DNA of 64,000 nt from an uncultured Prochlorococcus sp. (GTDB lineage Bacteria > Cyanobacteriota > Cyanobacteriia > PCC-6307 > Cyanobiaceae). The stretch lies in NCBI RefSeq assembly GCF_902626525.1, contig NZ_CACOFR010000004.1, positions 66,525-130,524 of the forward strand. The letters run 5' to 3'. Positions 1 to 64,000 of this stretch are shown piece by piece; the stretch's first letter is position 1, and each line of letters begins with the position of its first letter. The translations under genes were made by a program, and so were the position numbers. The notes under the pieces are model-generated. The model saw only the letters and a list, made by a program, of their open reading frames with translations. It had not been told where the DNA came from and did not search any database.

Positions 1-1
1 T

Positions 2-565
2 CTATCGATAGAGAGTAAATACATTAATAAATTTCCTTGGCAGATAAAGTTCGAAGAGAAAATGAAAGATATTTTCCCAAATGCAGAAATTGAACAAGGA
101 GAATCTAGTTTCTCTCTTAAAAATAAAAATCTCAATATGGAAAACACCAAGAAAGTTCTAGAAATAATAAATAATGCTGCAAGAGAGTTAGCTGGAGGAT
201 CAACAAATATAGAGATCAATACTATTCAAAAAAATTTTATCTTTTTAAGAAAACATATTTTTATGGTGGATTTAAATCTTTACTCTCTTCAAAGAGTTGA
301 TGATTTAGAACTTATTTTTAAAATCATTCCTTCAAATAAAGCTTCCTTTACTGGCAAAAATAATTCAAATCTAGAAATCACAAAAAATCTAATAATTTGG
401 AAATTAAATCCTGGGGAGATCAATAGCCTTGAATTTTCTTTCTGGAGCTGGAACAAATTATTGATTGGCATATCAATAATTTCAATAATAATAATATTGG
501 CTTATTTATTAAGATCTTATAGATATAAGTTAGGGACAGATTTACCTCAACTTCCATCTAAATAA
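2..565 (+). CDS. Conserved cyanobacterial membrane protein (DUF3153-like), 5'-truncated at window edge
   Basis: Frame is open upstream of the listed ATG at 62 to the window edge (...SIESKYINKFPWQIKFEEKMKDIFP...); C-terminal TM segment LLIGISIISIIIILAYLL. Family name is from memory. Confidence 0.65.
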   Translation, partial: LSIESKYINKFPWQIKFEEKMKDIFPNAEIEQGESSFSLKNKNLNMENTKKVLEIINNAARELAGGSTNIEINTIQKNFIFLRKHIFMVDLNLYSLQRVDDLELIFKIIPSNKASFTGKNNSNLEITKNLIIWKLNPGEINSLEFSFWSWNKLLIGISIISIIIILAYLLRSYRYKLGTDLPQLPSK

Positions 566-2836
566 TTACAATTCTGAGGGGTTTACATCAATTGTTAAAA
601 AAACATTTCTAGGAACAATTTTCCATAATAATTTTCTATCTGGCAAAGGTATCTTTGAACCTTCTGGACCATATATTAATATTTGCCATCTAAATTTTTT
701 ACCAATTTTAGCAATTAAACTTGGAGCAGGTCCAATTAATTTCCAGTTCTTTTGCTCACAAAAATTTAGCAAATATTTTGCTAGTTTCATTGCGATTGAC
801 TCTGTCAATTGATAATTTTCACCCGATAATTTCAAGAGACAAATCTCGCAAAATGGAAATAAATTAGAATCTTTTCTCATTTTCGAATTTTCAAGTAAAA
901 ATCTTTCATAATCTCTTTTCTGAAGATATGAAATTACCGGATGATTAGGTTTATATGTTTGAAAAATAACTTTTCCCTTTTTTTTAGCTCTGCCTGCTCT
1001 ACCAGCTAATTGCAAAAATAATTGTAATGATTTTTCTTCTGCCGAAATATCTGGACGATGAAGTAATCCATCTGCAGCAATAACTACTGAAAGAGTAATA
1101 TTGGGTATGTCAATCCCTTTTGCCAACATTTGTGTTCCCACGAGAATATCCGCATCACCTTTAGAAAACTTTGAAAGAATATCTCTATGAGCATCCTTGC
1201 TTGAGGTTGTATCACGATCAAATCGAAGTACTTTTAAGTCAGGAAACTCTTTATTTAAAAACTCTATAACTCTCTGAGTCCCTATGCCAAAAGGCTTGAA
1301 GGCATTTGAATTGCACTCCGGACATCGATTGATAAGTCTAGATTTGTGGTCACACCAATGACAACTTAACCATTTTTTTCCTTGTGAACCGAGATGTACT
1401 GATAAAGGAACGTCACAATTAGGACAATTTATTAAATATCCACAATTTCTACAACTTAAAAACCCACTATGCCCTCTTCTAGGGATCAAAATTATAGCTT
1501 GCTCATTCTTTAAGGGTAGTTGGGGAAGTAAATCTAATAGTTCACTTGATAAAATCTGCATATTTCCCTTCTTAAATTCATCCCGCATATCAATAATTCT
1601 TATTTCTGGGACTTCATTACTAGATATCCTTTGAATCATTCGTACTATTTTAAAATTCTTTTCATAAATACACTTTTTCCATGTCTTCATCGATGGGGTT
1701 GCACTTCCTAAAATTAACTTTATAGAGTTACTTTTTACTCTCTCAATAGCAACCTCTCTTGCGTCATAACAAGGCATTGGACTATCTTGCTTATACGAAA
1801 CATCATGTTCTTCGTCCATTATTATTAATCCTAGATTTTTAATTGGAAGAAATATTGCGGACCTTGTTCCTATTACTATTAGAGGTTCATTAGCATTAAT
1901 GATTTTCTTCCAAACCAAAGTTCTATGAACAGAAGAACAGTTACTATGATATTCGTAAACATCATTATTAAATCGATTGCTAAATCTATCAATAAGTTGT
2001 GGAATTAGCCCAATTTCTGGTGCTAGAATTAAACAACTTTTTTTCTTTAGTAATTGATCTTCAGAAATCCTCATATAAACTTCTGTTTTGCCTGAGCCTG
2101 TTTCCCCCCATAGAAGTAAAACATTTCCTGGTTTCATGGCTTGAAATTCTTGAAATGCAATTTTTTGCTCATTTGTAAGATTTGGTTTTTTAGTCGAAAT
2201 ATGATCATTTAAGAAAGAATTCAATTTGGTCTGAATTATTTTTTTTCTTTTTGATTTAACAAGGTAATCCTTATTAACCATTGAGTTAATGAGAGCATAA
2301 TTAAAACCAGACTGAATTAAATTACTTTGCCAATTTCCTTTTTCGAGCAAAGTATTTATTAATAAAAGTTCTTTATTGGTTAATTCATTTTTTTTCATAT
2401 CAAATTCTTTTTTTGTTTCAATCCATATTTGATCTTTTGAACCTTTAGAAATTTTCTTATGTTTACCAATCCAACCTGGAGGGAATGCTGTTTTAAGCAT
2501 TTTTAAATTACTAACCATATAAAAAGAAGCTAAAGAATCTATCCATTCTCTCCAAGAGTCATCAATTATTTTTTTCTGCAAAATACCTTCGACAAACAAA
2601 TATTTTATAATTTTTGGAGTATTAATTTCATTTTTATTAATGGTCGACAAGTTTTCTTTTGATATAACCAAACCATTTAATAATCTCCCTTTTAATTTTA
2701 CAATTACAATATCCCCAACTTCTACGCCTAGATTATTTCCATCTAAATAATAAAAGCTACCACTACTATTGCCTATATCAAGCAAAATTTCTAATTTATT
2801 GGAAATTTTTAATAACTGATTACTTGCCGGCTTCAA
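566..2836 (-). CDS. priA: Primosomal protein N' (replication restart helicase PriA)
   Basis: Walker A GETGSGKTEVY, DEEHD box, zinc-binding Cys clusters (CRNCGYLINCPNC...CHWCDHKSRLINRCPEC); TTG start. Confidence 0.95.
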   Translation of the reverse strand: MKPASNQLLKISNKLEILLDIGNSSGSFYYLDGNNLGVEVGDIVIVKLKGRLLNGLVISKENLSTINKNEINTPKIIKYLFVEGILQKKIIDDSWREWIDSLASFYMVSNLKMLKTAFPPGWIGKHKKISKGSKDQIWIETKKEFDMKKNELTNKELLLINTLLEKGNWQSNLIQSGFNYALINSMVNKDYLVKSKRKKIIQTKLNSFLNDHISTKKPNLTNEQKIAFQEFQAMKPGNVLLLWGETGSGKTEVYMRISEDQLLKKKSCLILAPEIGLIPQLIDRFSNRFNNDVYEYHSNCSSVHRTLVWKKIINANEPLIVIGTRSAIFLPIKNLGLIIMDEEHDVSYKQDSPMPCYDAREVAIERVKSNSIKLILGSATPSMKTWKKCIYEKNFKIVRMIQRISSNEVPEIRIIDMRDEFKKGNMQILSSELLDLLPQLPLKNEQAIILIPRRGHSGFLSCRNCGYLINCPNCDVPLSVHLGSQGKKWLSCHWCDHKSRLINRCPECNSNAFKPFGIGTQRVIEFLNKEFPDLKVLRFDRDTTSSKDAHRDILSKFSKGDADILVGTQMLAKGIDIPNITLSVVIAADGLLHRPDISAEEKSLQLFLQLAGRAGRAKKKGKVIFQTYKPNHPVISYLQKRDYERFLLENSKMRKDSNLFPFCEICLLKLSGENYQLTESIAMKLAKYLLNFCEQKNWKLIGPAPSLIAKIGKKFRWQILIYGPEGSKIPLPDRKLLWKIVPRNVFLTIDVNPSEL

Positions 2837-3006
2837 AACTTTTTCTTAGTATTGGATTGTTGAACATTCCACAAAGTGTTTTTTGCACATTGTAAGTATC
2901 CTGCTCTAAAGGGAGACATGAAGCTTTGATCATTGGGTGAAAATTCAAAAATTGATCTGCCTGTCTGAGAAATCCCAAGACTTTTTACTTTAGGTAATCT
3001 ATAGCA
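2833..3006 (-). other. Possible unannotated small ORF upstream of priA (start codon unclear)
   Basis: Open frame CYRLPKVKSLGISQTGRSIFEFSPNDQSFMSPFRAGYLQCAKNTLWNVQQSNTKKKF*; its TGA overlaps the priA TTG start (TTGA). Only internal ATG is at 2919. Confidence 0.35.
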
Positions 3007-3161
3007 CTATTTAAATTTTTCAACAATTTAGAAAAAATTTTTTTATGCAAATTTCATGAAAAAGTTCTTTAAAAAATTAAGGGAAACTTTACTACTAAAT
3101 GTACAAATTAGCCCTAAATAAAATTTTATCTAGTTAAATTCACCGTAGAAAGGAGTTAATC

Positions 3162-4337
3162 ATGTGTCCAGTAGCAGCAGAATCAAAAAATTCTAAGCCT
3201 AGTTCAAAAAAAAAGATTAATCAGAAAATAAATACTAACTTAGAAGATGTAGTTGAAGAAAATAATAGTCAAAATTTAACAGGATCTTCTGATTTAGTCG
3301 ACAGTGGCATGGAAAATAATAATAATGAATTTAGTGATTCTGAGGAAGAAGAAAAAGGACTTGGGAATATAAAACTTGGGCCAAAAGGAATATACACTGA
3401 AGATTCAATAAGAGTTTACCTTCAAGAAATTGGAAGAATTAGACTATTAAGACCGGATGAAGAAATTGAACTTGCAAGAAAAATTGCTGACCTACTTCAA
3501 TTAGAAGAATTAGCAACTCAATATGAGTCAGAAAAAGGCCATTTCCCATCTGTTAGAGAATGGGCCGAATTAATAGATATGCCTCTTTCCAAATTTAGAA
3601 GAAGACTTCTTTTAGGACGAAGAGCTAAAGAAAAAATGGTTCAATCAAACTTAAGATTAGTTGTTTCAATCGCTAAAAAATATATGAATAGAGGTTTATC
3701 ATTTCAAGACTTAATACAAGAAGGAAGTTTAGGTCTGATTAGGGCAGCGGAGAAATTTGATCATGAAAAAGGCTATAAGTTTTCTACTTATGCTACTTGG
3801 TGGATTCGTCAAGCCATTACAAGAGCCATAGCAGATCAAAGTAGGACTATTCGATTGCCAGTTCACTTATACGAGACAATCTCTAGAATTAAAAAAACCA
3901 CAAAAGTTCTAAGCCAAGAATTTGGAAGGAAGCCAAGTGAAGAAGAAATAGCTGAAAGTATGGAAATGACAATTGAGAAATTAAGATTTATAGCTAAAAG
4001 TGCGCAACTACCTATTTCTTTAGAAACTCCCATAGGTAAAGAAGAAGACTCAAGACTAGGAGATTTTATAGAGGCTGACATAGAAAACCCTGAGCAAGAT
4101 GTTTCTAAAACTTTATTAAGAGAAGATTTAGAGGGAGTCTTAGCGACTTTAAGTCCAAGGGAAAGAGATGTTCTTAGATTGAGATATGGGATTGATGATG
4201 GAAGAATGAAAACTCTTGAAGAAATTGGACAGATTTTTGATGTTACAAGAGAAAGAATAAGACAAATAGAAGCAAAAGCACTCAGAAAATTAAGACATCC
4301 AAATCGAAATGGGGTTTTAAAAGAATATATAAAATAA
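3162..4337 (+). CDS. rpoD: Principal RNA polymerase sigma factor (group 1 sigma-70, RpoD/SigA)
   Basis: Sigma-70 regions: [102 protein letters not shown]. Confidence 0.96.
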
Positions 4338-4428
4338 AAAAAGTTAAATTAAATTTTCAGCTTTTAAAAGTTGAGAAAGAATAGCTTAAGATGAATTAGT
4401 CTTAATTTTAAACAAATAATAATATTTA

Positions 4429-5379
4429 ATGACTAACTTTAAACTGAAAATTGCCAGTAGAAGAAGTAAATTAGCTATGGTACAAACTTTATGGGTTAAA
4501 GATCAACTAGAAAAAAATATTCCCAACTTAGAAGTATCTATAGAGGCAATGGCAACTCAAGGTGACAAAATCCTAGATGTAGCTTTAGCAAAAATAGGGG
4601 ACAAAGGCTTATTTACAAAAGAACTTGAGGCACAAATGCTTGTAGGTCATGCAGATATAGCTGTACATTCTCTTAAAGATTTACCAACAAATTTACCAAG
4701 CGGCCTACAACTAGGTTGCATCACTAAAAGAGAAGACCCTGCAGATGCTCTAGTAGTAAGTAAAAAAAATGATTGTTATAAATTAGAGACCTTGCCTAAT
4801 GGTTCAATTGTAGGGACAAGCTCTCTGAGGAGACTTGCACAATTAAAGAATAAATACCCTCATCTTAATTTCAAGGATATAAGGGGAAATGTTATTACAA
4901 GAATAGAAAAATTAGATTCTGGAGAATTTGATTGCATTATTCTTGCTGCTGCGGGGTTAAAGAGATTGGGCTTTGAATCAAGGATTCACCAGATTATTCC
5001 AGATGAAATATCCCTTCATGCAGTAGGTCAAGGAGCGCTAGGAATAGAATGTAAAACTGATGATAAAAAAGTTTTAGAAATCATAAACGTCTTAGAAGAT
5101 AAACCCACTAGTCAAAGGTGTATAGCAGAAAGGGCTTTTTTAAGAGAGCTTGAAGGTGGATGTCAAGTTCCAATAGGTGTAAATAGTAATATTCAGAGTG
5201 AACAGCTTTGCCTTACTGGCATGGTAGCTTCCCTAGATGGAGAAAGGCTTATTAAAGATAAATATATTGGCAATATAAATGATCCTGAACAAGTCGGCAA
5301 AGAATTAGCTAAAAAACTCAAGCTTCAAGGTGCTGACAAAATACTAAATGAAATATTTGAAAAATTTAGAGAAAAATAA
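4429..5379 (+). CDS. hemC: Porphobilinogen deaminase (hydroxymethylbilane synthase)
   Basis: [43 protein letters not shown] cofactor motif. Confidence 0.97.
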
Positions 5380-5385
5380 ATTTAA

Positions 5386-5973
5386 TTAATTTACCAATTT
5401 AGGATCAATTTCTTTTTTATATCTATCTTCACAATCTTTTATTACTTTAACAGCTTCTTCTATCCCAAAAAAACCATTTACAGTACATGTTCCTGGTTTT
5501 TTTAGATCTTTGTAGTGTTCCCAATAATACTTTGTTTCATTTATCCAATGTTCTCCAAGGTCTTTAAAACTTGAAATGTGGTCCATTCTTTTATCATCTG
5601 CCAATACCGCTATCACCTTATCATCCACCTCTCCACCATCATCAAATTTCATCACTCCTATAATTCTTGCTTCTACAATAGATCCTGGTATTAATGGCTC
5701 TGTTACTCCAACAATTTCTACATCAAGTGGATCTCCATCCTCATCCCATGTCCTAGGTATACATCCATAAGCGAAGGGATAAGCAAGTGAAGAATAACCT
5801 ACCCTATCAAGCTTTAGATGACCTGTTTCTGTAATTAATTCATATTTATTTATCGTATTAGAATTCAATTCAACAATAGTGTTAACTGCTGAATTTGAGC
5901 TATCAGTGAAAGCATCAAGTATGTGTAATAAATTTGGTGTAACTCTACTCGGGGGTTGATTAAGATTTGCCAT
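5386..5973 (-). CDS. ppa: Inorganic pyrophosphatase
   Basis: DEDGDPLDVEIVG signature; KYELITETGHLKLDRV. Confidence 0.96.
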   Translation of the reverse strand: MANLNQPPSRVTPNLLHILDAFTDSSNSAVNTIVELNSNTINKYELITETGHLKLDRVGYSSLAYPFAYGCIPRTWDEDGDPLDVEIVGVTEPLIPGSIVEARIIGVMKFDDGGEVDDKVIAVLADDKRMDHISSFKDLGEHWINETKYYWEHYKDLKKPGTCTVNGFFGIEEAVKVIKDCEDRYKKEIDPKLVN

Positions 5974-6025
5974 TAAGAATCTATTTTTGTTTATCTTACA
6001 TCCTCACACTAAAAGTGATTTTTTA
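5971..6025 (+). ncRNA. Candidate Yfr1-like sRNA (speculative)
   Basis: Possible 5' hairpin (TAAGA 5974-5978 / TCTTA 5994-5998), then CATCCTCACAC (close to the ACUCCUCACAC core I recall for Yfr1), then CACT-AAA-AGTG hairpin and T6 (6019-6024). Confidence 0.2.
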
Positions 6026-6035
6026 AAAGTAATGT

Positions 6036-7541
6036 TTAGGTAAAATCATTTATCTTAGACTTTAAATGATTAATAAAATATATTGGTGTCAGTTCCTCGT
6101 TAGTAACCTTTTTTACCAATTCCATAGAATTAACTGATCTACCATATTTATGTATATTATTTTTTAACCAAAAGATAATTTTTTGATATTCACCATTTTC
6201 TATTAAATCATCAATCAAACCAATGTCTCTCTCCATTTGAGTAGAAATTTGCGCACTTATAAGATGTCCCAATAAATATGAAGGGAAGTATCCAAAAGCT
6301 CCTTCACTCCAGTGAACATCTTGAAGACAACCCTCTGAATCATTAGATGGTTTTATTCCTAAGAGTTGTTCATATCTTTTATTCCACTCGACTGGGATAT
6401 CTTTAGCGGACAAACCTCCTTCAATTAAATCTATTTCAAGTTCTGTTCTTATTAGAATGTGTAAACCATAGGTTAATTCATCTGCTTCAACCCTATTTAA
6501 TCCTGCTTCCAAATGATTAAAAGATTTCCAGAGTTCTAAATAATTATTTAGGGAACATCCTGCTGAAACAAATTTTTTAAAGAATCTTTTTGAAAAAGAT
6601 TTGGATTTAACTATCCTATTTTCCCAAAATAAAGATTGACTTTCATGAATACCCATGGAAGTTGCCTGGCCTAAAGGCCAGGCAAACCATTGATGACTTT
6701 GTGATGGTAGGCCCTGCTCATAGATTGAATGCCCCCATTCATGAGCAGTTGCTAAAAAACTTGATAATGGTTCACCCTTTACAATTCTTGTAGTAATCCT
6801 AAAGTCATTTGGCCCTAGTGTAATGGAAAAAGGATGCGGAGATTCATCAACAATAACAAGATCTTTATCTCTACCAAACTCATCTAGTAATTTAGAACAT
6901 AAAAATTGTTGAGATTCCGGACTTAAATCCAAATGATTTTTTTTTGAGTGTTTGATTTCTCTAATTAAAGATGGAATAGTTTCTTTCAATGGCTGGAACA
7001 TCTTATTCAACCATTCCAAAGTTAATTCAGGCTCAAATGGTTGAGCAAGAGTCTCCCAAGGCGTATATTGATCAGATATTTGTTTTGCCTCCTCAATTCG
7101 CAATCTAACCAGTTCTTCAAAGAATGGGAGAAAAATATTAAAATCTGATTTTTTCTTGGCTTCTTGCCAGCTTTCATATCCTTTAGATTTTGCCTTTGCT
7201 AGAGACTCGACTAATTTAGGATCTAAATTCTTTTCTTTATTAAATTCCTTTGTTAAAAGATTAATATTCCTCTCTTTATCTTTGATGCGAAATTGATTAT
7301 CAGAATTTTTTTCAGTATTTGATAATTCATTTTTAGCAGACTGAATTAAATTAAAAAATTCTTCAGCAGAATTTCTTTTATGTAATATTTTTGCAATATA
7401 GGTAAGTTGTTCAGACCTCCATGAGGCTCCTCTTTTTGGCATCCCCGTATTCTGATCCCAATAAAGTGTATTTTGGATTGAACCTAATATTTGAGTTTCT
7501 TTAAGATAAGCTCCTAACTTATTCCATTGAGTTTCAGTCAA
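6036..7541 (-). CDS. Carboxypeptidase Taq, M32 family metallopeptidase
   Basis: HEWGH zinc motif in ATAHEWGHSIYEQGLPSQSH; M32-type length. Track ORF runs to 7601; TTG at 7541 (MTETQWNKLGAYLKE) is a more family-like start. Confidence 0.9.
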   Translation of the reverse strand: MTETQWNKLGAYLKETQILGSIQNTLYWDQNTGMPKRGASWRSEQLTYIAKILHKRNSAEEFFNLIQSAKNELSNTEKNSDNQFRIKDKERNINLLTKEFNKEKNLDPKLVESLAKAKSKGYESWQEAKKKSDFNIFLPFFEELVRLRIEEAKQISDQYTPWETLAQPFEPELTLEWLNKMFQPLKETIPSLIREIKHSKKNHLDLSPESQQFLCSKLLDEFGRDKDLVIVDESPHPFSITLGPNDFRITTRIVKGEPLSSFLATAHEWGHSIYEQGLPSQSHQWFAWPLGQATSMGIHESQSLFWENRIVKSKSFSKRFFKKFVSAGCSLNNYLELWKSFNHLEAGLNRVEADELTYGLHILIRTELEIDLIEGGLSAKDIPVEWNKRYEQLLGIKPSNDSEGCLQDVHWSEGAFGYFPSYLLGHLISAQISTQMERDIGLIDDLIENGEYQKIIFWLKNNIHKYGRSVNSMELVKKVTNEELTPIYFINHLKSKINDFT

Positions 7542-7648
7542 AAATCTAGACTCTAAATAAAAACATCTTAGGTAAAACTTTAATGTTATGTAGAAAAACA
7601 CACATAATTTTCCATAATAGAATATGGATTAATTGCGTTTTGATTTTT

Positions 7649-8134
7649 ATGGAACAGATATTTTCGAAATTAAAATTTTTTACACATGGAGAGGGGTTTA
7701 TCGACATTACTAATGATTTAAACTTATTTATTAAAAAGAACAACTTTCATTCAGGAATTTTTAATTTAACTTCACTCCATACAAGTTGTAGCTTAACTAT
7801 AAATGAGAATGCAGATCCGAATGTACTTAGGGACTTAAAAAAGTATATGCAATCTATAGTTCCATATAAATCCTATCTAACTTTATCTAATAAAAGAGAA
7901 GAAATTTCCTATAAACATTATCAAGAAGGCGCTGACGATATGCCAGCGCATATAAAAACATCTCTAACAAATACTTGTTTATCTTTGAGTTTTAAAGATG
8001 GCAAAATTTTGCTTGGCAAATGGCAAGCGGTTTATTTATGGGAACATAGATTTGATCAAAAAGAAAGAATTATAAATTTACATATAATTGGGGAGAAAAT
8101 GCCAAATATTTATAATGTAATAAAGTCAAATTAA
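7649..8134 (+). CDS. YjbQ/UPF0047 family protein (secondary thiamine-phosphate synthase family)
   Basis: SLHTSCSLTINENADPNVLRDL and ADDMPAHIKTSL motifs; start moved to MEQIFSKLKFF. Confidence 0.85.
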   Translation: MEQIFSKLKFFTHGEGFIDITNDLNLFIKKNNFHSGIFNLTSLHTSCSLTINENADPNVLRDLKKYMQSIVPYKSYLTLSNKREEISYKHYQEGADDMPAHIKTSLTNTCLSLSFKDGKILLGKWQAVYLWEHRFDQKERIINLHIIGEKMPNIYNVIKSN

Positions 8135-8141
8135 TCACTCA

Positions 8142-8432
8142 ATGGAACCTTACCTATTAAAAGATGAAGAATTAAAGGAATTAATTGTAAAAATTCCTGG
8201 CTGGGAAATTAAGCCTAAACAAATTGTGAGGGAGTTTAACTTCGATAATTTTATTGAAGCGTTTTCTTTTATGACTAAAATTGCTTTAATATGTGAGAAA
8301 TATAACCACCATCCTAATTGGGAAAATGTTTATTCAAAAGTAATAATCAGGCTAAATACTCATGATTTAGGAGGTATTACAAACTTGGATCAAACGTTAG
8401 CTTCAGAAATCAATAGAATTTTCGATCAATAA
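8142..8432 (+). CDS. Pterin-4a-carbinolamine dehydratase
   Basis: PGWEI, FMTKIALICEKYNHHPNWENVYSKVIIRLNTHDLGG: PCD/DcoH motif. Confidence 0.93.
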   Translation: MEPYLLKDEELKELIVKIPGWEIKPKQIVREFNFDNFIEAFSFMTKIALICEKYNHHPNWENVYSKVIIRLNTHDLGGITNLDQTLASEINRIFDQ

Positions 8433-8465
8433 AATTACATTTATTTTCATCAAAGAGTTAGTAAA

Positions 8466-9464
8466 ATGTCTCAAAAATTATTGCCAGTTACGATTATTAG
8501 CGGATTTTTAGGTTCTGGCAAAACTACACTTCTTAATCATATTTTAAAAAATCAAGTTGGTATTAAAACAGCTGTTTTAGTTAATGAATTTGGCGAAATT
8601 GGAATAGATAATGACTTAATAATAAAAGGTTCAGAAGATATGATCGAATTAAATAATGGCTGTATATGTTGCTCAATCAATGGCGAATTATTAAATACAG
8701 TATCAAAAGTTTTAGAAAGATCTGAGGAAATAGACTACTTAGTTGTTGAGACAACTGGACTTGCAGATCCATTACCAGTAGCGATGACCTTTGCAGCTGG
8801 TGATCTTAGAGAAAAACTAAGATTAGACTCGATAATAACTGTTATTGATGGAGAAAATTTTGATTTTGAAATAAATAATACAAATGTCGCCTATTCTCAA
8901 ATTTTATATGGAGACATTCTTTTGCTAAACAAATGCGATTTAGTCAATGAAGAACAATTAAAAAAAGTAGAACAGTTTATAAATAATATAAAAAAAGAAC
9001 CAAGGATCTTGAGAACAACTAATAGTGAGGTTGGATTACAAACAATAATGAGTGTAGGTCTATTTGAGACAGATACTTTTAAATTCAAGGAAGATACAAA
9101 CAATTTACACACACATGATCATTCTTCTCATTCGCACACACATGATCATTCTTCTCATTCGCACGATTTGATTAATAATATAGAGGGGTTTACTTCAGTT
9201 TCTTATGAGACATTTGAACCATTTTCTTTAAGAAAATTTCAATATTTCTTGGATAATCAAATATCACAAAATGTATTTAGGGCAAAAGGAATTTTATGGT
9301 TTATAGAGAGTGAAAGAAAACACATTTTTCACTTATCTGGAAAAAGGTTTTCTCTAGATGATGAAGAATGGACGAAGAAAAAATCGAATAAAATAGTATT
9401 TATCGGAAAAAACTTAGATCATCAAACTATTAAGAATCAACTTTCTTCATGTAGATTTAATTAA
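8466..9464 (+). CDS. CobW/COG0523-family GTPase (metal homeostasis/metallochaperone)
   Basis: GFLGSGKTTLLNH Walker A, NGCICCSINGEL (CxCC), LNKCDLV, His-rich loop HTHDHSSHSHTHDHSSHSHD. Confidence 0.94.
   Translation: MSQKLLPVTIISGFLGSGKTTLLNHILKNQVGIKTAVLVNEFGEIGIDNDLIIKGSEDMIELNNGCICCSINGELLNTVSKVLERSEEIDYLVVETTGLADPLPVAMTFAAGDLREKLRLDSIITVIDGENFDFEINNTNVAYSQILYGDILLLNKCDLVNEEQLKKVEQFINNIKKEPRILRTTNSEVGLQTIMSVGLFETDTFKFKEDTNNLHTHDHSSHSHTHDHSSHSHDLINNIEGFTSVSYETFEPFSLRKFQYFLDNQISQNVFRAKGILWFIESERKHIFHLSGKRFSLDDEEWTKKKSNKIVFIGKNLDHQTIKNQLSSCRFN
9108..9161 (+). repeat. Two exact tandem 27-nt copies encoding HTHDHSSHS
   Basis: cacacacatgatcattcttctcattcg at 9108-9134 and 9135-9161. Confidence 0.95.
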
Positions 9465-9496
9465 ATGAGAGTTCATAATAGGGTTTAATCATTTTC

Positions 9497-11035
9497 TTGG
9501 AAATAATTATTAAAGGATTAAAAAAAGCAGTCACCGAATTAAAAACTTTTTATGTAATTTCATTTATTGTTGCGGTTTTAGTAATCATTCCTATTTCCAA
9601 TTTTCTTTGGGAAGGAATCGAATATGTTTTAGGTGGAAATTTTTCATTAGGAATTGCAGGAGGAGGTGAAGTACTAGGCACTTTAAAAGTCTTAGCACTG
9701 ACAAGTTTATTTGGAGGAGGATTAGGGACCTTAAATGGATGGTTACTTTCAAATTGCGATTTTAAATTCAGGAAAGTTCTCCGTATTTGTCAGCTAATCC
9801 CACTTGCTGCACCCGCATATCTAATAACAGCTATTTTGCAGGATTTAGGGAGTATTTTGGGTTATCAAATAACTGGATTATGGTGGGGGGTTTTAATACT
9901 TTCAGTATCAACTTATCCTTATGTATACATTCTTGCTAATGAAAGTTTTAACAAATTTGGAGTTAATCAAATCAATGCTAGTAGAGGATTAGGAGTTGGG
10001 CCATGGAAGAGCTTCTTTAAAGTCGCTTTCCCAATGGCGCTTCCAGCACTTATAACAGGAATAAGTTTAATGTGCATGGAAGTAATGAACGAGTTAGGTA
10101 CATTTGAATTATTAAATATTCCAAGTATTTCTACAGGCATAACTGAAAATTGGATAATTGAGGGTAATCCAAAAAGTGCTATTGGATTATCTTTGGTAGC
10201 CTTATTAATAATTTTTACTTTAATTATTTTTGAAAAATTCTCGAGAAGAAAATCAAAGAGGTGGAGTGAAAATCCTGCTTCACAAGATTCACAAGGATGG
10301 GAATTAAAAAAATCTAGAGCTTTTTTGGCGATAACCATATCCTTATTCCCTCCAATTTTTTCTTTTGGAATTCCGTGTTTTTGGGTTCTGCTTAATATTG
10401 ATCAAATTCAAAGAGGCTTTTCGATGGAATTAATTACTTTATCATTTAGGACTATTGGCCTAGGCCTTATTGCTGCCTTAATAACAATGCTATTCTCTTT
10501 AATACTCTCATTAGCAAGCCGCCCTAGTAAAAGCTCCTTACTACGACTCATTACAAACCTTGCTGGAATAGGTTACGCAATCCCAGGCACAGTATTAGCT
10601 TTATCTTTAATAAGCATTTCTTCTTCAAAATTCAATTTCATCGCTATTTGCTTACTAATTTGGGGTTATCTTGTCAGATTTCTAACTATTTCAAAAGGTT
10701 CTATTGATTCAAGTCTTGAGAGAATTTCTCCAAGTCTTGATGAAGCTGCACTTGGACTAGGAGAGGACTGGCTGGGAATCATAAAAAGGATACATCTACC
10801 ATTACTTCAAGGCCCCATATTCGTTGGTTCACTTTTAGTTTTTGTAGACACGATAAAAGAATTACCACTAACTTTTATTTTGAGACCATTCGATTTCGAT
10901 ACATTATCTGTGAGAATATATCAATATGCTGGAGATGAAAGAATGGTGGAGGCAATATTACCAGCCATTTTTATCATGATTTTAGGACTTATAGCATCAA
11001 TTACATTAATACCAAGTTTAGAGAAACAAAGCTAA
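9497..11035 (+). CDS. Iron(III)-type ABC transporter permease (FutB/FbpB-like, two fused TM domains)
   Basis: Two permease EAA-type loops (NASRGLGVGPWKSFFKVAFPMALPAL; DEAALGLGEDWLGIIKRIHLPLLQGP). Confidence 0.85.
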   Translation: MEIIIKGLKKAVTELKTFYVISFIVAVLVIIPISNFLWEGIEYVLGGNFSLGIAGGGEVLGTLKVLALTSLFGGGLGTLNGWLLSNCDFKFRKVLRICQLIPLAAPAYLITAILQDLGSILGYQITGLWWGVLILSVSTYPYVYILANESFNKFGVNQINASRGLGVGPWKSFFKVAFPMALPALITGISLMCMEVMNELGTFELLNIPSISTGITENWIIEGNPKSAIGLSLVALLIIFTLIIFEKFSRRKSKRWSENPASQDSQGWELKKSRAFLAITISLFPPIFSFGIPCFWVLLNIDQIQRGFSMELITLSFRTIGLGLIAALITMLFSLILSLASRPSKSSLLRLITNLAGIGYAIPGTVLALSLISISSSKFNFIAICLLIWGYLVRFLTISKGSIDSSLERISPSLDEAALGLGEDWLGIIKRIHLPLLQGPIFVGSLLVFVDTIKELPLTFILRPFDFDTLSVRIYQYAGDERMVEAILPAIFIMILGLIASITLIPSLEKQS

Positions 11036-11988
11036 TTTCTTTTCAAAAGTTTTCTTATTAAAAAAGGAAAGCTTAAAAACAAATCTGACGAAGTTGATAT
11101 AATTCTAAAATAAATTACACTAACCAAAATTATATTTTGTGGAATATTTTTGCCAACAAAAAAAAGGAGACAGGCTTCAAAAACACCAAAGCCACTTGGA
11201 GCTGCAGGGACTAACAAACCTAGAGACCATGATAAAGAAAAGATTACTAATAAAAAAATGATGTTAGGATTACTACTTGTATAAAAAGTATTTAGGCATA
11301 TATAAAACCCTATAAATTTAGTTACAACAAAACCAATTTCAAGTAAAAACGCTGTTGTAGGGAAAAAAGAAATTATATTTATACTCTTTTCAAATTGATC
11401 TTTTGAATTTGATAGTCTCAAAACATTTAATGCTTTTCCCTTTAGAGACTCTAATCTTTTTATTATAGGATAAATTAATTTCCTATTTAAAAATACTAAA
11501 GGCAAAATTAAAAAAAAGTACAATGGTGAGAAAATCACTCCCAGCGAAGCCAAAATAAAAGATCCACTCAACATAAAGTAAGGTTCTATAAGTATCGAAT
11601 AAAAAGCAATCTGTGGGTTACTTATTTTTTTTAAAAAATTAAATCTTTCAACAAAATGCCAAATCCCTCCAGGAACGTATTTAAGAATATTAGTAAAAAC
11701 ATAAATGGAAACTAGATTATTTGTTTTGAATTCTTTCCCAAACCATTTAACTATATATTTCCACGCGAAAGCATTAAGTAAAATACTAAAAGTACAAAAT
11801 AAAAAAGATAAAAATAAATTAATTCCATTTTTTTTTAAATTGATATCAAAAGAAATTTGGTCGACATTATAAAAAAAATATATGCAAAAATATAACAAGC
11901 TTGAAATAAAGAAAATACTCTTTAAACCATTAAAATTAAATTTCTTAAAAAATTTCAAATATAAATTATTACTTATATGAAATCTCAT
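11032..11988 (-). CDS. Multi-pass membrane protein, lysylphosphatidylglycerol synthase TM region/UPF0104-like
   Basis: Hydrophobic; KYVPGGIWHFVERF and SLGLLVPAAPSGFGVFEA motifs. Confidence 0.7.
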   Translation of the reverse strand: MRFHISNNLYLKFFKKFNFNGLKSIFFISSLLYFCIYFFYNVDQISFDINLKKNGINLFLSFLFCTFSILLNAFAWKYIVKWFGKEFKTNNLVSIYVFTNILKYVPGGIWHFVERFNFLKKISNPQIAFYSILIEPYFMLSGSFILASLGVIFSPLYFFLILPLVFLNRKLIYPIIKRLESLKGKALNVLRLSNSKDQFEKSINIISFFPTTAFLLEIGFVVTKFIGFYICLNTFYTSSNPNIIFLLVIFSLSWSLGLLVPAAPSGFGVFEACLLFFVGKNIPQNIILVSVIYFRIISTSSDLFLSFPFLIRKLLKRN

Positions 11989-13211
11989 TTCCAGTTTTCA
12001 AAAGCTTTAAATTTTTTACTGGATTCTTTTATTATTTTTCTTATTTCTTCAGCTGATTTTTTATGATCTATTTTTAATCTTAAAACTTCGTCATTTTCTG
12101 GTTTCATGGTGATTGATCCATCTGGTCTCAAAGTCTGTTTAACTTTTATATTTCCAAAAGTCGTTGAACATTCTCCTCTTCTTCGAAGTAATATCCACCT
12201 TAATTGGATTCTTTCACGTACTCCAATAGTATTGGAATAATCAAACCACAATCGCCTAAAAATTTCTCTTTTCTCGGTTGGCAAGATTGCTTGAATAGAA
12301 AATCCAATTCTATTTTTTTTCATGTTAATAGCTTGATATGAAACATCATAAGCTCCTTCAATTCTCAGTTTCTCTACAAAATTTGATATATCTTCAGGCG
12401 TTTGGTCATCAATCCATGCTTCTTGAATAGATATCTCTTCACACTTTGGATTAATTTGTTGATTAATAGAAGAATCATCAATTGAAGTAATTTTATAAAC
12501 TCTAACCAAATTGGGGAATGAAAATTTTAAGTTGCCAATGCCAACTCCATAAGAGTTAATAGAATATTTTGAAGGGAGTTGATGATAATCAACCAAGTTG
12601 CAAAGTAAAGCAATGCCAGTTGGAGTAGATAGTTCCCCCTCTATAGAATCAAATGATGATACAACTTTAATATTTTTTTTCCTTATTAACTCGATTACAG
12701 CAGGAGGTGGGACAGATAATTTTCCATGTTCTGTTTGAACAAAACCTTTCCCCAACATGGGTTCATTGCAATAAACCTTTTTAGGATTTAAGTAATTTAT
12801 TGCAGCACATACTCCTATGATATCCACCAATGAATCGATAGCTCCAATTTCATGAAAATGTACATCCTCAGGTTTGATACCATGGACTTCTCCTTCTGCA
12901 AATGCTAAAGATTCAAATATTTCATAAATATTTTGCTTTAATTTCTCTTCTAAGCACCCTTTTAAAATAAGACTTTTAATACTTCTCCAATTTCTTTTAG
13001 TTGGACTGGAATCAATATTCTTAACCTGTGCCCTTATCCCACGGATTGAAGAACTTTTAGATTCTTCAAACTTTAGATTATATAGATTCGTCAATCCAAG
13101 ATCAATTAGTGGTTGTTCAATTACTTTTTTAGGCACACCTAAGTCATAAAAGGCTCCTAACAACATATCTCCTGAGATACCTGGAGAACATTCAATAAAA
13201 ACATCTTCCAT
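11985..13211 (-). CDS. larC: LarC-family protein (nickel insertion, DUF111/TIGR00299)
   Basis: ECSPGISGDMLLGAFYDLGVP, FHEIGAIDSLVDIIG, STPTGIALL; single uninterrupted ORF. Confidence 0.88.
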   Translation of the reverse strand: MEDVFIECSPGISGDMLLGAFYDLGVPKKVIEQPLIDLGLTNLYNLKFEESKSSSIRGIRAQVKNIDSSPTKRNWRSIKSLILKGCLEEKLKQNIYEIFESLAFAEGEVHGIKPEDVHFHEIGAIDSLVDIIGVCAAINYLNPKKVYCNEPMLGKGFVQTEHGKLSVPPPAVIELIRKKNIKVVSSFDSIEGELSTPTGIALLCNLVDYHQLPSKYSINSYGVGIGNLKFSFPNLVRVYKITSIDDSSINQQINPKCEEISIQEAWIDDQTPEDISNFVEKLRIEGAYDVSYQAINMKKNRIGFSIQAILPTEKREIFRRLWFDYSNTIGVRERIQLRWILLRRRGECSTTFGNIKVKQTLRPDGSITMKPENDEVLRLKIDHKKSAEEIRKIIKESSKKFKAFENWK

Positions 13212-13259
13212 AAATCTTAGTTTTCTTTATTGGTAAAAAATGAGATGATGATCAACTTC

Positions 13260-13862
13260 TCATTTTAATTTTTTAGAAAGATTTTTTTCAATAACTTCGT
13301 AATTAAGTAATTTCAAAGAATTTCCATCTCTTATTAAATCTAAACTTAAAAAACTATTTAAAAGTTCATGAGAAAGTTCCCCCTTTATGACTAATTTAAA
13401 ATTTTTATTTTTTAAATTTTTAAGCTTTGAAACAGAACAAATTTTAATTACGACCTCTTTCTTTTGGGTATTTACAAAAACTAATTCTCCTCTAACAGAA
13501 AAATAATTATCTTTTAAATCTAATTCATTTAGTAATTTAGAAAAGTTTGTTTTTGAAGAATCATTTGGGAAATCATTAAGCTGAAAAGGATCCCAAATAC
13601 CTGCAACTTGGAAATGCAAGCTTTGAGTATTTTTATTCTTTGGATAAACAATCCAAAAATAACTTTTCTTTAAATCAATATGCTTTTTTAGGAGAGATAA
13701 TGCTTTCCCCAATACTACTGTTTCAATTTTTTCACCTTTATTATCAGTTAAATAACCTCTATTTAATTGCTCAATATCATTGGGAATAAATTTACCTTTA
13801 ACAATCCCAATTGCCCTATATTGCAATTCATTTGTTACTTTTGGGATAGGATTTTTTAGCAT
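13260..13862 (-). CDS. Conserved hypothetical protein
   Basis: 200-aa ORF, no antisense competitor; LQYRAIGIVKGKFIP...; no recognised domain. Confidence 0.7.
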   Translation of the reverse strand: MLKNPIPKVTNELQYRAIGIVKGKFIPNDIEQLNRGYLTDNKGEKIETVVLGKALSLLKKHIDLKKSYFWIVYPKNKNTQSLHFQVAGIWDPFQLNDFPNDSSKTNFSKLLNELDLKDNYFSVRGELVFVNTQKKEVVIKICSVSKLKNLKNKNFKLVIKGELSHELLNSFLSLDLIRDGNSLKLLNYEVIEKNLSKKLK

Positions 13863-13901
13863 ATTAATAATTTAAAATAAAAATTTATCAAATGAAATTT
13901 C

Positions 13902-14201
13902 TTATAATTCCTCCAAACTATTAAAAGATTCTAATGCATTGTCTATAGCGTCAGAGGGATTAGTCGCATTATTCAAACTATTATATCTCCTAATCTTGTC
14001 TAGAATTTCAAATGGATTAGTTGGAATGACTGATTTATCCTGTTCTGTCTTAGTAGAGCTATCTATTTGCGATTCTTCAGATAAAAATTCAGCATTTAGT
14101 AAATCAACTTTCAAAGAGATTAAGGAAATAAGAAAAATAAATATAGATATTGGTTTTGAAAGTTTTTTATAAAAATAAATTTTCATTTTATTTAACTTCA
14201 A
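13902..14201 (-). CDS. Small predicted secreted protein
   Basis: N-terminal hydrophobic stretch ISIFIFLISLISLKVDLLNA; NPFEILDKIRRYNSLNNATNPSDAIDNAL. Confidence 0.6.
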   Translation of the reverse strand: MKLNKMKIYFYKKLSKPISIFIFLISLISLKVDLLNAEFLSEESQIDSSTKTEQDKSVIPTNPFEILDKIRRYNSLNNATNPSDAIDNALESFNSLEEL

Positions 14202-14258
14202 AATTCTTTAATGCTAAAATTTATTTTGCTAATTTAATTTTACATATTTTTTAGAAAT

Positions 14259-15104
14259 TTGTTAATAGCAACTTGGAATGTTAACTCTATAAGAAGCAGA
14301 CTTTCACAAATAATAGATTGGATTATTCAAGTCAATCCAGATATCCTATGTTTGCAGGAAACAAAAGTGATGGATGATAGTTTTCCAGTAGAACCTTTTG
14401 CAAAATTAGGATATTCGGTAGAGATATACGGACAAAAATCATACAATGGTGTTGCTATTATTTCTAAAATAAAAGCAGAAAATGTTAAGAAAGGATTTTA
14501 CGGTTGCACAAAATTTAATCAAAATATTGAAATTTTCCTTGATCAAAAAAGATTAATTTCGGCAGATATAAATGGTATTAAGATCATAAATGTATATGTA
14601 CCTAATGGATCTTCATTAAACTCAGATAAATTCCATTACAAAATTAATTGGTTAAATTGTTTAGCTTCTTTTTTGGATGAACAAGAAAAGAAAGGAGAAT
14701 TAATTTGTCTTATGGGTGATTTTAATATTGCTCCATCTAACTTAGATATTTATGATCCAAATAAATATGAAGGAGGAATAATGGCATCTAAGATAGAAAG
14801 AGATGCACTAAACAATGTTGTGAAAGGAAGATTAATAGATTCATTCAGGATCTTTGAAAAAAATACTGGTCATTGGAGTTGGTGGGATTACCGTAATAAC
14901 GCGTATGAATTCAACAAAGGTTGGAGAATAGACCATATCTACATTAATAAAAAACTGTCATCAAAACTTAAAAGTTGTGTGATAGACAGCTCACCAAGGG
15001 GGAATTTACGCCCGAGTGATCATGTCCCAGTAATGATTGATCTTAACTTGAATAATATAAATGTTGATTTTTTTGAGGATGATGATAATTTTTTCGAAAT
15101 ATAA
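14259..15104 (+). CDS. xth: Exodeoxyribonuclease III
   Basis: TWNVNSIRSRL, LCLQETKV, GDFNIAP, WRIDHIYI, PSDHVPV; TTG start. Confidence 0.95.
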   Translation: MLIATWNVNSIRSRLSQIIDWIIQVNPDILCLQETKVMDDSFPVEPFAKLGYSVEIYGQKSYNGVAIISKIKAENVKKGFYGCTKFNQNIEIFLDQKRLISADINGIKIINVYVPNGSSLNSDKFHYKINWLNCLASFLDEQEKKGELICLMGDFNIAPSNLDIYDPNKYEGGIMASKIERDALNNVVKGRLIDSFRIFEKNTGHWSWWDYRNNAYEFNKGWRIDHIYINKKLSSKLKSCVIDSSPRGNLRPSDHVPVMIDLNLNNINVDFFEDDDNFFEI

Positions 15105-15330
15105 ATAAAACAAATAAACTTTCTTTAATTCCCGAAAACGCATATTAATAAAGAGTTCTTTAAGGTAATGTAGATTAGTAATATGATTTTCAAAAAATTA
15201 ATAATTTACAATCCAAACCAACGCAATAAAAATATCATAATGTAGAATTTCAATCTGTTTGACAAAATTTTTACTTATTTATAAGTTAGAACATGACAAA
15301 TTTTTTCTCAAAGCATCATTTATTTTAATT

Positions 15331-16632
15331 GTGACTGACATATTAAATTGCAACCAATCAGAAGAAGTTTTCTCCGCGGCCCAAGAACTAATGCCTGGAG
15401 GAGTTAGCTCTCCAGTAAGAGCTTTTAAGTCTGTTGGGGGAAATCCGATAGTTTTTGATAGAGTCAAAGGACCCTTCGCTTGGGACATAGATGGGAATAG
15501 ATATATTGACTATATCGGAAGTTGGGGGCCAGCTATATGTGGACATGCCCACCCTGAAGTTATAACGGCATTACAGGAAGCCATCGAAAAAGGCACCAGC
15601 TTTGGAGCTCCATGCGTATTAGAGAACAAACTTGCTGAGATGGTTATCGATGCTGTCCCATCTGTAGAAATGGTTAGATTTGTCAATAGTGGCACTGAAG
15701 CTTGTATGGCTGTTTTAAGGCTTATGAGAGCATTCACTGGAAGAGATAAAGTCATTAAATTTGACGGTTGCTATCACGGGCATGCAGATATGTTTTTGGT
15801 TAAAGCTGGATCAGGTGTCGCTACATTGGGATTACCAGATTCTCCAGGGGTTCCAAGAACAACAACTGCCAATACACTTACTGCACCCTACAATGATCTT
15901 GAAGCAGTAAAAAAATTATTTTCTGAAAATCCTGATGCTATTTCAGGGGTTATTCTTGAACCTATTGTTGGGAATGCTGGCTTTATTACTCCTGAACCTG
16001 GATTTCTAGAAGGATTAAGAGAATTAACTACAGAAAATGGATCCCTATTAGTTTTTGACGAGGTCATGACTGGTTTCAGAATCAGTTATGGTGGTGCCCA
16101 AGAAAAATTTGGGGTCACTCCTGATTTAACTACACTTGGAAAAGTTATTGGAGGAGGCCTTCCTGTTGGAGCTTATGGAGGCAAGAAAGAAATAATGTCT
16201 ATGATATCCCCTTCGGGACCTGTCTACCAAGCAGGCACATTGAGCGGAAACCCACTGGCAATGACTGCTGGAATAAAAACTCTTGAATTACTCAAACAAG
16301 AAGGTACCTACGAGAAATTAGATGCAATAACTTCTAGATTAATTGAAGGTATAATTCAAGCTGCAGAAAACAATAGTATTGCAATCACCGGCGGAAATGT
16401 AAGCGCCATGTTTGGTTTTTTCTTATGTAATGGGCCAGTCAGAAACTTTGATGAGGCCAAAACAAATGATGCTGAACTATTTGGCAAATTGCACAGAGAA
16501 ATGCTTAAAAGAGGGATTTATTTGGCGCCAAGTCCATTTGAAGCTGGTTTCACATCACTTGCTCACAGCGAAGAAGAGATTGATAAAACAATTGAGGCAT
16601 TTGATCAATCCTTTAACGCTATAAAAAACTAA
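15331..16632 (+). CDS. hemL: Glutamate-1-semialdehyde 2,1-aminomutase
   Basis: [66 protein letters not shown] start at 15331 fits family. Confidence 0.96.
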
Positions 16633-16690
16633 AAAGTTAATTTAAATAAATAAGCAAATAACTAGTATGTTAGAGAGAAGCTAAATTTAA

Positions 16691-17497
16691 TTATCTTTTA
16701 TTACCACCAACTATTACTGGTGGTGTACCTCCTTCAGAACCAGGCAGACCAGGTACAACTTGTGTGCTACCATCCCATTTATCGAGGAATAACTTGAAAA
16801 GTACTTGATCATCAAGACTTCTGTTTAAAGTTTCATATCTGAGAGCTTCTTGTTCAGCAATTTCAACTTCTGTTTTAGCTCTTAATAGTTGTTGACCTGC
16901 TATTTGCTTTTGTTCAATAGCAGCTCTATATTCTTCAGCAATAACCAATCCAGTCAGATCTAAACTTTTAACATCTACATAATCAAAAGAATTTAGTTCC
17001 TCAGCAACGGTTTCACCTATTCTTTCTGAAATTACTGCAAACTCGGTAGCTATTGTCTCTAATTCATATTGAGAAAAGACTGATTTAAGAGCTTTTAGTA
17101 AAGATGGCTGAACAATCTTTTGATAAACATCGCTATTTCTGTTTGCAATTGTGGCAAAAATTCTTCCAGCTTCGCTTGGCTTTACGGAATACTTTACTGT
17201 AGCAGTCGCGTTAATAACCTGAAGGTCTTTAGTTAATGTCTCAAATTTTTCTCCTACAACTTGAGTTTTAATATCAAAGGGATATACAGACTGAATAAAT
17301 GGGATTTTGAAGTTTAAACCAGCTCTCCGTGAAGGTCCACTTACTTTACCTAGTGTTGTTATTACTGCAACTTGTCCTGAGGGTACCACAAAGAGAGACT
17401 GTGTTAGTAAAAGAAAGCCAGTAAAAGACAATACAATTAATAGAGTGGCTGTACCGCCTGGGCCAGTTGGAGTTACATTCTTAAATGATGTTGACAT
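16691..17497 (-). CDS. SPFH/band-7 (prohibitin-like) membrane protein
   Basis: FVVPSGQVAVITTLGKVSG, KIPFIQSVYPFDIKTQ, AIEQKQIAGQQLLRAKTEVEIAEQEALR. Confidence 0.88.
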   Translation of the reverse strand: MSTSFKNVTPTGPGGTATLLIVLSFTGFLLLTQSLFVVPSGQVAVITTLGKVSGPSRRAGLNFKIPFIQSVYPFDIKTQVVGEKFETLTKDLQVINATATVKYSVKPSEAGRIFATIANRNSDVYQKIVQPSLLKALKSVFSQYELETIATEFAVISERIGETVAEELNSFDYVDVKSLDLTGLVIAEEYRAAIEQKQIAGQQLLRAKTEVEIAEQEALRYETLNRSLDDQVLFKLFLDKWDGSTQVVPGLPGSEGGTPPVIVGGNKR

Positions 17498-17609
17498 TAA
17501 TTTTTTCTTTTAATTAATCATATTTAATCTAATTAATTAATGCATTAATAAGGCATTTAATTAAAATATTTTTTTAATAATTGCAAAAAAAAATAAATTA
17601 TTATTTTTA

Positions 17610-17816
17610 TTAATTTTTAGATTTAAATTCTTGCAAAAGTTGTAAATAGAGTTCCTCATCTATCTCTCTAATATCATATTCAGAGGGCAAAACACCGTGC
17701 TTATGCTCATGAACTGCCATCCAACAAAATTTCTCTATTTCTCCATTTGAAAAACGAGGATATTTTCTAACCTTTAAAGACAATTCTTCAATTAGCGATT
17801 CCGGATAATCTGCCAT
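17610..17816 (-). CDS. Small conserved hypothetical protein
   Basis: 68 aa, MADYPESLIEELSLKVRKYPRFSNGEIEKFCWMAVHEHKHG. Confidence 0.65.
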   Translation of the reverse strand: MADYPESLIEELSLKVRKYPRFSNGEIEKFCWMAVHEHKHGVLPSEYDIREIDEELYLQLLQEFKSKN

Positions 17817-17845
17817 ATTTATTTAAAGTATTCTTTTTAGAGATC

Positions 17846-18343
17846 TTATCTAAAATTATTAGCCTTTAGAGGAATATTCAAAGACTCTTCTAGGTCGCTC
17901 ATAAGCTTAATTGCTAATTGAAGATCATTTTTGCTTTTACTAGAAACTCTTAGTGTTTCTCCATTGATGCTGACATTAATTTTTTTTATTTGATCCCTAA
18001 TATTTTTACTAATTTTCTTAGCTATTTCTTGATTAATGCCTTGTTTTAATAAAATTGTTTGTTTCACTTTATTCCCACTCACAATTTCAATTTCACCGTA
18101 ATCGAAAATTTTTAAAGATAAGTTTCTTTTTGTAGCCTTTTGTCTAATTATGTCATTTACAGCATTTAATGTTAATTCACTATTAGTGGTTATAAAAATA
18201 TTGTCTTTATCTAAATCAATTGCCGTATCTGTTTCTTTCAGATCGTAACGTTGAGAAATTTCCCTTTTTGCTTGATCCAAAGTATTAACTAATTCCTGTC
18301 TCTCAAAATTAGAAACGACATCAAATGAAAAACTTTCAGCCAT
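17846..18343 (-). CDS. YajQ family nucleotide-binding protein
   Basis: SFDVVSNFERQELVNTLDQAKREISQRYDLK and VRVSSKSKNDLQ-like end. Confidence 0.94.
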   Translation of the reverse strand: MAESFSFDVVSNFERQELVNTLDQAKREISQRYDLKETDTAIDLDKDNIFITTNSELTLNAVNDIIRQKATKRNLSLKIFDYGEIEIVSGNKVKQTILLKQGINQEIAKKISKNIRDQIKKINVSINGETLRVSSKSKNDLQLAIKLMSDLEESLNIPLKANNFR

Positions 18344-18410
18344 AGTAAATTCTTAAACGCAAGAATATTTTTAGTATAAATTACATTTAAATAAGAGAAA
18401 GTATATTTAA

Positions 18411-18923
18411 TTAATCAAAAAATAACAAACTCACTACTTTTCCCATTTCTTCCGCACATCTGCAACTATTTAGCAAGGTTTCACTATCGTGGAAGGCAAA
18501 ACATATCAATTGATCGCACCTATTAATGATTTCTTGATTACAAAGACTACTTGCTAAAGGCAAAGGTAATTCATCATTATCACTTTTTTCAACCAAATGC
18601 ATAACTCTCTCAAGTTGATCCTTAATTTCAGGTATTTGTCTATCCAAGCTTTGTGGCAATAAAACAGTTAATAATGAGGGATTAACATCTAAAACAGCTC
18701 GAATAACCGCAGCATTTACTCCTTGAGATCCAGATGTAAGAATATTATGACCCTCCTCTGCTAATGACCTTGCTATCAACTCAATTAAGTGGATATCGAC
18801 AACTGGTACATGTCTACTACCCAAAAAGGCAATCCTTCTTTTCCCGCTATCCTGAAGTTTGGCGAGTTCTTGAGCTAAGGTATCAACACCTTCGGTTGCT
18901 GGCAAATCTAAAGAGCGGCTCAA
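18411..18923 (-). CDS. Rossmann-fold protein related to LOG/DprA (SMF-like)
   Basis: RIAFLGSRHVPVVDIHLIELIARSLAEEGHNILTSGSQGVNAAVIRAVLD. Confidence 0.7.
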   Translation of the reverse strand: MSRSLDLPATEGVDTLAQELAKLQDSGKRRIAFLGSRHVPVVDIHLIELIARSLAEEGHNILTSGSQGVNAAVIRAVLDVNPSLLTVLLPQSLDRQIPEIKDQLERVMHLVEKSDNDELPLPLASSLCNQEIINRCDQLICFAFHDSETLLNSCRCAEEMGKVVSLLFFD

Positions 18924-18948
18924 AATAAAATGGTCCCTATATTTGAAA

Positions 18949-20058
18949 TTAGCATTTATCTGAAAAATTGCAGGGAAAATCTATCTTTTCGAGAATTCTT
19001 TTTAGATTTACATGCTCCTGAACTAACTGGACTGCATAAGAAGCTTTAATTGATTCATGTATTCTTACATGACCAAAAGCTTGTTCAATAATTTCTACTG
19101 TGGCCAGAGTATCTAATTCCACTTTTAAAATTGGCACCTCCAATTCCTCCGCTCTATGAATTAATTGTGATAAAGGTTCTCCCAAGCCAGTTAATATAAG
19201 ACATTGAGTCGATGCTTCCAAGGCTGCAAGCTGGATATCAGTTCTATCTGCTCCAGTAACTACAGCCATATTTCGCCTTCTTCTAAAAAATTCCATTGCA
19301 GAATTTACACCCATCGCACCAATACTTAATGTCTCAACAAGTAATTGATCTTTTTCAGGGCAGCAAATTACTTGGGCATCTAATCTTCTAACAAGCTCAT
19401 AAACAGTTACACTTCTAAGAAGTGGTGATTTTGGCATCACACCAAACACTTCAATATTCATATCTTTAAGAGAAGGTATAATTTCATTCTTAACTTTTTC
19501 GACTTCTTGAAGTGGAACTGCATTTAATACCGCTCCAGCCAAATGCTCCCCTAATTGTTTTTTTGCATCAAGTAGTGCATCGACGCTTTTACAATCTTCC
19601 CATAAATTTACAATTAAAACTTTCGCATCTAAACTCTCAGCTAGTTGTGGGAGACTTAAACCATAAATCATTCCTTCATTAAGACTTCCAGCAGCTTCCA
19701 AGATATTTAACCCTTCAAAATCATCATTAACTAATTTCTTAATTTGATCGAAACCATTCCCTGGGAGCAAGTCTTTATTAAAGATTCTTTTTTCAGCTGA
19801 TATATTATCTAATAATCCTACAGAAGTAATTAAGTTCTCCTCTTCAATATTTAATGTAGATCCAATAAACTTAACATCATCATCTATTAACCCTTCATAA
19901 GACATTGAAGGTAGATTAGTAAGCTCGATACATGTTGCTAGTGGTTTACCGATACGTACTTTTTTTTTCTCCTGTAAAAGTCTTTTTGCTATCCCAAGAA
20001 CTAACGCAGACTTACCACTAAATGGCTCACATGAACCAATTAATAATATATCGCTCAT
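18949..20058 (-). CDS. Phosphotransacetylase-family/BioD-like P-loop protein with DRTGG domain
   Basis: MSDILLIGSCEPFSGKSALVLGIAKRL P-loop; VVTGADRTDIQLAALEASTQCLILTGLGEP. Confidence 0.82.
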   Translation of the reverse strand: MSDILLIGSCEPFSGKSALVLGIAKRLLQEKKKVRIGKPLATCIELTNLPSMSYEGLIDDDVKFIGSTLNIEEENLITSVGLLDNISAEKRIFNKDLLPGNGFDQIKKLVNDDFEGLNILEAAGSLNEGMIYGLSLPQLAESLDAKVLIVNLWEDCKSVDALLDAKKQLGEHLAGAVLNAVPLQEVEKVKNEIIPSLKDMNIEVFGVMPKSPLLRSVTVYELVRRLDAQVICCPEKDQLLVETLSIGAMGVNSAMEFFRRRRNMAVVTGADRTDIQLAALEASTQCLILTGLGEPLSQLIHRAEELEVPILKVELDTLATVEIIEQAFGHVRIHESIKASYAVQLVQEHVNLKRILEKIDFPCNFSDKC

Positions 20059-20210
20059 AATTAATTAAAAATATTTATCAATAGGTCCAAGATAATATTT
20101 TTTTCAGAACTAAACAAATATTTATTTATGAGTTTTAATCAAATATAGAAATAAATATTTTTTTGGGTAAATTTATTTTAGTTATTTAGTATTTCATCAA
20201 AATAAACAAA

Positions 20211-20930
20211 ATGATAAATTCAATGAATAACGTGAAAACTATAGGAATTACTGGCGCTTCGGGTGCTCTAGGCAAAGAACTAACAAAATTATTTCGGAAG
20301 AAAGGATATAACGTGATCGGATTTACTCACAGTAAACCCAATTCTAAAATAAATCTCGAATCTCCTAATGAATGGATTAAATGGGAATGCGGGAAAGAAT
20401 CGCTATTAAAAAATCATCTAAAAAAAATAGATATTTTAATTTTGAACCACGGGATCTATGATTTAAGTAGAGAAAGTTCCAATTATGAAAACTCAATAGA
20501 AATAAATGCATTAAGTAATTTCAAATTTTTAAATTTATTTGAAGAAATTGCCTTAAAAAATGAGTCGTCAATAAAAAAAGAGATCTGGATAAACACATCT
20601 GAAGCAGAAATATTACCCGCTCTAAATCCATCCTATGAGATAAGTAAATCTCTTATTGGTCGATTAGTTTCTTTTAAAAAAAATCTCCTTAACCCCGATA
20701 CCAAGAAAAAATTAATCATTAAGAAAATTGTCCTAGGGCCCTTTAAATCAGAATTAAACCCTATTGGAATTATGACTCCCAAATTCGTCTCAAAAAAGAT
20801 TTATGATTTAGCTAATTCAAAAAGTTATTTAATAATAGTTAGTCCAAACCCAATAACTTATTTGCTTTTCCCATTGAAAGAATTTTTTAATTTTCTGTAT
20901 TGCCAAATTATCTATAAATATAAAAATTAA
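20211..20930 (+). CDS. Short-chain dehydrogenase/NAD(P)-binding protein
   Basis: GITGASGALGKELTKLFRKKG, LILNHGIYD, YEISKSL. Confidence 0.8.
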   Translation: MINSMNNVKTIGITGASGALGKELTKLFRKKGYNVIGFTHSKPNSKINLESPNEWIKWECGKESLLKNHLKKIDILILNHGIYDLSRESSNYENSIEINALSNFKFLNLFEEIALKNESSIKKEIWINTSEAEILPALNPSYEISKSLIGRLVSFKKNLLNPDTKKKLIIKKIVLGPFKSELNPIGIMTPKFVSKKIYDLANSKSYLIIVSPNPITYLLFPLKEFFNFLYCQIIYKYKN

Positions 20931-20933
20931 TAA

Positions 20934-21773
20934 CTAGAAATCTCTATCTGTCAATATCTCAATGCCATCTTTTAAAACAACAATTGTATGCTCCCATTGT
21001 GCTGATAATTTTCCATCTTTTGTTATTACTGTCCATCTATCATTTAATGTTTTACAAAATTTACTACCTTCGTTAACAATAGGTTCCACTGCTAATGTCA
21101 TTCCTTCACGAAGAACTACATTGGGTAATTCTTTAGTCCTAAAATTAAATACTGAGGGTTCCTCATGAAGATTTCTTCCCACTCCATGGCCCGTATAATC
21201 TTCAACAATACTGAACCCATTTTTTAAAACAATATCTTCAATTTCCCCAGCTATATCAAAAAGTGTATTACCGGCCTTGATTTTTGAAAGTCCCGCATAT
21301 AAAGCTTTAAACGCTACGTCGCTAAGTTTTTGAGCACTTTTACTAACTTCCCCTACACATATTGTTATACAACTATCTCCGTGGAAGCCCTCAAAATATG
21401 CTCCTGTGTCAATTTTAACCAAGTCACCATTTTTAATTATTTTATTCTTACTTGGTATTCCGTGAACAACTTCATTATTAATGCTAGAACAAATGCTAGA
21501 AGGGAAACCATGGTAGCCTTTAAAACTTGGAACGGCCCCAAAGCTTCTTATCCTTTTTTCCGCAAAATCATCTAAATCTTGTGTGCTCATTCCAGGTTTA
21601 ATTAAGTCATTAATTTCCCTAAGAACTGTTGCCACAATCCTGCTAGATTTTTTCATCAAATTTATTTCACGTGCAGACTTTATTTCGATTCCTCTTCTCC
21701 TTTGAATAAATGGAACTTGATCATTAGCTTTGGAATTATTTTTATTTAATAAAAGATCTGCAAAATGTTTCAT
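20934..21773 (-). CDS. map: Methionine aminopeptidase, type I
   Basis: [58 protein letters not shown]. Confidence 0.96.
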
Positions 21774-21864
21774 TGGGATAAATAATGGAAATGGGTAAAT
21801 ATCATCAAAATAGCCTTTATTGTCCTGGCTACTTTAAATCTATCAATAACAATGGGAAACAGGA

Positions 21865-22173
21865 ATGAAATTTTTTTCCAATTCTAGGCAATTTCATAAA
21901 ACTTTGGCACCCTGGGTATTTCTTCCATTATTTTTATCTTCGATTACAGGACTACTTTATAGAGTTTCAAAAGATTTATTAGGTTACTCAAGAGACCAGG
22001 TTCATTGGTTAATGTCTCTTCATGAGGGTGAATGGCTTGGAGAGAATGGAGAATTAATATATGTCTTTTTGAATTCCCTTGGAGTTTTATGGATGCTTAT
22101 TACAGGATTCCAAATGTTTTCAAAAACAATTTCATTTACCAAAAAGGTTACTAAAGGCGAGTCAAAAGGTTAA
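21865..22173 (+). CDS. PepSY-associated-TM-like small membrane protein
   Basis: [25 protein letters not shown]; second TM near C-terminus. Confidence 0.65.
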
Positions 22174-22205
22174 GATATAAAACTTGTAGGATAAAAAAGA
22201 GCAAA

Positions 22206-22676
22206 ATGGCTAAAGAGAAAAAAACAAAAGAGTTGGAAACCAACATCAAGACTGATGGATCAATTGAAACAGCAGTTGATAAGGAAGAGAAAAACTTAGT
22301 CACTGAAACTACAAAAAAAGTAAGTTTCCACAATCTCATTAATGAATTTGAAAATGATCAAATAAAAAAAGAATTACCTGAAATTTATGTTGGAGACACT
22401 GTTAAAGTTGGTGTGAAAATTACTGAAGGTAACAAACAAAGAGTTCAACCTTATGAAGGTGTTGTAATAGCAAAAAGACACGGAGGTCTTAATCAGACAA
22501 TTACAGTGAGAAGAATTTTTCAAGGTATTGGTGTTGAAAGAGTATTTATGCTACATAGTCCACAAGTTGCCTCTCTAAAAGTTGAACGTAGAGGTAAAGT
22601 AAGAAGAGCTAAGCTATTCTATCTAAGAGATAGAGTAGGTAAAGCTACTCGCGTAAAACAACGCTTTGACCGATAA
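22206..22676 (+). CDS. rplS: 50S ribosomal protein L19
   Basis: [41 protein letters not shown]...[21 protein letters not shown]. Confidence 0.97.
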
Positions 22677-22729
22677 AGTTGTAAAGTAATAACCTTATTG
22701 GTCACAAAGGCGCTTATAATCATTTAGAT

Positions 22730-22802
22730 GCGTCGTTAGTTCAGTTGGTAGAACGCAGGTCTCCAAAACCTGATGTCGGGGGTTCAAGTCCTCCACGACG
22801 CG
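22730..22802 (+). tRNA. trnW: tRNA-Trp (anticodon CCA)
   Basis: 7-bp acceptor GCGTCGT/ACGACGC, anticodon loop ctCCAaa, T-arm gggggTTCAAGTCctcc; 73 nt, no encoded CCA. Confidence 0.96.
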
Positions 22803-22836
22803 TTTGACCAACATTATGTAAATCATTTTTCATAAG

Positions 22837-23031
22837 ATGGAGTTAGATCTTCAACCTGGGGACGTAGTTAAAGTCCTCGAATCAGCTGCTTTAGGATGGG
22901 TTCGTGCAAGAGTCATCAGAGTTAAATCTGGAGGAAGAGTTGTTGTCCAAAGCGACCAAGGGAGAGAATTCACCGCAAGAGGTAATCAAGTTAGGTTGAT
23001 AGAACCTGCTGGCTTTAGACCTCAAAAATAA
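22837..23031 (+). CDS. Picocyanobacterial hyper-conserved protein (PSHCP), small Tudor/SH3-like putative RNA-binding protein
   Basis: MELDLQPGDVVKVLESAALGWVRARVIRVKSGGRVVVQSDQGREFTARGNQVRLIEPAGFRPQK; lies between tRNA-Trp and tRNA-Asp in the rplS-gltX interval. Identity from memory. Confidence 0.85.
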   Translation: MELDLQPGDVVKVLESAALGWVRARVIRVKSGGRVVVQSDQGREFTARGNQVRLIEPAGFRPQK

Positions 23032-23179
23032 ATATTTCAAAATATTTAGTTAGGTCCAAAACAAACTATTTCTTTAAATCCTCAAATTAAAAATTTTTTA
23101 TTACAACAACATTAATAAAGTATTATGATCTGATAATTTTAAGATTGACGTTCTAATTCTAATTTAGAACTTTAACTTT

Positions 23180-23253
23180 GGGACCGTAGTTCAACTGGTT
23201 AGAGCACCGCCCTGTCACGGCGGAAGTTGCGGGTTCGAATCCCGTCGGTCCCG
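23180..23253 (+). tRNA. trnD: tRNA-Asp (anticodon GTC)
   Basis: Acceptor GGGACCG/CGGTCCC, anticodon loop ctGTCac, T-arm gcgggTTCGAATcccgt; 74 nt. Confidence 0.97.
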
Positions 23254-23270
23254 TTTTTTCTTAAAACAAT

Positions 23271-24704
23271 TTGGAAAAACGTTTAAGATTAGCTCCAAGT
23301 CCAACAGGTTTATTTCATATTGGTACAGCTCGAACAGCGTTATTCAACTGGTTGTATGCACAAAAAATAGGCGGAAAATTTCTTATCAGAATAGAAGATA
23401 CAGATTTTCATCGATCTAAATCAGAATACACAAAAAATATATTAGATGGCTTGCAATGGCTTGGACTTACGTGGGATGATGAACCTGTAAAGCAAAGTGA
23501 ACGAATTTCGATTCACAAAAAATACATCAAAAAGCTTTTAGAATGTGGAGCTGCATATAGATGCTTTACTACAGAAAATGAGATTCATGAATTAAGAGAA
23601 GAACAAAAAAAGAAAGGTTTACCTCCAAAACATGATAATAGACACAGGAATCTTTCAAAAGATGAAATAGAAACATTCATATCTCAAGGAAGGACTTCCG
23701 TAATAAGGTTTAAGATTGATGAAAAAAAACAAATCAGATGGGTAGATCAGATAAGGGGCGAAATCCAATGGCAAGGAAAGGACTTGGGTGGTGATTTAGT
23801 TTTATCAAGAAGGGCTAAAGGATTTGAAATTGGAGATCCTTTGTATAATCTTGCTGTTGTAGTGGATGATAATTTCATGAATATCACCCATGTAGTAAGA
23901 GGAGAAGACCATATCTCTAATACTGCAAAACAAATATTGATTTATGAAGCTTTAGATTTTAAATTACCGAAGTTTTCACATGCACCGCTAATACTAAATA
24001 GCGAAGGGAAAAAATTATCCAAGAGAGATTGCGTTACTTCAATCGACGAATTTAGAGATATGGGATATTTACCAGAGTCTTTATCGAACTATATGGCATT
24101 TTTAGGTTGGTCACCAAAATCTGCCAAGAGTGAATTACTCTCAATTCAAGAGATTTCTGAAGTTTTTGAATTATCAGACATAAATAAAGCTGGAGCAAAA
24201 TTCAGTTGGGAAAAACTTAACTGGATTAATTCTCAATACATAAAAAATATGGAATCAATAAAGTTAAGTAAGATTATTGGGAAATACTGGGATGATATGG
24301 GTTGGAAACCTCCATCTCAAGAATGGGCTATTAAATTGGCTATTTTACTTAGAGACTCGATGATCCTTTTAAAAGATGCCATTGATCAATCAAAACCATT
24401 TTTTTTATTACCTCCAATTCAAAAGGAGGGTAAAGATTTTCTCGAAAACAAGGACGGCAAAGTATCTCTGAAACTTATTTTAAATTATTTAATAGAAAAA
24501 AATACTGGAAAACTACAAAAAGAGAACGCTCATGCAATAATAAACGAAATCTCAAAAATTCATAATATAAAAAAAGGTATTCTTATGAAATCATTAAGAG
24601 TGGCCTTTTTTGGGTGTCTCAGTGGTCCAGATTTAGTTCAAAGTTGGGAACTCTTCTCAGAGAGTAAAAGTGATATATTACGAATTAAAAGATGTCTTAA
24701 TTAA
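23271..24704 (+). CDS. gltX: Glutamyl-tRNA synthetase
   Basis: [23 protein letters not shown] (HIGH), KLSKRDC (KMSKS), [11 protein letters not shown] start. Confidence 0.96.
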
Positions 24705-25906
24705 GATTTAGATTTTTCTTTAGATAAATCTAGCAGATTCGCTAAAGGGTTAGCCGTTAAACCTTGAATACCCACTGTCATTAATATCGTAAGAAATACT
24801 AAACCTTGAAGACGTCCTGCTCCAAGGATACCTGCCTGCTCTAATCTGATTGAAAAAAGAGATGCTACTGCTGCGGTAACAATACCTCTTGGAGCTAACC
24901 AGGCTAAAAATACTTTTTCTTTTACGTTTAATTCTTTTCCTATAGTTGCTATCCAGATTGAGATAGGACGAACAATTACCATCATCATAAAAACGCAAAC
25001 AATCCCTCCCCAGCCCAGCGGACTTAATTCACCCCAAGAAACATCAGCTGCTAAAAGAGGGAAAAGAACAGTTATAGCTAATTGAGCTAATTCACCTATT
25101 AGATTATCCAATCTCTCCTTATCTATTACTTCTCTCTTACCCACAATGAAACCTGCTGCTACTGAAGCGGGCAAGCCTGATTCTGGTAAAAAATATTCAC
25201 AAATACCATACACAAGAAAAATAAAGCCCAGTGTAACTTGGAGCTCAATGCCAAATGAGGCTTCATTTTTTATTTTTTTTAAAATTTCTGATAATAACCA
25301 ACCTGAACTTAATCCTATTAGAACTCCGCCTCCTAATCTTTGCATTAATGCTATAAATACATCATTAAGCCCGCGAAGGTCCCCTAGTGTTAGTTCTAAA
25401 AGTAATAAAGCGAGTACTGCACCAATTGGTTCAAGTAACAACCCCTCAGCTTTTAAAACTTCCGAAAGAGGGGAAGCTAATTTTATTTGTTCAACTAAAG
25501 GAGAGACCACTGTTGGTCCAGTAGCTAAAACTATGGCACTATATATTCCTGCAACTTGCCATGAAAGGCCAGCCAACCAATGAGCAATAAAGATCCCAGC
25601 TGATAATGAAATAAATAGTCTTATTAATGAAATTTTCAAAACTGTATTTCTTATATTCCCTTCAGGCAGTTTTAAATTCAGTCCCCCTTCGAATAGAACT
25701 AGGCAGACTAGAAGTCCGACTATAGTTTCAAGGCCTTGCCCAAGATCCAATGGCTCAACAATGCCTAAACCTGACCTTCCAATGAACAATCCAGAAAGCA
25801 ACAAAATGACGACACTTGGGAATCCTGTAATAGAAGAAAATAGTCGAGCACAAGCACCTGCGAAAACAGTTATTCCCCAAAGTAATCCAAGCCTTTCAGG
25901 CGTCAT
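24701..25906 (-). CDS. CPA1-type Na+/H+ (cation/proton) antiporter
   Basis: Multi-TM; FEGGLNLKLPEG, LATGPTVVSPL, WLAPRGIVTAAVASLFS. Confidence 0.9.
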   Translation of the reverse strand: MTPERLGLLWGITVFAGACARLFSSITGFPSVVILLLSGLFIGRSGLGIVEPLDLGQGLETIVGLLVCLVLFEGGLNLKLPEGNIRNTVLKISLIRLFISLSAGIFIAHWLAGLSWQVAGIYSAIVLATGPTVVSPLVEQIKLASPLSEVLKAEGLLLEPIGAVLALLLLELTLGDLRGLNDVFIALMQRLGGGVLIGLSSGWLLSEILKKIKNEASFGIELQVTLGFIFLVYGICEYFLPESGLPASVAAGFIVGKREVIDKERLDNLIGELAQLAITVLFPLLAADVSWGELSPLGWGGIVCVFMMMVIVRPISIWIATIGKELNVKEKVFLAWLAPRGIVTAAVASLFSIRLEQAGILGAGRLQGLVFLTILMTVGIQGLTANPLANLLDLSKEKSKS

Positions 25907-26068
25907 ATAATCTTATAAATAATAATAAAATTAATTATTTTGATTAAATCAATAATCTCACTGCAAGTCCATTAAATACAATATTTTTTAATTTAATTAA
26001 TCAGCTGAACTAAAAGAAGCTTTAATAATTTTCTCGAAATATTTCATAAGCCAAAGATTTCATACCTA

Positions 26069-26245
26069 TTAGGAAAATTGACTTATTAAGGCAATAATAA
26101 TAAAAATCATTCCTATACCAATAGTTGCCATCCTTCCATTCCATATTTCTGCTTGAGGGGTAAAACCTCTTTTCCATAAATTCAGTTCCCTTTTATCAAC
26201 AAAGTTTTTTGTTTCTTTAATCTCGATTTTAGGTTGTTTGTTCAT
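26069..26245 (-). CDS. hli: High-light-inducible protein (HLIP, CAB/ELIP superfamily)
   Basis: Absent from ORF track (58 aa): MNKQPKIEIKETKNFVDKRELNLWKRGFTPQAEIWNGRMATIGIGMIFIIIALISQFS; FTPQAEIWNGRMA is the Hli signature with a single TM helix. Confidence 0.93.
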   Translation of the reverse strand: MNKQPKIEIKETKNFVDKRELNLWKRGFTPQAEIWNGRMATIGIGMIFIIIALISQFS

Positions 26246-26250
26246 TGGAG

Positions 26251-27321
26251 TTAAAAAGGAGGATTTTGTTCATAAAGGGTATTTGCTTGTTCAATAGATA
26301 GTCTCCCTGAGACACCTAATTTAAGAGAACTCAAATGATTCTTAAATTTGATCCTGAACAAAGCTGCTGCTCCAATCATCGCCGCATTATCTGTACAAAG
26401 ATTAATGGGAGCTAAATGAACTTTAATAGATTTTTTACTAGCTTCACTAATCATCATTTTTCTTAACGTATTATTAGCAGCAACACCCCCAACTACAACA
26501 ACATCATTCAAACAATGATCATTTGCGCATCTTATAGTTCTCTCTACCAATACCTCAGCCACTACTCTCTCAAAACTTGCTGCAATGTCAGGAACTGGGA
26601 CGTTCTTACCATCTGAATTTATTTTTTCAACCAATCTTAGTACAGCAGTTTTGAGACCGCTAAAAGAGAAATCATATTTAAGAAATCCACCTTTTTTGTC
26701 AGAAATCCTACATTTTGGCAGCTTAAATTTGAAAGGGTCACCATTCTTCGCAATCTTTTCAATGGCTGGGCCTCCTGGATAACTAAGACCTAATAATCTA
26801 CCAACCTTATCAAAAGCTTCTCCAGCAGCATCATCAAAACTCTTTCCTAGTCTTTGCATTCCTCTTTTCTCATCAACCTTGATCAATTCAGTATGTCCAC
26901 CACTAACAAGTAAAGTAAGAAAAGATTTCTTTGGATAGTTTTCTGAAAATAGAATTGAAGATAAATGTCCCTCTAAATGATGAATTCCCAAAAATGGCTT
27001 TGAATGTAACATGCAAAGTGATCTTGCAGTAATAGAGCCAATTCGTAAACACCCAACCAATCCAGGCGCTACGGTTGATGCAATATAGTCAAGTTCCTCA
27101 ATTTTAAATTTTGATTGAATTAAAGCCTTTTCTAAGACAAAGGGTAATAATTCCAAGTGCTTTCTAGCTGCAAGTTCAGGAACAACTCCACCCCATTTTG
27201 AATGATCGTCAATTTGAGATGCAATTATATTTGAATGAATTCTGAAAGTATCGCCAATATTAGAAACTATTGAGACAGATGTCTCATCACAACTTGTTTC
27301 AATAGCTAAAACTTTGCGCAT
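26251..27321 (-). CDS. tsaD: tRNA N6-adenosine threonylcarbamoyltransferase
   Basis: AIETSCDETSVSIV, HLEGHLSSIL, LVSGGHTELI, VVVGGVAANNTLR. Confidence 0.97.
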   Translation of the reverse strand: MRKVLAIETSCDETSVSIVSNIGDTFRIHSNIIASQIDDHSKWGGVVPELAARKHLELLPFVLEKALIQSKFKIEELDYIASTVAPGLVGCLRIGSITARSLCMLHSKPFLGIHHLEGHLSSILFSENYPKKSFLTLLVSGGHTELIKVDEKRGMQRLGKSFDDAAGEAFDKVGRLLGLSYPGGPAIEKIAKNGDPFKFKLPKCRISDKKGGFLKYDFSFSGLKTAVLRLVEKINSDGKNVPVPDIAASFERVVAEVLVERTIRCANDHCLNDVVVVGGVAANNTLRKMMISEASKKSIKVHLAPINLCTDNAAMIGAAALFRIKFKNHLSSLKLGVSGRLSIEQANTLYEQNPPF

Positions 27322-27387
27322 ATTTAATTCAACTTGTCCTATTTTAGTATTAATTTCTTACTTAAAACACTATAAGGGATTTAAAGA

Positions 27388-27951
27388 TTGCAACTTATGA
27401 AATTCTTTTTTTCAATCATAACCGCAGTTTTTCTGTTTCTAGGAATTGCTCCAATTGCTCTAGCGGCTAAAGGGCCTGCTCTTAACGCAGACAGAGCGAG
27501 TACAGAATATACTGCTTCAGCACTCACAAAATGCTCCGAAAATCCTAAATTCATTGAGCGATCAAGTTCTGCAACTACTCAAAAAGACATCGCAAGATTT
27601 GAAAGATATGGAAAAGCATCATGCGGAGATGATGGTCTTCCACATTTAATTATTGGCCCTCCACTTGAGCCATGGGGAGCTTTTTTAAATAGAGGTCATG
27701 AAGGAGATTTACTTATTCCGGGAGTATTGTTCATTTATATTGCGGGAATCATAGGATGGTCCGGCAGAGAGTATTTGATTGAATCTAAAAAGACTAAAAA
27801 TCCCGCAGATCTTGAGATCATCATTGATCTAGACTTGGCTAGAAAATGTCTTATAAAAGGCGCACAATGGCCTCTTCTTGCTAATAAACAAGGTAGAGAT
27901 GGAGATTTAAGAGAAAAGGATAATAATATAACAGTAAACGGTCCTCGATAA
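27388..27951 (+). CDS. psaF: Photosystem I reaction center subunit III
   Basis: Signal peptide; [42 protein letters not shown]. Confidence 0.96.
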
Positions 27952-27980
27952 AAATCTCTCAAAAACTTTCACACATTCAA

Positions 27981-28115
27981 ATGTTCAAAATTCTAAGCAC
28001 AAAATTTATTAGATCTGCTCCAGTAGTAGCAGCAATCTGGCTCACCATCACTGCAGGAATAATTATTGAATTTAATAGGTTTTTCCCAGACTTATTATTC
28101 CACCCTATGAGCTGA
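27981..28115 (+). CDS. psaJ: Photosystem I reaction center subunit IX
   Basis: Absent from ORF track (44 aa): [44 protein letters not shown]; immediately downstream of psaF. Confidence 0.95.
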
Positions 28116-28129
28116 TAAAGAGAGAATAA

Positions 28130-28684
28130 TCAAGTTTGTATTAACTTAATTACTCTATTAGCTGTTTCATCAACATTGTGATTTGTTAATACAAAATCAA
28201 ATTCATTTGAGGCTGAAATCTCATAATTAGCTCTTAAAAGTCTTTTTTTAATTGCCTCTTCTTTTTCTGTACCTCTATTTCTTATTCTTCTCTCCAACTC
28301 TTCTTTATTGGGAGGAAGCAAAAATATTGAAACGCACTCAGGAAACTTTTCTTTGATTTGTTTTGCACCCTCAACTTCAATTTCAAGTAAAACAGTAAAT
28401 CCTTTTTTAATTTTCTCATCGACAGATGATAATGGAGTTCCATAATAGTTTCCAGCAAATTGAGCCCATTCAAGAAAAAGGTTTTGGTCAATCATTTCTT
28501 TAAACCTTTCATGATTCAAAAAAAAATAATTTTCTCCCTCCTTCTCTCCCTCTCTAGGTTGTCTTGTAGTTGCAGATATTGAAAGCCAAATATTTTTATC
28601 TTTACTTAATATTTCTTTAACTACGGTTCCTTTACCCACCCCACTAGGTCCAGTAAGGATAATGAGTTTTTGAGAATTTTTCAT
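28130..28684 (-). CDS. gmk: Guanylate kinase
   Basis: LTGPSGVGKGTVVKEIL, SATTRQPREGEKEGENYFF. Confidence 0.96.
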   Translation of the reverse strand: MKNSQKLIILTGPSGVGKGTVVKEILSKDKNIWLSISATTRQPREGEKEGENYFFLNHERFKEMIDQNLFLEWAQFAGNYYGTPLSSVDEKIKKGFTVLLEIEVEGAKQIKEKFPECVSIFLLPPNKEELERRIRNRGTEKEEAIKKRLLRANYEISASNEFDFVLTNHNVDETANRVIKLIQT

Positions 28685-28758
28685 ATTAAAATTTTTACAG
28701 TAAAATAAACTTCTTGTGAATTAAAAAAGAAATAATGCAAAAAGGCGTGCCTCAAATA

Positions 28759-30459
28759 ATGGATATTACATCTATTAGATCAATCTTGCATTATTTATCA
28801 AAAAATATTTTACCTACAAAGTTTGAAACTGCTCAACAACCAGAACCTAATACAATTCAATTATGTTTCAGAGGTGTTAATTCTCAAACTTGGTTAGAAG
28901 TTTCATGGAATGGTGAATCTCCTAGAATACTCAAGATAAATAAGCCAGAAAAGATAGGAAGAGAAAGTACACTCTCTAAACAAATAAGATATGGATTAAA
29001 GTACATGGCTTTAATTTCAATTAATCAAGATGATTTCGAGAGAGTTATAAAATTTGGTTTTGCAAAAAAGCCTGGGGATGAAATTTGCAAGTATTTAATT
29101 TTTGAGTTGATGGGAAAACATAGTAATATTTTTTATTTGGATAATAAGCAAAAAATAATCGCAGTAGGGAAACAAATCAACTCAAATCAATCCAGTTTTA
29201 GAACAATTTCAACAGGCTCAATTTATTCTGACCCTCCAGTAAATCTTAAAAAAAAACCTAGAGAAGATGAATCTTTTCAATCGTGGAAAGACTCAATTTC
29301 AACAGTGCCTGAATCTTTAAAATTTTGTTTAGTAAATACCTATCAAGGTGTAAGCCCAATTTTAACAAAACAATTGGAGGTATTTAGTAATGCTAACGAA
29401 TCGGAAATAATGGAAAAAAATATTGATTTCATTAGTGATGAGGACTTAAACGAAATATTTAAAAGTTGGAAGATATGGATAAAGAGGTTTAAAAATAATA
29501 ACTTTAACTTTTCTATATTTAATAAATTTTTTTATTGCGTTTGGTTTTTAGATAAAGAAATAAACTATAGAAATAAAATAGATTTGTGTACCGGTATAGA
29601 AAATTATTATGATTATCACTTAAAAAAAAAGAAATTTGAACTACTAGTCAATAAAATAGAAGGGATAATTTTCAAACAAACAAATACTGAAAAGAAGAAT
29701 TTAAATTTTCAATATAATCTCCTTTTAAAATCTGAAAACTACGAACTATACAAAGAAAAAGCTGATAAGATATTTTCTACAAATGAGATCAAAAAACAAG
29801 ATATCATAAAAGGACAAAAACTATATAAAAAGTCAAAAAAACTAAAAAGATCTAGAGAATTGATAAAAGAAAGACTAATTATTTACAAAAATAATATTAA
29901 TAGATTGGATGAATTTACTACACTTTTGGAAAATTTAAATTCTTTAAATGATGAAGAATTTTTTATAAAAATTAAACTACTTGAAGAAATTATGGAAGAA
30001 ATATGTAATGAATTTAATATTAATTTCAAGAGGAATAGAGAAGACAGAAAAAGTAGATCTCAGATACAATCTTCACCAATTCAAATTGCAACTCCTTCAG
30101 GATTGAAGGTCCAAATAGGGAGAAATATGAGGCAAAATGATTTAATAAGTTTTAAGTTTTCAAAAAAAGGAGATCTTTGGTTTCATGCGCAGGAATCACC
30201 GGGAAGTCATGTTGTTTTAAAGTCTTCATCTCAAGTTGCATCTGAAAAAGATCTTCAAATAGCTGCAGATTTAGCTGCTTTGTTTAGTAGAGCGAAAAGA
30301 AACATTAAAGTTCCAATTAACTTAGTAAAGATAAAAGATTTGCAAAAAATAAAAAAAGGAGGACCAGGATGCGTTTCCTTTAAAAATAAAGAGATTATTT
30401 GGGGGAATCCTACAAGAGGAGAAGAATATATTAAAAAAAATCTTAAAAGAGCAATTTAG
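28759..30459 (+). CDS. NFACT-family protein (Rqc2/RqcH homologue)
   Basis: NFACT-R C-terminal SKKGDLWFHAQESPGSHVVLK; start MDITSIRSIL preferred over 28735. Confidence 0.9.
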   Translation: MDITSIRSILHYLSKNILPTKFETAQQPEPNTIQLCFRGVNSQTWLEVSWNGESPRILKINKPEKIGRESTLSKQIRYGLKYMALISINQDDFERVIKFGFAKKPGDEICKYLIFELMGKHSNIFYLDNKQKIIAVGKQINSNQSSFRTISTGSIYSDPPVNLKKKPREDESFQSWKDSISTVPESLKFCLVNTYQGVSPILTKQLEVFSNANESEIMEKNIDFISDEDLNEIFKSWKIWIKRFKNNNFNFSIFNKFFYCVWFLDKEINYRNKIDLCTGIENYYDYHLKKKKFELLVNKIEGIIFKQTNTEKKNLNFQYNLLLKSENYELYKEKADKIFSTNEIKKQDIIKGQKLYKKSKKLKRSRELIKERLIIYKNNINRLDEFTTLLENLNSLNDEEFFIKIKLLEEIMEEICNEFNINFKRNREDRKSRSQIQSSPIQIATPSGLKVQIGRNMRQNDLISFKFSKKGDLWFHAQESPGSHVVLKSSSQVASEKDLQIAADLAALFSRAKRNIKVPINLVKIKDLQKIKKGGPGCVSFKNKEIIWGNPTRGEEYIKKNLKRAI

Positions 30460-30487
30460 TTTATAATAAAAAAAATTTTAAATCTAA

Positions 30488-30748
30488 ATGCTTGATTTTC
30501 TTTTGGGTACTCATGAATTTTTAGGGAATCATAGTTTTCCAGAATTTATAGTTGGATATCTGTTTGGCGCTGCATTAATAATTGGAGCACCAACTGTTTT
30601 CCTATTACTTGCATTTGTAAGCGCCCTAATGAAAACAAATGGGAAAATGGGTGGTTATAGAGAATATGAAACTTACGGTGAATCATCTTTAAATGATGCT
30701 CCTCCCTTCTTATTACCAGATCCAACTAATCCTAAGTTGAGCAAATAA
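30488..30748 (+). CDS. Small single-TM conserved hypothetical protein
   Basis: 86 aa; FIVGYLFGAALIIGAPTVFLLLAFVSALMKTNGKMGGYREYETYGESSLNDAPPFLLPDPTNPKLSK. Confidence 0.65.
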   Translation: MLDFLLGTHEFLGNHSFPEFIVGYLFGAALIIGAPTVFLLLAFVSALMKTNGKMGGYREYETYGESSLNDAPPFLLPDPTNPKLSK

Positions 30749-30828
30749 TTAATTTTACCGAGAAATAAATTTGAAATTTGGCGAAAGTGATTTTAAAACT
30801 TTTCTAACAAAATCTTTATTAAACAATA

Positions 30829-31587
30829 ATGAAAGGTAGAGGTCAAAGCAAAAATGAATTATCTGATTCGATGACTTTTAGTGAGCATTTAGAGGAGCTT
30901 CGTCAAAGGATATTAAACTCAATTTACTCAATACTTATATCAATATTTTTTAGTTTTTTAATCATAAAGCCATTAATATCTTTTTTAGAAATTCCAGCTG
31001 GTGATATACATTTGCTACAACTTGCTCCAGGAGAGTTTTTATTTGTCGCTATTAAAGTTGCGGGTTATAGCGGATTAATAGTCTCTATGCCGTATATTTT
31101 TTATCAAATAATATTATTCATTTCCCCAGGATTAACAAAACAAGAAAAAAAACTTATCTTTCCCGCGGTTTTTGGTTCAGGTATTCTATTTTTTATTGGA
31201 TTAATTTTTTCTTGGTGGATATTAGTTCCTGCTGCCATAAATTTCTTTATTACTTTCGGAGCTGACATTGTTGAACCAACTTGGTCGATAGAGAGATATT
31301 TTGATTTTGTTCTTTTATTAATGTCAAGTACTGCATTAGCTTTTCAGTTGCCAGTATTACAATTTATTCTTGGTTCTCTTGGAATAATCTCTACAGAAAA
31401 AATGATTTCGAATTGGAAAATAGTTGTTATCACCTCTGCAATCTTATCTGCAGTAATTACCCCTTCTACAGATCCATTGACAATGTCATTACTATCTATA
31501 TCTATTGTATTTTTATTTTTTGTCGGTACCGGATTGACTTACTTATCAGAAAGTCTTAAATCAAAAACTCTTTCATCCTCTCATTAA
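30829..31587 (+). CDS. tatC: Sec-independent (Tat) protein translocase TatC
   Basis: MTFSEHLEELRQRIL, SPGLTKQEKK, ITPSTDPLTMSLLSI. Confidence 0.96.
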   Translation: MKGRGQSKNELSDSMTFSEHLEELRQRILNSIYSILISIFFSFLIIKPLISFLEIPAGDIHLLQLAPGEFLFVAIKVAGYSGLIVSMPYIFYQIILFISPGLTKQEKKLIFPAVFGSGILFFIGLIFSWWILVPAAINFFITFGADIVEPTWSIERYFDFVLLLMSSTALAFQLPVLQFILGSLGIISTEKMISNWKIVVITSAILSAVITPSTDPLTMSLLSISIVFLFFVGTGLTYLSESLKSKTLSSSH

Positions 31588-31873
31588 CATTCAATTGCAA
31601 GCTGACTGCTCTTCCTAACCTTGGCCTAGCATTTACTTTTTTTAGCCATTGCCTAACTTCCTCTGAATATCCACATCTATTTAAAATCTCGATTTTATCA
31701 GCTATTGATTTTTTATATTCAACTTCACTTAAAGGGAATGATTCTTGGCCAAGGAATCCCCACATCATTTGAAAATATAAAAATTTACCTCTTCTAAATA
31801 GTTTAAAGTCATATTTTTTACCCCAGCGATGAATCAAATAATGAATAACTTCATCGACTAGTAATGGTTTCAT
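31556..31873 (-). CDS. DUF3067-family conserved cyanobacterial protein
   Basis: MKPLLVDEVIHYLIHRWGKKYDFKLFRRGKFLYFQMMWGFLGQESFPLSEVEY; overlaps the tatC 3' end by 32 nt. Family name from memory. Confidence 0.8.
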   Translation of the reverse strand: MKPLLVDEVIHYLIHRWGKKYDFKLFRRGKFLYFQMMWGFLGQESFPLSEVEYKKSIADKIEILNRCGYSEEVRQWLKKVNARPRLGRAVSLQLNVNERMKEFLI

Positions 31874-31993
31874 TTAAATCAATTAAATAATTCCGAAAGT
31901 TTTACTTTAAATTATTAAAAGTCCTATCTATTTGCAACAGAAATTGTGCAATTTGATTCATAATAACTAATAAATAACAGAACCAAGTAGCGA

Positions 31994-32530
31994 ATGACTC
32001 AATTAAGTTCCAATGATGTCCCTTCAATGGGACGAAGGCAATTTATGAATCTTCTTACATTTGGTACTGCAACTGGTGTAGCTTTAGGAGCTCTTTACCC
32101 CGTAGCAAATTATTTCATGCCTTTAAGAGCAGGCGGAGGCGGTGGGGGTACTTCAGCTAAAGATGAATTAGGGAATCCAATCACTAAGACAGGTTGGTTG
32201 GAAACCCATCAAGCGGGAGACAGGAGTCTAGTTCAAGGTCTAAAAGGAGATCCAACATATCTAATAGTTAATGAGGAAGGAGGAATAGGAGAATTTGGCT
32301 TAAATGCAATTTGTACCCATTTAGGTTGCGTTGTCCCATGGGATAGTGGTGCTAATAAATTTATATGTCCCTGTCATGGCAGCCAGTATGATACCAATGG
32401 GAAGGTGGTAAGAGGTCCTGCTCCTTTATCTTTAGCACTAGCTCATGTCGATATTCAAGATGATGCTGTACTTGTTAAACAGTGGTCAGAAACTGACTTT
32501 AGAACTAATGAAAATCCATGGTGGGCATAA
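31994..32530 (+). CDS. petC: Cytochrome b6f Rieske iron-sulfur protein
   Basis: [10 protein letters not shown] and [22 protein letters not shown]-terminal Tat-like motif. Confidence 0.97.
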
Positions 32531-32532
32531 AA

Positions 32533-33486
32533 ATGACTGATCTTAAAAATCAAATTATGAAAAAAATAACTTTTTTTATTTGCACTCTGCTCTTCATTTC
32601 GAGTATTTTATTTTATCCTAGGATCACTTTTGCTTATCCATTTTGGGCTCAGCAAAACTACGAATCCCCAAGAGAAGCTACAGGGAAGATAGTCTGCGCA
32701 AATTGTCATCTAGCTCAAATGCCAACTATTGCGGAGGTTCCTCAATCGGTTGGTGCTAATAGTGTTTTCAAAGCTGTTGTCAAAATCCCTTACAAAAATG
32801 ACTTAAAAGAAATTGGTGCAGATGGTTCTGAAGTCCCATTACAAGTTGGAGCCGTTGTAATGTTGCCTGATGGCTTCAAACTTGCACCCCAAGAAAGATG
32901 GACTGAAGAAATCAAAGAAGAGACAGAAGGGGTTTATTTCACTAATTACAGTGAAGAAAAAGACAATATCATAATTGTTGGTCCTTTACCTGGCGATACT
33001 AATAAAGAAATAGTTTTTCCAGTACTTTCCCCTGATCCATTAACTAATAAAGAATATCACTATGGGAAATACTCATTACATATAGGAGGTAACAGAGGCA
33101 GAGGCCAAGTCTATCCAACTGGAGACAAAAGCAACAATGTGATATTTACCTCATCTACTACAGGAACTATTAACTCAATAGAAGCAATTGAAGATGGTAG
33201 CTACAATATCAATATAGAGAAAGAAAATGGTGAGATCACTTCTGAAACTATACCTGCCGGTCCTCAACTTATTGTGAAAGCTCAAGACAAAATCAATGCA
33301 GGTGACCCCCTTACTAATGATCCTAACGTGGGGGGCTTTGGACAATTAGATGCTGAAGTTGTACTTCAGAGCCCTTATAGAGTAATTGGCTTAATTGCAT
33401 TCTTTATTGGTGTAGGTTTAACTCAAATTCTTCTAGTGTTAAAGAAAAAACAGGTAGAAAAGGTGCAGGCAGCAGAGGGTATTTAA
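32533..33486 (+). CDS. petA: Cytochrome f
   Basis: CANCHLA heme motif, [26 protein letters not shown]-terminal TM. Confidence 0.97.
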
Positions 33487-33497
33487 GTTTCTTTTAA

Positions 33498-34391
33498 ATG
33501 CTTATATTTCAAGCTTTTATACAATCTCCAGGAGAAACATTTTTAAATTTTGGTTTTCTAAATATTAGATGGTATGGCTTGCTTATTTCGATTTCAGTCT
33601 TAATAGGCCTATTTATCTCTAAAAAACTTGCAAAGGAAAGAAACATTAATCCAGAATACATAAGCGAGATACTACCATCATTAATAATTTTTTCGATTAT
33701 TGGAGCAAGAACTTATTACGTGATTTTTGAGTGGAGGCAATATAGTGGAGTTAACTTTTTTACTTCTTTAGAAATATTTAATAACACCATTCAAATTCCT
33801 TCTTTTCTTGCAGTTTGGGAAGGGGGAATAGCAATTCATGGAGGGTTAATTGGAGGATTATTTTCAATAATCTATTTCTGTAAGTCAAAAAAAATACATT
33901 TAAAAACTTTTATAGATATTTTAATTCCCTCAATTATTCTTGGACAATCTATAGGAAGGTGGGGTAATTTTTTCAATAATGAAGCTTTTGGGGTCCCAAC
34001 AAATTTACCTTGGAAATTATTTATTCCTGTCCAAAATAGGCCTTTAGAATTTATAAATTACGAATTCTTTCATCCTACATTTCTCTATGAGTCGTTGTGG
34101 AATTGCCTGGTTTTCATACTCCTAATTATTATTTTTAATAAACAAACCAAAACAGATATCGTCAGACCTGGATTTATAAGCTGTCTTTATCTAGTAAGTT
34201 ATAGCTTTGGAAGATTTTGGATAGAGGGGTTAAGAATTGACCCTCTATGTATTGGTGGAATTCCACCTTTCTGTAGTGGAGGAATAAGAATGGCTCAATT
34301 TATAAGTATTTTTCTATTTTCCTCTGGCTTAATTGGAATATTTTTTTTAAAATTAAGGACATATAGTGGTAAGAAAAGAAAGGATGAGTAA
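33498..34391 (+). CDS. lgt: Prolipoprotein diacylglyceryl transferase
   Basis: [36 protein letters not shown]. Confidence 0.96.
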
Positions 34392-35139
34392 AAAAATATC
34401 CTTTATTGGAGTTGGTCCTGGAGATCCAGATTTATTAACTTTAAAAGCATTAAAAAAGATAAAATCGGCAGATATTATTATTTGGACTGATTCTCTTATT
34501 CCTGAGAAGATTTTAGATTTTTCAAAAGAAGGTTCTGAAAAAATAAAAACAAGTTCGCTCACCTTAGAGCAAATCACCTCAGTGATGATAGAAAAATTTC
34601 ATGCAGGCAAAACTGTTATAAGATTGCATGATGGAGACCCTTGTCTTTTTGGAGCAATAAGAGAACAAATAGAAATTTTAAAAAAAGAAAAAATTGGAAT
34701 TGAAGTTGTCCCTGGTGTAAGTGCTTTTCAAGTAGCTGCAGCATATCATGAAACTGAGTTAACTATTCCTGACATAACGCAAACAATAATTTTAACTAGA
34801 TCGGATGGACGAACAGCCATGCCTGAAAAAGAATCTCTAAAAGATCTTGCAAAACATAATTCCTCTTTATGTCTTTATCTAAGTGCTAGACATGTAAAAA
34901 AGTCTCAAGAAACTTTATTAGAATTTTACCCCCCAGACACTAAGGTTATTGTTGGATTCAGAGTGTCTTGGGATGACGGTTGGACATCATTAATAGATTT
35001 AAAAGATATGGAAAAATTTTCTACTGAAAAAAAATTAATTAGAACAACTATTTATATAATTAGCCCAGCAATAAGCAATTTTCAAAACAGATCTAATTTG
35101 TATAATCCATCCTATAAACATCTTTTTAGAAATAAATAG
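34384..35139 (+). CDS. cobM: Precorrin-4 C11-methyltransferase
   Basis: [43 protein letters not shown]; overlaps lgt by 8 nt. Confidence 0.93.
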
Positions 35140-35194
35140 TCTTAAAGTTGATAGAAAAATATTAATTACTATAATTAGAAAAAATTTACTTGCT

Positions 35195-35686
35195 TTGGAA
35201 GAAATAAAATCTTTTACAGAAGACAAAAATGAAAGAGAAAATTCCTCTTTAAAGAGAATTGGAAATTTCATTAGAGAGGCAAGGTTAAGTAGAAATCAAT
35301 CTATTGAAGAACTGGCATCTGATTTAAAAATCGGAGCACACCAACTTAAAGCAATAGAGGAAGGCATCGAAGAAACTCTCCCTGAGAAAGTTTTCGTCAA
35401 AGCAATGGTTCGAAGGATTGCACAGAAGCTAAAACTTGATACAGAATTTATAATGGAAGAATTTAATACAGATAGGAGAGAGGTGAAAATTGAAGAAATA
35501 GTTGAAGAAGTTGAAAAAAAAGCTCTTAAATCTAAACAATCTAAGAATATGAATCCACTAGGTTTTGGAATATTTATTTTAGTTTCAGGACTCCTTGGTT
35601 TGATTGCCTCTTTCTTTATTTTCAATTTAATTTCAGAGCATTTTTATAATCAAGTCCCAAAACAAGAATTTATTAAAAAAAACTAA
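35195..35686 (+). CDS. HTH domain membrane protein (RodZ-like)
   Basis: IGNFIREARLSRNQSIEELASDLKIGAHQLKAIEEG then TM segment FGIFILVSGLLGLIASFFIF; TTG start. Confidence 0.75.
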   Translation: MEEIKSFTEDKNERENSSLKRIGNFIREARLSRNQSIEELASDLKIGAHQLKAIEEGIEETLPEKVFVKAMVRRIAQKLKLDTEFIMEEFNTDRREVKIEEIVEEVEKKALKSKQSKNMNPLGFGIFILVSGLLGLIASFFIFNLISEHFYNQVPKQEFIKKN

Positions 35687-37278
35687 ACAACTTTTAAATC
35701 CAAATTACTTAGTTCTTTTATCACATAATGACATAATCCCAAGTTCCATTTTTCAAGTAGTAGATCATGGTTTTTATTTATAGGTATAAGTTCAAATGTA
35801 ATAATATTTTTCTGCAATTTTATTTGAACTGAGGAGATTACCTCTTCAGGCCTTTGATCAAGGGCTGCCGCTATTCTCAATATCAATGACATTTCCAGAA
35901 CTAATGCTTTATCTTCTTTTGATATTAAATTTTGCCAAGACTCATGTCTTTTTTTTGGCAACGTCTTTCTATGGTATCTGGCGATAGAAGCAATAATATT
36001 TGTTTCCACATCGGAATAACCTAACAACTCGCAATTTTTTATTAAGTACCAAGAGTGTTTATGATATGAATTAATATTTACATATTTCCCACAAGTATAA
36101 AGATTAGAGGCTGCCCAAAGAAGGTCTTTAGCTTTAGAGTCATTATTGTTATGAAAGATATTTTTAGTTTGATCATAAATTTGAAAGGCAATATTAATAA
36201 CTTTTTCAGCTCTTAACTTATCAACTCCGAACTTACTAGCCTGATGCACTATAGTTGTTTTCCTAATATTACTTTGAATATTTAATTCGTTTTTTATTAT
36301 CCCTTTACGGAGCATCCAATCGACAACTAAACCTTCTCTTAATGACCTTTCACTTATAGTTAATTCACTAAAGTCCAACATCTCCATTGATGCATTTAAT
36401 ATCAATGCACCTGGAATAATTATTTCTGCTCTTCTCTCACTTAATGAAGGTAATTTCTTAATTTCCGAGACTGGCATTTTAATCAATTTTTCTAATACAT
36501 TCTGTAAATTTCCCCTATTAAATTTATAACCATGCATCTTTTGTTTGGATTCTCCTAAATCATCTAAAATCAAATTTCCTAATGAAGTTGCAGTGCCACT
36601 TGTCGCAATCATAGATAAAGGCTTATCTCCCCTTGTTCTACTCTTTATTTTCCGAACGGAAGGTTCTAAAGAACCTTGAATAAAAGTTGCTAGAAACTTA
36701 GATCTTTCTAAATTTAGAGGCTCTTTATTTAAAAAATCATTCTTAAGTCTTACCGCACCAATCCTCGAACTTGTTAGAGCTATTGCATCTTTTTTATCTG
36801 CAAGTATTAATTCTGTTGATCCTCCGCCTATATCTATGATTACATAAGACTGATCTTCAAAAGCCATACCAGATAGAACTCCAAGGTAAATTAATCTGGC
36901 TTCCTCAGCACCACTTATTAATTCAATTTTAATACCAGTTTCATCAAAAACTCTTCGTATAAAATCTTGTCCGTTTGGAGCTTCTCTAACTGCGCTTGTA
37001 GCTGCTGTTACTATTTGACTTACTTTATTACTTTTGCAATATTCCTTAAATCGCTTGAGAGTAACAAATGCCCTTTGCATTGATTCTTCAGAAAGATTTC
37101 CCTCTTCATCTTTTTCTCCAAGACGAGTGGTGGATTTATCAGTGAATTTTATAGAGAATGATTTTAAATCTAAATTAATTTCTGCTATCAAAAGATGTGT
37201 AGAGTTAGTTCCAATATCTATCGAAGCTACTAAAATTTCCTTCTCTTGAGAATATCTTAAATCTTTTTTCAGTATCAT
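35683..37278 (-). CDS. ppx: Exopolyphosphatase/GppA-type phosphatase
   Basis: VASIDIGTNSTHLLIAEI, VIDIGGGSTELIL, TSGTATSL, RILRIAAALDQR-like HD region. Confidence 0.93.
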   Translation of the reverse strand: MILKKDLRYSQEKEILVASIDIGTNSTHLLIAEINLDLKSFSIKFTDKSTTRLGEKDEEGNLSEESMQRAFVTLKRFKEYCKSNKVSQIVTAATSAVREAPNGQDFIRRVFDETGIKIELISGAEEARLIYLGVLSGMAFEDQSYVIIDIGGGSTELILADKKDAIALTSSRIGAVRLKNDFLNKEPLNLERSKFLATFIQGSLEPSVRKIKSRTRGDKPLSMIATSGTATSLGNLILDDLGESKQKMHGYKFNRGNLQNVLEKLIKMPVSEIKKLPSLSERRAEIIIPGALILNASMEMLDFSELTISERSLREGLVVDWMLRKGIIKNELNIQSNIRKTTIVHQASKFGVDKLRAEKVINIAFQIYDQTKNIFHNNNDSKAKDLLWAASNLYTCGKYVNINSYHKHSWYLIKNCELLGYSDVETNIIASIARYHRKTLPKKRHESWQNLISKEDKALVLEMSLILRIAAALDQRPEEVISSVQIKLQKNIITFELIPINKNHDLLLEKWNLGLCHYVIKELSNLDLKVV

Positions 37279-37382
37279 CTGTTTTTATAAGATTCAGATA
37301 TCTTTTATCCATTTAGTAATATACTCAAGAATGACAATTAAATGATAGATATCACTGCATCCTAGTAAGATTATTTAAAGTA

Positions 37383-38291
37383 ATGAAATATACAATAGTT
37401 TCTATGCGAAATAAAAATTGGGAAATTAAATTAAAGACTTTTTTTGAATTACTAAGGTGGAATAAGCCAACTGGCAGAATAATTTTGCTTATTCCTGCTG
37501 GCTGGAGCTTGTATCTGACTCCAGATGATAATCCAACATTTTTAATGTTTTTAAGAATAATTATAGGAGGGCTATTAGTTAGTGGATTAGGTTGTGTAGT
37601 TAATGATATTTGGGATAAAAAAATAGATCAAAAAGTTGTTAGGACTAAAAATAGACCTCTCGCTGCAAATAAAATTAATCTCAAAACAGCTTATACGATC
37701 CTTATCCTTTTAATTATATGTAGTTTCTTTTTAACCTTGTCAATACCTGAACCTGGCAGGGTCCTTTCTATTTCGCTTGCTTTTATAGCTTTGCCCATTA
37801 TTTTAATTTATCCTTCTGCAAAAAGATGGTTTAAATATCCACAGTTAATCTTATCAATATGCTGGGGTTTTGCGGTCTTAATTCCATGGGCGGCAAATGA
37901 GGGTAATTTGAATAGTATTGTTTTATTGTTTTGCTGGCTAGCTACCATTTTTTGGACCTTTGGCTTTGACACAGTTTATGCTTTAGCAGATAAAAAATAT
38001 GATATCAACATTGGAATAAATAGTTCCGCTATTAACCTCCAAAAAAATACAAGAATAACTATTCAAATTTGTTATTTTTTAACTTCTATTTTTCTTGCAT
38101 TATGCGGAGTTATTAATCAAATGGATTTTATTTTTTGGCCAATTTGGCTTATTGTATCAATCTTAATGCAGAGAGATATTCTAAAGGTCTTTCCAGAGAA
38201 TAAACAATCGATAAAAAATATTAGTAATCACTTCAAAAATCAATCAATTTATGGAGGAGCAATTTTATTAGGAATTATTGTTTCATCCTAA
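37383..38291 (+). CDS. 4-hydroxybenzoate polyprenyltransferase (UbiA family)
   Basis: RWNKPTGRIILLIPAGW, NDIWDKKIDQKVVRTKNRPLAA, DTVYALADKKYD. Confidence 0.93.
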   Translation: MKYTIVSMRNKNWEIKLKTFFELLRWNKPTGRIILLIPAGWSLYLTPDDNPTFLMFLRIIIGGLLVSGLGCVVNDIWDKKIDQKVVRTKNRPLAANKINLKTAYTILILLIICSFFLTLSIPEPGRVLSISLAFIALPIILIYPSAKRWFKYPQLILSICWGFAVLIPWAANEGNLNSIVLLFCWLATIFWTFGFDTVYALADKKYDINIGINSSAINLQKNTRITIQICYFLTSIFLALCGVINQMDFIFWPIWLIVSILMQRDILKVFPENKQSIKNISNHFKNQSIYGGAILLGIIVSS

Positions 38292-38300
38292 ATTCTCAAT

Positions 38301-39170
38301 ATGGTTATTAGATTAAAAAAGGGAGATCAGATAAAAATATTAGCTCCAGGTTCTTTTATTGAGGAAGAAGAAAATTTTAATAAAGGCCTAAAAATTTTAA
38401 AAAATTGGGGATTAGAAATTAATGAAAATAATACTCTATCAAGAAGATTTGGTTATTTTGCAGGAGATGATCTAACTAGATTTAAAGAACTAGAAAAAGC
38501 ACAAAATAGTAAGCTAATCATTTTTGCAAAGGGAGGTTGGGGTTCAGCAAGAATATTAGAGAAAGACCCTTCTTGGGGGAACGGATTAATGCTTGGATTC
38601 TCAGATACCTGTTCTTTATTACTTTCTAAATATTCTCAAGGCTTTACTGGTTCTATTCATGGGCCAATGGTTACAAGTCTTTTCAAAGAACCAGAGTGGA
38701 GTATTGAGAGATTGAGAACTTTACTTTTTGAGGGATACATAGATGATATAAGAGGAATTCCTTTAAGAGGAGGGAAAGCAAAAGGAGAAGTAATAGTTAC
38801 TAATTTAACTATTTTCACTTTTTTAATTGGTACAAATCACTTCCCAGATTGCAGAGGGAAAATAATAATTTTTGAAGATATAAATGAAGATATTTATAAA
38901 ATCGATCGTATGTTGACTTATCTGAGAATGACTAAAACAATAGCCGATATTGCAGGTATTGGATTCGGAAGTTTTTCTAATGATTGTTCTAACTCTGATT
39001 GGAAGGATTTATTAAAAAACTGCATTTTAGAAAGACTGAAAGAATTTAATTTTCCCATTCTTTTTGACCTCCCCATAGGCCATATATCAGGTAATGCTTG
39101 TATCCCTTTGGGATATAAAACTACATTAAATGGCGATGATGGAACTCTAAGTGTAGAGATCCCTTTTTGA
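38301..39170 (+). CDS. S66-family LD-carboxypeptidase
   Basis: IFAKGGWGSARIL, GFSDTCSLL, SIHGPMVTSL, FEDINEDIYKIDRML. Confidence 0.9.
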   Translation: MVIRLKKGDQIKILAPGSFIEEEENFNKGLKILKNWGLEINENNTLSRRFGYFAGDDLTRFKELEKAQNSKLIIFAKGGWGSARILEKDPSWGNGLMLGFSDTCSLLLSKYSQGFTGSIHGPMVTSLFKEPEWSIERLRTLLFEGYIDDIRGIPLRGGKAKGEVIVTNLTIFTFLIGTNHFPDCRGKIIIFEDINEDIYKIDRMLTYLRMTKTIADIAGIGFGSFSNDCSNSDWKDLLKNCILERLKEFNFPILFDLPIGHISGNACIPLGYKTTLNGDDGTLSVEIPF

Positions 39171-39899
39171 TCAAGAATTTTGCACAAAAAGTTTTGCTAT
39201 TTTCAAATCTATCGGGGATGTAATTTTTATATTTGAATAATTCCCTTCAATAATCTTTACTTCCCAATTAAGCATTTCGTAGAGTGAAGCATCATCTGTG
39301 ACTTTCCAATTTTTATCAATTGCCATCTTATGAGCTTTTTTTAATCTATTTACTAAAAAGCCCTGAGGAGTTTGAGCCGCCCACAAATTATTTCTATCTG
39401 GTGTTTCTTTAATAAAACCTTGATTATCAACTATTTTTATTGTGTCAGTTACCTTAGTAGCCAAAATAACAGCATCATTTTCATCTAATTTCTTGGCGCA
39501 TTGGTCTATTAATTCAGGATTAATTAGACATCGAGCACCATCATGAATTAAAACTTTTTCAGCATCTTTTGGGAGTGCATTTAAACCATTAAAGACTGAC
39601 TCTTGCCTAGTATCCCCACCATTAATCCAATTCACTTTATGAGAAAAATTCTTTGCTGAATTTAATAATAATTTTTTATCTTTTGGTTGCCCAATTATTC
39701 CTACCCAGCTTGTTGAGCTTGCAGAAAATACTGATTTAAGTGTCCAATAAATCAAAGACTCGCCTTCTAAATCGATAAGTAATTTATTTTTCCCAGCTTT
39801 CATTCTGCTACCACTACCTGCAGCTGGTATTAAGAAGTGCACGATAAAAGAACTTAATTTTTCTAGACAATTATAAATAAAAGCAATATCTTTGCACAA
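39171..39899 (-). CDS. ispD: 2-C-methyl-D-erythritol 4-phosphate cytidylyltransferase
   Basis: [52 protein letters not shown]; true start may be the GTG at VHFLIPAAG. Confidence 0.94.
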
Positions 39900-39932
39900 A
39901 TAGTACTACCATTAAAAATTATAATTTTCATA

Positions 39933-40682
39933 ATGTCCAATACAGATTCATTATCAGACAAAGTTGCCTTAATCACTGGAGCTAGCAGGGGAATTGGTAA
40001 AGAAATTGCTTTAGAACTAAGCCGCTTAGGAGCAGAAGTTATTATTAATTACTCTTCATCTGATGAGAAAGCTGAAGAAGTTGTCCGTTCTATAAAAAAT
40101 TCAGGAGGTAAAGCTTATAAATTAAAATTTGATGTTTCAAAAGAGGATTCTGTAAGTTCAGCTCTTGAAGAAATCATAAAAATTAGTGGCTCCATTGATA
40201 TCCTCATTAACAATGCTGGTATTACTAGAGATGGTCTATTGATGAGAATGAAATCTGAACAATGGGATGATGTATTAAATACAAATTTAAAGGGAGTTTT
40301 TCTCTGTACCAAATATGCTTCTAAATTCATGATAAAAAAAAGGAGTGGTAGTATCGTAAATATTTCATCTGTTGTTGGAATAATTGGCAACCCTGGCCAA
40401 GCAAATTATTCTGCAGCCAAAGCTGGAGTTATAGGATTCACTAAAACTTGTGCTAAAGAATTTGCTTCTAGAGGTATCAATGTAAATGCAATAGCTCCAG
40501 GTTTCATAGAGACAGAGATGACAGAAAAACTTAATACTGAAGAGATTCTTAAAGTTATACCATTAGGGAAATTGGGAAGTTGTTCTCAAATTGCGAACTT
40601 AGTATCATTTTTAGTTTCAAGTAATGCGGGGGAATATATTACAGGACAAACAATAAGTATCGATGGGGGAATGAGTATTTAA
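39933..40682 (+). CDS. fabG: 3-oxoacyl-[acyl-carrier-protein] reductase
   Basis: ALITGASRGIGKEIA, LINNAGITRDGLLMRM, YSAAKAGVIGFTK, VNAIAPGFIETEM. Confidence 0.95.
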   Translation: MSNTDSLSDKVALITGASRGIGKEIALELSRLGAEVIINYSSSDEKAEEVVRSIKNSGGKAYKLKFDVSKEDSVSSALEEIIKISGSIDILINNAGITRDGLLMRMKSEQWDDVLNTNLKGVFLCTKYASKFMIKKRSGSIVNISSVVGIIGNPGQANYSAAKAGVIGFTKTCAKEFASRGINVNAIAPGFIETEMTEKLNTEEILKVIPLGKLGSCSQIANLVSFLVSSNAGEYITGQTISIDGGMSI

Positions 40683-40862
40683 TTATGTACTTTCATAAGG
40701 TTGAACCAACTCATCTCTTAGCCTTCTAATTTTTTGTAATAATTTCAGTCTTCGGCTTCTGGCTGTTAATGTCAAAAAAAATCTTAAAGGAAAATAAATT
40801 AATGTCATAGCAATTGCAAGCATTGCTGTAAGTGTAAAAATAAGATTATTTGTTTCATCCAT
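40683..40862 (-). CDS. Small membrane protein, 59 aa (not in ORF track)
   Basis: ATG at 40862: MDETNNLIFTLTAMLAIAMTLIYFPLRFFLTLTARSRRLKLLQKIRRLRDELVQPYEST*; TM helix plus basic tail; stop abuts fabG stop. Confidence 0.65.
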   Translation of the reverse strand: MDETNNLIFTLTAMLAIAMTLIYFPLRFFLTLTARSRRLKLLQKIRRLRDELVQPYEST

Positions 40863-40993
40863 ATCTTAAAGATACTATTATTTGAATTAATTTGTTTTTC
40901 TTATAAGAAGAAATTCGGCTTTCCCCACTTAATTAAATATCCCTTAAAAATGATTCTATGGGAGATTAGAATAAGATTAAAGACCCTGTAAAC

Positions 40994-42739
40994 ATGGCCA
41001 AACAATTAAGCTTTTCTAACGAATCAAGAGAAGCATTAGAAAAAGGTGTGAATTTCGTAGCTGATGCAGTGAAAGTTACTATTGGACCTAAAGCAAAAAA
41101 CGTAGTAATTGAGAGGAAATTCGGTTCACCAGATGTAGTAAGGGATGGATCTACAGTTGCTAAAGAGATAGAAATTGAGAACCCTATTTCTAATTTAGGA
41201 GCGAAATTAATAGAACAGGTAGCATCTAAAACAAAAGAAAGTGCCGGAGATGGGACAACAACAGCAACTATTTTGACTCAAAAAATGGTTCAGGAAGGAT
41301 TAAAAAATATTGCTTCTGGGGCCAATCCAATGGAATTAAAAAAAGGGATGGAGTTGGGCTTATCCTATGTTTTAGAAAAACTAAGTTCAAAGAGTATTTC
41401 ATTAAGTGGTTCTGATATCCAAAAAGTTGCCACAGTTAGTGCTGGAGGTGATGAAGAGATTGGATCTATTATTTCGAGGGCAATGGGTATCGTTACTTCT
41501 GATGGCGTGATCACTGTTGAAGAATCTCAATCATTAGATACAGAATTAGATATTACTGAAGGAATGTCTTTTGATAGAGGTTATAGTTCTCCGTATTTTG
41601 TAACGGACCAAGAAAGACAAGTTTGTGAACTTGAAAACCCTAAAATATTAATAACTGACCAAAAAATTTCAACACTAGCAAATTTAGTTTCAATCCTAGA
41701 GGAAATTCAGAAATCAGGTTCACCTTTTCTAATCCTTGCTGAAGATATCGAAGGTGAGGCTTTAACAACTCTTGTCTTGAATAAAAATAGTGGGGTGTTA
41801 AATGTAGCTTCTGTAAGAGCTCCATTATTTGGTGAGAGAAGAAAAGCTGCCCTTGAAGATATAGCTATTCTTACAGGAGCTAAGTTAATTAGTGAAGATA
41901 AATCGATGACACTAGATAAAGTGTCAATGGATGATCTAGGTAAAGCAAAAAAAATTACAATAACAAAAGATAAAACCACCATTGTTGCCTTCGAAGACAC
42001 AAAAGATTTAGTAAAAGCAAGAGTAGAGAAATTAAAGAGAGAAGTCGACATAACAGAATCTGAATATGATCAGGACAAAATTAATGAGAGGATAGCTAAA
42101 CTTGCTGGAGGCGTGGCTCTTATCAAAGTCGGAGCTGCAACAGAAACAGAGATGAAGTATAAAAAGTTAAGAATCGAAGATTCTCTTAATGCTACAAAGG
42201 CGGCAATAGAAGAGGGTGTAGTTTCTGGAGGTGGGCAAACTTTAATTGACATATCAGATGATCTCTTGAATTTGAGGCAAAACTCATCAGATGATTTAAG
42301 AACAGGAATAAATATATTAAGAGAAGCACTTTTGGAACCAACTAAACAAATTGCAAAAAATGCAGGTTTTAATGGTGATGTAGTTATCACTGAAATTAAA
42401 AGACTTAATAAAGGATTTAATGCTAATTCAGGAAAATATGAGGATTTAAAAGAGTCAGGGATATTAGACCCAACCAAAGTAATAAGATTAGCTCTTCAAG
42501 ATTCAGTATCTATTGCAGCCATGCTTCTTACAACAGAAGTTGCAATTGCTGATATTCCAGAACCAGAAGCCGCTGTCCCTGCAGGGCCAGGTGGAGATCC
42601 CATGGCTGGCATGGGAGGAATGGGTATGCCCGGCATGGGAGGAATGGGTATGCCCGGTATGGGAGGAATGGGTATGCCCGGCATGGGAGGAATGGGTATG
42701 CCCGGTATGGGAGGAATGGGTATGCCCGGTATGATGTAA
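40994..42739 (+). CDS. groL: 60 kDa chaperonin GroEL paralogue without adjacent groES
   Basis: [26 protein letters not shown], Gly/Met-rich C-terminus; no groES in window. Confidence 0.95.
42611..42730 (+). repeat. Five 24-nt tandem repeats encoding MGGMGMPG in groL tail
   Basis: atgggaggaatgggtatgcccgg[c/t] x5, last base C,T,C,T,T. Confidence 0.97.
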
Positions 42740-42744
42740 AAAAA

Positions 42745-43182
42745 CTAACTAGCTTTTTTATTTTTATTAATCCACTTTCTTAAATTTCTAATGTCCGGGA
42801 GTGGTAAATTTTGATTTTTATTAATGTATTTTATATTTTTTTCAGAATTTTGATTATTGCTTAATATTTCATTCCTAATGGCAGTTTCTATATTCTTTAA
42901 TTTACACTTAGTTTCTTCAAGATTTTCTGAAGTTTTTAAAAATTTTAGATTAACCTGTTCTTGATTTCCTTCTTCATGACCTTCCTCAATTAAAGAAATT
43001 TGTTTTTGATTTTGTTCATCATGCTGATTTTTCTTATTTTCTGGACTATGGATTAATAAATCATTTAAAGAATCAATCCCAAACCTATGGACCCACTTAA
43101 CAATAATATTTTCTTTAAGCAAAATATTATTTTCTAGAGATGCCTTTGTAAAAGCTTCTGATAGATGATCCTTTAAAAGCAT
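42745..43182 (-). CDS. Conserved hypothetical protein
   Basis: 145-aa ORF, HLSEAFTKASLENNILLKENIIVKWVHRFGIDSLNDLL; low-complexity middle. Confidence 0.6.
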   Translation of the reverse strand: MLLKDHLSEAFTKASLENNILLKENIIVKWVHRFGIDSLNDLLIHSPENKKNQHDEQNQKQISLIEEGHEEGNQEQVNLKFLKTSENLEETKCKLKNIETAIRNEILSNNQNSEKNIKYINKNQNLPLPDIRNLRKWINKNKKAS

Positions 43183-43189
43183 AGATTTT

Positions 43190-44026
43190 TTAATTTAATT
43201 TTCTGTTTAACAGTGGCCTTATTATGGTCAAGGAAAAAACTGTTAAAGAAAATAATATTAAGATACAACTCTTACAAGTTAAATCACCGTATGGGGCATG
43301 TAAAGCCACTAATTCCAAATCCATTGTTTGTGTATAGGCAGTTCTGATAGGTTCTATAGCAAAAGTTAATGGATTTAATGAAGCTAACCACCCCAGCCAA
43401 TTTGGCATAAAAGAGATAGGAGCTAAAGCAGTACTTGCAAAAAGGAGAGGTAAGTTTATTACAAATATGAGGGCAATTAATTCAATATGACCAGGCAAAA
43501 CGAATGCTAAACATAAACTTATTGATGTAACGAAAAGGACCAATAAAATAAGGGTTGTAAAAACAATGCCTAGACCATATAAGTTTGGCCATCCATAACC
43601 TAAAATGTATGAGACAATCATTATTACAATACTCTGAACAAAACTCAGTATGGTTATGTAAAAGAAAGAAGATAATACTATGGATAACCTACTTGTTAAA
43701 GGAGCCACAAGTAACCTATTGAGAAATCCAAACTCTCTATCAAACATTAAAGGCAGACCAGAATTTAAGGCTCCACTAAAAGCAGTAAAAACGATAAGTC
43801 CTGCTCCAAGAAAATTTCCATACGAATCTACTCCAGGCAAAAAACCTTCAGGAGCTTTAGAAAAAAGTGACCCGAATAAAAAAAGCCAAATTATGGGTTG
43901 TAATATTCCAGCCAAAAGAGTTGATGGCCTTCTTTGAAGTTGGATAAATAATCTCTTAGTTAAGGCAAATGTTTCTTGATATAAATAGAACAAATTATAT
44001 TGTTTTAATTCCATAATTAATTGCAA
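43190..44026 (-). CDS. ABC-2 type transporter permease
   Basis: RRPSTLLAGILQPIIWLFLFGSLF, FLNRLLVAPLTSRLSIVLS; paired with ATPase. Confidence 0.9.
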   Translation of the reverse strand: MQLIMELKQYNLFYLYQETFALTKRLFIQLQRRPSTLLAGILQPIIWLFLFGSLFSKAPEGFLPGVDSYGNFLGAGLIVFTAFSGALNSGLPLMFDREFGFLNRLLVAPLTSRLSIVLSSFFYITILSFVQSIVIMIVSYILGYGWPNLYGLGIVFTTLILLVLFVTSISLCLAFVLPGHIELIALIFVINLPLLFASTALAPISFMPNWLGWLASLNPLTFAIEPIRTAYTQTMDLELVALHAPYGDLTCKSCILILFSLTVFSLTIIRPLLNRKLN

Positions 44027-44059
44027 TTATTGTCCATTATAGTTAGTCAACAAGAATTT

Positions 44060-45079
44060 TTATCGCATCGATTGCTTTGATTCTTTTTTAAAGTCTCTTT
44101 TACCTGCCATCGAAATTTCAGCATCTAATAATGTTTTTCCAGTCGCCTGAAGATATACATCATCCAAGCTTGGCTGACTTTGGGTAAGAGAAAAAATTTC
44201 AAACTTTGAAAAGGCTAATTCCACTTTTAGCTTCGTAAGTAAATCTTTTTCTTTATCTGCTACAAAATTTATTGAAAACCCTTGCGATTCATTAATAATT
44301 ATCTGACTAATTCCATCTATTGAAGATAAAATCTGACCTATTTTTTCTGCTTCTTTTTGATTACTAAATTCCTTAACTTTCAGAGTTATTCTATCTCCTC
44401 CTAATTTATTTTTAAGTTGTGAAGGAGTTCCTTGTGCTATGACTCTCCCATTATCGATTATCACTAATTTATCCGCTAATTTATCTATTTCATCTAAATA
44501 GTGACTACTTAAAATAATTGTCATTCCGTTATTTCTCAAATCTTTCAAAAGTTGCCATATTATATTTCTACTTTCAATATCTAAACCAACAGTAGGCTCA
44601 TCCAATATTAAGACTTGGGGTAAATGTAAAAGTCCAGCCGCAAGATCTACTCTTCTTTTCATCCCACCCGAATAAGTCCCACATTTTCGATCAATCCAAT
44701 CATGCATTTTTAATTGATCTACTAGTTTTTGTATCCTTTCAATTTTTTTATTTTTATTAATATGATATAAATCTGATTGAAAATCCAAAAGTTCTCTTCC
44801 TGTAAGTATTTTATCAAGTGCAATATCCTGAGCTACATACCCAATTAATTCTCTAATTTTCCTTGAATTCTTTATCAAATTAATATTATTTATAAAAACT
44901 TCTCCACTATCAGGTTCAATTAAAGTGGCTAGTATTTTTATTAATGTTGATTTACCAGCACCATTTGGACCAAGAATTCCAAATAATGTTCCAGCTTCAA
45001 TTCCAAGCGATAAATTTTTTAATGCTTCAATATCTGAATATGATTTTGATAGCTCATTAACTTCTATATGATTCATCAA
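44060..45079 (-). CDS. ABC transporter ATP-binding protein (DrrA-like)
   Basis: GILGPNGAGKSTLIKIL, YSGGMKRRVDLAAGLLHLPQVLILDEPTVGLD. Confidence 0.94.
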   Translation of the reverse strand: MMNHIEVNELSKSYSDIEALKNLSLGIEAGTLFGILGPNGAGKSTLIKILATLIEPDSGEVFINNINLIKNSRKIRELIGYVAQDIALDKILTGRELLDFQSDLYHINKNKKIERIQKLVDQLKMHDWIDRKCGTYSGGMKRRVDLAAGLLHLPQVLILDEPTVGLDIESRNIIWQLLKDLRNNGMTIILSSHYLDEIDKLADKLVIIDNGRVIAQGTPSQLKNKLGGDRITLKVKEFSNQKEAEKIGQILSSIDGISQIIINESQGFSINFVADKEKDLLTKLKVELAFSKFEIFSLTQSQPSLDDVYLQATGKTLLDAEISMAGKRDFKKESKQSMR

Positions 45080-45115
45080 ACCTGCTTGTTACTTAGAGTA
45101 CATCTTACATCCAAT

Positions 45116-46117
45116 TTAATTACTAAAGTAAAATTTGATAGAGGAAAATATTTGCAGAGTTTGCTGTTCAAATTCTACAGATAGTTGGGTTCTCGAAATT
45201 AATAATAAAAGACAAATACCAAACATATATAGAATTGACCACCTAAAAAGAGCCTTGGCTCTTAAAAGATCATCAGGAGATTTATTTAATTTATTTATTA
45301 ATTGCAAAAGTCTTGCATTAAATGGAAATAACATAATTCCATATAAAAGACCTCCTTCTGGCAAAGCAAAAACCCCCATAATACTCATTAGAACTGTTGC
45401 CCATCCGTAACGAGAAATCGCTTTAGCAGTAAAAACAGATCCTTTAACAGAAGGCAGCATAGGAATACCAACAGATGCATAATCATCTTTTAACAAAATT
45501 GCAAGAGCCCAAAAATGAGCTGGGGTCCATAACATCACTAAACCAAACAACCACCATCCACTAAGACCAACATGTCCTGTAGCAGCAGACGCTCCAACTA
45601 AAGGAGGTATCGCACCTGCAACTCCTCCAAAAACAATATTTTGAGTTGTACGTGGCTTTAAAATAACTGTATATAGAATTACATAGCTACATAAACCAAG
45701 GAGTGTTAATCCCGCAGCTAGATAATTTACACCACTTATTAAAAGCATTGATGCGGCCAAAGTACATGATACGGCAGCTAAAAATACAGTCTCAGATGAC
45801 AATTTACCAGAGGGTAAAGCCCTTTCGCTAGTTCTTGTCATCCTTTTATCTAATTCCATTTCCCACAAGCAATTAAGAGCTCCAGCTGCTGCTGCTGCCA
45901 AAGCACCTCCACCTAATGTACAAATAAGTTTCGGTGAAGACAAAGGCCACTCATCTGTTAAGGTCATTCCTCCCAAAGTTGTTGCTAATAAAAGTGGAAT
46001 TAATCTAGGTTTTGCCACTTCAAGCCAAGGTGGTAATGTTACCCTCTTTCTTGAAGGTACAACTTCATCCCTTATTGAGGATTTGTATTTTAAATTATTC
46101 ATATTGCTACTATTCAT
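45116..46117 (-). CDS. ctaB: Protoheme IX farnesyltransferase (heme O synthase)
   Basis: [50 protein letters not shown]. Confidence 0.96.
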
Positions 46118-47040
46118 GAATTAATACCAACTATTTGAGAAATTGGAGATTGGTTAAAATCTTTTTTGAAAAAAGGATTTCTAAAAATTAGTGTTGTTAA
46201 TATCGCAATTAATAATGAAGCATTAAGTTGATGACCGATAATAAAAATTGGTTCATTTAAATTTGTTTTTAAACTTAATACTCCTAGAACAATTTGTGAA
46301 ATCAATAGAAAAACAAGTGCTGTGAGATATTTCCAATTTTTAATAAACAAACTTTTCTTATAAAATGAAACGGCAATAATTGATAAAATTGAAACAGTAA
46401 TTGGGAAAGCAAATAATTTATGAGTATCAAGAATTAAGCATTGTTTGTTTAACGATAAGCAAATATGTGCTGACCATGTTGATGAAAGCCTTACTCCAAT
46501 AAAAGATTGAATTAAAGTCAGTATAAGAGGGACAAACAATAATAACCTCCACCAAGTAATTGACTCTTTGATTTCATTATTTTCTAGATTTTGATTTATT
46601 GAAATCGTTGTGATGAGAAGTAGAAATGCTATTAAAAGATGTCCAGTAACAGTATATGAATCGAGCAGATTTATTACTGTTAAAGCTCCAAAAGAACCCT
46701 GAACCATAACAAGAAAAAGTAATAACGAATAAGTTTTAGGTAACCAATTTGGGATTTCACTTTTCCAAACTATTGAAAGTGCAAATTTAGAGAGAATTAA
46801 TAAACCAATTAGAAAAGCATCTAGACGATGGAACCACTCTAGAAAAACTCTTAGGTTCATATGACTTAAAGGTAAAAAAGATCCATAACATAAGGGCCAA
46901 TCTGGACAAGCAAGTCCAGCCTCCATGACTCTAGTAGCTCCTCCAATTACTATTAGTGCGATTAACGCAAATACACTATGATTTCCTAACCTTTTAAAAA
47001 TTGGCAAATATTTTGATTGATATAATTGGTTATTAATCAA
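46114..47040 (-). CDS. ctaA: Heme A synthase (CtaA/COX15)
   Basis: [38 protein letters not shown]. Confidence 0.95.
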
Positions 47041-47302
47041 AAGTAATGAGACCTATTATTTTGCATAATAATTTAGATTCAAAAAGCAAACATTAATTAA
47101 AAATTAATATGTTTAATTGAATAAATAATTTATTGATTTAATCTTTTTTCCCTGACAATTAACTCTAAAAAGTTATGAATAATACGCCTTTTATTTCCTA
47201 AATCTTAAGAAGTTATAAATTTAAATAATTTTCTTTTAACAAAAGGTGCAGAAATTTAAAAATTGAATATCTTAAAAATATAAAACAAAATTTAATCGTA
47301 AA

Positions 47303-48106
47303 TTGTTAAATAAAAACATTTATTTAATACTAGTTATTTCCTTGGTTTTTGGTATATCTTTTTGGATTGGATTTAATGTAAATCTACTCCCTACTGAAGC
47401 AAGTATTAATGCCCCAATTTACGATGAACTTTTTAAAATTCTTTTCATAATTGGCTTAATAATTTTTATAGGGATGATAGTAGCAGTTGTTTATAGTCTA
47501 TTTAAGTTTAGGAAAAGAAATGATCAGATAGGAGATGGGATAGCCTTAGAAGGGAACTTAAGATTAGAAATTATATGGACAATTATCCCTTCAATAATTG
47601 TTTTGTTAATAGGGTTATATAGCTACAACATTTATGACCGAATGGGAGGAATGAAAGAACTAAACCATAACCACGAAATGATGAGTTCAAATCCTGAAAA
47701 AATATGGGCTGGAATTAGTCAAACTGCTGATAATGGAATATCAAAAAATGATTTATCTATTGAAGTTTCAGCGATGCAATTCGCATTTCTATTCAATTAT
47801 CCCAAAGGCAATTTTATATCAGGCGAACTTCACGTACCTGTTGATCAAAAAGTATCGATGAAAATGGAATCTAAAGATGTTATTCATGCTTTTTGGGTTC
47901 CGGAGTTCAGAATTAAGCAAGATATTATTCCAGGTCAACCAACTATTCTAAATTTCACTCCTACAAAAGTAGGAAAATATCCAATAATTTGTGCCGAATT
48001 ATGTGGCCCATATCATGGAGGTATGAGAGCCGCAATAATTGTTGAAGAGGAATCTGATTATAAAAATTGGTTTAACAAAAATAAAACAACAGAGGTGAAT
48101 TTATGA
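47303..48106 (+). CDS. ctaC: Cytochrome c oxidase subunit II
   Basis: LEIIWTIIPSIIVL, HAFWVPEFRIKQDIIPGQ, CAELCGPYHGGM (CuA); TTG start. Confidence 0.95.
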   Translation: MLNKNIYLILVISLVFGISFWIGFNVNLLPTEASINAPIYDELFKILFIIGLIIFIGMIVAVVYSLFKFRKRNDQIGDGIALEGNLRLEIIWTIIPSIIVLLIGLYSYNIYDRMGGMKELNHNHEMMSSNPEKIWAGISQTADNGISKNDLSIEVSAMQFAFLFNYPKGNFISGELHVPVDQKVSMKMESKDVIHAFWVPEFRIKQDIIPGQPTILNFTPTKVGKYPIICAELCGPYHGGMRAAIIVEEESDYKNWFNKNKTTEVNL

Positions 48107-49725
48107 CAATATCAATTGATCCTCAAAAATCTGATAAAAGTCTACAACCTAAAGGCTGGCTTAGATACTTTAGTTTTAGCCTTGATCATAAAGTGATTGG
48201 AGTTCAATACTTGGTCTGTGGTTTTCTTTTTTACTTAATTGGAGGAACTTTAGCTAGTGCAATAAGAATAGAACTAGCCAGCCCAATGTCAGACTTTATG
48301 CCGAGAGATGTATATAACCAAGTATTAACATTACATGGAACAATAATGATATTTCTTTGGATAGTGCCTGTAGTCAACGGTGCTTTTGGAAATTATTTAA
48401 TACCATTTTATGTAGGCGCAAGAGATATGGCATTCCCAAGATTAAATGCCGTAGCTTTTTGGCTAATACCGCCTTCAGGATTGATGCTTGTAGCGAGCTA
48501 TTTTGTTGAGGGCGCGGCTCAGGCTGGATGGACTGCTTATCCTCCCTTAAGTATAACTACTCCGCAATCAGGACAGATAATTTGGATTATGAGTGTTCTA
48601 CTACTTGGAGGTAGCTCTATATTTGGTGGGATAAACTTTATCGCAACCATAATCAAATTAAGAAGGCCTGGATTAAAACTTATGCAATTACCAATGTATT
48701 GTTGGGCAATGCTTGGTACGAGTCTTCTAGTTGTTTTATCAACTCCCGTTTTGGCAGGTACTTTAATTCTTCTTAGCTTTGATATCATCGCTAATACAGG
48801 TTTTTTTAATCCTGTTTTAGGTGGCAACGTAGTAGTTTATCAGCATTTATTTTGGTTTTATTCTCATCCGGCTGTTTATATAATGGTACTTCCTGCTTTT
48901 GGATTAGTTAGTGAAATCCTTCCTGTACATGCTAGAAAACCACTTTTTGGATACACAACAATGGTTTTTTCAATAATGGGAATAGTTGTTCTAGGTTTAG
49001 TTGTTTGGGCTCATCACATGTTTACTAGTGGAACACCCCCTTGGATGAGATTGTTCTTTACTATCGCTACAGCATTTATTGCTGTTCCTACAGGGATAAA
49101 ATTTTTCAATTGGGTGGCAACATTATGGGGAGGTAAAATATCCATCAATAGTGCAATGTTATTCTCGTGTGGATTTATTATAAATTTTGTTTTTGGAGGT
49201 ATTACAGGAGTTGCTTTAGCCCAGGTCCCTTTCGATATTCACGTACATGATACTTATTTCGTTGTAGCTCATTTTCATTACATCGTTTATGGTGGTACTG
49301 TTTTTATTATTTTCTCATCCATTTATCATTGGTTCCCAAAAGTTACGGGGAAAATGCTCAATGAAAAGTTGGGAATTTTACATTTCATCATTACCTTTAT
49401 TGGATTTAACTTGTGCTTTGCTCCTCAACATTGGCTTGGTTTAAATGGAATGCCAAGAAGGGTTGCAGAATATGATCCTCAATTCCAATTCGTTAATCAA
49501 ATTAGTAGTTTAGGGGCTCTATTGATGGCTATTAGCACAATTCCTTTTTTAATTAATATTTTCCTTAGTATGACAAACGGAAAAATTTCTGGAGATAACC
49601 CTTGGGACGCTCTGACACCTGAATGGTTAACATCTTCACCTCCTCCAGTTGAAAATTGGAAAGGGGAAGCTCCATTAGTGGAGGAACCTTATGGTTATGG
49701 GAAAAAATTGTCTGAACAAAATTAA
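48103..49725 (+). CDS. ctaD: Cytochrome c oxidase subunit I
   Basis: HGTIMIFLWIVPVVNGAFGNYLIP, WFYSHPAVYIMVLPAFG, HDTYFVVAHFHYIVYGG. Confidence 0.98.
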   Translation: MTISIDPQKSDKSLQPKGWLRYFSFSLDHKVIGVQYLVCGFLFYLIGGTLASAIRIELASPMSDFMPRDVYNQVLTLHGTIMIFLWIVPVVNGAFGNYLIPFYVGARDMAFPRLNAVAFWLIPPSGLMLVASYFVEGAAQAGWTAYPPLSITTPQSGQIIWIMSVLLLGGSSIFGGINFIATIIKLRRPGLKLMQLPMYCWAMLGTSLLVVLSTPVLAGTLILLSFDIIANTGFFNPVLGGNVVVYQHLFWFYSHPAVYIMVLPAFGLVSEILPVHARKPLFGYTTMVFSIMGIVVLGLVVWAHHMFTSGTPPWMRLFFTIATAFIAVPTGIKFFNWVATLWGGKISINSAMLFSCGFIINFVFGGITGVALAQVPFDIHVHDTYFVVAHFHYIVYGGTVFIIFSSIYHWFPKVTGKMLNEKLGILHFIITFIGFNLCFAPQHWLGLNGMPRRVAEYDPQFQFVNQISSLGALLMAISTIPFLINIFLSMTNGKISGDNPWDALTPEWLTSSPPPVENWKGEAPLVEEPYGYGKKLSEQN

Positions 49726-49731
49726 AAAGAT

Positions 49732-50334
49732 ATGACTACACTAGAAAGTTCTAAAGAGACTCAGAAAAATAATTTCGAGGTTAACGAAAAACATGAAGAC
49801 TTCAGAATGTTTGGTCTTATAACTTTCTTAATTGCTGACGGGATGACTTTTGCTGGATTCTTTGCGGCTTATCTAACCTACAAAGCAGTAAATCCATTAC
49901 CTGATGGTGCTATCTATGAATTAGAGCTTCCAATACCTACACTAAATACAATTTTATTACTTGTTAGCAGTGCAACTTTCCATAAAGCAGGGAAAGCACT
50001 TTTGAAAGATAGAAATTCTGATTCCCAAAAATGGTTATTTTTTACTGCTTTTCTTGGAATAATTTTTTTAATATGTCAATTATTTGAATATTTTCATTTA
50101 CCTTTTGGATTAACCGATAATTTATTTGCAAGTACTTTTTATGCTCTTACTGGTTTTCATGGATTACATGTTACTCTAGGCACTTTAATGATTCTAATTA
50201 TTGCTTGGCAATCAAGATTAAATGGAGGAAGAGTAACTAGTCAAAATATGTTTCCTTTAGAAGCTGTTGAATTGTACTGGCATTTTGTAGATGGAATATG
50301 GGTTATATTATTTATTATTTTGTATCTTTTATAA
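49732..50334 (+). CDS. ctaE: Cytochrome c oxidase subunit III
   Basis: FLIADGMTFAGFFAAYL, GFHGLHVTLGTLMI, YWHFVDGIWVILF. Confidence 0.96.
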   Translation: MTTLESSKETQKNNFEVNEKHEDFRMFGLITFLIADGMTFAGFFAAYLTYKAVNPLPDGAIYELELPIPTLNTILLLVSSATFHKAGKALLKDRNSDSQKWLFFTAFLGIIFLICQLFEYFHLPFGLTDNLFASTFYALTGFHGLHVTLGTLMILIIAWQSRLNGGRVTSQNMFPLEAVELYWHFVDGIWVILFIILYLL

Positions 50335-50431
50335 AAAAAATTTAAAAAAAAATTAAATATATTTTTTATTAACTTGTATTGCCACAGTTCTCTTTTTTAG
50401 CAAGAATATATAATTAGAAATTTATTAGATA

Positions 50432-50782
50432 ATGCTAGAAGGAAAAGAACTTCTTGAAAAAGCAAAATTATTAAGTAAACAATCTGAAAATGAAATAGCA
50501 AAAGGCTGTGGTTACGTTAGTCCTAGCGGAAGAGTATTAAGAAAAAGTTTTTATAGAGCTCTTATAGAAGCTAAAGGTTACAAAATTGGAAATGGCCAAG
50601 GAAGAGTTGGGAATAGAGCTTCAAGAGGTAGGCAGACAGAGTTCAAAACCAAGGTACACGGCAATGGGAACCTATTAATAGGTCATGCTTACACGAAGAA
50701 ATTAGGTCTAGAACCTGGCCGGGAATTTAAAATAGATTTAAAAAAAGAATCAAAGATAATTAATCTTATTCCAATAAATTAA
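50432..50782 (+). CDS. AbrB-like transcriptional regulator (cyanobacterial type)
   Basis: LEGKELLEKAKLLS...CGYVSPSGRVLRKSFYRALIEAKG; C-terminal HGNGNLLIGHAYTKKLGLEPGREFKIDL. Confidence 0.85.
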   Translation: MLEGKELLEKAKLLSKQSENEIAKGCGYVSPSGRVLRKSFYRALIEAKGYKIGNGQGRVGNRASRGRQTEFKTKVHGNGNLLIGHAYTKKLGLEPGREFKIDLKKESKIINLIPIN

Positions 50783-50791
50783 GACAATCTA

Positions 50792-51445
50792 TTACCAACC
50801 ATTTTCCTTAAGCCACTCCGAAGAGATATCATTTTTGGAAAAATCCTCTTTATTATCCCTTTTAAAAAAGAGTAATTTCTCTACATATTTAATTAGTGCA
50901 TCTGCCTCAAGGTTTACGCTTTCGCCAACATTTAAATTATGCAAATTTGTGTTATGCCATGTATGGGGAATTATTGCGATAGTAAATATTTCTCCTTTGT
51001 TCTCATATTTTGCAATTGTAAGACTGATACCATTTACACAAATACTACCTTTATTAACTACATATTTTGAAAAATTTTTATTTTTCCACTTTAATGATAA
51101 GAGCCAAGATTTCTCTAACTTTTCTATATTCTCAACTATTCCAAGGCCATCAATATGTCCACTAACTATATGACCTCCTAGACGGTCAGAAATACGAAGA
51201 GCGGGCTCTAAATTAACAATCTGATTCGGTTTAGAATTTAATCCTAAAGTTGTTTTTTTTAACGTTTCCTCACTAACGTCAACAGTAAATTTATTTTGAA
51301 AAATTTCTTTAACTGTCAAACAAATCCCATCAACAGCAATACTGTCACCGATTTCCATATCAAAAAAGTTGTCTAGAATTTCAATTTCTAATTTATTTTT
51401 TTCCTTTTTTAGCTTTCCAATTGATTGAATTATTCCTGTGAACAT
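50792..51445 (-). CDS. ribE: Riboflavin synthase, alpha subunit
   Basis: MFTGIIQSIGKL, GDSIAVDGICLTV, GGHIVSGHIDG, NKGSICVNGISLTI. Confidence 0.96.
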   Translation of the reverse strand: MFTGIIQSIGKLKKEKNKLEIEILDNFFDMEIGDSIAVDGICLTVKEIFQNKFTVDVSEETLKKTTLGLNSKPNQIVNLEPALRISDRLGGHIVSGHIDGLGIVENIEKLEKSWLLSLKWKNKNFSKYVVNKGSICVNGISLTIAKYENKGEIFTIAIIPHTWHNTNLHNLNVGESVNLEADALIKYVEKLLFFKRDNKEDFSKNDISSEWLKENGW

Positions 51446-51554
51446 TGATTTAAGAAAAATATTTTTGCAAAATTTTGTACTTACTCTAATTTACTTTAAA
51501 TCATTTTCAACTATAAATAAATTAAATGGCAAATAAAAAATTGATCATATTTAT

Positions 51555-52697
51555 ATGATTACTAATTCAGAAAAAAGATCATTTGGTAAAGGCGCAAAAG
51601 TGAGCTTATTCACATTAGGGTCAATGCGCGCAACTGAAAGTCAAGAAAAAATGTATAGCATTATAAAAAATGCACACTATGTGGGAATCAACCACATAGA
51701 AACAGCACCTACTTATGGTGATGCAGAATCACTTATTGGAAGTTCAATAAAAAAACTTGCAATAGAAGAGAATATATCAGAAAAAGAATGGGTGATCACT
51801 ACAAAAGTTTTACCAAAGGGTAATTTTGAATTTTTAAAAAATAATTTTAAAAATACTCTTAAAAATTTAAATGTTAAGAAAATCAATAATCTTGCAATTC
51901 ATGGGGTTAACTTAAAACAACATCTAAATTGGATCCTAACTGGAGAAGGGGAAAAATTCATATCATGGATACTTGAAAATCAACTAGTTGATCAAGTAGG
52001 TTTTAGTTCACACGGATCTTATTCACTTATCAAAGAGGCAATAAACTGTGATGTGTTTAATTTTTGCAGTCTTCATCTACATTATCTAGATCAATCTAAA
52101 ATTGATTTAGCAGAGCAAGCTTTAAAAAAAGGTATGGGTGTTTTAGCAATTTCCCCTGCTGATAAAGGAGGAAGATTATATTCGCCTAGTGATATTTTGT
52201 TAAAGGCCTCTAAGCCGTTTCATCCGCTGGAATTAGCATATAGATTTTTGTTGGCAAAAGGAATTACAACTTTGTCTTTGGGAGCCACAAAAAAAGAAGA
52301 TTTTGAGTTTGCAAATAAACTTAAGAATTCTCACGAGAAGCTCACAACTCTTGAAAAAAAAGCTCTTAATGAAATTGAGAAAGTAGCTAATGAGAGATTA
52401 AATTCAACAAAATGTGAACAATGCAGATCATGCCTTCCATGCCCAAATGAAATACCAATACCAGAATTACTTCGTTTAAGAAATATATCTATTGGTTATG
52501 GCCAATTAGAATTTTCAAAAGAAAGATACAATTTAATAGGTAAAGCTGGCCACTGGTGGGAAGAAAAAAATTCCTCATTTTGTCAGGAGTGTAATGAATG
52601 TGTTCCTAGATGTCCCAATAAATTAGATATACCAAATTTATTAAAGCAAACCCATAATTTACTAATAGATTCTCCAACTAGAAGATTATGGGATTAA
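51555..52697 (+). CDS. Aldo/keto reductase with C-terminal 4Fe-4S-type Cys clusters
   Basis: AKR fold (LGSMRATESQEKM, HIETAPTYGDAESLIG) plus CEQCRSCLPCP and CQECNECVPRCPNK. Confidence 0.92.
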   Translation: MITNSEKRSFGKGAKVSLFTLGSMRATESQEKMYSIIKNAHYVGINHIETAPTYGDAESLIGSSIKKLAIEENISEKEWVITTKVLPKGNFEFLKNNFKNTLKNLNVKKINNLAIHGVNLKQHLNWILTGEGEKFISWILENQLVDQVGFSSHGSYSLIKEAINCDVFNFCSLHLHYLDQSKIDLAEQALKKGMGVLAISPADKGGRLYSPSDILLKASKPFHPLELAYRFLLAKGITTLSLGATKKEDFEFANKLKNSHEKLTTLEKKALNEIEKVANERLNSTKCEQCRSCLPCPNEIPIPELLRLRNISIGYGQLEFSKERYNLIGKAGHWWEEKNSSFCQECNECVPRCPNKLDIPNLLKQTHNLLIDSPTRRLWD

Positions 52698-53684
52698 AGA
52701 TTCATTCCAAGAATTTTCAAGATTTATCGTTTGTTCATTTGTTAAGAGAGGGAAAGACCAACTATTATTCCAACATTCCTGAGAAGGGACTGATGAAGTA
52801 AATATCTCAGATTTATACTTGCTCTGTGAATAATCACTTTTAAATGGTAGGTACCATCCTTGACTTACTAATTTATCTACTATGGATTTCTTTTCTAAAG
52901 TTTTTATCCATTTAATTAATATTGAATTATTTAAATTTGATCGCGTAAGGAGAAAATGCCACATCAAAGGTACGCCTTGGTTTGGGAAAACTAAAGAAAG
53001 CCTTGGATCTATTTTTAAGTATTTCGAACAGAAGCTATAGGGAACTATGGCAACGCAAGCATCAGAATTAATCAACCAATTGAGCATATTTTTATCATCA
53101 AATAACATTGCTTGACTTTTAAGTTTTTTTAGAGAGTTAGATGAATTTATTTTTTTAGCAATTGACAATACAACCCTAGGACTTTGTGGAAAAATAATTT
53201 TCCCCGTTAATTTTTTAGACAAAAGGAAATCCCAAGAACTTCTAGCTGAATTTATTAATTCTTTATTATTTTTAATCATAATTGTGTAGGGTACAACACC
53301 TATAGGAAATAATTTACTCCTTAGACTTTCCTTAAAACTTCCTAAAAAATCTCTCGATCTATTATCCAACTTTTCGATCAATGGATATTCATTTATTTTT
53401 TCAAATTCCTTAAAATTTAAACTAGTAATCCATCCATCATTTATTAGAGTAAAGTCAGATTTGAAAGTTGTTTTTATATTTTTTTCTGAATGGATACTTT
53501 CAAAATTCATTTTTACCTGTTTCCAATTTTTTGGAATCGTATCTTGAAAAGATTTTGGATAAAAAGATTTTTCAAAAGAAATCCTTACTTTATTAGGAAC
53601 GTTACTACAAGAGTTTAAGAGGAATAAAAGCGAAAGCTTTCCAAAATTTAAAAATTCTCTTCTGGTTAAAAATTTTAGTAGCAT
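52686..53684 (-). CDS. Periplasmic solute-binding-like lipoprotein with Tat-type signal
   Basis: MLLKFLTRREFLNFGKLSLLFLLNSCSN: TRREFLN Tat-like motif and lipobox LLNSC; PotD/spermidine-like body. Confidence 0.65.
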   Translation of the reverse strand: MLLKFLTRREFLNFGKLSLLFLLNSCSNVPNKVRISFEKSFYPKSFQDTIPKNWKQVKMNFESIHSEKNIKTTFKSDFTLINDGWITSLNFKEFEKINEYPLIEKLDNRSRDFLGSFKESLRSKLFPIGVVPYTIMIKNNKELINSARSSWDFLLSKKLTGKIIFPQSPRVVLSIAKKINSSNSLKKLKSQAMLFDDKNMLNWLINSDACVAIVPYSFCSKYLKIDPRLSLVFPNQGVPLMWHFLLTRSNLNNSILIKWIKTLEKKSIVDKLVSQGWYLPFKSDYSQSKYKSEIFTSSVPSQECWNNSWSFPLLTNEQTINLENSWNESLIP

Positions 53685-53696
53685 TTAGTAATCCTT

Positions 53697-54842
53697 CTAT
53701 AAAGAAATTTGACCATGATGCTTCATTATTTCTAGATTTTGTTGACACAATGAAACTATTTCTTTATTTTTAAATCCATTTAGGAAAGCAAGCATTGATA
53801 TACCACCAGCACCTACACCTTCTTTTACATGTCCTAATTCATAATCCTTCAATTCATTAATTTTTGATGATTTAAAATTTAACGGGCTTGCTAAACCCAA
53901 TAAGTTGACTTCATATTTTTCATTTATTAGATTTAATAAATTATTTAAAGAATTATCTTTTACTAGCCACCCAGTTGTGGCAATAAAAACATTCTTTATG
54001 AAATCATCTTTATTTTTTAAATCTAAGAATTCTAGTACCAGTACAATCAAAGCCAACATTTGACTCCCACCAGACAATATGACAGGTTTTTTTGCTAAAC
54101 ATGCTCCGATCAACATCCCCATTGAGAAGGCTTGGAAAGGATCTCCCACTGATGCGACAACATCAAAAGAATCAAAGCCAGTCTTGAGATCTGCATTCAA
54201 AAGACCTCTTTGAACTACTTTTCTTTTCAGTTCTCTTGGAGCTTTAAATAGACTACTACCTACTAAATTAGACACCTCTAAACTAAAAGCTTCCATTACT
54301 GCCTGAGCAGTTGTCGTGCCCCCTGGTACAGATTCCGAAATTAAAACAGGTTGTTTTGAAGATTTTCCTATAGTAAGACCTTTATGATATAGATTTAAAA
54401 CTCTCTCTTTAGACATTGATTTACCAGTACTAATGCAATTTGAAGGTCCCAAATCCCTATCTTCTATAACTAAATGATTAAAGTAAGGTTTTTCTCCTAT
54501 CCCCAAAGGCACAACAACTGGAATAATATCTATAAGCCTTGCACAAACATAACTTATTAGGGCAGGAGTTACTCCTGCATTGAGAAGAGGTAATTTATAT
54601 TTATGATCTTTTGATGCACCATTAAGCAAGAATTCTGCATCTGCTAATGCAGTTTTTCTTCTAGAATTAGCATTAATACCTGCTGCAGAAATACCTGAAA
54701 TTTGAGATGTATTAGTTCCTGCAATTACAAGAAATATTTTGAAATTTTTTATATTTTGTATAAGAATTTCTATTCTTTTTAGATTTGTTTTTTTTGTTGA
54801 TTTACTACCAAAAAAATTCAAATTCAAATCTTCACTATTCAT
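53697..54842 (-). CDS. CobT-like nicotinate-nucleotide phosphoribosyltransferase family protein (TIGR00303-type)
   Basis: AGTNTSQISGISAAGINANSRRKTALADAEFL, ESVPGGTTTAQAVMEAF, ILSGGSQMLALIVL, EGVGAGGISMLAFLNG. Confidence 0.85.
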   Translation of the reverse strand: MNSEDLNLNFFGSKSTKKTNLKRIEILIQNIKNFKIFLVIAGTNTSQISGISAAGINANSRRKTALADAEFLLNGASKDHKYKLPLLNAGVTPALISYVCARLIDIIPVVVPLGIGEKPYFNHLVIEDRDLGPSNCISTGKSMSKERVLNLYHKGLTIGKSSKQPVLISESVPGGTTTAQAVMEAFSLEVSNLVGSSLFKAPRELKRKVVQRGLLNADLKTGFDSFDVVASVGDPFQAFSMGMLIGACLAKKPVILSGGSQMLALIVLVLEFLDLKNKDDFIKNVFIATTGWLVKDNSLNNLLNLINEKYEVNLLGLASPLNFKSSKINELKDYELGHVKEGVGAGGISMLAFLNGFKNKEIVSLCQQNLEIMKHHGQISL

Positions 54843-54857
54843 TGCTTACTAATATTT

Positions 54858-55499
54858 TTATATATTATTTAAATCAACTAAACTATTTAATAATCTTGGA
54901 GGATCGGGGATATTTAATTTAAATCTTGGGAAAAGAGAATAGGCTACTATATGGACAGTTAATACATACACTATTTCTTGAAAAATTATCAATAAAATTG
55001 CACCTAATTGAATACTCAAAATTGAAGGAAATAAAGGTAAGTTAAATAATTCAATAAACTTTTCTATAAAACTATAACTTGCTCTAGTAATTAAGACCCA
55101 AAGGTTATCACCCACCAAAGTAGACAATGCTATTACTCTAAGGAAGAACCCAATGGTTCCAATAATAACTCCTCCTGTTAAACTTAACCTCCAACTCTTT
55201 TTTTTAAACCAACACCAGCCTAACCAAAAAGCTAAAATTCCATAAGGGAATAAGAATAAGGCTCCTCTAATAGGACCCATTATTATAAAAAGAAGTAGAA
55301 ATTGTATCAATAGTCCTTCTAATGCAATTTTAGTTCCTCTTCTTAAATGCAAAAGGATAATTGGGAGAGGTAAAATCAACCTTAATAAAGCCCCCCCAAT
55401 TGGCAAGTAATATAAAGCAACCCACAATAAGGACGAAAGAGATGCCAAATATGAGGTCTCAACAATATTTAATGCTTCGGTTTTTGTTGTTATTTTCAT
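54858..55499 (-). CDS. DUF2232-family membrane protein
   Basis: Multi-TM; ETSYLASLSSLLWVALYYLPIGGALLRLILPLPIILLHLRRG. Family name from memory. Confidence 0.75.
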   Translation of the reverse strand: MKITTKTEALNIVETSYLASLSSLLWVALYYLPIGGALLRLILPLPIILLHLRRGTKIALEGLLIQFLLLFIIMGPIRGALFLFPYGILAFWLGWCWFKKKSWRLSLTGGVIIGTIGFFLRVIALSTLVGDNLWVLITRASYSFIEKFIELFNLPLFPSILSIQLGAILLIIFQEIVYVLTVHIVAYSLFPRFKLNIPDPPRLLNSLVDLNNI

Positions 55500-55519
55500 A
55501 TTTTTATAAATATTTTTAA

Positions 55520-56002
55520 TTAATTTTTATTCATACTTTTATTTTTTGATTCTAAAAAACGTTCAATCTTTTCTATTTCAAAATTTACATCAGAATTCCT
55601 TAATATGGTACTAAACTCTTCAGTAGGATCTTTGGGATCAACCTCCTTTAAAATTAAAATTATTTTATAAGATTGAAGTTCAATTTTTCTTTTCTTTCCA
55701 GAATTACTAATTTTGTCATATTTTTGTTTTTGTATTTTGTCTAAATTTATTTCTTTTTTGTTTTCTAAAGATTTTGACTTTTCTAAATTGTTTCTTTTTT
55801 CATAATTTTTAAGATTAATTTCTTCATCTTTTTGTAAAACAGTTGTTTTATTTTTCAGATTCTCTTGCGAATCTTTATCTTGGCTTATTTTTTCTAAGTC
55901 ATTAAAACTACTTTTAAGAAAATTTCCAATTCTCCCACCAGAACATGATTGTAATAAAATTAAAAAAATTAATAAAAAAAATTCTTTTTTTTTTATGATC
56001 AT
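55520..56002 (-). CDS. Lysine-rich putative lipoprotein
   Basis: MIIKKKEFFLLIFLILLQSCSGG lipobox; low-complexity K/N/E-rich body. Confidence 0.65.
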   Translation of the reverse strand: MIIKKKEFFLLIFLILLQSCSGGRIGNFLKSSFNDLEKISQDKDSQENLKNKTTVLQKDEEINLKNYEKRNNLEKSKSLENKKEINLDKIQKQKYDKISNSGKKRKIELQSYKIILILKEVDPKDPTEEFSTILRNSDVNFEIEKIERFLESKNKSMNKN

Positions 56003-56010
56003 ATCTTTAT

Positions 56011-58617
56011 TTAACTTTTCTTTTTTCTTATAGTTTTTGTTTTTCTTATTTTTGTTTTTCTTGATAAAGATATATTTTTATCTTTTACTTTCTCTTCAAG
56101 AAGTACTATTGCATCATCTATTGAGAATTTTTCTAAATCAGTATCTTTGGCAAGCGAAACATTAGTTTTGCCACATTTGATATATACTCCGTATCTTCCA
56201 TTTAATATTTGAATTTTTTCTTTAAATTCTTTTGGTTTTCCAAAGTCTTTAAGTACTTCTTGACCACCTCTACCCATTTTTGGCATCGCAAGTATTTCCA
56301 ATGCTCGTTTGAGGTCAACTGTAAAAACATCATCATCTTTTTTTAATGATCTATTTTCAGACTCATTTTCATTTTTAATCCATTTAATATAAGGTCCAAA
56401 TCGTCCTCTATCAGCCTCAACGAAACCACCTTGAGGATGAACTCCAAGCAATTTTGGCAAGCTTAAAAGTTCAAGAGCCGCATCTAAAGTTAAATCATCA
56501 GTTTTCAAGTCTTTAGGTAATGAAGCTCTTCTTGGTTTCCCTTTATCATTATCATTGCTACCTAATTGAACATAAGGACCATAAGGACCGAAACGTAAAA
56601 AAACTTTTTCCCCAGTTTTTGGATCAGTTCCAAGATCAGATGGACCACTTAATATTTGATCAACTTTCTTTTTGTCTAAATCTCCAGGTGTAATATCCAT
56701 TGGGAGATTGCCTTTCGTCTGAATTTCATTTCCAGATTCATCAATTTTTATACCTTCTAACCAAGGCCCGTTAGAGCCTATTCTGACTATGCAAGGGAGA
56801 TCTTCAAAGTCAACTTGTCTATAAGCTTTACCGTCAATATCACCCTCTGTTTTCTGTACTTTTACCTCAAGACCATTTTTACCTTTATAAAAAGTCTCAA
56901 GGTATGGCAACCATTCAAGATTACCTGAGGATATTTCATCTAATGAAGATTCCATTTTTGCAGTAAAGGTAGTATCAACTAGATCAGCAAAATATTCTTC
57001 TAATAAAGCTGTAACAGCAAAAGCTGTAAATGTTGGAGCCAATGTATTGGAAGATATATTTGCATAACCTCTATCGACGATTGTCCCAATAATACTTGCA
57101 TAAGTAGAAGGTCTTCCAATTCCTTCATTTTCAAGGACTTTAACTAATGCCGCCTCTGTATATCTTGCGGGTGGTTTAGTTTCATGATAAGTAGATTCCG
57201 CATTATTAACTTCAAGACAAGTCCCTATTTTTAAGTTTGGAAGAATTATTTCTTGTTGTTCAAGAGATAAACTCGGGTCATCACTACCCTCAACATAAGC
57301 TCTAAAGAATCCTGCGAAATCAATACTTTTACCGCTCGACTTGAATACTCCCTCACCAACACTAATTTCAGCATTGATTGTTGTTATCCTAGCCTCTGCC
57401 ATTTGACTAGCAACAGTTCTTTTCCAAATTAAATCATAAAGATTTAAATCTCTACCTGTTAAGTTTGTTTCTTTTGGAGTTTTAAAAATCTCACCTGCTG
57501 GCCTAATAGCTTCATGTGCTTCTTGAGCGTTCCTTGCATTTGAATTAAATTGCCTCGGTGAGTCAGATAGATACTCTTGCCCATATTTAGAGCTTACACA
57601 TTCTCTAGCTGCTCTTATAGCTTGCTCAGAAAGATGAACTGAATCAGTTCTCATGTATGTTATGAAACCTCTCTCATATAAACCTTGTGCAGATCTCATG
57701 GTTTCTCTTGCAGATAAGCGAAGTTTCCTGTTAGCTTCTTGCTGCAGAGTGCTCGTTGTAAATGGAGGTACAGGCTTTCTGACAGAAGGTTTTTTTTCGA
57801 TTTTTGAAACCAACCAATCATCCGAAGAAAAAGCTTTCAACAAATCATTTGCCTTTTCTTCACCAATTACCAAAGATTTATTTCCTTGTTTTAAATCACC
57901 AGTCTGTTCATCAAAATCGGAACCATTAGAAATTCTTTGTCCGTTTAAACTAAATAATTTAGTGTCGAAAGTAATATTATCTTTAACTAAAGAAGCTTTA
58001 ATCCCCCAGTAAAAACCCTTTTTAAAAGATCTTCTTTCTCGCTCTCTTTTTACAAGCAGTCTTACAGTTACTGATTGAACACGACCAGCAGATAATCGGG
58101 GAGCCACTTTCTTCCAAAGTAATGGAGATAATTCATATCCAAAAAGTCTGTCCAAGATTCTTCTCGTTTCTTGCGCTTGAACAAGTTCCATATCAATTTC
58201 TCTAGTTTGATCTAAAGCTTTATTTATGGCTTTTTTTGTAATTTCGTGAAAAACCATTCTTTTTGTTGGTATCTTCGGCTTGAGTATTTGGAGAAGGTGC
58301 CAGCTAATACTCTCGCCCTCTCTATCTTCATCAGTTGCTAATAATAGTTGGGTTGCGCCTTTTAATGCATTTTTCAAATCTTTAACAACCTTTTTCTTGT
58401 CTTTTGGAACTATATAAAGTGGTTCAAAATCCTCTGTTGTATTAACTCCTATCCTTGACCATTTTTCTTTTTTTACTGCAGCAGGGATTTCAGCTGCACC
58501 TTTTGGAAGATCTCTTACGTGTCCCATTGAAGCAAGAACTTCATAGTTAGAAGGCAAAAACTTTCTTATAGTTTTTGCTTTAGTGGGACTTTCAACAATA
58601 ACAAGTGTGTGATCCAA
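56011..58617 (-). CDS. topA: DNA topoisomerase I
   Basis: LVIVESPTKAKTIRKFL, LATDEDREGESISWHL, ITYMRTDSVHLSEQA, C-terminal FGPYGPYVQLG/GRFGPYIKW repeats. Confidence 0.97.
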   Translation of the reverse strand: MDHTLVIVESPTKAKTIRKFLPSNYEVLASMGHVRDLPKGAAEIPAAVKKEKWSRIGVNTTEDFEPLYIVPKDKKKVVKDLKNALKGATQLLLATDEDREGESISWHLLQILKPKIPTKRMVFHEITKKAINKALDQTREIDMELVQAQETRRILDRLFGYELSPLLWKKVAPRLSAGRVQSVTVRLLVKRERERRSFKKGFYWGIKASLVKDNITFDTKLFSLNGQRISNGSDFDEQTGDLKQGNKSLVIGEEKANDLLKAFSSDDWLVSKIEKKPSVRKPVPPFTTSTLQQEANRKLRLSARETMRSAQGLYERGFITYMRTDSVHLSEQAIRAARECVSSKYGQEYLSDSPRQFNSNARNAQEAHEAIRPAGEIFKTPKETNLTGRDLNLYDLIWKRTVASQMAEARITTINAEISVGEGVFKSSGKSIDFAGFFRAYVEGSDDPSLSLEQQEIILPNLKIGTCLEVNNAESTYHETKPPARYTEAALVKVLENEGIGRPSTYASIIGTIVDRGYANISSNTLAPTFTAFAVTALLEEYFADLVDTTFTAKMESSLDEISSGNLEWLPYLETFYKGKNGLEVKVQKTEGDIDGKAYRQVDFEDLPCIVRIGSNGPWLEGIKIDESGNEIQTKGNLPMDITPGDLDKKKVDQILSGPSDLGTDPKTGEKVFLRFGPYGPYVQLGSNDNDKGKPRRASLPKDLKTDDLTLDAALELLSLPKLLGVHPQGGFVEADRGRFGPYIKWIKNENESENRSLKKDDDVFTVDLKRALEILAMPKMGRGGQEVLKDFGKPKEFKEKIQILNGRYGVYIKCGKTNVSLAKDTDLEKFSIDDAIVLLEEKVKDKNISLSRKTKIRKTKTIRKKKS

Positions 58618-58790
58618 GGTTTATTTCAAAATTGATGTTTTTGTTCAGTTAGGACATATTATGATTATTTGAAGTTTATTCAAGTAATTTCAACTGAAAT
58701 TCCAAAAATCATACCTACAAATTATAATCAAATTAAGATTAACTCTTTCATCCTCACAATCAAACATTTAATTTAATCCAATTTAATAAA

Positions 58791-60311
58791 GTGCCCAACG
58801 AAATCTTTACAATTAATTTAAATGCGCAAGCTATTATTCCGGAAGCTTTTATATTACTAGGTATCGTTGGGACTCTCCTTGTAGATTTAGCAGGCGAAAA
58901 AACTGCATCAAAGTGGGCACCAATAATTTGCTATTTATCAATTGGCAGTTCTCTTTTTAGTTTGGCTTTACAATGGAGTAATCCTGTAAATAGCGCGTTT
59001 CTTGGTTCCTTTAATTCAGATAATTTAGCAATCGCATTTAGAGCCATAATATCTTTATCAACTTTGGTCTCTTTACTAATAAGTTGGCGTTATACAGAAC
59101 AAAGTGGTAGCCCTATTGGCGAATTCGCAGCGATAGTTCTTTCGGCAACTCTAGGAGCAATGCTTTTGTGTGGATCTACTGACCTAATTAGTGTATTTAT
59201 ATCTCTTGAGACTTTATCGGTAGCAAGCTACTTACTCTCTGGTTATCTCAAGAGAGATCCTAGAAGTTCTGAAGCAGCTTTAAAATATCTTCTAGTTGGC
59301 TCAGCCGCTGCTGCCGTTTATTTGTATGGCTCCTCTTTTCTTTATGGATTAAGTGGTTCAACAAACTTAGCAACAATTGGTTCCGAGATTATCAGTAAGC
59401 CGTCATTCATTACTTCTCTAGCTCTTGTATTTGTCTTATCAACTGTTGCATTTAAAATCGCTGCAGTTCCGTTTCATCAATGGACGCCGGATGTGTATGA
59501 GGGATCACCAACGCCTGTAGTAGCTTTTTTATCTGTTGGGTCGAAGACAGCAGGATTTGCATTTGCAATAAGAATATTGAGCACTACTTTTTCTTCTTTC
59601 GATGAAGAATGGAAACTGTTATTTACAATTTTAGCCATATTGAGCATGGCCCTAGGGAATGTTGTTGCCCTTGCTCAAACCTCAATGAAAAGGATGCTAG
59701 CTTACAGTTCTATTGGGCAAGCAGGATTTGTAATGATTGGAATAGTATCTGGGACTCAAGATGGTTTATCAGCTGCTGTTTTATATTTAGCTGCATATTT
59801 ATTTATGAATTTGGGTGCGTTTTCATGTGTAATACTTTTCTCACTAAGAACTGGTTCTGACAGAATTATTGATTACTCAGGGCTTTACCAAAAGGATCCT
59901 CTAATTACATTAGGCTTAAGCCTTTGTCTTCTTTCTCTTGGGGGTTTACCTCCAATGTTAGGATTTTTTGGGAAGATATATTTATTCTTTGCAGGATGGG
60001 CTAATCATCAATATTTATTAGTAATTGTTGGATTAGTAACTTCAGTTATATCTATTTATTACTACATTTCAGTGATAAAAATGATGGTAGTAAAAGAACC
60101 ACAGGAAGCTTCTGAAATAGTTAAATCATATCCTGAAATAAATTGGAGCATTGTTGGATTACCTCCCTTAAGAATTGCACTTTATACTTGTATAGCGGTT
60201 ACAGCTCTCGGGGGGATCCTTTCTAACCCTCTTTTTAAATTAGCTAATACAGCAGTTTCAGAAACTCCTTTTTTGCAAGAAGTAATTGCCATAACAAACA
60301 ATATTTCATAG
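58791..60311 (+). CDS. ndhB: NAD(P)H-quinone oxidoreductase subunit 2
   Basis: [80 protein letters not shown] start. Confidence 0.97.
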
Positions 60312-60329
60312 GATAATTTTTTTCAATAA

Positions 60330-61022
60330 ATGTCTAAGAGAGTAGCAAGTTTAGAGAGAATATCAAAGACATATGGGAAAGATGATCTTACTGTTAAAGC
60401 CTTAGATAGCATAAACTTAGAAATTTATAAAGGTGACTATTTAGCTGTAATGGGAGCAAGTGGCTCGGGTAAAAGTACCGCTATGAATATTATTGGATGT
60501 CTAGATAGACCATCTGAAGGTATTTATAAATTAAATGGTATCCCCATTGAGAATTTATCTGATGATGAGCTAGCGGAAATACGTAACCAAAAATTAGGCT
60601 TTGTTTTTCAGCAATTTCATTTACTTTCAGACGCAACAGCACTTGAAAACGTAATTTTACCTATGATTTATGCTGGCATTGAACCTGAGCAAAGATTAGT
60701 ACGAGGTAAGAATGCCTTAGAAAAAGTTGGTCTTTCTGAAAGAATGAATAATCGCCCTAACCAATTATCGGGAGGTCAACAACAACGAGTTGCTATTGCT
60801 AGGGCTATCATCAATAATCCTGCAATACTATTGGCAGACGAACCCACTGGTGCACTTGATTCAAAAACAACTGAAGATGTTCTAGATCTTTTTGATAAAC
60901 TACACGAATCAGGAATAACAATAGTTTTAGTTACTCACGAAGATGAAGTCGCAAATCGTGCAAAAAAAATAGCTAAATTTAAAGATGGCAGAATAGTTGA
61001 ATTAAAAGTTAATCAGGTTTAG
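60330..61022 (+). CDS. ABC transporter ATP-binding protein (LolD/MacB/DevA type)
   Basis: VMGASGSGKSTAMNIIGCLDRPSEG, LSGGQQQRVAIARAIINNPAILLADEPTGALDS. Confidence 0.94.
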   Translation: MSKRVASLERISKTYGKDDLTVKALDSINLEIYKGDYLAVMGASGSGKSTAMNIIGCLDRPSEGIYKLNGIPIENLSDDELAEIRNQKLGFVFQQFHLLSDATALENVILPMIYAGIEPEQRLVRGKNALEKVGLSERMNNRPNQLSGGQQQRVAIARAIINNPAILLADEPTGALDSKTTEDVLDLFDKLHESGITIVLVTHEDEVANRAKKIAKFKDGRIVELKVNQV

Positions 61023-61768
61023 AACCTGCTTAATATTCGCTCTTGTGTTTTGTTGTGAATTCTTAAATTTCCATTACAGTCGATATCTTTTATTTTCCAT
61101 ATATGAGGACAATAACCATTAGGCAAAAATTTTTTTGTTAGGAATTTATTTGCCGATTCGATCACATATTCTTTTTTGTTATTACATTCAATTGAATCTT
61201 GAAACGCTTTGAGAACTTTTGCTGTCCAATAATACTGATTAATATTTTTTGTTTTTAGTATTTTTGATAATGAAATGCCTTCTGAAGGAGTTTTGTTTAA
61301 AACATTCATTCCAAGACCTATTCTTACATAGATAATTTCCTCACCTCTTGTTATCACCCTTGGCAAAAATCCAATCAACTTTTTCGAATCAACAAAAATA
61401 TCATTTGGCCATTTCAAAAAAACATTTATATTTTCCTGCCTAAACATTTCACATAATTTAATTCCGATGGACAAGCTAAATATTTGACTAGTAAATTTTC
61501 TTGAAAATATTGGATAAGCTGCGCTCAACCAAATCCCTCCTTTTGGGGAAACCCAAGTTTTTGAGTTTTGACCAAAACCTGAAAACTGTTCTCTTGCAAC
61601 TATCGCTACTGGCTGGTTTCTTTTTATTTCAGAATATCTAAGCCAATTTGAAAGCTCATTTTCAGTACTTTTACATTTTATTTTGTACTTAATTCTCCAA
61701 CTTGGATTTTGACTCTGAATTTTTTTTAAATAAAAAAATGTTTTAGCTGCAGATCCGATAACTTTCAC
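61019..61768 (-). CDS. birA: Biotin-[acetyl-CoA-carboxylase] ligase
   Basis: IVAREQFSGFGQNSKTWVSPKGGIWLSAAYP, LKWPNDIFVDSKKLIGFL, RIGLGMNVLN. Confidence 0.92.
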   Translation of the reverse strand: MKVIGSAAKTFFYLKKIQSQNPSWRIKYKIKCKSTENELSNWLRYSEIKRNQPVAIVAREQFSGFGQNSKTWVSPKGGIWLSAAYPIFSRKFTSQIFSLSIGIKLCEMFRQENINVFLKWPNDIFVDSKKLIGFLPRVITRGEEIIYVRIGLGMNVLNKTPSEGISLSKILKTKNINQYYWTAKVLKAFQDSIECNNKKEYVIESANKFLTKKFLPNGYCPHIWKIKDIDCNGNLRIHNKTQERILSRF

Positions 61769-61843
61769 AAATTTTTTATTAAAACAACAAGCATCTTTTT
61801 TAAGATTAGTTTAACTTTAGTCTTAAGAAGTAAATTTCACAAA

Positions 61844-62329
61844 TTGGGTAAAAAGTATATGCAAATAGTGAACAGAAGGAAAGCTCATCTTTTAAGAAAT
61901 TGTCTTGATAGCTTCAAAAAATCATTGGTGGACTTTGATAAACTCTCAAAAATCAACGAAAATTGGAAGGAATTAATAGGTTCGGAACTATTTGAAGAAT
62001 GCAAACCATTAAATATTGAAAAAAAAATACTTACTATTGCAGTAAATCATCCGCAGTGGCGCCAGGCATTAATCTACAACAAGCATAAATTACAAGAGAG
62101 AATCGAAAAAATTGGAATAATTTTGAATGAAATAAAAATCATACAAAATTATGAACTTACAAATGAAAATATTAAAGCTTCTAATGCAAAGATAGTTTGG
62201 GCTAAGCATCCAAGCAGAATCCATCAAAACAGTATGAGCATTTGTACGATTTGTAATTCTCCAACTCCTGAAGGTGAAATTAAACGATGGGGAAAGTGTT
62301 CTTTTTGTTGGAGAAAAATAAAAAAGTAA
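61844..62329 (+). CDS. DUF721 (DciA-like) protein with C-terminal zinc-ribbon
   Basis: WKELIGSELFEECKPLNIEKKILTIAVNHPQWRQALIYNKHKLQERI; C-terminal CTICNSPTPEGEIKRWGKCSFC. Confidence 0.75.
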   Translation: MGKKYMQIVNRRKAHLLRNCLDSFKKSLVDFDKLSKINENWKELIGSELFEECKPLNIEKKILTIAVNHPQWRQALIYNKHKLQERIEKIGIILNEIKIIQNYELTNENIKASNAKIVWAKHPSRIHQNSMSICTICNSPTPEGEIKRWGKCSFCWRKIKK

Positions 62330-62334
62330 ATTCT

Positions 62335-63036
62335 TTATTTAGCTAAAATTAATATTCCCATCTGACCCAAGCAAATAGTTCTATATTCAGCTTTTTTAAA
62401 TCCAACTTTCTTAGCTATTTTTATAAGCTCATTTTTTTTTGGATAATTTCTAATACTTTTTTCAATATATGAGTACTCTGGACTTAAATTAAAAAGCCGC
62501 GAAATGGTTACTACGATAAGTCTTAAATATATTTTCTGAAAAACATTAGACAAAGAATTGTTTGTAGAGTGATTAAAATCAAGGAATCCTGCCCTTCCTT
62601 TGTCCTTCAAAAGATAAAAAACTTTTTTTATTCCTTCTTCAATATTATTCAAGTTTCTTAATCCATAGGACATGCAAATCCCATCAAACCTTTTCGAATA
62701 ATCATCAATTTCCAAAACATCTTTAATTTGCCACTTAATAAATTTATTTTGTTTTAAATCTGATTTTTTCTTTGCAATATTTAAGATATCCTTTGCACTA
62801 TCAATTCCCGTAATTGAGCCCCTTGGAGTTACTCTACTAGAAATTAAGAATGCTAAATCCCCGGTGCCACAGCATAAATCAGCCCAGTCTTCACCATTTA
62901 AAGGTTCTAGCAAATTAACTAATTTTCTTTTCCATAATTTGTGTAATCCAAAACTTAATAAATTATTTAAAAAGTCATATTTATGGGAAATTTTATTAAA
63001 AATATTTTTGACTTCTATATTTTTTGAGAATTTCAT
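62335..63036 (-). CDS. ubiE: Demethylmenaquinone/2-phytyl-1,4-naphthoquinone methyltransferase (UbiE/MenG)
   Basis: FNKISHKYDFLNNLLSFGLHKLWKRK, DLCCGTGDLAFLI, YGLRNLNNIEEGIKKVFYLLKDKG. Confidence 0.95.
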   Translation of the reverse strand: MKFSKNIEVKNIFNKISHKYDFLNNLLSFGLHKLWKRKLVNLLEPLNGEDWADLCCGTGDLAFLISSRVTPRGSITGIDSAKDILNIAKKKSDLKQNKFIKWQIKDVLEIDDYSKRFDGICMSYGLRNLNNIEEGIKKVFYLLKDKGRAGFLDFNHSTNNSLSNVFQKIYLRLIVVTISRLFNLSPEYSYIEKSIRNYPKKNELIKIAKKVGFKKAEYRTICLGQMGILILAK

Positions 63037-63078
63037 TTTTAAAGTTTAGTCACTTTCTTTTGGGTTAAATTTAAATTT

Positions 63079-63849
63079 TTATTCATATGGTCTAATTGGA
63101 AGTTTTTTTTCAAGGAGGAAAGTTTTTATTTCTTTTAAAGTAAGTTTCTTATCGTGAAGTAATGATGCTAAAAGTGCTGCAGATGCATTGCCTTTCATGA
63201 AAACATCATAGATATCTTCTAGACAGCCTGCTCCTCCAGATGCAATTACTGGGACGCTAGTAATATTGGCAACGGATTCAGTCAAATTTAAATCATATCC
63301 ATTCTGAGTGCCATCACCATCCATTGAAGTGAGTAAAATTTCCCCTGCGCCTAATTCCTCCACTTTCTTTACCCAACTTAATACATCTATTCCAGTGTTT
63401 TCTCTCCCTCCTTTTACATATACCTCCCATTGATCAAGCTTATTAACTTTTCTTCTAGCATCAATTGCAATTACGATGCATTGAGCACCAAATTCTTTAG
63501 AACTTTTAGAAATTAAATCAGGATTCCTAACAGCAGAAGAATTCAAACTCACTTTATCCGCTCCTGCTCTTAAAAGATCATTAATAGAAGTAACAGAATC
63601 AATCCCGCCACCAACTGTGAAGGGTATTTTGACTGCTTTTGCTGTTCTTGAGACAAGTTCAACTAATGTATTTCTATTTTCTACACTTGCTCTGATATCC
63701 AAAAATACTAATTCATCTGCGCCTTCATCAGAATACCTACAAGCCATTTCAACTGGATCACCGGAGTCTCTCAAGTTAATAAAATTTACACCTTTTACGA
63801 CTCTGCCATTGGCGACATCTAAACAAGGAATTAAACGAAGAGCAACCAT
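63079..63849 (-). CDS. hisF: Imidazole glycerol phosphate synthase subunit HisF
   Basis: [50 protein letters not shown]. Confidence 0.97.
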
Positions 63850-63908
63850 TTTAGTAAAAATTGTCCAAATACTGTTAATCTTGCATAATAGCTTTCATTT
63901 TACCTCTT

Positions 63909-64000
63909 ATGGCTGAAACAAAATTATTACCGAAAATTGGTAGTAAAATCAAAATTAACATTAACAAAGTAAAAGATAGACTACCAGCGAAATTAATTGA
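63909..64000 (+). CDS. DUF2862-like protein, 3'-truncated by window end
   Basis: MAETKLLPKIGSKIKININKVKDRLPAKLI... open to window edge, divergent from hisF. Confidence 0.55.
   Translation, partial: MAETKLLPKIGSKIKININKVKDRLPAKLI

Follow-up and report, generated by a model that had tools for sequence, protein, structure and literature searches.

A nearly invariant Tudor-fold protein of picocyanobacteria belongs with the rplS-trnW unit and has a candidate empty site in a related lineage

Which protein is encoded by a 64-residue open reading frame (ORF) lying between two tRNA genes, how it came to be there and what it does are the questions raised by one locus in the window, the 64,000-nucleotide stretch of uncultured Prochlorococcus DNA analyzed here. 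All genes of the locus lie on the forward strand. The first gene of the unit, rplS (22206..22676; PF01245, E = 5.3e-46), encodes ribosomal protein L19 and is followed by tRNA-Trp(CCA) at 22729..22803, which lies 33 bp 5' of the ORF across a terminator-free gap (ARAGORN, Rfam and terminator scans). The ORF occupies 22837..23031, in exact agreement in coordinates and sequence with a preliminary description of this DNA. A spacer of 147 bp (23032..23178), whose length and content differ among relatives, leads to tRNA-Asp(GTC) at 23179..23254 (ARAGORN, Rfam), the looser neighbor of the ORF, and then to gltX, encoding glutamyl-tRNA synthetase (23271..24704; PF00749, E = 7.4e-95). The translation neighborhood noted in that description is thus borne out by tRNA scans and Pfam. 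The TTG start of gltX lies 16 bp past the end of tRNA-Asp (window 23254-23271), and the gap is short in most of the relatives listed as well; the two genes may therefore be transcribed together. About 1.5 kb past gltX, the reverse strand carries a tsaD-like ORF (26251-27321; tRNA t6A modification), which, as the kdsB-, LysR- and FMN-reductase-like ORFs mentioned below, is named from its sequence.

The identity of the protein is readily established. A phmmer search against the PDB shows that residues 1-56 are 100% identical to entry 6NNB (E = 2.9e-31), released in 2019 under the title "Solution structure of the Tudor domain of PSHCP", with the protein named "Prochlorococcus/Synechococcus Hyper Conserved Protein". 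In PMC4215834 (2014), the same protein is described with the same gene order (rplS-trnW-PSHCP-trnD-gltX) and the same clade restriction. The ORF at 22837-23031 is therefore PSHCP with near certainty, as the preliminary description had recognized, and since the protein was already known, its identification is not new. In a scan of genome contigs, the nearest carriers are Prochlorococcus. No NCBIfam family matched PSHCP, and the Pfam SH3_1 profile scores it at 21.9 bits, just under the cut-off of 22.9.

Of 400 genomes from the family of the window, 363 encode PSHCP, as do 247 of the 251 that are of good quality, and this recurrence, together with the match to a solved structure, indicates a genuine gene rather than a chance reading frame. 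Seven negative family genomes, three of them of good quality, were opened. Five also lacked a match to rplS, and in the other two the contig ends within ~ 50 bp after rplS, so that these seven lend no support to a loss of PSHCP within the family. Among 386 genomes searched from the phylum, no convincing PSHCP was found outside the family, in line with the clade restriction claimed earlier. Three weak matches (E 0.004-0.009) all fall within one genus of family f31 and cover the same stretch of the query; one of them, opened as a possible distant homolog, is a chance match inside a kdsB-like ORF. PSHCP was likewise absent from 50,697 phage records searched by tblastn and from IMG/VR viral contigs, and the best match to PHROGs reached only E = 0.26. 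The flanks recur throughout the family. Among 80 loci, trnW and gltX each accompany the gene in 78, and trnD and rplS each in 77, most exceptions being cut by a contig end.

The amino acid sequence of PSHCP is strikingly constrained. Most loci of the window's genus encode an identical 64-aa protein, and the two commonest forms differ solely in the last two residues, the longer one (64 aa) belonging to the window genus and the shorter one (62 aa) mostly to other genera. Lower-scoring copies, which we picked deliberately, carry mostly single substitutions or an altered tail. The near-100% identity anticipated in the preliminary description holds as such, with the amendment that a small number of substitutions occur and that the C-terminal tail varies. 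In loci L103 and L108, the start lies two codons further downstream (MDLQPG... vs MELDLQPG...); L108 additionally carries V10L and L19M and is the most divergent complete copy seen. At the DNA level, the codons across 78 loci (76 distinct DNA sequences) use nearly all synonymous forms, and the sole codon that never varies is that of Trp21, a single-codon residue. A nearly invariant protein with varying synonymous codons points to selection on the protein and not on the DNA. Mean pairwise protein identity amounts to 99.5% for PSHCP vs 94% for the adjoining L19 domain, and among the loci listed, the best tblastn segments against the window are 63-86% identical for rplS and 50-87% for the part of gltX inside the loci. 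The remark that the ORF is unusually well ordered for an AT-rich genome was a fair one, as the first 60 codons have a GC content of 46% vs 32% for the window. Since GC at third positions is merely 30%, this excess stems from the fixed amino acids and not from foreign DNA.

The two flanking tRNA genes, paired in the preliminary description, are both present, but their links to PSHCP are unequal. The trnW-PSHCP gap measures 33-66 bp in all 76 loci measured, and the terminator scan found no terminator within it in any of these 76 family loci. In contrast, PSHCP and trnD are separated by anything from 117 to 1178 bp among the loci listed, and in some genera a terminator or an additional gene lies between them, such as a LysR-like ORF in opposite orientation (L053) or an NADPH-dependent FMN-reductase-like ORF (L108, genus g9). 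The spacers of L053 and L054 are long, about 1.2 kb. An intrinsic terminator was detected 24-66 nt past PSHCP in 9 of the 33 loci of the non-64-aa type, compared with 0 in shuffles. The 64-aa type, with 43 loci including that of the window, yielded none past PSHCP by the same criterion, so the boundary of the window's own unit is taken over from its relatives. The tight, terminator-free gap on the trnW side and the terminators and genes ahead of trnD place PSHCP with the rplS-trnW unit rather than with trnD. A motif close to TGCAGTT is found ~ 20 nt 5' of the PSHCP start in many loci outside the window genus (e.g., L048, L050, L051) and reads TATGTAAAT in the window genus; located between trnW and PSHCP, it may act as a promoter or as an element of the leader.

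RT-qPCR data from the literature are in partial agreement with an rplS-trnW-PSHCP unit. According to PMC4215834, most transcripts begin inside or just past trnW, with some read-through from rplS and < 2% spanning the whole of rplS. Hence, the "same unit" stands for read-through and a shared terminator, not for strict co-transcription. Earlier work cited in that paper describes read-through into tRNA-Asp.

A greater level of detail about the origin of the gene is offered by the sequence 3' of rplS in 44 outgroup loci of the same class but of different families. The rplS-trnW adjacency is nearly universal in these loci, with secE-nusG next in most of them, and represents an old cyanobacterial pair; in the window's genome, secE is located on another contig. 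Only two of the 44 loci, both from lineage f10 (L084 and L085), display trnW followed by trnD without PSHCP. This lineage, which we take to be Synechococcus elongatus-like, is generally regarded as a close relative of the picocyanobacteria. Its trnW-trnD gap of ~ 204 bp contains no PSHCP-like ORF in either genome and carries an intrinsic terminator 6-8 nt past trnW; in L084, a promoter-like site lies ahead of trnD. We consider this gap a candidate empty site of the PSHCP gene. A gap with the terminator and without PSHCP suggests that the trnW-trnD adjacency came first, and that PSHCP was later inserted, or originated, in the space from trnW to its terminator. This is the simplest reading, and a secondary loss of PSHCP in f10 is a possible alternative. 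An origin of PSHCP by duplication of rplS is unsupported (hhalign probability 2%), in a test that is weak since the PSHCP profile has near zero diversity (Neff 1). With PSHCP entry between trnW and its terminator as the simplest reading, the candidate empty site dates the origin of the gene by synteny, and f10, with the same trnW-trnD arrangement lacking PSHCP, forms a natural comparison. Tentatively, PSHCP might be a young, lineage-specific part of the picocyanobacterial ribosome or tRNA cycle, born at this site still empty in f10 and early rendered indispensable and frozen, although we hold this full account for doubtful rather than probable. The empty-site synteny and the unit boundary are additions of the present analysis, neither of them found in the literature on PSHCP as far as its text was accessible.

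Gene neighborhood alone does not give the function of PSHCP. The AF2 model consists of five strands (pLDDT 85.6), and its top Foldseek match is 6NNB (TM 0.74-0.79), consistent with the Tudor/SH3-like fold proposed beforehand. Weak structural neighbors follow, namely myosin SH3-like, Spt5/NusG KOW, Tudor, Agenet and ribosomal barrels. With a pI of about 10.8, the protein is basic (11 K/R vs 7 D/E). The literature searched yielded no paper on the PSHCP Tudor structure or on RNA binding. In PMC4215834, PSHCP is expressed with an abundance on the order of RbcL, its transcripts shift along with those of translation genes when N or P is limiting, and a pull-down in three strains links it to L2, PsaD and a Ycf48-like protein; the L2 pull-down is the only link to the ribosome published there. 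The basic barrel, the translation neighborhood and the L2 pull-down are best read together as signs of a ribosome-associated RNA-contact protein. In the picocyanobacterial ancestor, PSHCP appears to have arisen at the end of the rplS-trnW transcription unit, or to have been captured there, and would have been frozen at the amino acid level since then. As a basic barrel it would contact RNA, and there is an even chance that it works as an accessory protein on the ribosome near the large subunit, in the L2 region.

The same pull-down allows for a different emphasis. Its recovery of L2, PsaD and the Ycf48-like protein, repeated in a review, would fit a PSHCP that couples translation to photosystem assembly by residing on ribosomes making thylakoid proteins and handing these to Ycf48 and PsaD. 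However, PMC4215834 presents a single pull-down in which each protein is represented by a small number of unique peptides (1-8), and the PSHCP gene is unlinked to photosystem genes, which leaves this role unlikely. The preliminary description had named tRNA interaction as a natural hypothesis; in such a reading, PSHCP would be a chaperone of tRNAs or a factor of the tRNA cycle, possibly serving the neighboring tRNA-Trp. The close, terminator-free spacing from trnW in every locus measured and a basic barrel fold near KOW/Tudor domains agree with this suggestion; however, rplS-trnW adjacency is general in cyanobacteria without PSHCP, so the neighborhood points to no specific tRNA partner, and tRNA-Asp is separable from PSHCP, rendering this role improbable as well. 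A role as a reader of methyl-lysine or methyl-arginine, as in eukaryotic Tudor domains, would suit the Tudor fold of PSHCP, its Foldseek matches and its weak sequence resemblance to Tudor-SN and further Tudor domains. This role is nevertheless most improbable, since canonical methyl-binding Tudor domains use a cage of three to four Tyr/Trp/Phe, and PSHCP, with a single Trp, two Phe and no Tyr over its entire length, has no such cage available. In a hand alignment to known Tudor cages, the remaining cage positions presumably fall near E15, Q38 and Q41. Telling the trnW link apart from the trnD link leaves fewer transcripts and RNA partners to consider first. The protein concerned is abundant, nearly invariant and private to the clade to which the dominant phototrophs of the ocean belong.

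Compared with the published PSHCP of Prochlorococcus and marine Synechococcus (6NNB and PMC4215834), the solved domain sequence, gene order and clade restriction are all the same here, and so is the two-residue variation in C-terminal length, with the 64-aa form ending in ...FRPQK and that of other genera, mostly of 62 aa, in ...FRP. With Tudor, Agenet and myosin SH3-like domains, PSHCP has the small barrel fold in common, along with weak, sub-threshold similarity to the SH3_1, Myosin_N and Agenet profiles. Unlike these domains, it has no aromatic cage and stands alone in a bacterium. While homology between the L19 and PSHCP profiles is undetectable (hhalign probability 2%), L19, the product of rplS, has an SH3-like barrel too, and the two proteins are alike in this barrel and in their translation context.
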